Source of the DNA: Dehalococcoidia bacterium
GTDB taxonomy: Bacteria > Chloroflexota > Dehalococcoidia > SM23-28-2 > RBG-16-64-32
Assembly (NCBI GenBank): GCA_030690405.1
Contig: JAUYGU010000053.1
Coordinates: 1-29,595 of the forward strand
DNA length: 29,595 bases
Direction of reading: 5' to 3'
Shown: positions 1-29,595 of the stretch, one piece after another
Layout of the letters: each line of letters opens with the position of its first letter
Numbering within the stretch: the stretch's first letter is position 1
Notes under the pieces: model-generated
Database searches by the model: none
The model's input: the letters and a program-made list of their open reading frames with translations, nothing else
What the model was told of the DNA's origin: nothing
Program-made: the position numbers and the translations under genes

Positions 1-1
1 T

Positions 2-346
2 CCGATCAAGGAGGTTGTGCTCGATATCGCGGAGCGTGGGCGCAGTCTGGGCGTCATTCTCGTCGGCGCGCAGCAGACGGCGAGCGAGGTCGAGCGGCGC
101 GTCGTCGCCAACGCCAGCTTCCGGATCGCCGGCCGCCTCGACGCCGCGGAGGCCGAACGCAGCGAGTACGGCTTCCTGACACAGGCCGCCCGGGCACGCG
201 CTTCGCTCCTCAAGCCGGGCAGCATGTTCCTGCACCAGCCGGAGATACCGGTGCCGCTGCTGGTCCAGTTCCCCTTCCCCTCCTGGGCCACGCGCTCCGA
301 GGAGGTGGCCGCCGCGACCGACATCCCCCGCGGGTTCCGCGCCTGA
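2..346 (+). CDS. herA: HerA-like ATPase, C-terminal part (5' end outside window)
   Basis: The open frame enters from the left edge without a start and ends at TGA 344-346. The visible 114 residues carry the late HerA/DUF87 segment: an ERGRSLGV stretch followed by [11 protein letters not shown], the region that closes the RecA-like core, then the short tail. HerA is a hexameric DNA-translocating ATPase that normally works with the nuclease NurA and with Mre11-Rad50 in DNA end resection. The sbcD start is 8 nt downstream, so the three genes probably form one operon. The Walker motifs lie outside the window. A different HerA-type DNA-pumping ATPase is the main alternative. Confidence 0.85.
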
Positions 347-353
347 ACCCCCA

Positions 354-1508
354 ATGAAGTTCCTCCACAGCGGCGACTGGCACCTGGGGAAGAGCCTGCG
401 CGCCCTCTCCCGCCGTGATGAGTGCGAGCAGGCGCTGAACGAGATGCTCGATATCGCCCGCAGGGAGGCCGTCGACTGCCTCCTCGTCGCCGGCGACACC
501 TTCGACACCACGACGCCGTCGCCGGAGGCGGAAGCGCTATTGTTCGACTTCCTGCGCGAGCTGTTCGGCGCCGGCATCCCAGCCGTCATCATCGGCGGCA
601 ACCACGACCACCCGAAGAGGTTGGCCGCCGTCTCGCGCGTGCTCGAGCTGCTGAACGTCCACCTGCGCGCCGAGGCCGTCCTTCCGGAGAGCGGCGGCCT
701 CGTCCGCGTGGCCAGCCGCGACGGCTCCGAAGCGGCTACGATCGCCGTCCTGCCCTGGGTCCACGAACGCCACGTGGTCCAATGGCAATCGCTGATGGAG
801 CAGACATCGCACCAGGAGTATGCAGAGCAGGTCGCGAAGATGGCCTCCCTGCTGGCCGGCGCCTTCCCCCGCGATACCGTGAACGTGCTCCTGGCGCACC
901 TCATGGTCGACGGAGCGCAGGTGGGCGGCGGCGAGCGCGAGCTCCACCTGGGCGCCGTCTACGCCGTCAAGCCCCAGGCCCTGCCGGGCAACGCGAGCTA
1001 CATCGCCCTGGGGCACGTGCACCGGCCCCAGGCCATCGACGCGCCCTCCCCCGCGCGCTACGCCGGCTCCCTCCTCCAGCTAGACTTCGGCGAGCGGGGG
1101 CAAGAGAAGTCCGTCGCCCTCGTCGAGGCGCACCCGGGACGGCCCGCGCGCGTCGAGACCATTCCCCTGAGCGCCGGCCGCCGCCTGCGCGACCTCGAGG
1201 GCAAGCTCGGCGAGCTCCAGGCCCTCGCCGCCGACGCCGGCGACGACTACCTGCGCGTGCGCGTCCACGTCGATGGCCCGATTCCGGGGCTCACCCGCCA
1301 GGTGCGGGAGCTACTGCCGAACGCCCTCGATGTGGTCCCCGTCTACCCCGACCGTGAGCGCACGGAGAGCGACCAGCGGCTGCGCACGCTGTCCCCCGAT
1401 CAGCTGCTCGCGGAGTACCACCAGGCCACCTACGGCTCAGCCGTGCCGGCGCCCGTGCTCGACCTGTTCCGCCGGCTGCAGGAGGAGGTCGACCGTGCGG
1501 CCCCTTAG
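354..1508 (+). CDS. sbcD: SbcD (Mre11-type) exonuclease subunit
   Basis: 384 residues, normal for SbcD. Metallophosphoesterase motifs appear in order: GDWHLGK near residue 7, VAGDTFD near 46, GGNHDH near 80, an LLAHLMVDGA stretch near 180 and GHVHRP near 220. These supply the two-metal nuclease site. With SbcC it forms the SbcCD (Mre11-Rad50) complex, which cleaves DNA hairpins and protein-blocked ends in an ATP-dependent way. The ATG at 354 lies 8 nt after the upstream ATPase stop. The 3' end overlaps the sbcC start by 14 nt, so translation is probably coupled. Confidence 0.97.
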   Translation: MKFLHSGDWHLGKSLRALSRRDECEQALNEMLDIARREAVDCLLVAGDTFDTTTPSPEAEALLFDFLRELFGAGIPAVIIGGNHDHPKRLAAVSRVLELLNVHLRAEAVLPESGGLVRVASRDGSEAATIAVLPWVHERHVVQWQSLMEQTSHQEYAEQVAKMASLLAGAFPRDTVNVLLAHLMVDGAQVGGGERELHLGAVYAVKPQALPGNASYIALGHVHRPQAIDAPSPARYAGSLLQLDFGERGQEKSVALVEAHPGRPARVETIPLSAGRRLRDLEGKLGELQALAADAGDDYLRVRVHVDGPIPGLTRQVRELLPNALDVVPVYPDRERTESDQRLRTLSPDQLLAEYHQATYGSAVPAPVLDLFRRLQEEVDRAAP

Positions 1509-3933
1509 CCTGCGCCTGGAGGGGTTCACCTGCTACAAGCAGCCCGCCGAGATCAGCTTCGAGGGGCTGGACCTGTTCGCGATAACCGGGCCCACGGGCG
1601 CCGGCAAGAGCTCTATCGTGGACGGGATCACCTACGCCCTCTACGGCCGCGTCCCCCGCCTGGGCAACGAGGTGCGCGGCCTGATCTCGCTGGGCTCGGA
1701 GAAGCTGCAGGCCGCCTTCGAGTTCGCCGTCAACGGCGACCGCTACCGCGTGGTCCGCTCCACCGCCCGCAAGGGCGCCGCCCACGTGCAGCTCTTCCGC
1801 TTCGAGAAGTCGAAGGAGGAGTGGGAGGGGATCGAGGACCGGGCCCGCGCCGTGGACGAGAAGGTCCGCGGCCTCCTGGGACTGGACTACGAGGGGTTCA
1901 TCCGCTCCGTGCTGCTGCCGCAGGGGCAGTTCCACCTGTTCCTAGCCGGCGAGCCGAGGGAGCGCTACCAGGTGCTGGCCGAGCTGCTCCGCCTGGACGT
2001 GTACGCGGCCATCATGCAGGCGGCGAACACACGCGCCCGCGGCGCGGAGACGGAGCTGGCCGCGCTGGCCCGCCGCCTCAGCGAGGACTACACCGACGCC
2101 ACGCCGCAGGCGCTCAAGGCGCGAAAGCAGGAGCTGGCGGAGCTGGAGGAGGCCCGGCAAAGGCTCGAGGAGGAGCGGGCCGCCCTCCTGGAGGGGCGCC
2201 AGGCGGCGGAGGCGCTGAAGGCGGCGGAGAGCGGCCGCGCCCAGGCCGCCGGCCGGCTGGAGGCGGCGCGCGCCGCCATCGAGACCGCCGAAGCCACCCT
2301 CCGCGACGGCAAAGCCGGCATCGAGGAGCTGGAGCAGCGAATCCAGGCGCTCCAGAGCGAGCTCGACGTCATCGCCTATGAGCCGGAGGCGCACCAGCGG
2401 CTGAAGCTAGCCCTCACGCCCGCGCGAGAGCTGGAGAAGGCGGTGGCGCGCGGAGAAGCGGCGGCCAAGAGGCAGGCGGCCACAGCGCAGGCGGAGGCGA
2501 ACGCTCGGAAGGTCGCTACGGAGCGGCGCCGTCAGGCGGATGCCGCCAGGTCCGCCCTGGCCCGGGCCGAGGAGGCGCTCGAAGACCTCCGCCGCCGGGA
2601 GGCGGCCGGACGCCTCCGCGCCACCCTCGCGCCGGGCGATCCCTGCCCCGTCTGCGGCCAGGCCGTCGCCTTGATCCCGCCCGGCGAGCACGTCGCGCTC
2701 GACGAGGCGCAGGAGCAGCGGAACGCCGCCGCGAGAGCGAGCGACGGGGCCGCCGCCGCCCTCCAGACAGTCGAGCGCGAGCTGGCCCGTGCCGAGGCCG
2801 AGCTCGCAGCCGTCAGCGGGGAAGCCGCAAAGGCCGGGGAGGACGTGACGCGCTGGCGCGCCGAGCTGCTGGAGCGGGTGAGCGTAGAGGAGCCGGTGAC
2901 CGGGCCGACGCCCGCCCGTCTGGGCGCCGCCGTCATAGAGCAGGCGATCCGCGAACAGGACGCGAAGCAGGAGCGCGCGGCATCCCTCTCGCGGGAGCGA
3001 GAGGGGCTGGAGCGCAAGCGCGAGGAGCTGCGGGGGCAGTTCCAGACGGCGGAGGCTCAGGCCACCAGGGCGCGGGCGGAGGCGGCCGTCCACGAAGAAG
3101 CGCTGCAGAAACACGATTCGGAAGCGAAAGCTGCCCGCGAGAGCCTCGCCGCCCTGGTGGCCGGACACGGCTGGGAGGGCATCCGAGCGGCGCTCGAGCG
3201 GGGCGGCGACCCGTTCGCCGCCGTCGCCGGCAGACAGTCGGAGGTCACCCAGCAGGCGACAGCAGCCGACCAGGCGATCGGCGCCGCCCGCGCGGACGTC
3301 GCCCGGATAGAGGAGGGGATCGCGCAGGCGAAGCGGCTGCGGGCGGAGGAGAAGACGCTGCGGGAGACGGCGGAGACGGCGAAGCAGCTCGCCGGCCTGC
3401 TTCGCGCAGATCGCTTCCAGGCGTACATCCAGCGCGCCGCCCTCAAGGCGCTGGCGGAGGACGCCTCCCGCCATCTGCGCCTCATCTCCGAAAACCGCTA
3501 CGAGCTGGACCTTGAGGAGACCCCGGAGGGCCGCGACTCCGCCTACCGGCGCGAGTCGCAGGAGTTCGTCGTCGTGGACCACTGGGGAGAGCTGGACCGG
3601 CGCTCCGTGAAGACGCTCTCCGGCGGCGAGACGTTCCTCGCCTCGCTCTCGCTGGCCCTCGCGCTGGCCGAGCGCCTGCCGGAGCTGGGCGCCGCGTCGC
3701 GCCCGACGAGGCTGGACAGCCTCTTCCTCGACGAAGGGTTCGGGACGCTGGATGAGGCCTCTCTCGAGGCCGTCGCCGACGCGCTCGACCGGCTCCACCT
3801 GGAGGGGAACGGCGCCTCCAACCACGGACGGATGATCGGCGTCATCACGCACCGCCCGGAGCTGGCCGAGCGAATGCCCTCGCGGATACGCGTGATCAAG
3901 TCGCAGGACGGCAGCCGCGTGGAGCAGGATTAG
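1495..3933 (+). CDS. sbcC: SbcC (Rad50-type) SMC-like ATPase
   Basis: GTG start at 1495, chosen because GGAGGAGG at 1481-1488 sits 6 nt upstream and the conserved N-terminus (RLEGFTCY) begins directly after it. The product has 812 residues, shorter than E. coli SbcC (about 1050). It shows Walker A GPTGAGKSS at residues 32-40, long Ala/Glu/Arg-rich coiled coils, a zinc-hook CPVC near residue 384, the ABC signature LSGGE near 708 and Walker B LFLDEGFG near 743. It is the ATPase and tether of the SbcCD complex. The shorter length means a shorter coiled-coil arm; nothing else looks damaged. Confidence 0.97.
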   Translation: MRPLSLRLEGFTCYKQPAEISFEGLDLFAITGPTGAGKSSIVDGITYALYGRVPRLGNEVRGLISLGSEKLQAAFEFAVNGDRYRVVRSTARKGAAHVQLFRFEKSKEEWEGIEDRARAVDEKVRGLLGLDYEGFIRSVLLPQGQFHLFLAGEPRERYQVLAELLRLDVYAAIMQAANTRARGAETELAALARRLSEDYTDATPQALKARKQELAELEEARQRLEEERAALLEGRQAAEALKAAESGRAQAAGRLEAARAAIETAEATLRDGKAGIEELEQRIQALQSELDVIAYEPEAHQRLKLALTPARELEKAVARGEAAAKRQAATAQAEANARKVATERRRQADAARSALARAEEALEDLRRREAAGRLRATLAPGDPCPVCGQAVALIPPGEHVALDEAQEQRNAAARASDGAAAALQTVERELARAEAELAAVSGEAAKAGEDVTRWRAELLERVSVEEPVTGPTPARLGAAVIEQAIREQDAKQERAASLSREREGLERKREELRGQFQTAEAQATRARAEAAVHEEALQKHDSEAKAARESLAALVAGHGWEGIRAALERGGDPFAAVAGRQSEVTQQATAADQAIGAARADVARIEEGIAQAKRLRAEEKTLRETAETAKQLAGLLRADRFQAYIQRAALKALAEDASRHLRLISENRYELDLEETPEGRDSAYRRESQEFVVVDHWGELDRRSVKTLSGGETFLASLSLALALAERLPELGAASRPTRLDSLFLDEGFGTLDEASLEAVADALDRLHLEGNGASNHGRMIGVITHRPELAERMPSRIRVIKSQDGSRVEQD

Positions 3934-3955
3934 GGCGCGCCGGCCTCCGGCCAGA

Positions 3956-3985
3956 TAATAGCCTCAGTTTAGCCACTCTATTACA
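3956..3985 (+). promoter_or_regulatory. Possible autoregulatory 11-bp-spaced repeat upstream of the response regulator
   Basis: TAGCC occurs at 3959-3963 and again exactly 11 bp later at 3970-3974, with a weaker TTACA at 3981-3985. The 11-bp step matches the operator at 4862-4905, although the core sequence differs. It may be a second site for the adjacent OmpR-type regulator. No clear -35/-10 pair is visible in 3934-4018. Confidence 0.25.
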
Positions 3986-4069
3986 CTCCCGGCGTCGCGA
4001 AGTGTGTAACACGCGCGCTTGTCCGCTCGTCCTCAACTATTGAGCAGCATTGCAGCCTGTTCGATAGCC

Positions 4070-4858
4070 ATGAAGACCACTACAGCGCAGGAGACGAAGA
4101 CCAGCGTCGCGGTGAGGACCGCAAGCGTTCTCGCCGATGCCGACGTTTGGCCCTCCGCGTTCCAAGCCGCACTTCAGGAAGAGGGGTTCACGGTCTTCAC
4201 CTCGCGTGAGCTGCATGAGCTGTTTGACCGCTCGCATGATGGCGCGCCGGACCTGCTGATCCTCGCCAAGCGGGCCGCGCGGTTCGCGGTGCGCGCCTGC
4301 CACGCGGTGCGCGGGCTGAAGGATGTGCCGACGATCGTGGTGATCCCGAGCGAGAGCGACTTCGTGCCGGTGATGGACGCCGGCGCCGATGACGCTATCA
4401 CCGCGTCCAGCGACGGCGCCGTCTTCGCCGCTCGCGTCCGGGCGCTGCTGCGCAGGGCGCAGCGCTGGCAGACCGGCCAGAACGGCGGCGTCATTACAGT
4501 CCGCGACCTGATAGTCGACCTGGACAAGTGTGAGGTGGCGCTGCGCGGGCGGCCGGTACCCCTGACGCCGACGGAGCTGCGGATCCTCGCCGTGCTGGCG
4601 GAGAAGGTGGGCAAGGTGCTCGACGCCCGCACCCTGCTCTCGTCAGTCCACGAGCACGACTACGACGACCGCGAGGCGCAGAACCTGGTGAAGGTGCACA
4701 TAGCCAACCTGCGCCGAAAGCTGGAGGACGGCCGCGACGGCAATCCGTACATACTCTGCGTGCGTGGTTTCGGTTACATGTTGGAGCGGCGCGCCGAACG
4801 GCGCGAGAACGATCCGCTGACGGCCCTGCTGGAGGCCAGCGGCGGCCAGGACAGCTAG
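4070..4858 (+). CDS. OmpR/PhoB-family regulator with phosphorylation-deficient receiver
   Basis: 262 residues from the ATG at 4070; a TTG at 4019 would add 17 poorly conserved residues. Residues about 15-130 form a receiver-like fold (DAGADDAIT resembles the usual end of strand 5). The acceptor Asp expected five residues after PD in PDLLILAK is Ala66, and the acidic pair of strand 1 is altered to ADAD. Residues about 145-240 are a typical OmpR winged helix (LTPTELRILAVL, VKVHIANLRRKL, RGFGYML). The protein should therefore bind tandem DNA sites without standard phospho-control. No histidine kinase gene is adjacent. The CTWWAC array directly downstream is its likely target. Confidence 0.85.
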   Translation: MKTTTAQETKTSVAVRTASVLADADVWPSAFQAALQEEGFTVFTSRELHELFDRSHDGAPDLLILAKRAARFAVRACHAVRGLKDVPTIVVIPSESDFVPVMDAGADDAITASSDGAVFAARVRALLRRAQRWQTGQNGGVITVRDLIVDLDKCEVALRGRPVPLTPTELRILAVLAEKVGKVLDARTLLSSVHEHDYDDREAQNLVKVHIANLRRKLEDGRDGNPYILCVRGFGYMLERRAERRENDPLTALLEASGGQDS

Positions 4859-4861
4859 GGA

Positions 4862-4905
4862 CCGTACTTTACGCGATCTAAACTCCCCCTTAACTGCATC
4901 TTTAC
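4862..4905 (+). promoter_or_regulatory. Four CTWWAC direct repeats at exact 11-bp period (OmpR-type operator)
   Basis: CTTTAC (4867-4872), CTAAAC (4878-4883), CTTAAC (4889-4894) and CTTTAC (4900-4905) have final C positions 4872, 4883, 4894 and 4905, exactly 11 bp apart. Tandem half-sites at about 11 bp are the usual recognition pattern of OmpR/PhoB winged-helix dimers. A possible -35 TTGTCA lies at 4913-4918, with a poor -10 (GCTAGC, 4936-4941) at 17 bp. This suggests an activator-dependent promoter for the sigma-like gene at 4985. Confidence 0.7.
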
Positions 4906-4984
4906 CCGCTTTTTGTCACAGACTCACCCATCTCTGCTAGCCTGAACCTGGAACCACTCTCCACGAAAGTGATGGGAGGCAGTA

Positions 4985-5458
4985 ATGGGACTCAAGCTCC
5001 TTAGACGAAAGCAGCACACCGAGGCGACGCGCCCGACGGACATGACGGCCGTCAACGAGCGTTACAACACCTACTTCCCCCGCCTATTCGCCTACGTGCG
5101 CTCCTGCGTCGGCGGTGAAATGCCCGCCCAGGACATCGCCATTCAGGCGTTCAGTCGCGCCTTCAACCACCCGGACAGCGCCGACGAGGACGGCTTCCGC
5201 ACCGTCCTCTTTCGCACGGCGCGCCGGCTCTGCCAGCCGGCTCTGAAGCAACCCACCGTCGATGGTGACGACCCCCTTAACCACCGTGAGCGCGAGGCTC
5301 TCTCGCTCGTGTTTGATGCCGGCCTCACGCGGGAGCAGATAGCGAGACTGTTCCGGATCCGGGAGTCCACCGTCAGTGCCCTGTTGATGACCGGCCTCCG
5401 GAAACTAAAGGAGCAGACTTCGCCCGCCGCCGCGGCAGCTTACCTGAAGCTAGCGTAA
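4985..5458 (+). CDS. Small ECF-like sigma factor
   Basis: 157 residues. GGGAGG at 4974-4979 is 5 nt before the ATG. Residues about 26-88 resemble sigma region 2 (YFPRLFAYVRS, then QDIAIQAFSRAF in place of the usual EDLVQEVF). Residues about 100-143 are a region 4 helix-turn-helix (LTREQIARLFRIRESTVSAL). The YxxYFPRLFAYV segment closely parallels the second sigma factor of the window (21774-22340), so the two are probably paralogues. It lies between the phased operator and the GGDEF/HD-GYP gene, 33 nt upstream of the latter, so they may be co-transcribed. No anti-sigma factor gene is seen next to it. Region 2 is less conserved than usual, so core binding is inferred. Confidence 0.75.
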   Translation: MGLKLLRRKQHTEATRPTDMTAVNERYNTYFPRLFAYVRSCVGGEMPAQDIAIQAFSRAFNHPDSADEDGFRTVLFRTARRLCQPALKQPTVDGDDPLNHREREALSLVFDAGLTREQIARLFRIRESTVSALLMTGLRKLKEQTSPAAAAAYLKLA

Positions 5459-5491
5459 AACCCCGCTCCATCTAGAGGGAGGGCCAGATTC

Positions 5492-7243
5492 ATGACGCCG
5501 GAGTTCACCGCCGCCACGGTTGCTGGGGCCATCGCCTGGGTCCTGCTTCTGTCCGCCTCCGTCCTGGCCATCGTGAAGGCACGCCGGGCACGGGGTGAGA
5601 TGTGGAAGACTACCCGAGATCTGGCACGCCGCGCTGAACAGCTGCGCCTGCTCAACCGCTTCACCTTCCTTCTCGCCCAGGAGACGCGGCGGCACGGCGT
5701 CGCGCGGGCAGCCACAGAGTTCTTCGTCCAGGAGATGGGCACCGGCCGCGCGGTCTTCTGGCGGCCGGACAGTGAGGGCGACCCGGAGGCGCCGTGGCTA
5801 TCGTTCCCCTCTGAGAAGGACGCCCGCGGCGCTCCTCCCGCCCTGCCCGAAGCCCAACGAATCATCCTGGCCCGCACCGCGGGGCGTGGTGCAACGCCGC
5901 TTGTCCTCACCGCGAACGCGCAGGACCAGCGTCCACAGCCCCTCCACCGCGCCGCAGATGCCCCCGCCCAGGGATTCGCCCTCTACATCCCCCTGCACGG
6001 CTCCCCCCGCGAGGGCGTACTGGAGGTGTACTCCGGGCCCGAGCCCTGGGGGCCGGAGCGCTGGGAACTGCTTGGTCCTCTGACCACCGAACTCACCAAC
6101 GCCCTCCGCCGCGCCCGCCACTACGAAGAGGTCCAGGAGCGGGCGGACGTAGACTTCGTCACCGGCCTGTTCAACCACCGCTTCATGCAGGCTTACATCC
6201 ACAAGCTGGTCAGCGCCGGGGCGGCGCGCGGACGCAAGTTCGCCGTCCTCCTGATGGACGTCAACGACTTCAAGAGCTTCAACGATACCTACGGACACTC
6301 CGTGGGCGACCGTGTGCTCCAGGTCGTCGCCAACCAGCTCAGGCTGATGACCGACAGGGAGGGGATGGTGGGACGCTTCGGCGGCGATGAGTTCATCGTC
6401 GTCCTTCCCGGCCACGGACAGCAGGAGGCCGACGCCTTCACGCAGGCGTTTCAGGACTGGCTGACCAACTACGCCTTCAAGACGCCCAGCGGCGGCGCCG
6501 TACCCATCGTCGTCTCCGCCGGCCTCGCCGTCTTCCCGGACGACGGGGGGCAGCGGCAGGAGCTGCTGGCGTCCGCCGATGCCCGTCTCTACCAGTGCAA
6601 GCGCTCAGCGGTCAGCGGCAAGAAGCGGTCCAGCCACGCACCGCAGCCGGGGCTGGGCGTCTTCGGCTTTCTGGACAACCTCGTGACATCCATCGACAGC
6701 AGAGACCACTACACGAGGGCTCACTGCGAGAGCACGGCCGAGTATGCGGTCATACTGGCCCAGGAGATCGGTCTCTCGCCGTCCGCCCAGCGCACGCTTC
6801 GGCTGGCCGCGCTCCTTCACGACGTCGGCAAGATCTGCATCCCGGACCACATCCTCCACAAGCCGGGCGAGCTGACCGCCGATGAGTTCGAGGTGATCAA
6901 GCACCACGTCGCCATCGCGGAGGACCTGATCGTGGACGTGCCTGACGCGGAAGAGGTACGAACGATCGTCCGCCATCACCACGAGCGCTTCGACGGCAGC
7001 GGCTATCCGGACGGATTGCGTGGGGAGGAGATCCCGTTTCTGGCCCGCATCCTGGCCCTGGCGGACGCCTTCTCCGCGATCACGCTGGACAGGCCGCACC
7101 GCCGTGGGCTGGCCCGCGACGAGGCCTCCGCGGAGATCCGGCGGGTGGCGGGCACGCAGCTGGACCCGGAGCTCGTGAAATCGTTTGGCCGCGTCGTCGC
7201 GACGCTGGAAGACGAGCCGGTCTCGGCTGCCGCCGCCTTCTAG
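5492..7243 (+). CDS. Membrane GAF-like/GGDEF/HD-GYP cyclic-di-GMP enzyme
   Basis: 583 residues. GAGGGAGGG at 5475-5483 lies 8 nt before the ATG. Order: one transmembrane helix (residues about 8-28), a GAF-like sensor (about 50-205), a diguanylate cyclase domain (about 215-375) with intact GGDEF and the LMDVNDFK metal segment, then an HD-GYP phosphodiesterase (about 395-570) with LLHDVGK, HHHERFDGSGYPDG and the downstream ADAF. Both catalytic motifs are intact, so it could make and degrade c-di-GMP. The inhibitory RxxD site is absent at its usual place five residues before GGDEF. Its stop shares a CTAG palindrome with the stop of the convergent cyclase. Confidence 0.93.
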   Translation: MTPEFTAATVAGAIAWVLLLSASVLAIVKARRARGEMWKTTRDLARRAEQLRLLNRFTFLLAQETRRHGVARAATEFFVQEMGTGRAVFWRPDSEGDPEAPWLSFPSEKDARGAPPALPEAQRIILARTAGRGATPLVLTANAQDQRPQPLHRAADAPAQGFALYIPLHGSPREGVLEVYSGPEPWGPERWELLGPLTTELTNALRRARHYEEVQERADVDFVTGLFNHRFMQAYIHKLVSAGAARGRKFAVLLMDVNDFKSFNDTYGHSVGDRVLQVVANQLRLMTDREGMVGRFGGDEFIVVLPGHGQQEADAFTQAFQDWLTNYAFKTPSGGAVPIVVSAGLAVFPDDGGQRQELLASADARLYQCKRSAVSGKKRSSHAPQPGLGVFGFLDNLVTSIDSRDHYTRAHCESTAEYAVILAQEIGLSPSAQRTLRLAALLHDVGKICIPDHILHKPGELTADEFEVIKHHVAIAEDLIVDVPDAEEVRTIVRHHHERFDGSGYPDGLRGEEIPFLARILALADAFSAITLDRPHRRGLARDEASAEIRRVAGTQLDPELVKSFGRVVATLEDEPVSAAAAF

Positions 7244-8118
7244 ATGCCCCTGCCCCGCCCGTATCGCGCCGCCTTGGCGGCGTACATCTGCCCGTCGGCG
7301 TGGCGGATAAGAGTGCCGCTGTCGCTCGCGTCCTCGGGGAAGGACGCCAGGCCGCAGGAGACGGCCAGGCGCAGCTCCCGGCCCGGCACGGCCGTCAGGG
7401 GTTCGTTCTCGACCGAGCCCTGAAGCCGGCGCGCCATCTCCGCCGCGCCGGCGCGGTCGCTGCGGGGCAGGATGACGGCGAACTCATCGCCGCCGAGGCG
7501 GGCCACGACATCCGAGGCGCGGGAGAACCGGACCAGCCGCTGCGCCAGGATGCGCAGGGCCTCATCACCCAGCCCGTGGCCGAAGCTATCGTTGAGCTTC
7601 TTCAGGCCGTCCAGATCAAAGATGAGGACGGAGACCGGCACCGAGTAGCGCCGCGCCGCCGCGATCTCCCTGTCCAGCTGATCGAAGAAGTAGTGGCGGT
7701 TGTACACCTTCGTGAGCTCGTCGATCGCCGCCAGCATCCTCAGATCGTCTCGCTGACGCAGACTCTCCAGCGAGACGCCGATCGCCATGCCCAGAGAGGT
7801 CAAGAGCTCACGGTCGCGCAGGTCGGCGTTGGAGTCGTCCGCGATGAGCCCCAGGACCCCCATGACACGCTGGAACGATTGAACGGGCACGAAGACGACC
7901 TGCCCGCCCGGCGGCAGGGCCCCGGCAAGAAGGTCGTTGTTGGGGCGCAGGCCCACCGGCTCCCGGCTGGAGAGCGCCTGCTGGATGCAGCCCGCCCCCA
8001 GGCGCAGGTAGCGGTCGGCATCGACGCGGCTGAGGTTGCTGAGCGCGACGAGGCTGAAGAAGCCGGCCTCATTCTGAAGCGTGAGGAAGGAGCCCCTGAG
8101 ACGGAGGAGCCTGTCCAT
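7240..8118 (-). CDS. GAF-GGDEF diguanylate cyclase
   Basis: 292 residues from the ATG at 8118, chosen because GGAGG lies 5 nt upstream (complement of 8124-8128); an ATG at 8130 lacks such a site. The N-terminal 130 residues are GAF-like. The C-terminal domain has DELTKVYNRHYF, FDLDGLKKLNDSFGH and intact GGDEF. An RASD inhibitory (I-site) motif stands five residues before GGDEF, so product inhibition is expected, unlike its neighbour. No membrane segment is seen. It is convergent with the GGDEF/HD-GYP gene; the two reading frames overlap by 4 nt in CTAG, where each strand reads TAG. It follows the small membrane-protein gene at 8191 after 72 nt, so those two may be one transcript. Confidence 0.93.
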   Translation of the reverse strand: MDRLLRLRGSFLTLQNEAGFFSLVALSNLSRVDADRYLRLGAGCIQQALSSREPVGLRPNNDLLAGALPPGGQVVFVPVQSFQRVMGVLGLIADDSNADLRDRELLTSLGMAIGVSLESLRQRDDLRMLAAIDELTKVYNRHYFFDQLDREIAAARRYSVPVSVLIFDLDGLKKLNDSFGHGLGDEALRILAQRLVRFSRASDVVARLGGDEFAVILPRSDRAGAAEMARRLQGSVENEPLTAVPGRELRLAVSCGLASFPEDASDSGTLIRHADGQMYAAKAARYGRGRGI

Positions 8119-8190
8119 GGTCGCCTCCATCGTCTGGCAGGCGGCGTCGAAGGTCGGCAGGGCGCCGAGCTGCAGGGCGACGGCGCCCGG

Positions 8191-8487
8191 CTAGGCGCTG
8201 CGCTTCCTCAGCTTGAACATCTCCGCGAAAGCGCCCTCGATCGCGGTGGTGGCGATGACCAGACCGATGGCCAGGACGGTGAGTAGCTGCACGGGGGAGA
8301 AGCCCAGCACCAGGTAGTGGAAGGGCGCAGTGGCGAAGATACCGGAGTAGACGCCTACCTGCGTCAGCCGCTTGACGCGCCGCACGTCCTTCGAGAAGTC
8401 GACGGCGCCCATGGCGTTATCACCTGAAGGCGCGGCGCCGGTCAGCAGGTCCCCCCTGTGCCCGTGAACGTCTATATCGGTACTCAT
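8191..8487 (-). CDS. Small two-helix membrane protein of unknown function
   Basis: 98 residues from the ATG at 8487; the open frame continues upstream to 8532, but MSTDIDVHG looks like a natural start. No good ribosome site is visible, so the start is uncertain. A hydrophilic N-terminal half is followed by two hydrophobic segments (about residues 43-60, VGVYSGIFATAPFHYLVLG, and 63-82) and a basic end, LRKRSA. I do not recognise the family. It is upstream of, and on the same strand as, the GAF-GGDEF cyclase, which suggests a joint membrane signalling role. Confidence 0.6.
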   Translation of the reverse strand: MSTDIDVHGHRGDLLTGAAPSGDNAMGAVDFSKDVRRVKRLTQVGVYSGIFATAPFHYLVLGFSPVQLLTVLAIGLVIATTAIEGAFAEMFKLRKRSA

Positions 8488-8549
8488 TGATGGGTCTTTA
8501 GGCCCCGTAAGGATGGCTGATACACCTAGCAAGACGTGGCGCAGGCCGC

Positions 8550-8566
8550 CGCGTTACGATAACGCG
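8550..8566. promoter_or_regulatory. Perfect 7-bp inverted repeat between divergent genes
   Basis: CGCGTTA, CGA, TAACGCG forms a 17-bp perfect dyad in the divergent region between the membrane-protein gene (leftward) and the c-di-AMP riboswitch promoter (rightward, -35 at 8619). It has no T-tract, so an operator is more likely than a terminator. The binding protein is unknown. Confidence 0.45.
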
Positions 8567-8618
8567 TCAAACCGTCGGGCGCGGCGGCCGAAATGCGAAT
8601 GTGGAACGGCGCTTCAGG

Positions 8619-8647
8619 TTGACAGATTCGTAACTGGCGGGTATTAT
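8619..8647 (+). promoter_or_regulatory. Sigma-70-type promoter of the c-di-AMP riboswitch transcript
   Basis: TTGACA (8619-8624), a 17-bp spacer and TATTAT (8642-8647) make a near-consensus housekeeping promoter. Transcription should start near 8654, about 15 nt before the riboswitch aptamer. Confidence 0.85.
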
Positions 8648-8668
8648 GTGTGACTGAACGGCGACCGA

Positions 8669-8788
8669 AGGCCTAATCCCCCGCCCCTGGCGGGGGAACG
8701 GGGGAACCGTCAACCGGGGTGAATCCCGACGAGAGTCGAGAAGGGCAGCTCTTTCAGCCCTAACCCGTCAGCTAACCTCGTAGGCCGC
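8669..8788 (+). ncRNA. Cyclic-di-AMP riboswitch aptamer (ydaO/yuaA type)
   Basis: The conserved blocks of this class occur in order: GGGGGAACCG (8700-8709), GGGGTGAATC (8716-8725), a variable CGAC/GTCG hairpin (8727-8738), GGGC and GCCC stem halves (8743-8746, 8757-8760), then CCGTCAGCTAACCTCGTAGG (8765-8784). The closing P1 stem can form from GGCCTA (8670-8675) and TAGGCC (8781-8786). A GC-rich hairpin (8678-8696) fills the variable first arm. In known members, c-di-AMP binding generally turns genes off by termination, and a terminator follows directly here. Confidence 0.92.
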
Positions 8789-8792
8789 TGAA

Positions 8793-8849
8793 AGAGGCCA
8801 TAGCGCCCCGCAGAGCCGGGCGGAGGCTATGTCCTCTGGCCCGGTTTTT
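8793..8849 (+). terminator. Riboswitch expression platform: terminator and competing antiterminator
   Basis: Terminator: CCGGGC (8816-8821) pairs with GCCCGG (8839-8844), extended by GAGG/CCTC inside, and five T follow (8845-8849). Competing fold: AGAGG-c-CATAGC (8793-8804) pairs with GCTATG-t-CCTCT (8826-8837), which uses the inner part of the terminator. The two folds exclude each other, as expected for transcription-termination control by the upstream aptamer. Confidence 0.85.
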
Positions 8850-8881
8850 GATTGGTCGCCTGCAGATCGGAGGTAAGGCTC

Positions 8882-9097
8882 ATGCAGCGATTAACACATC
8901 GCTGTCCCCGCTGTGACCAGCCTCTGGGGATCTCCTGCGATATGTGGGGTAAGTACTACCTGTGCGGGGACTGTGGGTTCACCGCGGAAGACGACGACGA
9001 ACTCACCGGTATGGGCGCGAAGCGGACCCCGCCGCTCCAGCCGAACCTCACCCAGATTGAGGTCTACAGGCTCCGCCAGACCGCTGCCAGGAGGTAG
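8882..9097 (+). CDS. Small Cys4 zinc-ribbon protein under c-di-AMP riboswitch
   Basis: 71 residues. The ATG at 8882 is preceded by GGAGG (8869-8873) at 8 nt; an earlier TTG at 8852 abuts the terminator and is rejected. Residues 8-11 are CPRC, followed by another Cys in ISCD and by CGDC near residue 34, so a zinc ribbon or rubredoxin-like knuckle is likely. An acidic stretch (EDDDE) and a polar tail follow. It is the first gene after the riboswitch, so its expression should respond to c-di-AMP. The known regulon of this class is mostly cell-wall hydrolases and K+/osmolyte transporters; this product matches none of them. Function unknown. Confidence 0.75.
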   Translation: MQRLTHRCPRCDQPLGISCDMWGKYYLCGDCGFTAEDDDELTGMGAKRTPPLQPNLTQIEVYRLRQTAARR

Positions 9098-9098
9098 C

Positions 9099-9272
9099 GT
9101 GCCGGGCCCCGCCAGGTTCCTCTACGGCCTCGCCCTGGGCCTCAGCCTCGGCGTTATCTGGACCAGGCTCATCGCCAGCGCCCAATCGCCCTCGAACAGG
9201 CGGACCGCCCGTCCGGCGGCATCCAGATCACCGCGGAAAAAGCGCGCGCGGCAGAAGACCACCCACCGCTAG
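9099..9272 (+). CDS. Tiny single-pass membrane protein, second gene after riboswitch
   Basis: 57 residues from a GTG at 9099 with AGGAGG (9089-9094) 4 nt upstream. The start is 1 nt after the zinc-ribbon stop codon, so translation is probably coupled. Residues about 5-27 are hydrophobic (FLYGLALGLSLGVIW) and the rest is strongly basic (SRSPRKKRARQKTTHR), predicting an inner-membrane helix with a cytoplasmic basic tail. I do not recognise it. Its strong ribosome site and the shared riboswitch make it likely to be real. Confidence 0.6.
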   Translation: MPGPARFLYGLALGLSLGVIWTRLIASAQSPSNRRTARPAASRSPRKKRARQKTTHR

Positions 9273-9327
9273 AGTTTCGCGCATTCCCATAGCCGCCGAC
9301 GTTCGGCTCTGCGCGGCTGCCCGTCCC

Positions 9328-10527
9328 TCAGAGCATCCTCAGAATCAGCAGCCAGGAGTAGAAGGTCAGCTTCACCATGTCCGCCATGAAGGATATCGGG
9401 TTGCTGGGGTTCTTGGGTTCCACGTGGTTGAGGAAATCGAACTCCGCGAAGTAGACACGGTGGCCGTTGCCGGCCGTGGCATCGCGGAGGCGGCGCGACT
9501 CCACGTACGGGATGAACGGATCGGAGCGGTCGTGCATGATGAACAGGTCGGCGTCCAGCGCCTGGACGGAGGTTGACGGCGACACTTTCCGCAGCGTGCT
9601 CACGTCCTGAGGAGAGACCTCGCCCCAGAACTTAAGGATGCGCTCCGCATCCTTGGCCTGGAAGGCATCGTATATCTCCCTGGCGCGTGGTGACAACCGG
9701 CCGACCGTGAGGCGCGCCGAAGCGTCTTCATCCACGAAGATGCGGGTGAGGATATCGCGGTCCTGGGCGCTGGGCAAGTAGGAGATGACGCTGTTGTAGA
9801 GGACCCGCACGCTGGTCAGCCAGGGGTCCCAGGGCTCCGTGTGGCCCTTGTACTGAATCGTGTCCGTGGTGATCGCGCTGATCAGGTCGACGAGGTCGTA
9901 ATACGTGCCAAGCGAGGCGAAGAAGTCCACCTCCTGGCTGATGCGCGGGTCCGAGGCGGAGACGAGGGCGATGCCGGCCCCGGCGGAAGCGCCGAAGATG
10001 CCCAGCCGGTTGGGGTCAACGTAGGGCTGTTCGCGCAGCCACTGGTAGGACGCGATTACCTCCTCGACGTTCGTACCGAAGGCGTTGACGAGCCCCTGGA
10101 CGTCCTCAGGAAGGACGTTCTCGTGGAACGGGTAGTATAGCTGCGGTATCATCACGACCATCCCGGCGCGGGCAGCGGTCTTGCTGAGACGGACGACGCC
10201 GGGGTGCTCGCGGATCTTGGGGGCGGCGCCCACGGAGATCACCATGCCGCCGTGGACGTCGCCGTCCAGCGGCCGGTAGACGTCGGCGACCAGCATCCCG
10301 CGTCCCTTCGGTACGTTGAGCCACACCTCTTCGCGCACAGGCTCTTCGCCTACCATCTTGAGGGCGCTCACCGGCGAGCCGAACAGGTCGGGCACAATGA
10401 TGACGGTGGTAATCCCGACACGGCTGTAGCGGATGTTCCAGAGCACGACCCACATCGCCAGGAAGAAGATGACGATGGCGAAGGCCAGCCAGTAGCGGCG
10501 ACAGAACTGAATAGTGCGGTCCTTCAT
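9328..10527 (-). CDS. Membrane-anchored alpha/beta-hydrolase
   Basis: 399 residues. An N-terminal transmembrane helix (about 13-31) has no cleavage motif, so the enzyme is probably anchored with its catalytic domain outside. The nucleophile elbow is GASAG with Ser181; likely acid Asp336 in MHDRSDPFIP and base His368 in FLNHVEP complete the triad. The closing residues (LTFYSWLLILRML) are also hydrophobic. It resembles dienelactone hydrolase/acyl-peptidase-like hydrolases; the substrate cannot be told. It stands alone, convergent with the zinc-ribbon pair and divergent from thiE. The spacer 9273-9327 shows no clear terminator. Confidence 0.85.
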   Translation of the reverse strand: MKDRTIQFCRRYWLAFAIVIFFLAMWVVLWNIRYSRVGITTVIIVPDLFGSPVSALKMVGEEPVREEVWLNVPKGRGMLVADVYRPLDGDVHGGMVISVGAAPKIREHPGVVRLSKTAARAGMVVMIPQLYYPFHENVLPEDVQGLVNAFGTNVEEVIASYQWLREQPYVDPNRLGIFGASAGAGIALVSASDPRISQEVDFFASLGTYYDLVDLISAITTDTIQYKGHTEPWDPWLTSVRVLYNSVISYLPSAQDRDILTRIFVDEDASARLTVGRLSPRAREIYDAFQAKDAERILKFWGEVSPQDVSTLRKVSPSTSVQALDADLFIMHDRSDPFIPYVESRRLRDATAGNGHRVYFAEFDFLNHVEPKNPSNPISFMADMVKLTFYSWLLILRML

Positions 10528-10600
10528 GGTTTGTTACCATTCTACTGCCCGTCCTCAGGCGGCGATACGCCGGACGCCGCCGTCGCTGGGGGAGCCAGCG

Positions 10601-10633
10601 AGGAGACCGGATGCGTGATCAGCTGCGCGGCCT
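10601..10633 (+). repeat. 33-bp direct repeat, upstream copy of the thiE start region
   Basis: Identical over 33 nt to 10696-10728, offset by 95 bp. The unit includes the ribosome site, the ATG and the first eight codons of thiE. The upstream copy also has an ATG (10611), but its frame diverges after codon 8 and ends about 40 codons on. It looks like a relic of a local duplication, or a decoy initiation site. Confidence 0.8.
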
Positions 10634-10695
10634 GTGGAGACCCGCACCGCGCACTGAAGTACGCGGCTTGTTTCGGCCTTGCCCCGGCTCGCGGA

Positions 10696-10728
10696 AGGAG
10701 ACCGGATGCGTGATCAGCTGCGCGGCCT
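10696..10728 (+). repeat. 33-bp direct repeat, copy at the real thiE start
   Basis: Exact second copy of 10601-10633, covering the AAGGAG ribosome site and the first codons of thiE. Confidence 0.8.
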
Positions 10729-11359
10729 ATACGTGATCATAGACCCGGCGGTGGTGCCTGGCCCTTCGACCGGGCTCAGGACAGGCCGCGAAGAGGTGCA
10801 GATCGCGCGGGAAGCCCTGGACGGGGGCGCGCGGCTCATCCAGCTGCGCGACAAGACGCGCGAGAAGGGGCTGCAGCTCCCCGTAGCGGAGGCGCTGCAG
10901 GCGCTGTGCCGGGAGCGGGGGGCGCTGTTCATCGTGAACGACCACGTGGACCTGGCGCTGGCCGTGGGCGCGGACGGCGTGCATGTCGGCCAGAAGGACC
11001 TGCCCGTCGCGGTCGTGCGGGGGCTCGTGCCCCGCGAAATGGTGATCGGCTGCTCCACGAACAACCCTGAGGAGGCGCGGCGGGCGGAGGCGGACGGCGC
11101 CGACTACGTCTCCGTGGGGCGGCTGTTCCCGACGGGCTCCAAGGGCGACACCCGCCCGGCGACGACGGAGACGCTGCGGGCGGTGAAGGCGGCCGTGTCG
11201 CTGCCGGTGTGCGCCATCGGCGGCATCAACGAATCGAACATCGACGACGTGCTGGCGGCGGGGGCTGACATGGCGGCGGTGATCGCGGCGGTGATCGCCG
11301 CGCCTGACGTGCGGGAGGCGGCGCGGCGGCTGGCCGCGCGGTTCAGGCCACTATCCTGA
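10706..11359 (+). CDS. thiE: Thiamine-phosphate synthase ThiE
   Basis: 217 residues from the ATG at 10706, with AAGGAG 5 nt upstream. Family motifs: QLRDK, IVNDHVDLALAVGADGVHVGQ, GCSTNNPEEA, VGRLFPTGSK and AIGGI. ThiE joins HMP-pyrophosphate to the thiazole phosphate to give thiamine phosphate. The N-terminus carries an extra GPSTGLRTG segment after the first strand, encoded by a hairpin repeat (10756-10786). Near the end, IAAVIAA reflects a short tandem duplication. It is more ThiE-like than the TenI-type paralogue at 14276-14968 and is transcribed apart from the thi operon. No TPP riboswitch is seen upstream. Confidence 0.93.
   Translation: MRDQLRGLYVIIDPAVVPGPSTGLRTGREEVQIAREALDGGARLIQLRDKTREKGLQLPVAEALQALCRERGALFIVNDHVDLALAVGADGVHVGQKDLPVAVVRGLVPREMVIGCSTNNPEEARRAEADGADYVSVGRLFPTGSKGDTRPATTETLRAVKAAVSLPVCAIGGINESNIDDVLAAGADMAAVIAAVIAAPDVREAARRLAARFRPLS
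10756..10786. repeat. Hairpin repeat element inserted in frame within thiE
   Basis: GCCTG (10756-10760) and CAGGC (10782-10786) flank GCCC, TTCGACC, GGGC, with CTCAGGACAGG on the right. This CCTTCGAC...GGCTCAGGAC type of sequence recurs in many environmental genomes, by my recollection. Here it adds about 8-10 residues to the ThiE N-terminal region without breaking the frame. Confidence 0.55.
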
Positions 11360-11428
11360 CAAGATCAGGACATTTCTTCTATTTTCTGCCTTATCGTTTA
11401 TGGTAATACCCTCTTAGCACGTGTGATG

Positions 11429-11434
11429 TATAAT
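11429..11434 (+). promoter_or_regulatory. TATAAT -10 box giving a near-leaderless transcript
   Basis: A perfect TATAAT lies 10 nt before the ATG of the GIY-YIG gene at 11445, so transcription should start within about 3 nt of the start codon. No -35 match and no ribosome site are visible. The surrounding 85 bp are AT-richer than the rest of the window. Confidence 0.5.
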
Positions 11435-11444
11435 TCCGTTCAAG

Positions 11445-12296
11445 ATGGTGGGGCAAATAGGGATCCTCGACCTTTTACGTCTACAGGGTTTCGACCTGAC
11501 TAAACGTTTCAAGCTGGTGCGCCATCAGGAAGGAGGCCACGATCTACGCGACTTTCTACGTCGCGGTTGGCTCGAAGCGTACCAAGCGTTCCAAACTAAA
11601 CCGGTCTTCAACAAAGTGGACTTCGTCGTCTCTTTCATCGGAGTTGGCCGCACAAAGTCGCGTCTCGTCGGAGTCTACGAAGTCCTGGGCTGTAAGCCAG
11701 GACACGCGGGCCAACTACCAGACGGGTGCCCGCATCGGGAGTGGCTGGACTGTGATTACTTCTATGAGATGCGGCGACTTCCTGGATTCGAAGAACTTGA
11801 GCACAGAGTCGTAATCGAGTGGGGCAAGGGAACCAGGCGCTGGGATCAGTGGCCAAAGAACAAGGAGGTAGTCGAAATCCTTCCCAAGGGTCAACTGTTA
11901 CGACCATTTGATGACTACCTCGGCTTCACACTCACCCATAGCGAGTTGAAGTTCCTATGCTCCGAGCCTGAAACGAATAGGGAATGGCGTGCTCGATTGA
12001 GCGCGGTCGCTGGAGTCTACCTAGTACTTGCCACAACCACTGGCGCGCAGTACGTCGGCTCGGCGCACGGTGTAGAGGGATTTTGGGGCAGGTGGGCATC
12101 TTACGCCAAAGACGGGCACGGCGGGAATAAGTTGCTCAAGGACTTGATTGCGAAAGACCCTGCCTACCCCGAAGCCTTCTCCTACTCGATTCTCCAGATT
12201 CTTCCACCGACTTTCGCCCGAAGCGAAGTGCTGAAACGGGAGGGCTTGTACAAACAGAAGCTCGGCAGTCGGGCTGTTGGTTTGAATGTAAATTGA
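11445..12296 (+). CDS. GIY-YIG nuclease-domain protein, probably acquired
   Basis: 283 residues. The C-terminal part is a GIY-YIG fold: GVY at 190-192, YVG at 203-205, Arg216 in WGRWASY, Glu266 in KREGLYKQKLGS and Asn281 near the end. All catalytic positions are present, so nuclease activity is plausible. The N-terminal 185 residues are of a type I do not recognise and may bind DNA or another substrate. Codon use and flanks are less GC-rich than the neighbours, and the gene interrupts the two thiamine loci, which suggests horizontal transfer. Candidate roles are restriction, phage defence or mobile-element repair; no partner methylase or other defence gene is adjacent. The following 136 bp (12297-12432) hold nothing recognisable. 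Confidence 0.8.
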   Translation: MVGQIGILDLLRLQGFDLTKRFKLVRHQEGGHDLRDFLRRGWLEAYQAFQTKPVFNKVDFVVSFIGVGRTKSRLVGVYEVLGCKPGHAGQLPDGCPHREWLDCDYFYEMRRLPGFEELEHRVVIEWGKGTRRWDQWPKNKEVVEILPKGQLLRPFDDYLGFTLTHSELKFLCSEPETNREWRARLSAVAGVYLVLATTTGAQYVGSAHGVEGFWGRWASYAKDGHGGNKLLKDLIAKDPAYPEAFSYSILQILPPTFARSEVLKREGLYKQKLGSRAVGLNVN

Positions 12297-12432
12297 ATGC
12301 ATCGGGTTGCGGTCGCCGATACCAGCGGTCTCACAGATGAACGTGAAGAGGCATTCCGTCGGGGGAATTAGTCGAAAGCCAGGGTCAGTTGCCCCCAGGG
12401 ATGAAACAGCGCTATAGCATAGAGCTAGCTGT

Positions 12433-13533
12433 CTAAGAAAACCTGGCCGGATCGAACGGCGCCAGCGGCACCTCCGTGCGGCCGCCCGTGATCAACTGCG
12501 CGATGAGCTTTCCGGTGATCGGGCCCAGGAGGATGCCGTTGCGGAAGTGGCCCGTCGCCACGTAGACGTTCTCCCAGCCCGGCAGCCGCCCGATCACCGG
12601 CAGGCCGTCGGGGGAGCCGGGGCGCAGGCCGGCCCAGGCGCTGGCCACCTCACCGTGGCGCAGCGACGGGACGATCGATCGCGCCATCCGGCGCAGCCCG
12701 GCCAGACCGCGGCCGGTCGTGCGAGGCCGGAACCCCGCGTCCTCCACCGTCGCCCCGGCGAACAGGAAGCCGCCGGCCTTCGGCACCAGGTACCCGTCCT
12801 CCCCCCAGATCATGTGCCGCACCGCGTTCGAGCGGTAGGCCAGCATCTGCCCGCGCATCGGCGGCGTGGGCACTTTCGCCCCCAGGCGGCGCGCGAGGCG
12901 GCCCGTCCACGACCCGGCGGCCAGCACCACATAGTCGGCCGCGACGGTATCGCCGGCGCCGGTGCGGACGCCGGTGACGCGCCCGCCGCGGCGGAGAAAC
13001 GCGGACACACCAGCGCCCTGTCTGAGCGTCGCGCCGCGACCGACGGCGCCCCGAGCCAGGGCCTGCGTGAGAAGCCCGGGATTGACGTGCCGCTGCGACG
13101 GGGAGTACGCCGCGCCCGGCAGCGCCGGCGAGAGGCCGGGCTCCAGTCGTCGCAGCGGCTCCCCCTCAACCCACTCCAACGGCACCACCTCGTCGCCACC
13201 GTGGCAGGCCACCTGGCGCAGGGCGGCCGCGGCCGGCTCGCTCTCCGCGGGCACCAGCAGCCCCGCTTCCAGATACTGAACGTCGATCGAGGTCTCGTCC
13301 AGAAGCGATCCCACCAGCGCCGGATAAAGGCGGAGGCTGGCGAGACAGAGGTCACGGAAGTCGCCGCTGGCGGCGGCCCAGGGCGGCGGAACGAGCATGC
13401 CTGCCGCCGCGCCCGACGCCTCTCCCGCGACCTCGCCCTTCTCCAGCAGCGCGACACCGGCGCCGGCCTTCGTGAGGTAGTGAGCGGAGGCGCAGCCGAT
13501 GACGCCGCCGCCAACGATGACGACGTCCGCCAT
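12433..13533 (-). CDS. thiO: Glycine oxidase ThiO
   Basis: 366 residues. The FAD dinucleotide-binding motif VIVGGGVIGCASAHYL stands at the N-terminus, and the DAO family end has PDGLPVIGRLPGWENVYVA and GHFRNGILLGP. ThiO oxidises glycine to the iminoacetate used by ThiG in aerobic thiazole synthesis. The ATG at 13533 shares one nucleotide with the stop of the upstream transporter frame (TGATG), so translation is coupled. It is the last gene of the TPP-controlled operon. Use of ThiO rather than ThiH fits an aerobic lifestyle. Confidence 0.95.
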   Translation of the reverse strand: MADVVIVGGGVIGCASAHYLTKAGAGVALLEKGEVAGEASGAAAGMLVPPPWAAASGDFRDLCLASLRLYPALVGSLLDETSIDVQYLEAGLLVPAESEPAAAALRQVACHGGDEVVPLEWVEGEPLRRLEPGLSPALPGAAYSPSQRHVNPGLLTQALARGAVGRGATLRQGAGVSAFLRRGGRVTGVRTGAGDTVAADYVVLAAGSWTGRLARRLGAKVPTPPMRGQMLAYRSNAVRHMIWGEDGYLVPKAGGFLFAGATVEDAGFRPRTTGRGLAGLRRMARSIVPSLRHGEVASAWAGLRPGSPDGLPVIGRLPGWENVYVATGHFRNGILLGPITGKLIAQLITGGRTEVPLAPFDPARFS

Positions 13534-14279
13534 CACAGCCCGCGAACGAGGACGACGCCGCTGACGATGAGCAGCCCGCCCATGACCTTCACGGCGTCGA
13601 TCGGGTCCTTCGTCTGGCCCAGCAGCCCCAGGTGGTCCCACACGATAGCGCCCAGCATCTGGCCGGCGACCAGCACGGCGCTGGTGGCGCCTATGCCGAT
13701 GCGGGGGCCGGCGAAGGCCATCGTCCCCACTATGAGCGTCCCGGTCAGGCCGCCGAGGACGTAGTACCACTCCAGGCCGCGAATGAGGCCGAGGATCGCC
13801 AGCAGCGACACCAGCAGCAGCGGCAAGAGGTAGAGCAGCGGCTTTCCGGGCGTGTCGAGGTTCAGCCGGCCCACGACGGCGAACCGGGCCAGCATGATCG
13901 CCACCGCCGACCCGTAGGTGACGGTCACGGAGACCAGGAGCGCCTCCGGCACGCCGCGCTCCTCGCCCAGGGAGCTGTTGACCAGTATCTGAGTGGCAGC
14001 GGCCAGCCCGGCCCCGAAGACGAGTAGCAGCAATAGCGCATCCATGAACAGCGGCTCCTTCTTCGTGTCTACCTGCGTGCCGCCACCCACGGCGCGCACG
14101 ATCTCCACCGCATCCCCGTCGCCGACGGCGGCGCGCGGCCATTCGCTGCTGGGCACGACCTCCCCGTTTACGGCCACCGCGACCTGTTCGGGGTTTATGT
14201 CAAGCGCCTTCAGCAGGGCAGCGATCCTGAGCGGCTCCTCCAGCTCGCGCGGCTTCCCGTTGACGGTGACCGTGATCAC
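13533..14279 (-). CDS. thiS: ThiS sulfur carrier fused in frame to a YdcZ/DUF606 membrane transporter
   Basis: One uninterrupted 248-residue frame. Residues 1-67 are ThiS (VITVTVNGKP to RAVGGG). Residues 68-78 (TQVDTKKEPLF) link to M79, where a multi-helix YdcZ/DUF606 (DMT superfamily) domain starts. ThiS normally ends in free Gly-Gly, adenylated by ThiF and converted to a thiocarboxylate; here no stop follows the glycines. The inner ATG (14045) has AAGGAG 8 nt upstream, so the transporter can also be made separately. The GTG at 14279 overlaps the tenI stop by 4 nt. Either the fusion is cleaved after Gly-Gly, or a lost stop or sequencing error joins two genes. Confidence 0.85.
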   Translation of the reverse strand: MITVTVNGKPRELEEPLRIAALLKALDINPEQVAVAVNGEVVPSSEWPRAAVGDGDAVEIVRAVGGGTQVDTKKEPLFMDALLLLLVFGAGLAAATQILVNSSLGEERGVPEALLVSVTVTYGSAVAIMLARFAVVGRLNLDTPGKPLLYLLPLLLVSLLAILGLIRGLEWYYVLGGLTGTLIVGTMAFAGPRIGIGATSAVLVAGQMLGAIVWDHLGLLGQTKDPIDAVKVMGGLLIVSGVVLVRGL

Positions 14280-14968
14280 CGGCGGGCGGCTCCGGTCGCG
14301 GCCCAGGCGACGCCCAGCGCTCGGCGCAGCGCTTTGGCGGCGGCCCCGCCTTCGGCGGGCTGGGCGAGAACGGCCGAGATCACCGCCACGCCCGAGGCGC
14401 CCGCCCGCACTACCTCCTCCACGCGCTCCGTCGTTATCCCGCCTATCGCCAGCACGGGCACACGGACAGCCGACGCGATCTCCTCGATGAGCGCGAGGCC
14501 GGCGGGCTCGACGCCCGCGTGGGAGCGCGTCTCGTATACCGGCCCGGCGACGATGTAATCGGCGCCCTCGGCTAGCGCTCGGCGCGCGGCCTCCGCCGAG
14601 TGGACGGAGCGGCCCACCAGGAAGCCCTCGCGCGGGCGCAGGGGCATCGGCTCGCCCTCCGGCAGGTGAACGCCGTCGGCGCCGGCGGCCAGCGCGACGT
14701 CCAGCGGCCCGTTCACCAGCAGCAACGCCTGCCCCCGGGTGACGGCGCGCAGACGGCGGGCCAGCGTCGCCAGGTCGGCGGCGGGTAGGTCCTTCTCGCG
14801 CAGCTGTACGGCGTTCGCGCCGCCGCTGACGGCGGCCTTCACGGCGGCGACGAGCCCCTCCGCGCCGCCACACTGGGCGCGGTCGGTGACCACCATCAGG
14901 CAGGGTGCTGGAAGGCCTACCCAAGAGGGGGTCAGGCTTAAGCCTGACCCGCCGGAATCTCTGGCCAT
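14276..14968 (-). CDS. tenI: TenI-type thiazole tautomerase (ThiE paralogue)
   Basis: 230 residues. The core resembles TenI rather than ThiE: GVHLPEG, VGRSVHSAEAARRALAEGADY and GPVYETRSH replace the ThiE NDR/GQ and FPTGSK motifs. TenI aromatises the thiazole tautomer released by ThiG, and in Bacillus it sits with thiO, thiS and thiG as here. The ATG at 14968 shares one nucleotide with the thiG stop. About 23 extra N-terminal residues come from a palindromic insertion (14929-14950); the conserved LMVVTDR strand begins near 14899, and a second ATG lies at 14896. Residual ThiE activity cannot be excluded. Confidence 0.85.
   Translation of the reverse strand: MARDSGGSGLSLTPSWVGLPAPCLMVVTDRAQCGGAEGLVAAVKAAVSGGANAVQLREKDLPAADLATLARRLRAVTRGQALLLVNGPLDVALAAGADGVHLPEGEPMPLRPREGFLVGRSVHSAEAARRALAEGADYIVAGPVYETRSHAGVEPAGLALIEEIASAVRVPVLAIGGITTERVEEVVRAGASGVAVISAVLAQPAEGGAAAKALRRALGVAWAATGAARR
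14929..14950. repeat. 22-bp perfect palindrome inside the 5' end of tenI
   Basis: GGGTCAGGCTT is followed directly by its reverse complement AAGCCTGACCC. It lies in the non-conserved N-terminal extension of TenI and keeps the frame open. It looks like a small mobile palindromic repeat, the second in a thiE-family gene of this window. Confidence 0.7.
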
Positions 14969-15765
14969 CAGGTTGGGCGGGCGACGCCCTCGGCGGGGCT
15001 GGAGGCCTGGGCCAGCTCCTTGCGCGGGATGCGCCCGGCCAGGTACGCCTGCCGGCCGGCCTCGACGCCCTTGCGGAACGCCTCCGCCATCCCGGCCGGG
15101 TCGTTCGCCTGGGCGATGGCGGTGTTGACGAGCACGGCGTCGGCGCCTATCTCCAGCGCCAGCGAGGCGTCGGACGGGGCGCCCAGCCCGGCGTCGACGA
15201 CCACGGGCACGCCGGCGTTCTCGACGATGATCTGGATCTCCTCCAGCGTGAAGATGCCGCGCCCCGAGCCGATGGGCGAGCCGAGCGGCATGACGGTGGC
15301 GCAGCCGATCTCCTCCAGCCGCCGGGCGAGGATCGGGTCGGCGTGGATGTAGGGCAGGACGGTGAACCCCTCGTCGATGAGCACGCGGGCGGCGGCGAGC
15401 GTCTCCACCGGGTCGGGCAGGAGGTAAGCGGGGTCCGGGATCACCTCCAGCTTCAGCCAGCTCGATCCGGTAAGTTCGCGCGCCAGGCGGGCCGTGAACA
15501 GCGCCTCGTCCACCGTGCGGCAGCCGGCGGTGTTGGGGAGGATGGTGAGGCGCTGCCAGTCCAGGTAGTCCATCAGGTTGGGCTCGTCCGGCTTGACTCG
15601 CCCGTCCGGGTCGAGCGGCAGGCGGCGTATGGCGACGGTCACGATCTCGGCGCCGGAGGCGTCGATGGCGTCGCGCATCTCCTCCATGCTGCGGTACTTG
15701 CCGGTGCCGACGATGAGGCGGGAACGGAACGATTTGCCGGCGATGGTGAGGGGGTCATCGGTCAT
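14968..15765 (-). CDS. thiG: Thiazole synthase ThiG
   Basis: 265 residues, usual length. Lys105 in SSWLKLEVI is the expected imine-forming lysine for 1-deoxyxylulose-5-phosphate. [24 protein letters not shown] and [13 protein letters not shown] are family signatures. ThiG forms the thiazole ring from DXP, dehydroglycine from ThiO and ThiS-thiocarboxylate. It starts 9 nt after the thiC stop and ends in TGATG with tenI. Confidence 0.97.
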
Positions 15766-15774
15766 CGCTTCGCC

Positions 15775-17151
<1,377 letters not shown>

Positions 17152-17193
17152 CTAGACCTGCCTGCCCTGCCTCGCGGGAGGCGAAAATGAATG

Positions 17194-17219
17194 CGCCGCT
17201 GGGATTAATGCCAGCGGCG
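17194..17219 (-). terminator. TPP riboswitch expression-platform hairpin
   Basis: CGCCGCTGG and CCAGCGGCG form 9-bp arms around an 8-nt loop, followed on the minus strand by ATTCATTTTC. The T-run is weak, so termination is probable but not certain. On the minus-strand RNA the 5' part, CGCTGGCATTA, is the exact complement of TAATGCCAGCG in the aptamer (complement of 17243-17253), so aptamer folding and this hairpin interfere with each other. Confidence 0.6.
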
Positions 17220-17230
17220 GTCCGGTGTCA

Positions 17231-17346
17231 GCCTTATCCCTTCGCTGGCATTACCCAGGTCAGGTTCCTGCGGTCGCCCCGACCGGTCGGGGCCTCTCAG
17301 CCCGGCCTGCCCCGATGGTCTCGAGGCCCCCGAGCTCCCGCTGCGG
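17231..17346 (-). ncRNA. TPP (thiamine pyrophosphate) riboswitch
   Basis: Minus-strand RNA contains the THI-box blocks: GGGCTGAGAGG, a variable GC-rich hairpin, then GAACCTGACCTGGGTAATGC followed by CAGCGAAGGGA. These form the pyrimidine- and pyrophosphate-binding arms. It precedes thiC by about 95 nt and should shut the operon off when TPP is plentiful. The outer boundaries are approximate. Confidence 0.95.
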
Positions 17347-17361
17347 TATTCGTTCAAGGTC

Positions 17362-17390
17362 AGGGTAGCACCGGCGGGCGAGGCCGTCAA
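17362..17390 (-). promoter_or_regulatory. Promoter of the thiamine operon
   Basis: On the minus strand TTGACG (complement of 17385-17390), 17 bp, TACCCT (complement of 17362-17367). The start point is near 17355, just before the TPP aptamer. Confidence 0.8.
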
Positions 17391-17458
17391 TCGCGTCCGC
17401 AGGGCCGTGACGGCGCCACCGTTTACCGAATCTCAACCCTGCGTTCGTAGTCAAACGG

Positions 17459-17487
17459 TTGACGGGTTACGGGACGGGGCATACGCT
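17459..17487 (+). promoter_or_regulatory. Promoter of a candidate small RNA
   Basis: TTGACG (17459-17464), a 17-bp spacer and TACGCT (17482-17487), nearly the same design as the thi operon promoter facing the other way. No gene of useful length follows before the terminator at 17549-17579. Confidence 0.65.
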
Positions 17488-17493
17488 TGAATG

Positions 17494-17579
17494 TGGAAAG
17501 CGTTGGAATCCTCCGACGTTGGATGATGCAGGGAGCGGCGGTGAGACGGGCCCCGATCTAATCGGGGCCTTCTCTATTT
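17494..17579 (+). ncRNA. Candidate small RNA of about 86 nt between thiC and thiD
   Basis: Defined by a good promoter and a terminator on the same strand. It can form hairpin 1, CGTTGGA/TCCGACG (17501-17507 with 17512-17518), and then the terminator stem. An 11-codon ORF (ATG 17492 to TGA) lies at its 5' end, but the ATG precedes the expected start point and has no ribosome site. It runs convergently toward thiD. It matches no RNA family I recognise. Confidence 0.4.
17549..17579 (+). terminator. Intrinsic terminator, plus strand
   Basis: GGCCCCGAT, CTA, ATCGGGGCC (17549-17569) is a perfect 9-bp stem followed by TTCTCTATTT. A second, outer pair GTGAGACGG (17541-17549) and CCGTCTCAC (17585-17593) brackets it and reaches the thiD stop. 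The T-rich side is on the plus strand only. Confidence 0.75.
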
Positions 17580-17589
17580 CCGCTCCGTC

Positions 17590-18381
17590 TCACGCTCCCC
17601 ACCAGCGGTGGAAGTGGTGTACGGGCCCATGACCGCTCCCGATAGGATAGGCCTGCCGCAGCGCCTCCGTAAGGTACGCCTTCGCCTCCCCCACCGCGTC
17701 CGCTAACGGCATCCCACGCGCCAGACAGGCAGCGATCGCGGAGGCGAACGTGCAGCCGGTGCCGTGCGTGGACCCCGTCTCTATCCACGGAGCCGAATAC
17801 TCGCGGAACGCTTTGCCATCGTACAGCAGGTCGATCGCCTCCGCCGACTGCCTGTGCCCGCCCTTGACGACGACCGAACGCGCCCCCAGCCGGACGATCT
17901 CCTCCGCCGCCCTGCGAACGTCCTCGCCTGAGCGGACGGGCCGGCCGGTGAGCGCTTCGGCCTCCGGCAGGTTCGGTGTCACGACGGTCGCCAGCGGCAG
18001 GAGCAGCTCGCGCAGGGCGGCGACGGCGTCCTCCCGGAGGAGGCGGTCGCCGCTCTTGGCGACCATCACCGGATCGACAACCAGGTTCGGCAGGCCGTGC
18101 TCCCGCACCTTCGCGGCCACCACCTCGATGATCGCCGCGCCGGCCAGCATCCCCGTCTTCACCGCGTCGGGGCGGATGTCCGTGACCACGGCGTCGATCT
18201 GGGCGGCGACGATCCCCGGGGGCATCTCCTGGACCGCGCTCACGCCAAGCGTGTTCTGGGCGGTGATCGCGGTGATGGCGCAGGTGCCGTAGACGCCCAG
18301 CGCGGCGAACGTCTTGAGGTCGGCCTGGATTCCGGCGCCGGCGCTGGAGTCGGAGCCGGCGATGGTGAGGACGCTGGGCAT
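17590..18381 (-). CDS. thiD: HMP / HMP-phosphate kinase ThiD
   Basis: 263 residues from the ATG at 18381, with a GGGTGG-like site upstream; a TTG at 18393 adds four residues and is less likely. PfkB-type fold with [43 protein letters not shown] and the anion-hole motif [16 protein letters not shown]. It phosphorylates HMP phosphate to the diphosphate used by ThiE. It is on the same strand as the thi operon but in a separate unit, without its own TPP riboswitch. Confidence 0.96.
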
Positions 18382-18396
18382 GGCACCACCCAAACT

Positions 18397-18423
18397 AGCC
18401 CTGCCCGGCGTCGCCGGTCAAGG
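18397..18423. repeat. 27-bp direct repeat, left of the SOD-like gene
   Basis: Matches 19161-19187 with one mismatch; the core GCCCGGCGTCGCCGGTCAAG is identical, and a few preceding bases (AAACT) are also shared. The two copies bracket the SOD-like gene and its promoter. Confidence 0.7.
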
Positions 18424-18470
18424 GTGCCCGCCGGCGACCGCTAAGACCTACCGGGAAAGAAGCCGCCCGG

Positions 18471-19073
18471 TCAGTCCGAGGCCTGGACTACGCCGCAGGC
18501 GATGCGGCCGCCGGCGTCTCCCGTGTCTTTGGTGGCCTGGTCCACGGCAGTTATCGTAGCTGGCGGAGCCAAGTATCGAGCCGGAATGTTGGCGTAGTTG
18601 TCCGGGTTGAGGTGGATGATGAAGGCAGTGCCGTCCCCGGCCAATAGGTCTGCGACGTCGAAGCGGTCTGTCTTGAACCTCGCCTCCCCCGAACCGTCGG
18701 CGTTCACCAGCAGGACCGGCAGGTCGCCGGCTTCAGACGGATGGGGTGTCCCGCCGGAGCCTGTCCCAGCGAGGTCCAAGTGGAAACCGGCCGAGGTGAA
18801 GCCCGCCGGTGTGCACGTGCCGGTCTCGTGCACGTGGAACCCGTGGAAGCCCGCTGGGAGGTCGTGAACCGTCACCCGGACGAGAACTTCGCCGTCGTCC
18901 TCGGTGAGTTTCGCCACGCCCACCGGGTCGCCAGCCGCGTTCCGGAGGAGCACCCTCGCGCCACCGTCGTCAGCCCGCGCACCCCGTGGACCGTCCGCGG
19001 CGCCCTGAAGATATACAAAAGCCGCGATTGCCACCACGGCAAGCCCCAGTACCAGAAGTAGAGACCGCTTCAC
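18471..19073 (-). CDS. Cu/Zn superoxide dismutase-family exported protein
   Basis: 200 residues from a GTG at 19073 with AAAGGGG just upstream. Residues about 4-26 are a hydrophobic signal or anchor ([19 protein letters not shown]) with no lipobox Cys. SOD features: HGFHVHE (copper ligands), SAGFH (bridging His), TPHPS, AGDLP (Asp ligand) and [15 protein letters not shown] (last copper His), and the paired Cys of GTCTP and IACGVV. The position before AGD, normally His (HAGD or HVGD), is Glu here, so the zinc site is altered. It probably works outside the cytoplasmic membrane. Its function as a dismutase is likely but should not be assumed. Confidence 0.85.
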
Positions 19074-19126
19074 TGCGCACCCCTTTCGTGAGAACAAGTG
19101 GCTGCTTAGCCAATATGAGCCACCCA

Positions 19127-19155
19127 AGTAAAGCATCTTCTGTATAAAAAGTCAA
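19127..19155 (-). promoter_or_regulatory. Probable promoter of the SOD-like gene
   Basis: On the minus strand TTGACT (complement of 19150-19155), 17 bp, TTTACT (complement of 19127-19132). It gives a leader of about 47 nt. Confidence 0.5.
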
Positions 19156-19160
19156 AACTG

Positions 19161-19187
19161 AGCCCCGCCCGGCGTCGCCGGTCAAGG
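19161..19187. repeat. 27-bp direct repeat, right of the SOD-like gene
   Basis: Second copy of 18397-18423 (one mismatch), continuing directly into the inverted repeat at 19188-19207. Confidence 0.7.
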
Positions 19188-19207
19188 CCTGCCTGCCGGT
19201 AGGCAGG
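19188..19207. repeat. Inverted repeat CCTGCCT / AGGCAGG
   Basis: Seven-base arms around GCCGGT. No T-tract follows, so it is more like a repetitive palindrome than a terminator. It adjoins the right-hand direct repeat. Confidence 0.55.
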
Positions 19208-19232
19208 GCTGCCCGCTTCGAACGGGACTGGC

Positions 19233-19238
19233 TATAAT
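19233..19238 (+). promoter_or_regulatory. TATAAT -10 box upstream of yjbQ
   Basis: Perfect -10 hexamer 25 nt before the yjbQ ATG; no good -35 at 16-18 bp. Confidence 0.5.
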
Positions 19239-19262
19239 GGGTCGGCGAAGGGAGGTGCCCCG

Positions 19263-19703
19263 ATGGAGCGGATACGCCTGCGTACCCGGTCCGCCCAGTG
19301 CCTGGAAGACGTCACCCAGCAGGTGAACGAAGCCGTCCGCGCCTCCGGCGTGGACGAAGGCGTCTGCCACCTGTTCGTCCCCCACACCACGGCCGGGCTG
19401 GTGATCAACGAGAACGCCGATCCCGACGTGGGCCGCGACCTGATCGAGAAGCTGGAGGCGCTGGTGCCCAGCGACGCACCCTACCACCACTACGAGGGGA
19501 ACGCCCACGCCCACATCAAGTCCAGCCTGGTGGGCCAGTCGGCGGCGGCGCCGGTGGCGGCGGGGCGGCTGGCCCTGGGGCGCTGGCAGGCGGTGTTCTT
19601 CGCGGAGTTCGACGGCCCCCGCGAGCGCGAGCTGCTGGTTACGGTCGTGGCGGCGCGCGCGCCGCGCGAGGCGCTGCCGCAGAAGCGACGCGCGGGCTCA
19701 TGA
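19263..19703 (+). CDS. yjbQ: YjbQ/UPF0047 family protein (possible secondary thiamine-phosphate synthase)
   Basis: 146 residues, usual length. Signatures HTTAGLVINENADPDV, HHYEGNAHAHIKSSLVG and LGRWQAVFFAEFDGPRER. The family is annotated as a secondary thiamine-phosphate synthase because E. coli YjbQ can replace ThiE weakly; the physiological role is open. Position near the thi genes supports a link but does not prove it. GGGAGG (19250-19255) lies 7 nt upstream. The stop overlaps the sirtuin ATG (ATGA). Confidence 0.92.
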   Translation: MERIRLRTRSAQCLEDVTQQVNEAVRASGVDEGVCHLFVPHTTAGLVINENADPDVGRDLIEKLEALVPSDAPYHHYEGNAHAHIKSSLVGQSAAAPVAAGRLALGRWQAVFFAEFDGPRERELLVTVVAARAPREALPQKRRAGS

Positions 19704-20488
19704 CGGACGCCAGCCTGAAGCGGGCGGCCGATGAAGCGGCGCGGCTGGTCTACACCGCCGGCCATGTCGTCGCTCTCGTCGGCGCCGGGCTCTCGGTGGA
19801 GAGCGGCATCCCACCCTTCCGCGGGCCGGGCGGCCTCTGGACGAAGTACGGAGAACCCGACATGCACGGCTACGAACGGTTCCTGGACGACCCGAAGGAG
19901 TGGTGGGAGCAGCGGATGAGCCCTTCCGGCGGCTACCGGGAGCTTGTGGAGGCGCTCTCGCGGGCGAAGCCGAACGCCGGCCACGTCGCGCTGTGGGAGA
20001 TGGAGGAGCTGGGCTTCCTGAAGCACATCATCACCCAGAACATCGATAACCTGCACCAGGAGGCGGGCAGCCGGGCGATAACCGAAATCCACGGCAACCG
20101 CACCAAGCTGCGCTGCCTGGGCTGCGGCTCCCGCTGGCCTCTGGACGAGTTCCCCATCGACGAGCTGCCGCCGACCTGCCCGGAGTGCGGCGGTACCGTC
20201 AAGGGCGACACAGTGATGTTCGGCGAGCCGATACCGCGCGACGCCCTAGACGAGTGCATCCTCCAGACGCAGATGTGCGACTGCATGCTGCTGGTGGGGA
20301 CTTCGGCGGCGGTGTACCCGGCGGCGGGCTTCCCCCTCGAGGTCAAGCGGGCCGGCGGCGCCCTCATCGAGGTCAATCCGAACGAGACGCCGCTAACGGA
20401 GATCGCGGACGTGGTGCTGCGCGCCCCTTCCGGGGAGTCGCTGCCGCTCGTCGTCTCGCGCCTGCGGCAGCTGGCAGAGGCGACGTAG
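19700..20488 (+). CDS. cobB: Sir2-family NAD-dependent deacylase (CobB-like)
   Basis: 262 residues. Motifs: GAGLSVESGIPPFRG for NAD binding, TQNIDNLH, catalytic His in EIHGN, a four-Cys zinc site (CLGC ... CPEC), VGTSAAVYPAA and VNPNET. It removes acyl groups from lysines using NAD. A Thr-Lys segment (GGLWTKYGE) stands where sirtuin 5-like desuccinylases have Ala, Tyr and Arg positions, so acyl preference is undecided. Coupled to yjbQ by a 4-nt ATGA overlap. Confidence 0.95.
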   Translation: MTDASLKRAADEAARLVYTAGHVVALVGAGLSVESGIPPFRGPGGLWTKYGEPDMHGYERFLDDPKEWWEQRMSPSGGYRELVEALSRAKPNAGHVALWEMEELGFLKHIITQNIDNLHQEAGSRAITEIHGNRTKLRCLGCGSRWPLDEFPIDELPPTCPECGGTVKGDTVMFGEPIPRDALDECILQTQMCDCMLLVGTSAAVYPAAGFPLEVKRAGGALIEVNPNETPLTEIADVVLRAPSGESLPLVVSRLRQLAEAT

Positions 20489-20513
20489 GCGTGGAAGGGT
20501 AAGAGAGGCGAAC

Positions 20514-21746
20514 ATGCAGGCGCTTGAGGGGATTCGCGTACTGGACCTCACGATATGGCAGCAGGGGCCGATGACGACGGCGATGCTGGCCGACTGGGGC
20601 GCGGACGTCATCAAGATCGAGGGGCCGGACTCGCCCGACCCGGGGCGCTCGCTGATCCGCTACGAGGTGACGCCGGGCGGCGTCAACGCCTACTTCGAAA
20701 CGCACAACCGTAACAAGCGCGGCATCGTCCTGGACCTGAAGTCGGAGCGCGGCCTCCAGGTGTTCTACCGCCTGGTGGAGGGCGCGGACATCGTGGTGCA
20801 GAACTTCCGGCCCGGCGTGAACAATCGCCTGCGCATAGACTACGACACGCTGTCCGCCATCAACCCGCGGCTCATCTACTGCTCGGCATCCGGGTTCGGG
20901 CTGAAGGGGCCGGACGCGGAGAACCCGGCGCTGGACCCGCTGGCGCAGGCGCGCGGCGGCCTGATGAGCGTGACGGGGGAGCCGGAGACCCCACCCACGC
21001 GTACGGCCAACGGCTTTGCGGACCAGGTCAGCTCCTTCCTGCTCTCCTACGGCATCGCCATCGCCCTGTTCCACCGGGAGCGCAGCGGCCGGGGGCAATC
21101 GCTGGACGGCTCGCTGCTGCAGGGGATCATCGCCTCGCAGGCGTTCAACATCACCAGCTTCCTGACCACCGGCACCTACGCCGGACAGCCGCTGCCGAGG
21201 CTCTCGCGGAGGCTCACGAGCCCTCTGTGGAACCACTACAAGGCGAAGGACGGCAAATGGGTCATGCTGGCGATGGCGCAGCTGGGCCGCTACTGGCCCG
21301 TCTTCCGCAAGACGATGGAAGAGGCGACAGGCGTCCTCCTCGAGCCGGAGGCGCTGAGCATCGAATGGATGCGGATGCACGCGGCGGAGCTCATGGCCCT
21401 GGTCTCGAAGATGGACGATCTGTTCGCCATGAAGCCGGCCCGCGAATGGGTGGCGCTGCTGCGAAAGCACGACATGGTCGTCGAGGTAGTGCAGGAGTAC
21501 AGCGAACTGGCGGGCGACCCGCAGGTGGCCGCCAACGAGATGATCGTGAGCGTGGACCACCCATCCTACGGCCCCATGCCGATTGTGGGCCCGGCGGTGA
21601 ACCTCCACGCCACGCCCGGCAGCATCCGGCGGACGGCGCCGGAGTTCGGGCAGCACACGGAGGAGGTGCTGCTGGAGGCGGGGTTCACCTGGGAGGAGAT
21701 CGAGTCGCTTCGGGGGGAGGGCGCGATAGGCCCGCGGGCCGGATAG
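20514..21746 (+). CDS. CaiB/BaiF (family III) CoA-transferase
   Basis: 410 residues, typical of family III. Starts with LEGIRVLDLT and has GADVIKIE, NRNKRGIVLDLKS, a FRPG turn, and the predicted catalytic Asp141 in NPALDPLAQARGGLM. It moves CoA between carboxylic acids; the pair of acids cannot be inferred. Numerous such enzymes are known from Chloroflexota of the SAR202 type. GAGAGG lies upstream of the ATG, 25 nt after the sirtuin stop. Confidence 0.93.
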   Translation: MQALEGIRVLDLTIWQQGPMTTAMLADWGADVIKIEGPDSPDPGRSLIRYEVTPGGVNAYFETHNRNKRGIVLDLKSERGLQVFYRLVEGADIVVQNFRPGVNNRLRIDYDTLSAINPRLIYCSASGFGLKGPDAENPALDPLAQARGGLMSVTGEPETPPTRTANGFADQVSSFLLSYGIAIALFHRERSGRGQSLDGSLLQGIIASQAFNITSFLTTGTYAGQPLPRLSRRLTSPLWNHYKAKDGKWVMLAMAQLGRYWPVFRKTMEEATGVLLEPEALSIEWMRMHAAELMALVSKMDDLFAMKPAREWVALLRKHDMVVEVVQEYSELAGDPQVAANEMIVSVDHPSYGPMPIVGPAVNLHATPGSIRRTAPEFGQHTEEVLLEAGFTWEEIESLRGEGAIGPRAG

Positions 21747-21773
21747 GGTGGAACGCCGGGGGTGAGGTCCCCG

Positions 21774-22340
21774 CTACTCGGCGGGGGTGCCGGACTTCAT
21801 CATCTCCCGCAGCTTGCGGAGCGTGCGGAAGAGGATGACGCGCACGTTGGCCTCGCTCAGGCCCATGACCCGGGAGATCTGGCCGTTCGTCAGCTCGGCG
21901 TCGAACTTCAGGGAGACGATGTCCTGCTCCCGCTGCGGGAACTTCTTCAGGCACTCGACCACCGCCGCCACCTCCTCACGCACCAGCACCTCGTTCTCCA
22001 CCGAGATGGACGTGGCGACGACCGATTTGAGGATGTCGGGATCGACAATTGACTCGCGGCCGCGCTTGCGGGCCTGGCTGGTAACCAGGTTGCGGGCGAT
22101 CGTGAACAGCCAGGTGGCGAACGCCTCGTCGTTCCGCAGGGAGCTCATCTTGAGGAACGCCCGCTCGAACACCTCGGAGACGAGGTCCTCGGCCTGGTGG
22201 ACGTTGTAGACGCGGCCGTAGACGTAGGCGAATACGCGCGGGAAGAACTGCTGGTACTTCTCGGCGAACTGGTCCAGCCGGCGGGCAGCCTCATTAGTGC
22301 TGTCCGCGGGGGAGCGGAAGAGCTTTGGTAGCGATGGCAT
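21774..22340 (-). CDS. ECF-type sigma-70 family RNA polymerase sigma factor
   Basis: 188 residues. Region 2 at about 28-92 (FFPRVFAYVYGRV, AEDLVSEVFERAF, FATWLFTIARNLV) and region 4 at about 128-182 (FPQREQDIVSLKF, TNGQISRVMGLSEANVRVIL). No anti-sigma gene is adjacent. It is convergent with the CoA-transferase. The ATG at 22340 lacks a visible ribosome site, so the start is less certain. Probably a paralogue of the sigma-like gene at 4985. Confidence 0.93.
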   Translation of the reverse strand: MPSLPKLFRSPADSTNEAARRLDQFAEKYQQFFPRVFAYVYGRVYNVHQAEDLVSEVFERAFLKMSSLRNDEAFATWLFTIARNLVTSQARKRGRESIVDPDILKSVVATSISVENEVLVREEVAAVVECLKKFPQREQDIVSLKFDAELTNGQISRVMGLSEANVRVILFRTLRKLREMMKSGTPAE

Positions 22341-22661
22341 CAGGTTCGGGGTGCGTGCTCCGGAAACTGAACGTTTGCTAAGCGGGGGAGCTAGACAACT
22401 GTTCGCGTCAGGTGCATAATATCACTTGAATTGCGTATCCGTATAACTCAAAGTAGTTTCGTGCTTCGGGACATTAGCATCTGAATATCATTGCTTTCAC
22501 AGCTCAATGTAGAATCGGAATTCTGCATCGGCACAGTCAGGATAAGGGGGCCGCAAGAGAGGTGTCAAGGCTCTGCGTGACTATAATCAGGGAATATGGC
22601 GGCGGGTATTCGGCTGCAGGAGACGGCGGCGGCCTGCCCGCGCGCCACGAGGGGAACAACA
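22341..22661. other. AT-richer divergent intergenic region
   Basis: About 320 bp between the sigma gene (left) and a winged-helix gene (right), clearly richer in A+T than its flanks. A perfect TATAAT stands at 22582-22587 on the plus strand, without a clear -35. An imperfect palindrome AGAAT...ATTCT occurs near 22511. No RNA family or ORF is recognised. Confidence 0.5.
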
Positions 22662-22970
22662 ATGCCTAAGAAGTGGAACTTCCTCAGCAACTACGGCCTG
22701 GTTCTGACACACCTCTTCCAGAACTCCCGCGCGACCCTGCGCGAGATCGCCCGAGGCACGGATCTCACCGAGCGGGCCGTCTACCAGATCGTCCGCGACC
22801 TGGAGGAGGGCGGGTTCATAGAGAAGAAGCGCGTGGGCCGGCGCAACATCTACACCATCAACGAACCGGCGCTGTTCAACTACCCGATCTACGGCAGCCT
22901 GAACGTCGCCCAGATGAGCACCGCGCTTCGCCGCATCCTGGAAGAGCGGCGCACCGGTACGCCGGCCTGA
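22662..22970 (+). CDS. Winged-helix transcriptional regulator (ArsR/MarR-like)
   Basis: 102 residues from the ATG at 22662, with GAGGGG 7 nt upstream; an ATG at 22596 would put a leaderless start 9 nt after TATAAT and adds 22 unlike residues. Helix-turn-helix TLREIARGTDLTERAVYQIV followed by the wing FIEKKRVGRRNIYTI. No metal or effector site is recognisable. It is divergent from the sigma gene and convergent with the DUF7064-like gene; the target is unknown. Confidence 0.8.
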   Translation: MPKKWNFLSNYGLVLTHLFQNSRATLREIARGTDLTERAVYQIVRDLEEGGFIEKKRVGRRNIYTINEPALFNYPIYGSLNVAQMSTALRRILEERRTGTPA

Positions 22971-22973
22971 CCC

Positions 22974-23978
22974 CTACCCGATCTCGATCGGCGGGATGCC
23001 GTAGCGGCGGCTGCCGCCCCTGAAGTTATACTCCACTATCCCGTAGCCCGTCTGCCCGCCCATGCGGAACCGGCAGTGCTGGTCAAAGCCGAAGGCGTTC
23101 GCGTCGGCCTGCGCCAGCGTCTCGGTTTCGGAGTCTGACCAGGCGCCCGGCGCCGGACCGAGGAAGATCGTCCCGATCGACTCCACCTCCAGCGTTTCCT
23201 GCCCCCCATCAGAGGTCGTCAGCGTGTACCGGGCCAGCCGCGGGCGCTTCGCTCCGGGTTCGAGCTCCAGCGCGTGCTCCATGCGGGCGACCGGTCGCGC
23301 CTCTCCCTCCTCAGGTATGATGGCGCCGTCGCAGTGGATCACGTCGCCCTCAGGGGTCTCCCACAGCCAGGCGGAGACGCAGAAGCTTTCGAACTGGGCG
23401 GATAGCCAGTGCCAGACGGGCACCTTCGCCATGTCCCGGACGCCCCAGGAGCGGTCGCGCATGCCCACGAGGTCCGTGAACGTCTCACCGTCCACGCTGA
23501 ACGAACCCTCGTACCTACCGGACTGGGTGTAGTGCAGCTGATCGACCACCAGCGCCTCTCCGTCTTGCCAGCGGATGGCGCTGAACTCGTACAAAGGACA
23601 GCGCGCCCGGAAGACCAGCGACCCCTTGACACCGTTCGCCTCGTCCGCGACTTCCAGCCGCCACGCATTAAGCGGCTCCTCGATGGCGAACGAGAGGGAG
23701 CCAGCCCGCATCTCTTCGCGGTCGGCGTTGATGGGGCGGACGTTCAGGTAAGCGTAGTGCCGCCCGTTGTGCACGACGAACATGAAGGCCTGCACCATCC
23801 CGTCGGGGCCCGCCTTCCGGTTGGGGAAGGCGCCCAGGCCCGTAATGACGGCGAACTTCCCGCCGCGATCGTGGATGTTGAAGTAGAAGCGGTCCTGCCA
23901 CTCGGGGTGGTCAGACACAACCTGCGCCAGCGGCTTCTCGGTCTGGTGGACGAGCAGTTCGTCGGCCTTGCCGATCAA
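22974..23978 (-). CDS. DUF7064/AttH-lipocalin-like protein of unknown function
   Basis: 334 residues from a TTG at 23978, chosen for AGGAGG 8 nt upstream; the frame stays open further left but overlaps the ArsA-like gene antisense. Features include FYFNIHDR, RDRSWGVRDM, VWHWLSAQFE, a repeated beta-strand pattern and the end YGIVEYNF. The R(D/E)xSWGxR motif is typical of AttH/hydroxyneurosporene-synthase-like double lipocalin proteins. Such proteins often act on hydrophobic substrates, but the role here is unknown. It follows the ArsA-like gene after 34 nt on the same strand, so they probably form an operon. Confidence 0.7.
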   Translation of the reverse strand: MIGKADELLVHQTEKPLAQVVSDHPEWQDRFYFNIHDRGGKFAVITGLGAFPNRKAGPDGMVQAFMFVVHNGRHYAYLNVRPINADREEMRAGSLSFAIEEPLNAWRLEVADEANGVKGSLVFRARCPLYEFSAIRWQDGEALVVDQLHYTQSGRYEGSFSVDGETFTDLVGMRDRSWGVRDMAKVPVWHWLSAQFESFCVSAWLWETPEGDVIHCDGAIIPEEGEARPVARMEHALELEPGAKRPRLARYTLTTSDGGQETLEVESIGTIFLGPAPGAWSDSETETLAQADANAFGFDQHCRFRMGGQTGYGIVEYNFRGGSRRYGIPPIEIG

Positions 23979-24012
23979 CGGTCTTCCCTCCTGGGTGGCC
24001 CGCCCACTATCG

Positions 24013-25152
24013 CTAGCTGAAGGTAACCCGCAGTGTGCCGGAGTCGAAGGCGGAAGTGACGCCCTCCATCTCCCGCACGTCGGCAGGCAGGTCGAACGTG
24101 CGGCTGCGCTCCCCCACGTGGACGATAAGCGCATCGTCCAGCCGCTCGATGGCCAGCTCCTCCCGTTCGACGAACGGCAGGGCGAGGCTGAGGACGTAGC
24201 TGCCGTCGTCACGCGAGAACGCCTGCGCCGGCCCGCTGTGCAGCACGGCCGCCGGGTCCCGCCCGCCGTAGGCCAGGCCGCCGAGCGCGGCGAGGTCCGC
24301 CAGCCCGGCCACGTCGCGCGGCTGCAGCGGGACGCTCAGGACGGGCAGAGGAGCGAGGGCGTCCGCGACGTAAGTGAGGGCCTCTCGCTGGTCTTCGCGG
24401 CGGGCGCCGGCCCAGGGGCCCGCTTCGTCGGGCAAAAGACGGTTGCAGAAAGCGGCATCCGCCGGATAGGCGAACAGGCTGAGGGCGGTAACCGCCCGCT
24501 GGGCCTCCGCCAGGGAGCCCCGGTCGGCGGTGAGGACCAGCCGCACGGAAGCGCTGTCCGGGTCAGATAGCGTTCCGCGCAGGCGAGAAAGGCGGAGCAG
24601 CAGCTCGCGGCCGCGCTCGTAGACGCCCTCGCCGTCGCTGGCGGCGCCGCTGAGGGCGCGCAGGAAGGGGTCCAGCATGGTGGGCTGGCGCGGCGGGAAC
24701 ATCCGGTCCAGAGAGCGGGCGGCGGCGTCCAGCGCCGCCAGGAGGTCGAGCGTGTGGCGGAGAGCGGGGAAGTCCACGACGACGGCGTCGAACCGTCCGC
24801 CCTCGACCTGCTCGTCCAGGGCGAGAAGCCGGGTCAGGTCAACCAGCCCCGGCAGAGCGGCGATATCATCGGCGACGGTCTCATCCATGTTGCGCCAGGC
24901 GAAGAGGTCGCGCAGCCATTCCAGGAAGGGGCCCGGCTCGTCGTGGCGGACGGGCACCGCCTCCAGCGCCCAGAGGTCGGCCGCCAGGGGGACGGGCCTC
25001 TGCCCCAGGGGGCGGCCGAAGGCGGCGGCGAGGCCGTGGCCGACGCCAAAGGCGAGCGTCCGGCGGCCACCGCCGGCGAAGGCGACGGCGGTGGCGGCGG
25101 CCAGCGTGCTGGCGCCGGCGCCGCCCTTCCCGGTAAGTAGAATCAGGCGCAT
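24013..25152 (-). CDS. ArsA/GET3-like protein with degenerate P-loop and HSP20-like tail
   Basis: 379 residues from the ATG at 25152; an ATG at 25161 adds three. The N-terminus is GKGGAGAST where ArsA/GET3 has GKGGVGKT(T/S): the signature Lys is kept but the P-loop Lys is Ala. The usual DTDPAH A-loop is replaced by FGVGHGLAAAFG and the VDTAPTGHTLRLL segment by VVDFPALRHTLDLL. The C-terminal 60 residues (YVLSLALPF to GTLRVTF) resemble the alpha-crystallin-like domain of ArsA-type chaperones. ATP hydrolysis is doubtful; a chaperone or binding role is possible. Divergent from the selenoprotein gene. Confidence 0.8.
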   Translation of the reverse strand: MRLILLTGKGGAGASTLAAATAVAFAGGGRRTLAFGVGHGLAAAFGRPLGQRPVPLAADLWALEAVPVRHDEPGPFLEWLRDLFAWRNMDETVADDIAALPGLVDLTRLLALDEQVEGGRFDAVVVDFPALRHTLDLLAALDAAARSLDRMFPPRQPTMLDPFLRALSGAASDGEGVYERGRELLLRLSRLRGTLSDPDSASVRLVLTADRGSLAEAQRAVTALSLFAYPADAAFCNRLLPDEAGPWAGARREDQREALTYVADALAPLPVLSVPLQPRDVAGLADLAALGGLAYGGRDPAAVLHSGPAQAFSRDDGSYVLSLALPFVEREELAIERLDDALIVHVGERSRTFDLPADVREMEGVTSAFDSGTLRVTFS

Positions 25153-25265
25153 ACGCTGCATCCCCAATACGAACGACGAAACGATGATAGCACAGGCAGC
25201 GACCGGCAGGCCGCCGCGCGCCCGCGATTGACGCGCCCGCCGCCCCGCCGTAGAATCGTCCCGCA

Positions 25266-25739
25266 ATGCCCGTTGACAGCGAAACCGTCCCCGTGGGCTC
25301 GCAGGCGCCGGACTTCACCCTCACCTCCATCCAGGGCGAGGAGGTCACGCTTGCCGGCTACCGCGGCCGCAACGTCGTCCTGGTCTTCCTGCGGGGGTTC
25401 CAGTGACCGTTCTGCCGCCGGCACCTCTCGCAGTTGCGGGACGGCATCGAGGAGTTCCAGCGGCGGGACGCGCAGCTGCTGGCCATAGCGCCGGACACGC
25501 TGGAGCACGCCCGGGAGTTCTTCCAGCGGCACGATATCCCCTTCCCCTGCCTTCCCGACCCGGACCGGCAGGTTTACCGCCAGTACGACGTCAAGAGCGC
25601 GATGGTCTCGCTGGGGCAGCGGCCGGGGCTGTTCATCGTAGACCGGGAGGGCGTGGTGCGCTACGCTCACCTCGGATGGCAGCAGTGGGAGATCCCTTCG
25701 ATCGAGGAGACGCTGCGGGAGTTGGACGCCCTGGGTTGA
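25266..25739 (+). CDS. Peroxiredoxin-like selenoprotein (UGA at codon 47 read as Sec)
   Basis: 157 residues if TGA 25404-25406 is read as selenocysteine. Upstream: GSQAPDFTLTSIQGEEVTLA and VVLVFLRGFQ. Then U-PFC-RRHL, exactly at the CxxC position of AhpC/TSA-type peroxiredoxin-like proteins. Downstream, still in frame: LLAIAPDTLEHAREFF, PDRQVYRQYD and GLFIVDREGVVRYAH. Homology on both sides of one UGA located at the redox Cys is the classic selenoprotein pattern. A SECIS-like hairpin follows (25413-25446). It should reduce peroxides or disulfides. A point mutation of a Cys codon (TGC/TGT to TGA) in a pseudogene is the main alternative. The ATG follows the divergent ArsA-like start by 113 bp. 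Confidence 0.85.
25413..25446 (+). promoter_or_regulatory. Candidate bacterial SECIS element
   Basis: TGCCG (25413-25417) pairs with CGGCA (25442-25446), and CTCGC (25427-25431) with GCGGG (25436-25440) around an AGTT loop, about 26 nt after the UGA. Distance and the G in the small loop fit SelB-binding hairpins; the 9-nt bulge on one side is imperfect. Confidence 0.5.
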
Positions 25740-25757
25740 GGGCCTGAGGAGGAGAAC

Positions 25758-26573
25758 ATGGACGGTCTGCTATCGTCGCTATTACCGAGGCTGCCGATTG
25801 GTGGCCCGCGCATCGCCGTTCTCGAGGTGTACGGCACGCTGGGGCCCATGATCCGCGGCCCGGAGTTCGTGCGCACCCTCTCAGCGCTCGCCCAGGACTC
25901 GCGCGTCCGCTCCGTCGTGATCGACGTCGACTCGCCGGGCGGCTCGGCCCCCGTCGCCGACTCGATATACCGCGCGCTGCGTCACCTCTCCGCCCGCAAG
26001 CCCACGCTCGCCTACATCCGCGGCGCCGGCCTCTCCGGCGGCTACCTGATCGCCTGCGGCGCCTCGAAGGTGGTGGCCCTCCCGACGGCGCTGGTCGGCT
26101 CCATCGGCGTCATCCTCGTCCGGCCGGTCGTCCAGGAGCTGATGGAGCGCATTGGCGTCAAGATGATCATCACCAAGGAGGGCCGGCTGAAGGACATGTT
26201 CCAGCCGTTCCGCGAACCGACCGACGAGGAGCAAGAGAAGGTGCAGGCGCTCACCGCCGAGATATACGAGTGGTTTGTGGACGCCGTCGCGACCTCGCGG
26301 CGGCTCGACCCGAAGGTCGTACGGGAGTACGCCACCGGCGAGATGTTCTCGGCGACGAAAGCGCGGGAGATGGGGCTGATCGACGAGCTTGGTGACTGGG
26401 AGACGGTGCTGGACATGGCCAGCGAGATGGGGCGGGTGCCGCGCCGGCTCCAGTACGTCAGGCCGCGGCGGCCGCTGCTTGAGCGTCTGATGGCGCGCGG
26501 CGGCGCCTCGCTGGCGGGAGCCGTGGCGGCGGAGCTGGAGTCGCGCCTGGCGCCGCGACTGGAGCTGCGGTAG
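25758..26573 (+). CDS. sppA: SppA-type signal-peptide peptidase / S49 protease
   Basis: 271 residues, the short single-domain form as in Bacillus. Catalytic Ser93 in GLSGGYLIA and Lys145 in GRLKDMF, 52 residues apart, as in the Ser/Lys dyad of B. subtilis SppA. VIDVDSPGGS and LVGSIGVI are also typical. No clear N-terminal membrane helix is seen, so it may be cytoplasmic or peripheral. AGGAGGA precedes the ATG by 4 nt. It begins 18 nt after the selenoprotein stop, so they are probably one operon. Confidence 0.93.
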   Translation: MDGLLSSLLPRLPIGGPRIAVLEVYGTLGPMIRGPEFVRTLSALAQDSRVRSVVIDVDSPGGSAPVADSIYRALRHLSARKPTLAYIRGAGLSGGYLIACGASKVVALPTALVGSIGVILVRPVVQELMERIGVKMIITKEGRLKDMFQPFREPTDEEQEKVQALTAEIYEWFVDAVATSRRLDPKVVREYATGEMFSATKAREMGLIDELGDWETVLDMASEMGRVPRRLQYVRPRRPLLERLMARGGASLAGAVAAELESRLAPRLELR

Positions 26574-26598
26574 CCTAGCGCCGCCCGAGCGCCCAGAC
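26559..26598. repeat. About 41-bp direct repeat, left boundary of a two-gene cassette
   Basis: Matches 27522-27562 at 39 of 41 positions (one mismatch, one indel). It contains the last five codons of sppA and, on the other strand, a remnant of the creatininase-gene 3' end (VWAL-GRR-stop). Confidence 0.8.
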
Positions 26599-26623
26599 GC
26601 GATTGAGCCAGACCGGAGGTACG

Positions 26624-26932
26624 TTGCACCGATTTCTTGAACTCTGGGGTCGACAGGTAGCGATTCTCGGCGGCCTGCTGTGGACTGGCTCATGGCTACT
26701 GAATGTCAGTCTCACGGATTCCTCCGGCGAAGGGACGCGCCTCGGTTTCACGGAGGGTAACGCCCGGTCAATCCTTAACCCTGCGATCCTGTTGATCATC
26801 ATCGGCGTACTGGCGTTCCAACGCGTCGGCGCGGCCGTGATGGCGCCCGTAGCCAGGTTGCTGGGATACCGTGCGCGCTACGAGAAGTACAGCGGGGGCG
26901 CGGCAAGAGTAGACATCACGCAGAGGAGGTAA
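26624..26932 (+). CDS. Small two-helix membrane protein sharing its tail with the next gene
   Basis: 102 residues from a TTG at 26624 with GGAGG 4 nt upstream; a TTG at 26603 is possible but has no ribosome site. Hydrophobic segments at about 11-30 (VAILGGLLWTGSWLLNVSL) and 54-72 (LNPAILLIIIGVLAF). The end (ARLLGYRARYEKYSGG) is nearly identical to that of the cupin protein (GRLLGYRARYEKYSGP), in DNA as well, so part of the gene was duplicated. Function unknown. Confidence 0.7.
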   Translation: MHRFLELWGRQVAILGGLLWTGSWLLNVSLTDSSGEGTRLGFTEGNARSILNPAILLIIIGVLAFQRVGAAVMAPVARLLGYRARYEKYSGGAARVDITQRR

Positions 26933-26937
26933 GGCAC

Positions 26938-27483
26938 ATGGCAACAGTTGGCGACGTGATCGAGATCCCGCGAACGGGTGAGAAGTTCGTCTTCTTGAGG
27001 CGCGCGCGAGACACCCAGGGTGAGGTGTTTGAGATTGAGTTCTTCGTGCGCGAGTTCGCGCTGGTGGCAGCGCGGCCGCACATCCATGCGACGACCGAAG
27101 AGCGGGTGGAACTGATCGCGGGCACGGCGCGCGTGCGGATGGGTCGGGAGGAACAGATCGTGGGGCCCGGCGAGGCGGTGGTCATTCCGGCGGGCATGGT
27201 GCACTTTCTCCGAAGGGAGGGGGAAGAGTTCTTGCACTTTCGCCTTCAGATGCGGCCCCCGATGAAGGCGGCAACGTTGTTCGAGACGCTCATCGGCCTC
27301 CACCTGGATGGGAAGAACCTTACGAACCCGCTCCAGGCGATGGTTCTGGCCAGCGAGCACACCACTTACCTTGGCGGCCTCCCGATCTGGCTGCAGAAGC
27401 CGGCTATCGCGGTGGGAGCGGCGATCGGGCGGCTGCTGGGTTACCGGGCGCGGTACGAGAAGTACAGCGGCCCAGCGGATTAA
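26938..27483 (+). CDS. Cupin-domain protein
   Basis: 181 residues. AGGAGG lies just upstream of the ATG, 5 nt after the previous stop. Single cupin barrel at about 28-105 with metal-ligand candidates His48, His50, Glu54/55 and His89 (RPHIHATTEE ... PAGMVHF). A hydrophobic C-terminal stretch (about 150-165) and the LLGYRARYEKYSG tail follow. It may bind a small ligand or have oxygenase activity; nothing more can be said. With the upstream membrane protein it forms a cassette between two 41-bp repeats. Confidence 0.85.
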   Translation: MATVGDVIEIPRTGEKFVFLRRARDTQGEVFEIEFFVREFALVAARPHIHATTEERVELIAGTARVRMGREEQIVGPGEAVVIPAGMVHFLRREGEEFLHFRLQMRPPMKAATLFETLIGLHLDGKNLTNPLQAMVLASEHTTYLGGLPIWLQKPAIAVGAAIGRLLGYRARYEKYSGPAD

Positions 27484-27521
27484 CGGAAGGCTGGGATGAC
27501 CTTCGTCGCGAAGCGGCGCGG

Positions 27522-27562
27522 CTGGAGCTGCGGTAGCCCTAGCGCCGCCGGAGCGCCCAGAC
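27522..27562. repeat. About 41-bp direct repeat, right boundary of a two-gene cassette
   Basis: Second copy of 26559-26598. It contains the true creatininase-gene 3' end (minus strand) and a remnant of the sppA 3' end (LELR-stop) that belongs to no gene here. Confidence 0.8.
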
Positions 27563-28567
27563 AAGGCCGGCGGCGCCCACCGCCACGGCGGAGAGAAGCC
27601 CCAGCCGCTGCCAGAACCCCGGCTGGATTATCGTCGGCTCCGAGGCGATGGACCGCACCTCCTCGGCTGACAGCTCGCCGCTGGCGACCTTCTCCACGTA
27701 ATCCAGGCAGCCCTGGACCATCGTCTCGCGGATAGCGTGGCCCAGCTCGGCAGAGCCGGCCGAGGGGTCGCCCTGGTAGGTGACGGGCTCGCCACCGTAG
27801 CCGTAGCGGGCGTTCAGCATCCAGCCCACGCCTCCGGCCAGGCTGTTCGATATCTCCCGGAAGCGCTCCGAGCGGCCGCCGAACAGCGGCGCCACCGCCC
27901 TGCCGGCGACGGCCAGCGGCCCGAACGCGGGCGGGCCCAGCTGCTCCAGCTCGCGGTAGGTACCGTCCACCTGCTCCGGCCGCTCCGCCAGGGCGAACGA
28001 CGTCTCCATCGTGCCAGCGTGCTCGCCGTGGAGTAAGCCCTGGCGCTCACCGTCCGTCAGCGGCCGCCCGAGGTTTGCCTCGAGCTGCTCGTGGCGGCCG
28101 CCGGCGACGATGCCGTAGAGCACGGCGATGGAGGGCGAGAACATCTCGATGTCGTGGCGGCGGCTGACGGCGCGACAGGCGGCCTCCAGGGCGGCGGCGT
28201 GGCGGGGGCCGCCGTGGCCGTTGGTAACGACGGCGTAGCCGAAGCCGGCCTGCGCCAGCGAGGCGCCGTGCGCCAGGAGGGCGCGGTAGACCGTCTGCTG
28301 GGTGCCGTCCATGGAGCCCGGCAGGGGCAGCTCGTCGGTGCCCAGGGGGATGTGCGGATAGAGTACGACCGTCCAGTCCGGGCGCGCCTCGGCGAAGCGG
28401 CGGGCGGTCTCTTCGGCCATCCAGCGGGCCATGAACATATCCATCCCCAGGGGCAGATGAGGGCCGTGGACCTCAAGGGCGCTGGCGGAGAGGAAGGCGA
28501 TGGAGCGGTCCCTCCGCAGGCGCTGGACATCCGTGTAGGTGATCTCCTGGGCCTGGAGCAGAGCCAT
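27539..28567 (-). CDS. Creatininase-family amidohydrolase with C-terminal membrane anchor
   Basis: 342 residues. The metal-site motifs of the creatininase fold are present: Glu32, His34 and Asp43 in ALEVHGPHLPLGMD, His118 in TNGHGG, and Glu188 in HAGTMETS. The last 25 residues form a hydrophobic helix plus RRR (LGLLSAVAVGAAGLVWALRRR), a tail anchor that is not usual in the family. Relatives act on creatinine, formylated intermediates or mycofactocin peptides; no partner gene indicates which one. AAGGAGGT is 5 nt before the ATG. Confidence 0.9.
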   Translation of the reverse strand: MALLQAQEITYTDVQRLRRDRSIAFLSASALEVHGPHLPLGMDMFMARWMAEETARRFAEARPDWTVVLYPHIPLGTDELPLPGSMDGTQQTVYRALLAHGASLAQAGFGYAVVTNGHGGPRHAAALEAACRAVSRRHDIEMFSPSIAVLYGIVAGGRHEQLEANLGRPLTDGERQGLLHGEHAGTMETSFALAERPEQVDGTYRELEQLGPPAFGPLAVAGRAVAPLFGGRSERFREISNSLAGGVGWMLNARYGYGGEPVTYQGDPSAGSAELGHAIRETMVQGCLDYVEKVASGELSAEEVRSIASEPTIIQPGFWQRLGLLSAVAVGAAGLVWALRRR

Positions 28568-28637
28568 GGCGGACCTCCTTTCGCGGCGATGGTGCGCAGG
28601 GCCGCCCCCCGGCCAGAGCGAACGGAACGGGCGGCTG

Positions 28638-29087
28638 CTAGGCGAACGTCGTGTCGATCTTGGCGGAGGAGTCGAAGAGGTGCTGGAACGACTGGTTGAA
28701 CCGGTAGAAGGCGTCGCGCCGGTAGCCGTCGCGGGAGCGTGCGAACCCCTCCGGGTCCTCCAGGTCGATCGTGTTCAGCGTGTGGTGGAGGTCGGCCTTG
28801 CCGTTCGCCTTGATGTTCTGCAGCAGCTCCTGCCAGCGGTCGAAGGTGAGCTCCAGCCAGAAGTCGGAGTCCTCGGCCCCGCTCTCGGAGACCTCCTTCA
28901 CGTCGAGCACCTCGAACGCCTCGAAGGTGAGGAGGAAGAACTTCTGGCGGTCGGGCACTTTGAGGCCGACGACGGCGTCGCAGGTGCCGATCCGCTTGTA
29001 CACGTCGTCGGCGTTGATGATATCGCGGAGGGCCTGGAGCCACTCGAGGGAGGGGAACGTGGCCTTCACCTTGGTTTCCTGTGCCAT
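28638..29087 (-). CDS. SCP2-like lipid-binding domain protein (tentative)
   Basis: 149 residues, AAGGAG 7 nt upstream. The middle (AVVGLKVPDRQKFFLLTFEAF, then FWLELTFDRWQELL, NIKANGKADL) has the strand-helix order of SCP2 sterol-carrier domains. HTLNTIDLEDPEGFARSRDG at the end is distinctive but unfamiliar. No signal peptide. It lies 25 nt after the ferritin-like gene, so they are probably co-transcribed. The assignment is weak. Confidence 0.65.
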   Translation of the reverse strand: MAQETKVKATFPSLEWLQALRDIINADDVYKRIGTCDAVVGLKVPDRQKFFLLTFEAFEVLDVKEVSESGAEDSDFWLELTFDRWQELLQNIKANGKADLHHTLNTIDLEDPEGFARSRDGYRRDAFYRFNQSFQHLFDSSAKIDTTFA

Positions 29088-29112
29088 GACGAACTCCTTC
29101 TAACTAGCGGTC

Positions 29113-29595
29113 CTAGGCCGCCTGGGCGACCGGCTCCTCGACGTACTTCTTGAGCAGCGGGTGTATCCGCTCGCGGCGTTCCGGCAGGCCGGCCGCGGCC
29201 AGCCGCGCCAGGTAATCGCGCACCCAGCGCCGCTTGAAGTACTCAAGCTTGCGGACGCCGTCCAGTATCTGCTCCCTGGCGACGCCGCCGCCCAGGAGGA
29301 TGATCAGCGCCTCCCGCAACGGGGTGTCCTTCTCCTCATCGTATACCATCACGGCCTCCGCCTTGTTCAGGTAGGAGTGCACCTCCTCGCGCCTGTCCAG
29401 GTTGCGCGACAGGAAGTACTTCAGGTGCTGGGCGCCGTAGGCGAGCTGGCGGCCGACGTCCTGCATGCAGAGGCGGAAGATCAGGGACTCCGCCTCATTG
29501 TGGGCGACATACTCGCCGACCTGGTACAGCCCCATGAGCCAGCTGTTGGAGAGGATGTGAAGGACTGTGGAGGTCTCTGTCCAGCCGCGGGCGTC
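29113..29595 (-). CDS. Ferritin-like helical protein, partial (5' end outside window)
   Basis: The frame is open to the right edge; 160 residues are visible. The 20 codons before the first internal Met (29535) are coding (WTETSTVLHILSNSW), so the start lies outside. NEAESLIFRLCMQDVGRQLA and GAQHLKYFL have the Glu, Asp/Glu and His spacing of di-iron ferritin-like or AurF-like oxygenases. The rest is helical and charged. Family assignment is tentative. Confidence 0.65.
   Translation of the reverse strand, partial: DARGWTETSTVLHILSNSWLMGLYQVGEYVAHNEAESLIFRLCMQDVGRQLAYGAQHLKYFLSRNLDRREEVHSYLNKAEAVMVYDEEKDTPLREALIILLGGGVAREQILDGVRKLEYFKRRWVRDYLARLAAAGLPERRERIHPLLKKYVEEPVAQAA

Follow-up and report, generated by a model that had tools for sequence, protein, structure and literature searches.

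A c-di-AMP riboswitch upstream of a mini zinc-ribbon gene and a small membrane protein gene, as one case of a recurrent aptamer–zinc-ribbon association in Dehalococcoidia

Introduction

A bacterial leader that resembles a c-di-AMP riboswitch and is followed by two very short genes raises the question of what such a switch controls at this locus and whether the arrangement extends beyond it. In the available portions of the sources consulted, c-di-AMP is tied mainly to K+ and osmolyte transport and to the cell wall, and the work has been done mostly in Firmicutes and Actinobacteria (PMC3766115, PMC9960051, PMC6488665). In the available part of a 2013 riboswitch-regulon survey, which covers five Chloroflexi genomes, ydaO-yuaA is connected with transporters and with enzymes of the wall (PMC3766115).

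The locus lies in the window, the whole 29,595-nt stretch of DNA that was analysed. An initial annotation, made from the sequence alone, had proposed that a strong promoter, a full ydaO/yuaA aptamer and an exclusive terminator/antiterminator control two coupled mini-genes unlike the known c-di-AMP regulon, and that these genes may form a small membrane system. The reading reached here, held at a probability of roughly 0.8, is that the locus is a c-di-AMP-repressed transcription unit and belongs to a class-wide habit of placing c-di-AMP aptamers ahead of mini zinc-ribbon genes.

Results

Promoter, aptamer and expression platform

The features of the unit are collected in Table 1. Promoter-like sites with 11 of 12 consensus matches average 0.1 in shuffled versions of positions 8400–9500. 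The TTGACA element recurs in all seven leaders compared, which comprise the window, four Chloroflexi MAG loci found via the zinc-ribbon protein ZnR-A (L001–L004) and two further loci of the order (L029 and L032), and the -10 element differs among them by one or two bases. Downstream of the promoter lies the sole Rfam match of the window at gathering scores, a c-di-AMP aptamer that spans the full RF00379 model (1–134) and exceeds the gathering score of 38 by a wide margin. The strong promoter and the complete aptamer, for which a covariance-model search had been proposed at the outset, are thus both confirmed.

Table 1. Coordinates of the features of the riboswitch-controlled unit in the window.
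Feature	Position	Strand	Remark
Sigma-70-type promoter TTGACA-17 nt-TATTAT	8619..8647	+	11/12 consensus matches
c-di-AMP (ydaO/yuaA) riboswitch aptamer, RF00379	8660..8801	+	93.9 bits, E 3.6e-21
Putative pseudoknot 5' strand (loop), CTCTTTCAG	8749..8757	+	pairs with 8788–8796
Putative pseudoknot 3' strand (aptamer 3' tail), CTGAAAGAG	8788..8796	+	overlaps antiterminator 5' arm
Putative antiterminator 5' arm, AGAGGCCATAGC	8793..8804	+	pairs with 8826–8837
Putative antiterminator 3' arm, GCTATGTCCTCT	8826..8837	+	bases common to terminator hairpin
Predicted intrinsic terminator	8816..8849	+	hairpin 8816–8844 + T5
Ribosome-binding site of the ZnR-A gene, GGAGG	8869..8873	+	GGAGGT in 7/7 leaders
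ZnR-A, 71-aa zinc-ribbon protein, start ATG 8882	8882..9097	+	sequence, 70 homologues
57-aa single-span membrane protein (predicted), GTG start	9099..9272	+	conserved in L001–L004

Between the aptamer and the ribosome-binding site, each of the seven leaders carries a strong hairpin followed by at least three T residues. Across these leaders the pseudoknot retains 62 of 63 standard pairs, the antiterminator 76 of 77 and the terminator 73 of 76. More than one standard pair type is seen at one pair of the antiterminator and at four of the terminator; since no pair of the pseudoknot shows more than one, that helix lacks covariation. The platform helices are near-invariant in these closely related leaders, so that they display conservation rather than strong covariation, and the covariation support is thin. 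With the upstream strand blocked, the terminator folds at about -25 kcal/mol in six leaders and at -20.5 kcal/mol in L032. In unconstrained folding of the 3' region, the terminator is preferred in six of the seven leaders and the antiterminator appears in the minimum-free-energy structure only in L005, which implies that the antiterminator would need to win kinetically. At the level of sequence, the overlapping arms and their preserved pairing support the exclusive terminator/antiterminator control first proposed.

ZnR-A and the 57-aa protein

ZnR-A carries a CPRC-x16-CGDC arrangement, followed by an acidic AEDDDEL stretch and by a helix predicted at low confidence. The four cysteines (C8, C11, C28 and C31) are invariant in five orthologues and the knuckles are kept in L029–L032, which points to a zinc ribbon. 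The protein is 76–79% identical to its copies at the four MAG loci, and its 70 homologues were drawn from 5.8 billion proteins; within the class it is narrow, being found in 6 of 245 genomes at E <= 1e-12. No Pfam or NCBIfam family matches ZnR-A above its curated cut-off, and a precomputed Pfam domain is absent from all 70 homologues. In the comparison with named zinc-ribbon families, the best E among 71 members was 0.0007. The AlphaFold model is of low confidence (pLDDT 60.2, pTM 0.34), and a Foldseek search with it returned nothing at E <= 0.001; its weak matches include ribbon subunits of Pol III and Pol II, a list that is unused as evidence here. Among the homologues, 24 of the 70, lying within P0027–P0070, are only 50–53 aa long, and 23 of these 24 start at an internal MWG methionine. 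In all 24, at least one CxxC motif is missing, so that trimming of the start conceals the zinc ribbon.

The second gene starts with GTG at 9099 in the window and with ATG in L001–L004. Its product combines a glycine-rich span, read from the sequence as membrane-spanning, with a basic C-terminal tail (net +11 for residues 28–57). The span, RFLYGLALG-SLG, is conserved in five copies, and three homologues were found in the database. The window's protein matches no Pfam family at E <= 5, PF12732 (YtxH) included, and no NCBIfam family; its positional counterpart in L032 is a YtxH protein (PF12732, 43.7 bits against a cut-off of 37.5).

In comparisons of the window with L001, L003 and L004, ZnR-A shows dN of 0.14–0.17 and dS of 0.75–0.93 and the 57-aa protein dN of 0.40–0.46 and dS of 1.43–1.66. 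The resulting quotients, about 0.17–0.19 and 0.26–0.28 respectively over three comparisons each, are low and indicate that both reading frames are under purifying selection. Together with the homologues and the preserved order and spacing, these values make both coupled mini-genes appear real.

Conservation and surroundings of the unit

Aptamer, terminator and both genes are present at all four of the MAG loci L001–L004. Among 25 genomes of the order, two further loci (L029 and L032) carry the aptamer together with the pair, and two others (L030 and L031) carry the pair with no aptamer over threshold, in genomes that have aptamers elsewhere. The two genes are separated by 1 nt in the window and L001–L004 and by 4 nt in L029, and they overlap in L030–L032. 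The initial annotation had suggested searching Chloroflexota for the aptamer with the Cys4 gene pair, and had named a missing covariance-model match or unconserved mini-ORFs as grounds for abandoning its reading; the six loci with the complete unit, the RF00379 match and the conserved frames all speak in its favour.

A divergent upstream GGDEF gene is common to the window and L001–L004 (identified with Pfam for the window and L001, by eye for the others), and thiE lies downstream of the unit in the window (by Pfam) and in L001, L003 and L004 (by eye). A plasmid or phage origin was considered and rejected: tblastn gave zero matches in 72,556 plasmid records, and no relative was found among viral contigs.

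Several features of the surroundings were observed in passing. The divergent gene, a GAF/GGDEF gene on the minus strand of the window (7240–8532), has an in-frame stop near 8191, and L001, L003 and L004 hold intact copies of 413–414 aa; inspection by eye of the upstream frames of at least 140 aa in L030 and L031 revealed no GGDEF gene. Two genes away on the plus strand lies a GGDEF and HD (HD_5) protein gene (5492–7243), with a similar protein in L001 by eye. Genes of c-di-GMP thus adjoin a c-di-AMP riboswitch, and possible cross-talk was noticed. The thiE gene after the unit occupies 10709–11356 and is also found by eye near the pair in L030 and L032, and further frames of the window, assigned by eye to thiO, thiS, a second thiE, thiG, thiC and thiD, occupy 12433–18393.

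Mini zinc ribbons behind c-di-AMP aptamers across the class

Each of the four nearest genomes (G001–G004) encodes one di-adenylate cyclase of the dacA type and carries four or five aptamers, and in each of them a second aptamer precedes a mini zinc-ribbon gene of another type, ZnR-B. Among 245 genomes of the class, RF00379 was found in 103, under stricter filters that lose some aptamers, the cyclase in 106 and both in 101.

The association was assessed at 156 aptamers from 80 genomes, made up of the matches listed in the class, the further ones of G001–G004 and three loci from the zinc-ribbon search; several come from close species. A zinc-ribbon target was defined as an open reading frame of 35–130 codons that fits the zinc-ribbon pattern, has a ribosome-binding site and starts within 450 nt of the aptamer. 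Such a frame lies downstream of 52 of the 156 aptamers (45 genomes), and of 41 of 135 (38 of 74 genomes) when G001–G004 and the three zinc-ribbon-search loci are set aside. The loosest pattern settings raise the count to 57 of 156, and the pattern missed at least one ZnR-B gene (L107). As controls, none of 30 TPP riboswitch loci of the class, taken from the best-scoring genomes, and 2 of 156 antisense strands of the aptamer regions gave such a frame. Fisher tests on these counts and on the ZnR-B co-occurrence described below treated loci and genomes as unrelated to one another. Sorted by hand-made motifs, the 52 targets comprise 27 ZnR-B, 8 ZnR-A or A-like, 8 ZnR-C, 6 ZnR-D and 3 others.

Beyond these samples, a small CxxC-CxxC frame was found at 2 of eight further loci of the order and, by a slightly looser test, at 1 of 28 new aptamer loci drawn across the phylum, which suggests that the association may be confined to the class. 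At L034 and L051 (G024 and G023; L043 denotes the site of L051 as well), an A-like zinc-ribbon gene of 88–90 aa with the motif DMWGPFYACE stands behind an aptamer, and no small membrane gene was seen directly after it.

The sister family ZnR-B

ZnR-B was searched with a profile of 13 rows, all from genes behind aptamers. A full-length match (>100 bits) occurs in 87 of the 245 class genomes, with one strong match in each; 86 of the 87 encode the cyclase and 86 carry RF00379. Twenty of the 106 cyclase genomes have no strong match. A further 36 genomes have no ZnR-B-like match beyond weak ones; two of these encode the cyclase, and the ribbon family as a whole is therefore not linked to c-di-AMP. 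RF00379 lies directly upstream of 29 of the 30 best ZnR-B loci. Of these 30, nine belong to sequences that went into the profile and 16 had been counted with the 52 targets; the fair figure is therefore 13 of the 14 best loci outside the 52. The exception, L232, has by eye a degenerate aptamer-like leader, which was left uncounted.

ZnR-A and ZnR-B are related over the ribbon (hhalign probability 88%, E 3e-6, 33 columns). At four ZnR-B loci (L017–L020), no membrane partner was found among open reading frames of at least 50 aa, which identifies the zinc ribbon, and not the membrane protein, as the recurring target behind the aptamer. PF08271, the TFIIB zinc-binding domain, is precomputed in 18 of 120 listed ZnR-B homologues, and two scanned ZnR-B proteins score 18.9 and 21.9, short of the 29 that this domain requires. 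Some ZnR-B entries bear the source's label 'DNA-directed RNA polymerase subunit M/transcription elongation factor TFIIS'. In the alignment, the tail QRRRQPSHG is invariant in all 13 sequences, and much of the ribbon between the knuckles varies. At L246, the c-di-AMP riboswitch of a ZnR-B gene (1318–1457, plus) has a divergently oriented cobalamin riboswitch (1037–1188, minus) as its neighbour.

Other targets of the class aptamers

Further targets that pass Pfam cut-offs include GT20 (the trehalose-6-phosphate synthase family), trehalose phosphatase, a TreT-like trehalose synthase, VTT proteins, a sulfate permease and glycosyltransferases. Two other assignments are weaker: 127.1 bits against a KamA-family cut-off of 199.2 for a KamA-like radical SAM protein, whose frame is cut by the end of its stretch, and 29.9 against 33.4 for an MFS-like protein. 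The osmolyte leaning of these fellow targets supports a view of the zinc ribbons as stress genes. Trehalose synthesis genes stand behind c-di-AMP aptamers at, for example, L090, L137, L163 and L123. By motif sorting, a KamA-like gene follows an aptamer at L006, L009, L011, L012, L118, L125, L126, L166 and L178, of which L009 and L125 were scanned; the L009 protein falls below both the KamA-family and the lysine 2,3-aminomutase cut-offs. Beta-lysine is a known osmolyte.

Discussion

Proposed mechanism

The platform is most likely an OFF switch, in which low c-di-AMP permits production of the pair; this direction is drawn from the way the predicted pseudoknot overlaps the antiterminator, and from measurements on the kdp riboswitch of Bacillus thuringiensis, for which the available part of the publication describes raised termination with c-di-AMP and a fall of c-di-AMP under K+ limitation (PMC6488665). 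At high c-di-AMP the aptamer would fold and its pseudoknot would sequester 8788–8796; with this strand held, the antiterminator would be blocked and transcription would end at 8845–8849. A drop in c-di-AMP, as under K+ limitation or osmotic stress, would free 8793–8804 to pair with 8826–8837, and the antiterminator so formed would block the terminator, allowing ZnR-A and the small membrane protein to be made together. The pair would then be one case of a class habit in which c-di-AMP aptamers lead mini zinc ribbons of types A to D, with ZnR-B in most of the sampled class members that make c-di-AMP.

As to function, the zinc ribbons might conceivably serve as small adaptors with a regulatory role, binding to RNA polymerase, to the ribosome or to some other nucleic-acid machine, and the type A partner, as a stress protein of the YtxH kind, might anchor this effect at the membrane. 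Sub-threshold zinc-ribbon matches lean toward TFIIB, RPB9 and other nucleic-acid machines; neither the profile, Pfam/NCBIfam, AlphaFold nor Foldseek results supply a structure or family assignment that backs a biochemical role for ZnR-A. The small membrane system of the initial annotation is plausible at most, with the YtxH partner in L032 on its side and the partner unseen at the ZnR-B loci L017–L020 against it. A role of both proteins in metal or osmolyte transport was rejected, as no transport family was matched and neither protein is multi-span.

Alternative readings

If mobile c-di-AMP aptamer cassettes had settled before functionally unrelated short stress genes, the zinc-ribbon genes would be mere passengers. 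The variety of genes led by these aptamers (GT20, trehalose phosphatase, KamA-like, VTT, sulfate permease and glycosyltransferase genes) fits such a picture, as do the 81 of 156 targets that fall into no motif class in the hand-made sorting and the weak ZnR-B-like genes found without a cyclase in 34 of 36 genomes. Passengers would, however, hardly account for at least four zinc-ribbon architectures recurring behind aptamers, for full-length ZnR-B being accompanied by the cyclase in 86 of its 87 genomes and by an aptamer at 29 of the 30 best loci, or for the lack of any zinc-ribbon gene at the 30 TPP loci, and this explanation is considered decidedly improbable. Slightly less probable still is a platform that acts as an ON switch, or at the level of translation, instead of by ligand-induced termination. 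The preference for the terminator in six of seven freely folded 3' regions would suit it, and translational action was concluded to be most likely for a c-di-AMP riboswitch of Corynebacterium glutamicum, according to the available part of that study (PMC9960051); yet all seven leaders place a strong hairpin and at least three T residues between aptamer and ribosome-binding site, the pseudoknot strand overlapping the antiterminator arm gives OFF logic, and transcriptional OFF action has been measured for kdp, as described in the available part of PMC6488665.

The second open reading frame might instead be a translationally coupled regulator or a leader peptide without a membrane function, an option that is unlikely, if a little less so than either of the preceding two. 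It would agree with the mere three database homologues, the variable basic tail and the lack of a Pfam match for the window's copy, but the hydrophobic span is kept in five copies, a YtxH protein occupies the same position in L032 and dN/dS is about 0.26–0.28. The preferred reading thus remains a c-di-AMP-repressed unit within the class-wide aptamer–zinc-ribbon habit.

Significance

In a class that has received little study, a c-di-AMP riboswitch recurs before genes for very small zinc-ribbon proteins, most of them unclassified, which suggests an unrecognised arm of stress signalling. Its oversight would stem partly from the shortness of the genes and, for type A, from start-trimming in about a third of the entries. 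In a bolder and rather unlikely extension, c-di-AMP would control dedicated regulators, ZnR-A to ZnR-D, whose binding to RNA polymerase or the ribosome would reprogramme expression when c-di-AMP falls, with type A coupled to a membrane-anchored YtxH-like partner. Were this so, the riboswitch would supply a second tier of global control, one made of proteins, and thus a branch of c-di-AMP signalling akin to DksA or to hibernation factors; any action of the zinc ribbons on transcription or translation would amount to an overlooked global output of c-di-AMP. With its invariant tail and one strong match per genome in 87 genomes, ZnR-B offers a compact test object.

Comparison with known systems

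Among known small zinc ribbons, the LysW amino-group carrier, an acidic protein of 54 aa, resembles ZnR-A in size, in its CxxC ribbon and in its acidic stretch, and it was considered because a KamA-like gene belongs to the same regulon. LysW carries the C-terminal carrier motif EDWGE. Assignment of ZnR-A as a LysW-type carrier was rejected, as the match is not significant (E 0.22) and its C-terminus reads TAARR in place of EDWGE. A literature search for the Thermus protein ZifS yielded only unrelated papers. The TFIIB/RPB9-type zinc ribbons (PF08271, PF02150) have the CxxC...CxxC pattern in common with both families; ZnR-B stands at the edge of PF08271, whereas ZnR-A differs by its extra acidic stretch and C-terminal part and has no precomputed Pfam domain. 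The 57-aa protein is like YtxH (PF12732) in its short N-terminus, its one glycine-rich span and its charged tail, although the window copy misses the Pfam model and, by eye, the APSSG stretch that follows the span in the L032 copy.

Full-text literature searches, whose scope did not extend to two of the riboswitch's founding papers, returned nothing for the aptamer combined with zinc ribbon, YtxH, Dehalococcoidia or Chloroflexi, and for the aptamer with Chloroflexota only a paper on KdpD. Within this searchable literature, the proposal that the targets are unlike the known c-di-AMP regulon holds. In its RNA, the unit resembles ydaO/yuaA riboswitches such as the kdpFABC leader of Bacillus thuringiensis, with a full aptamer, a downstream intrinsic terminator and a probable OFF logic like that published for kdp (PMC6488665). 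The known ydaO/yuaA targets are K+ uptake, osmolyte transport and wall hydrolases, whereas here mini zinc-ribbon and YtxH-like genes follow the aptamer; the riboswitch is thus of an ordinary kind, and it is the class of its target genes that looks new.
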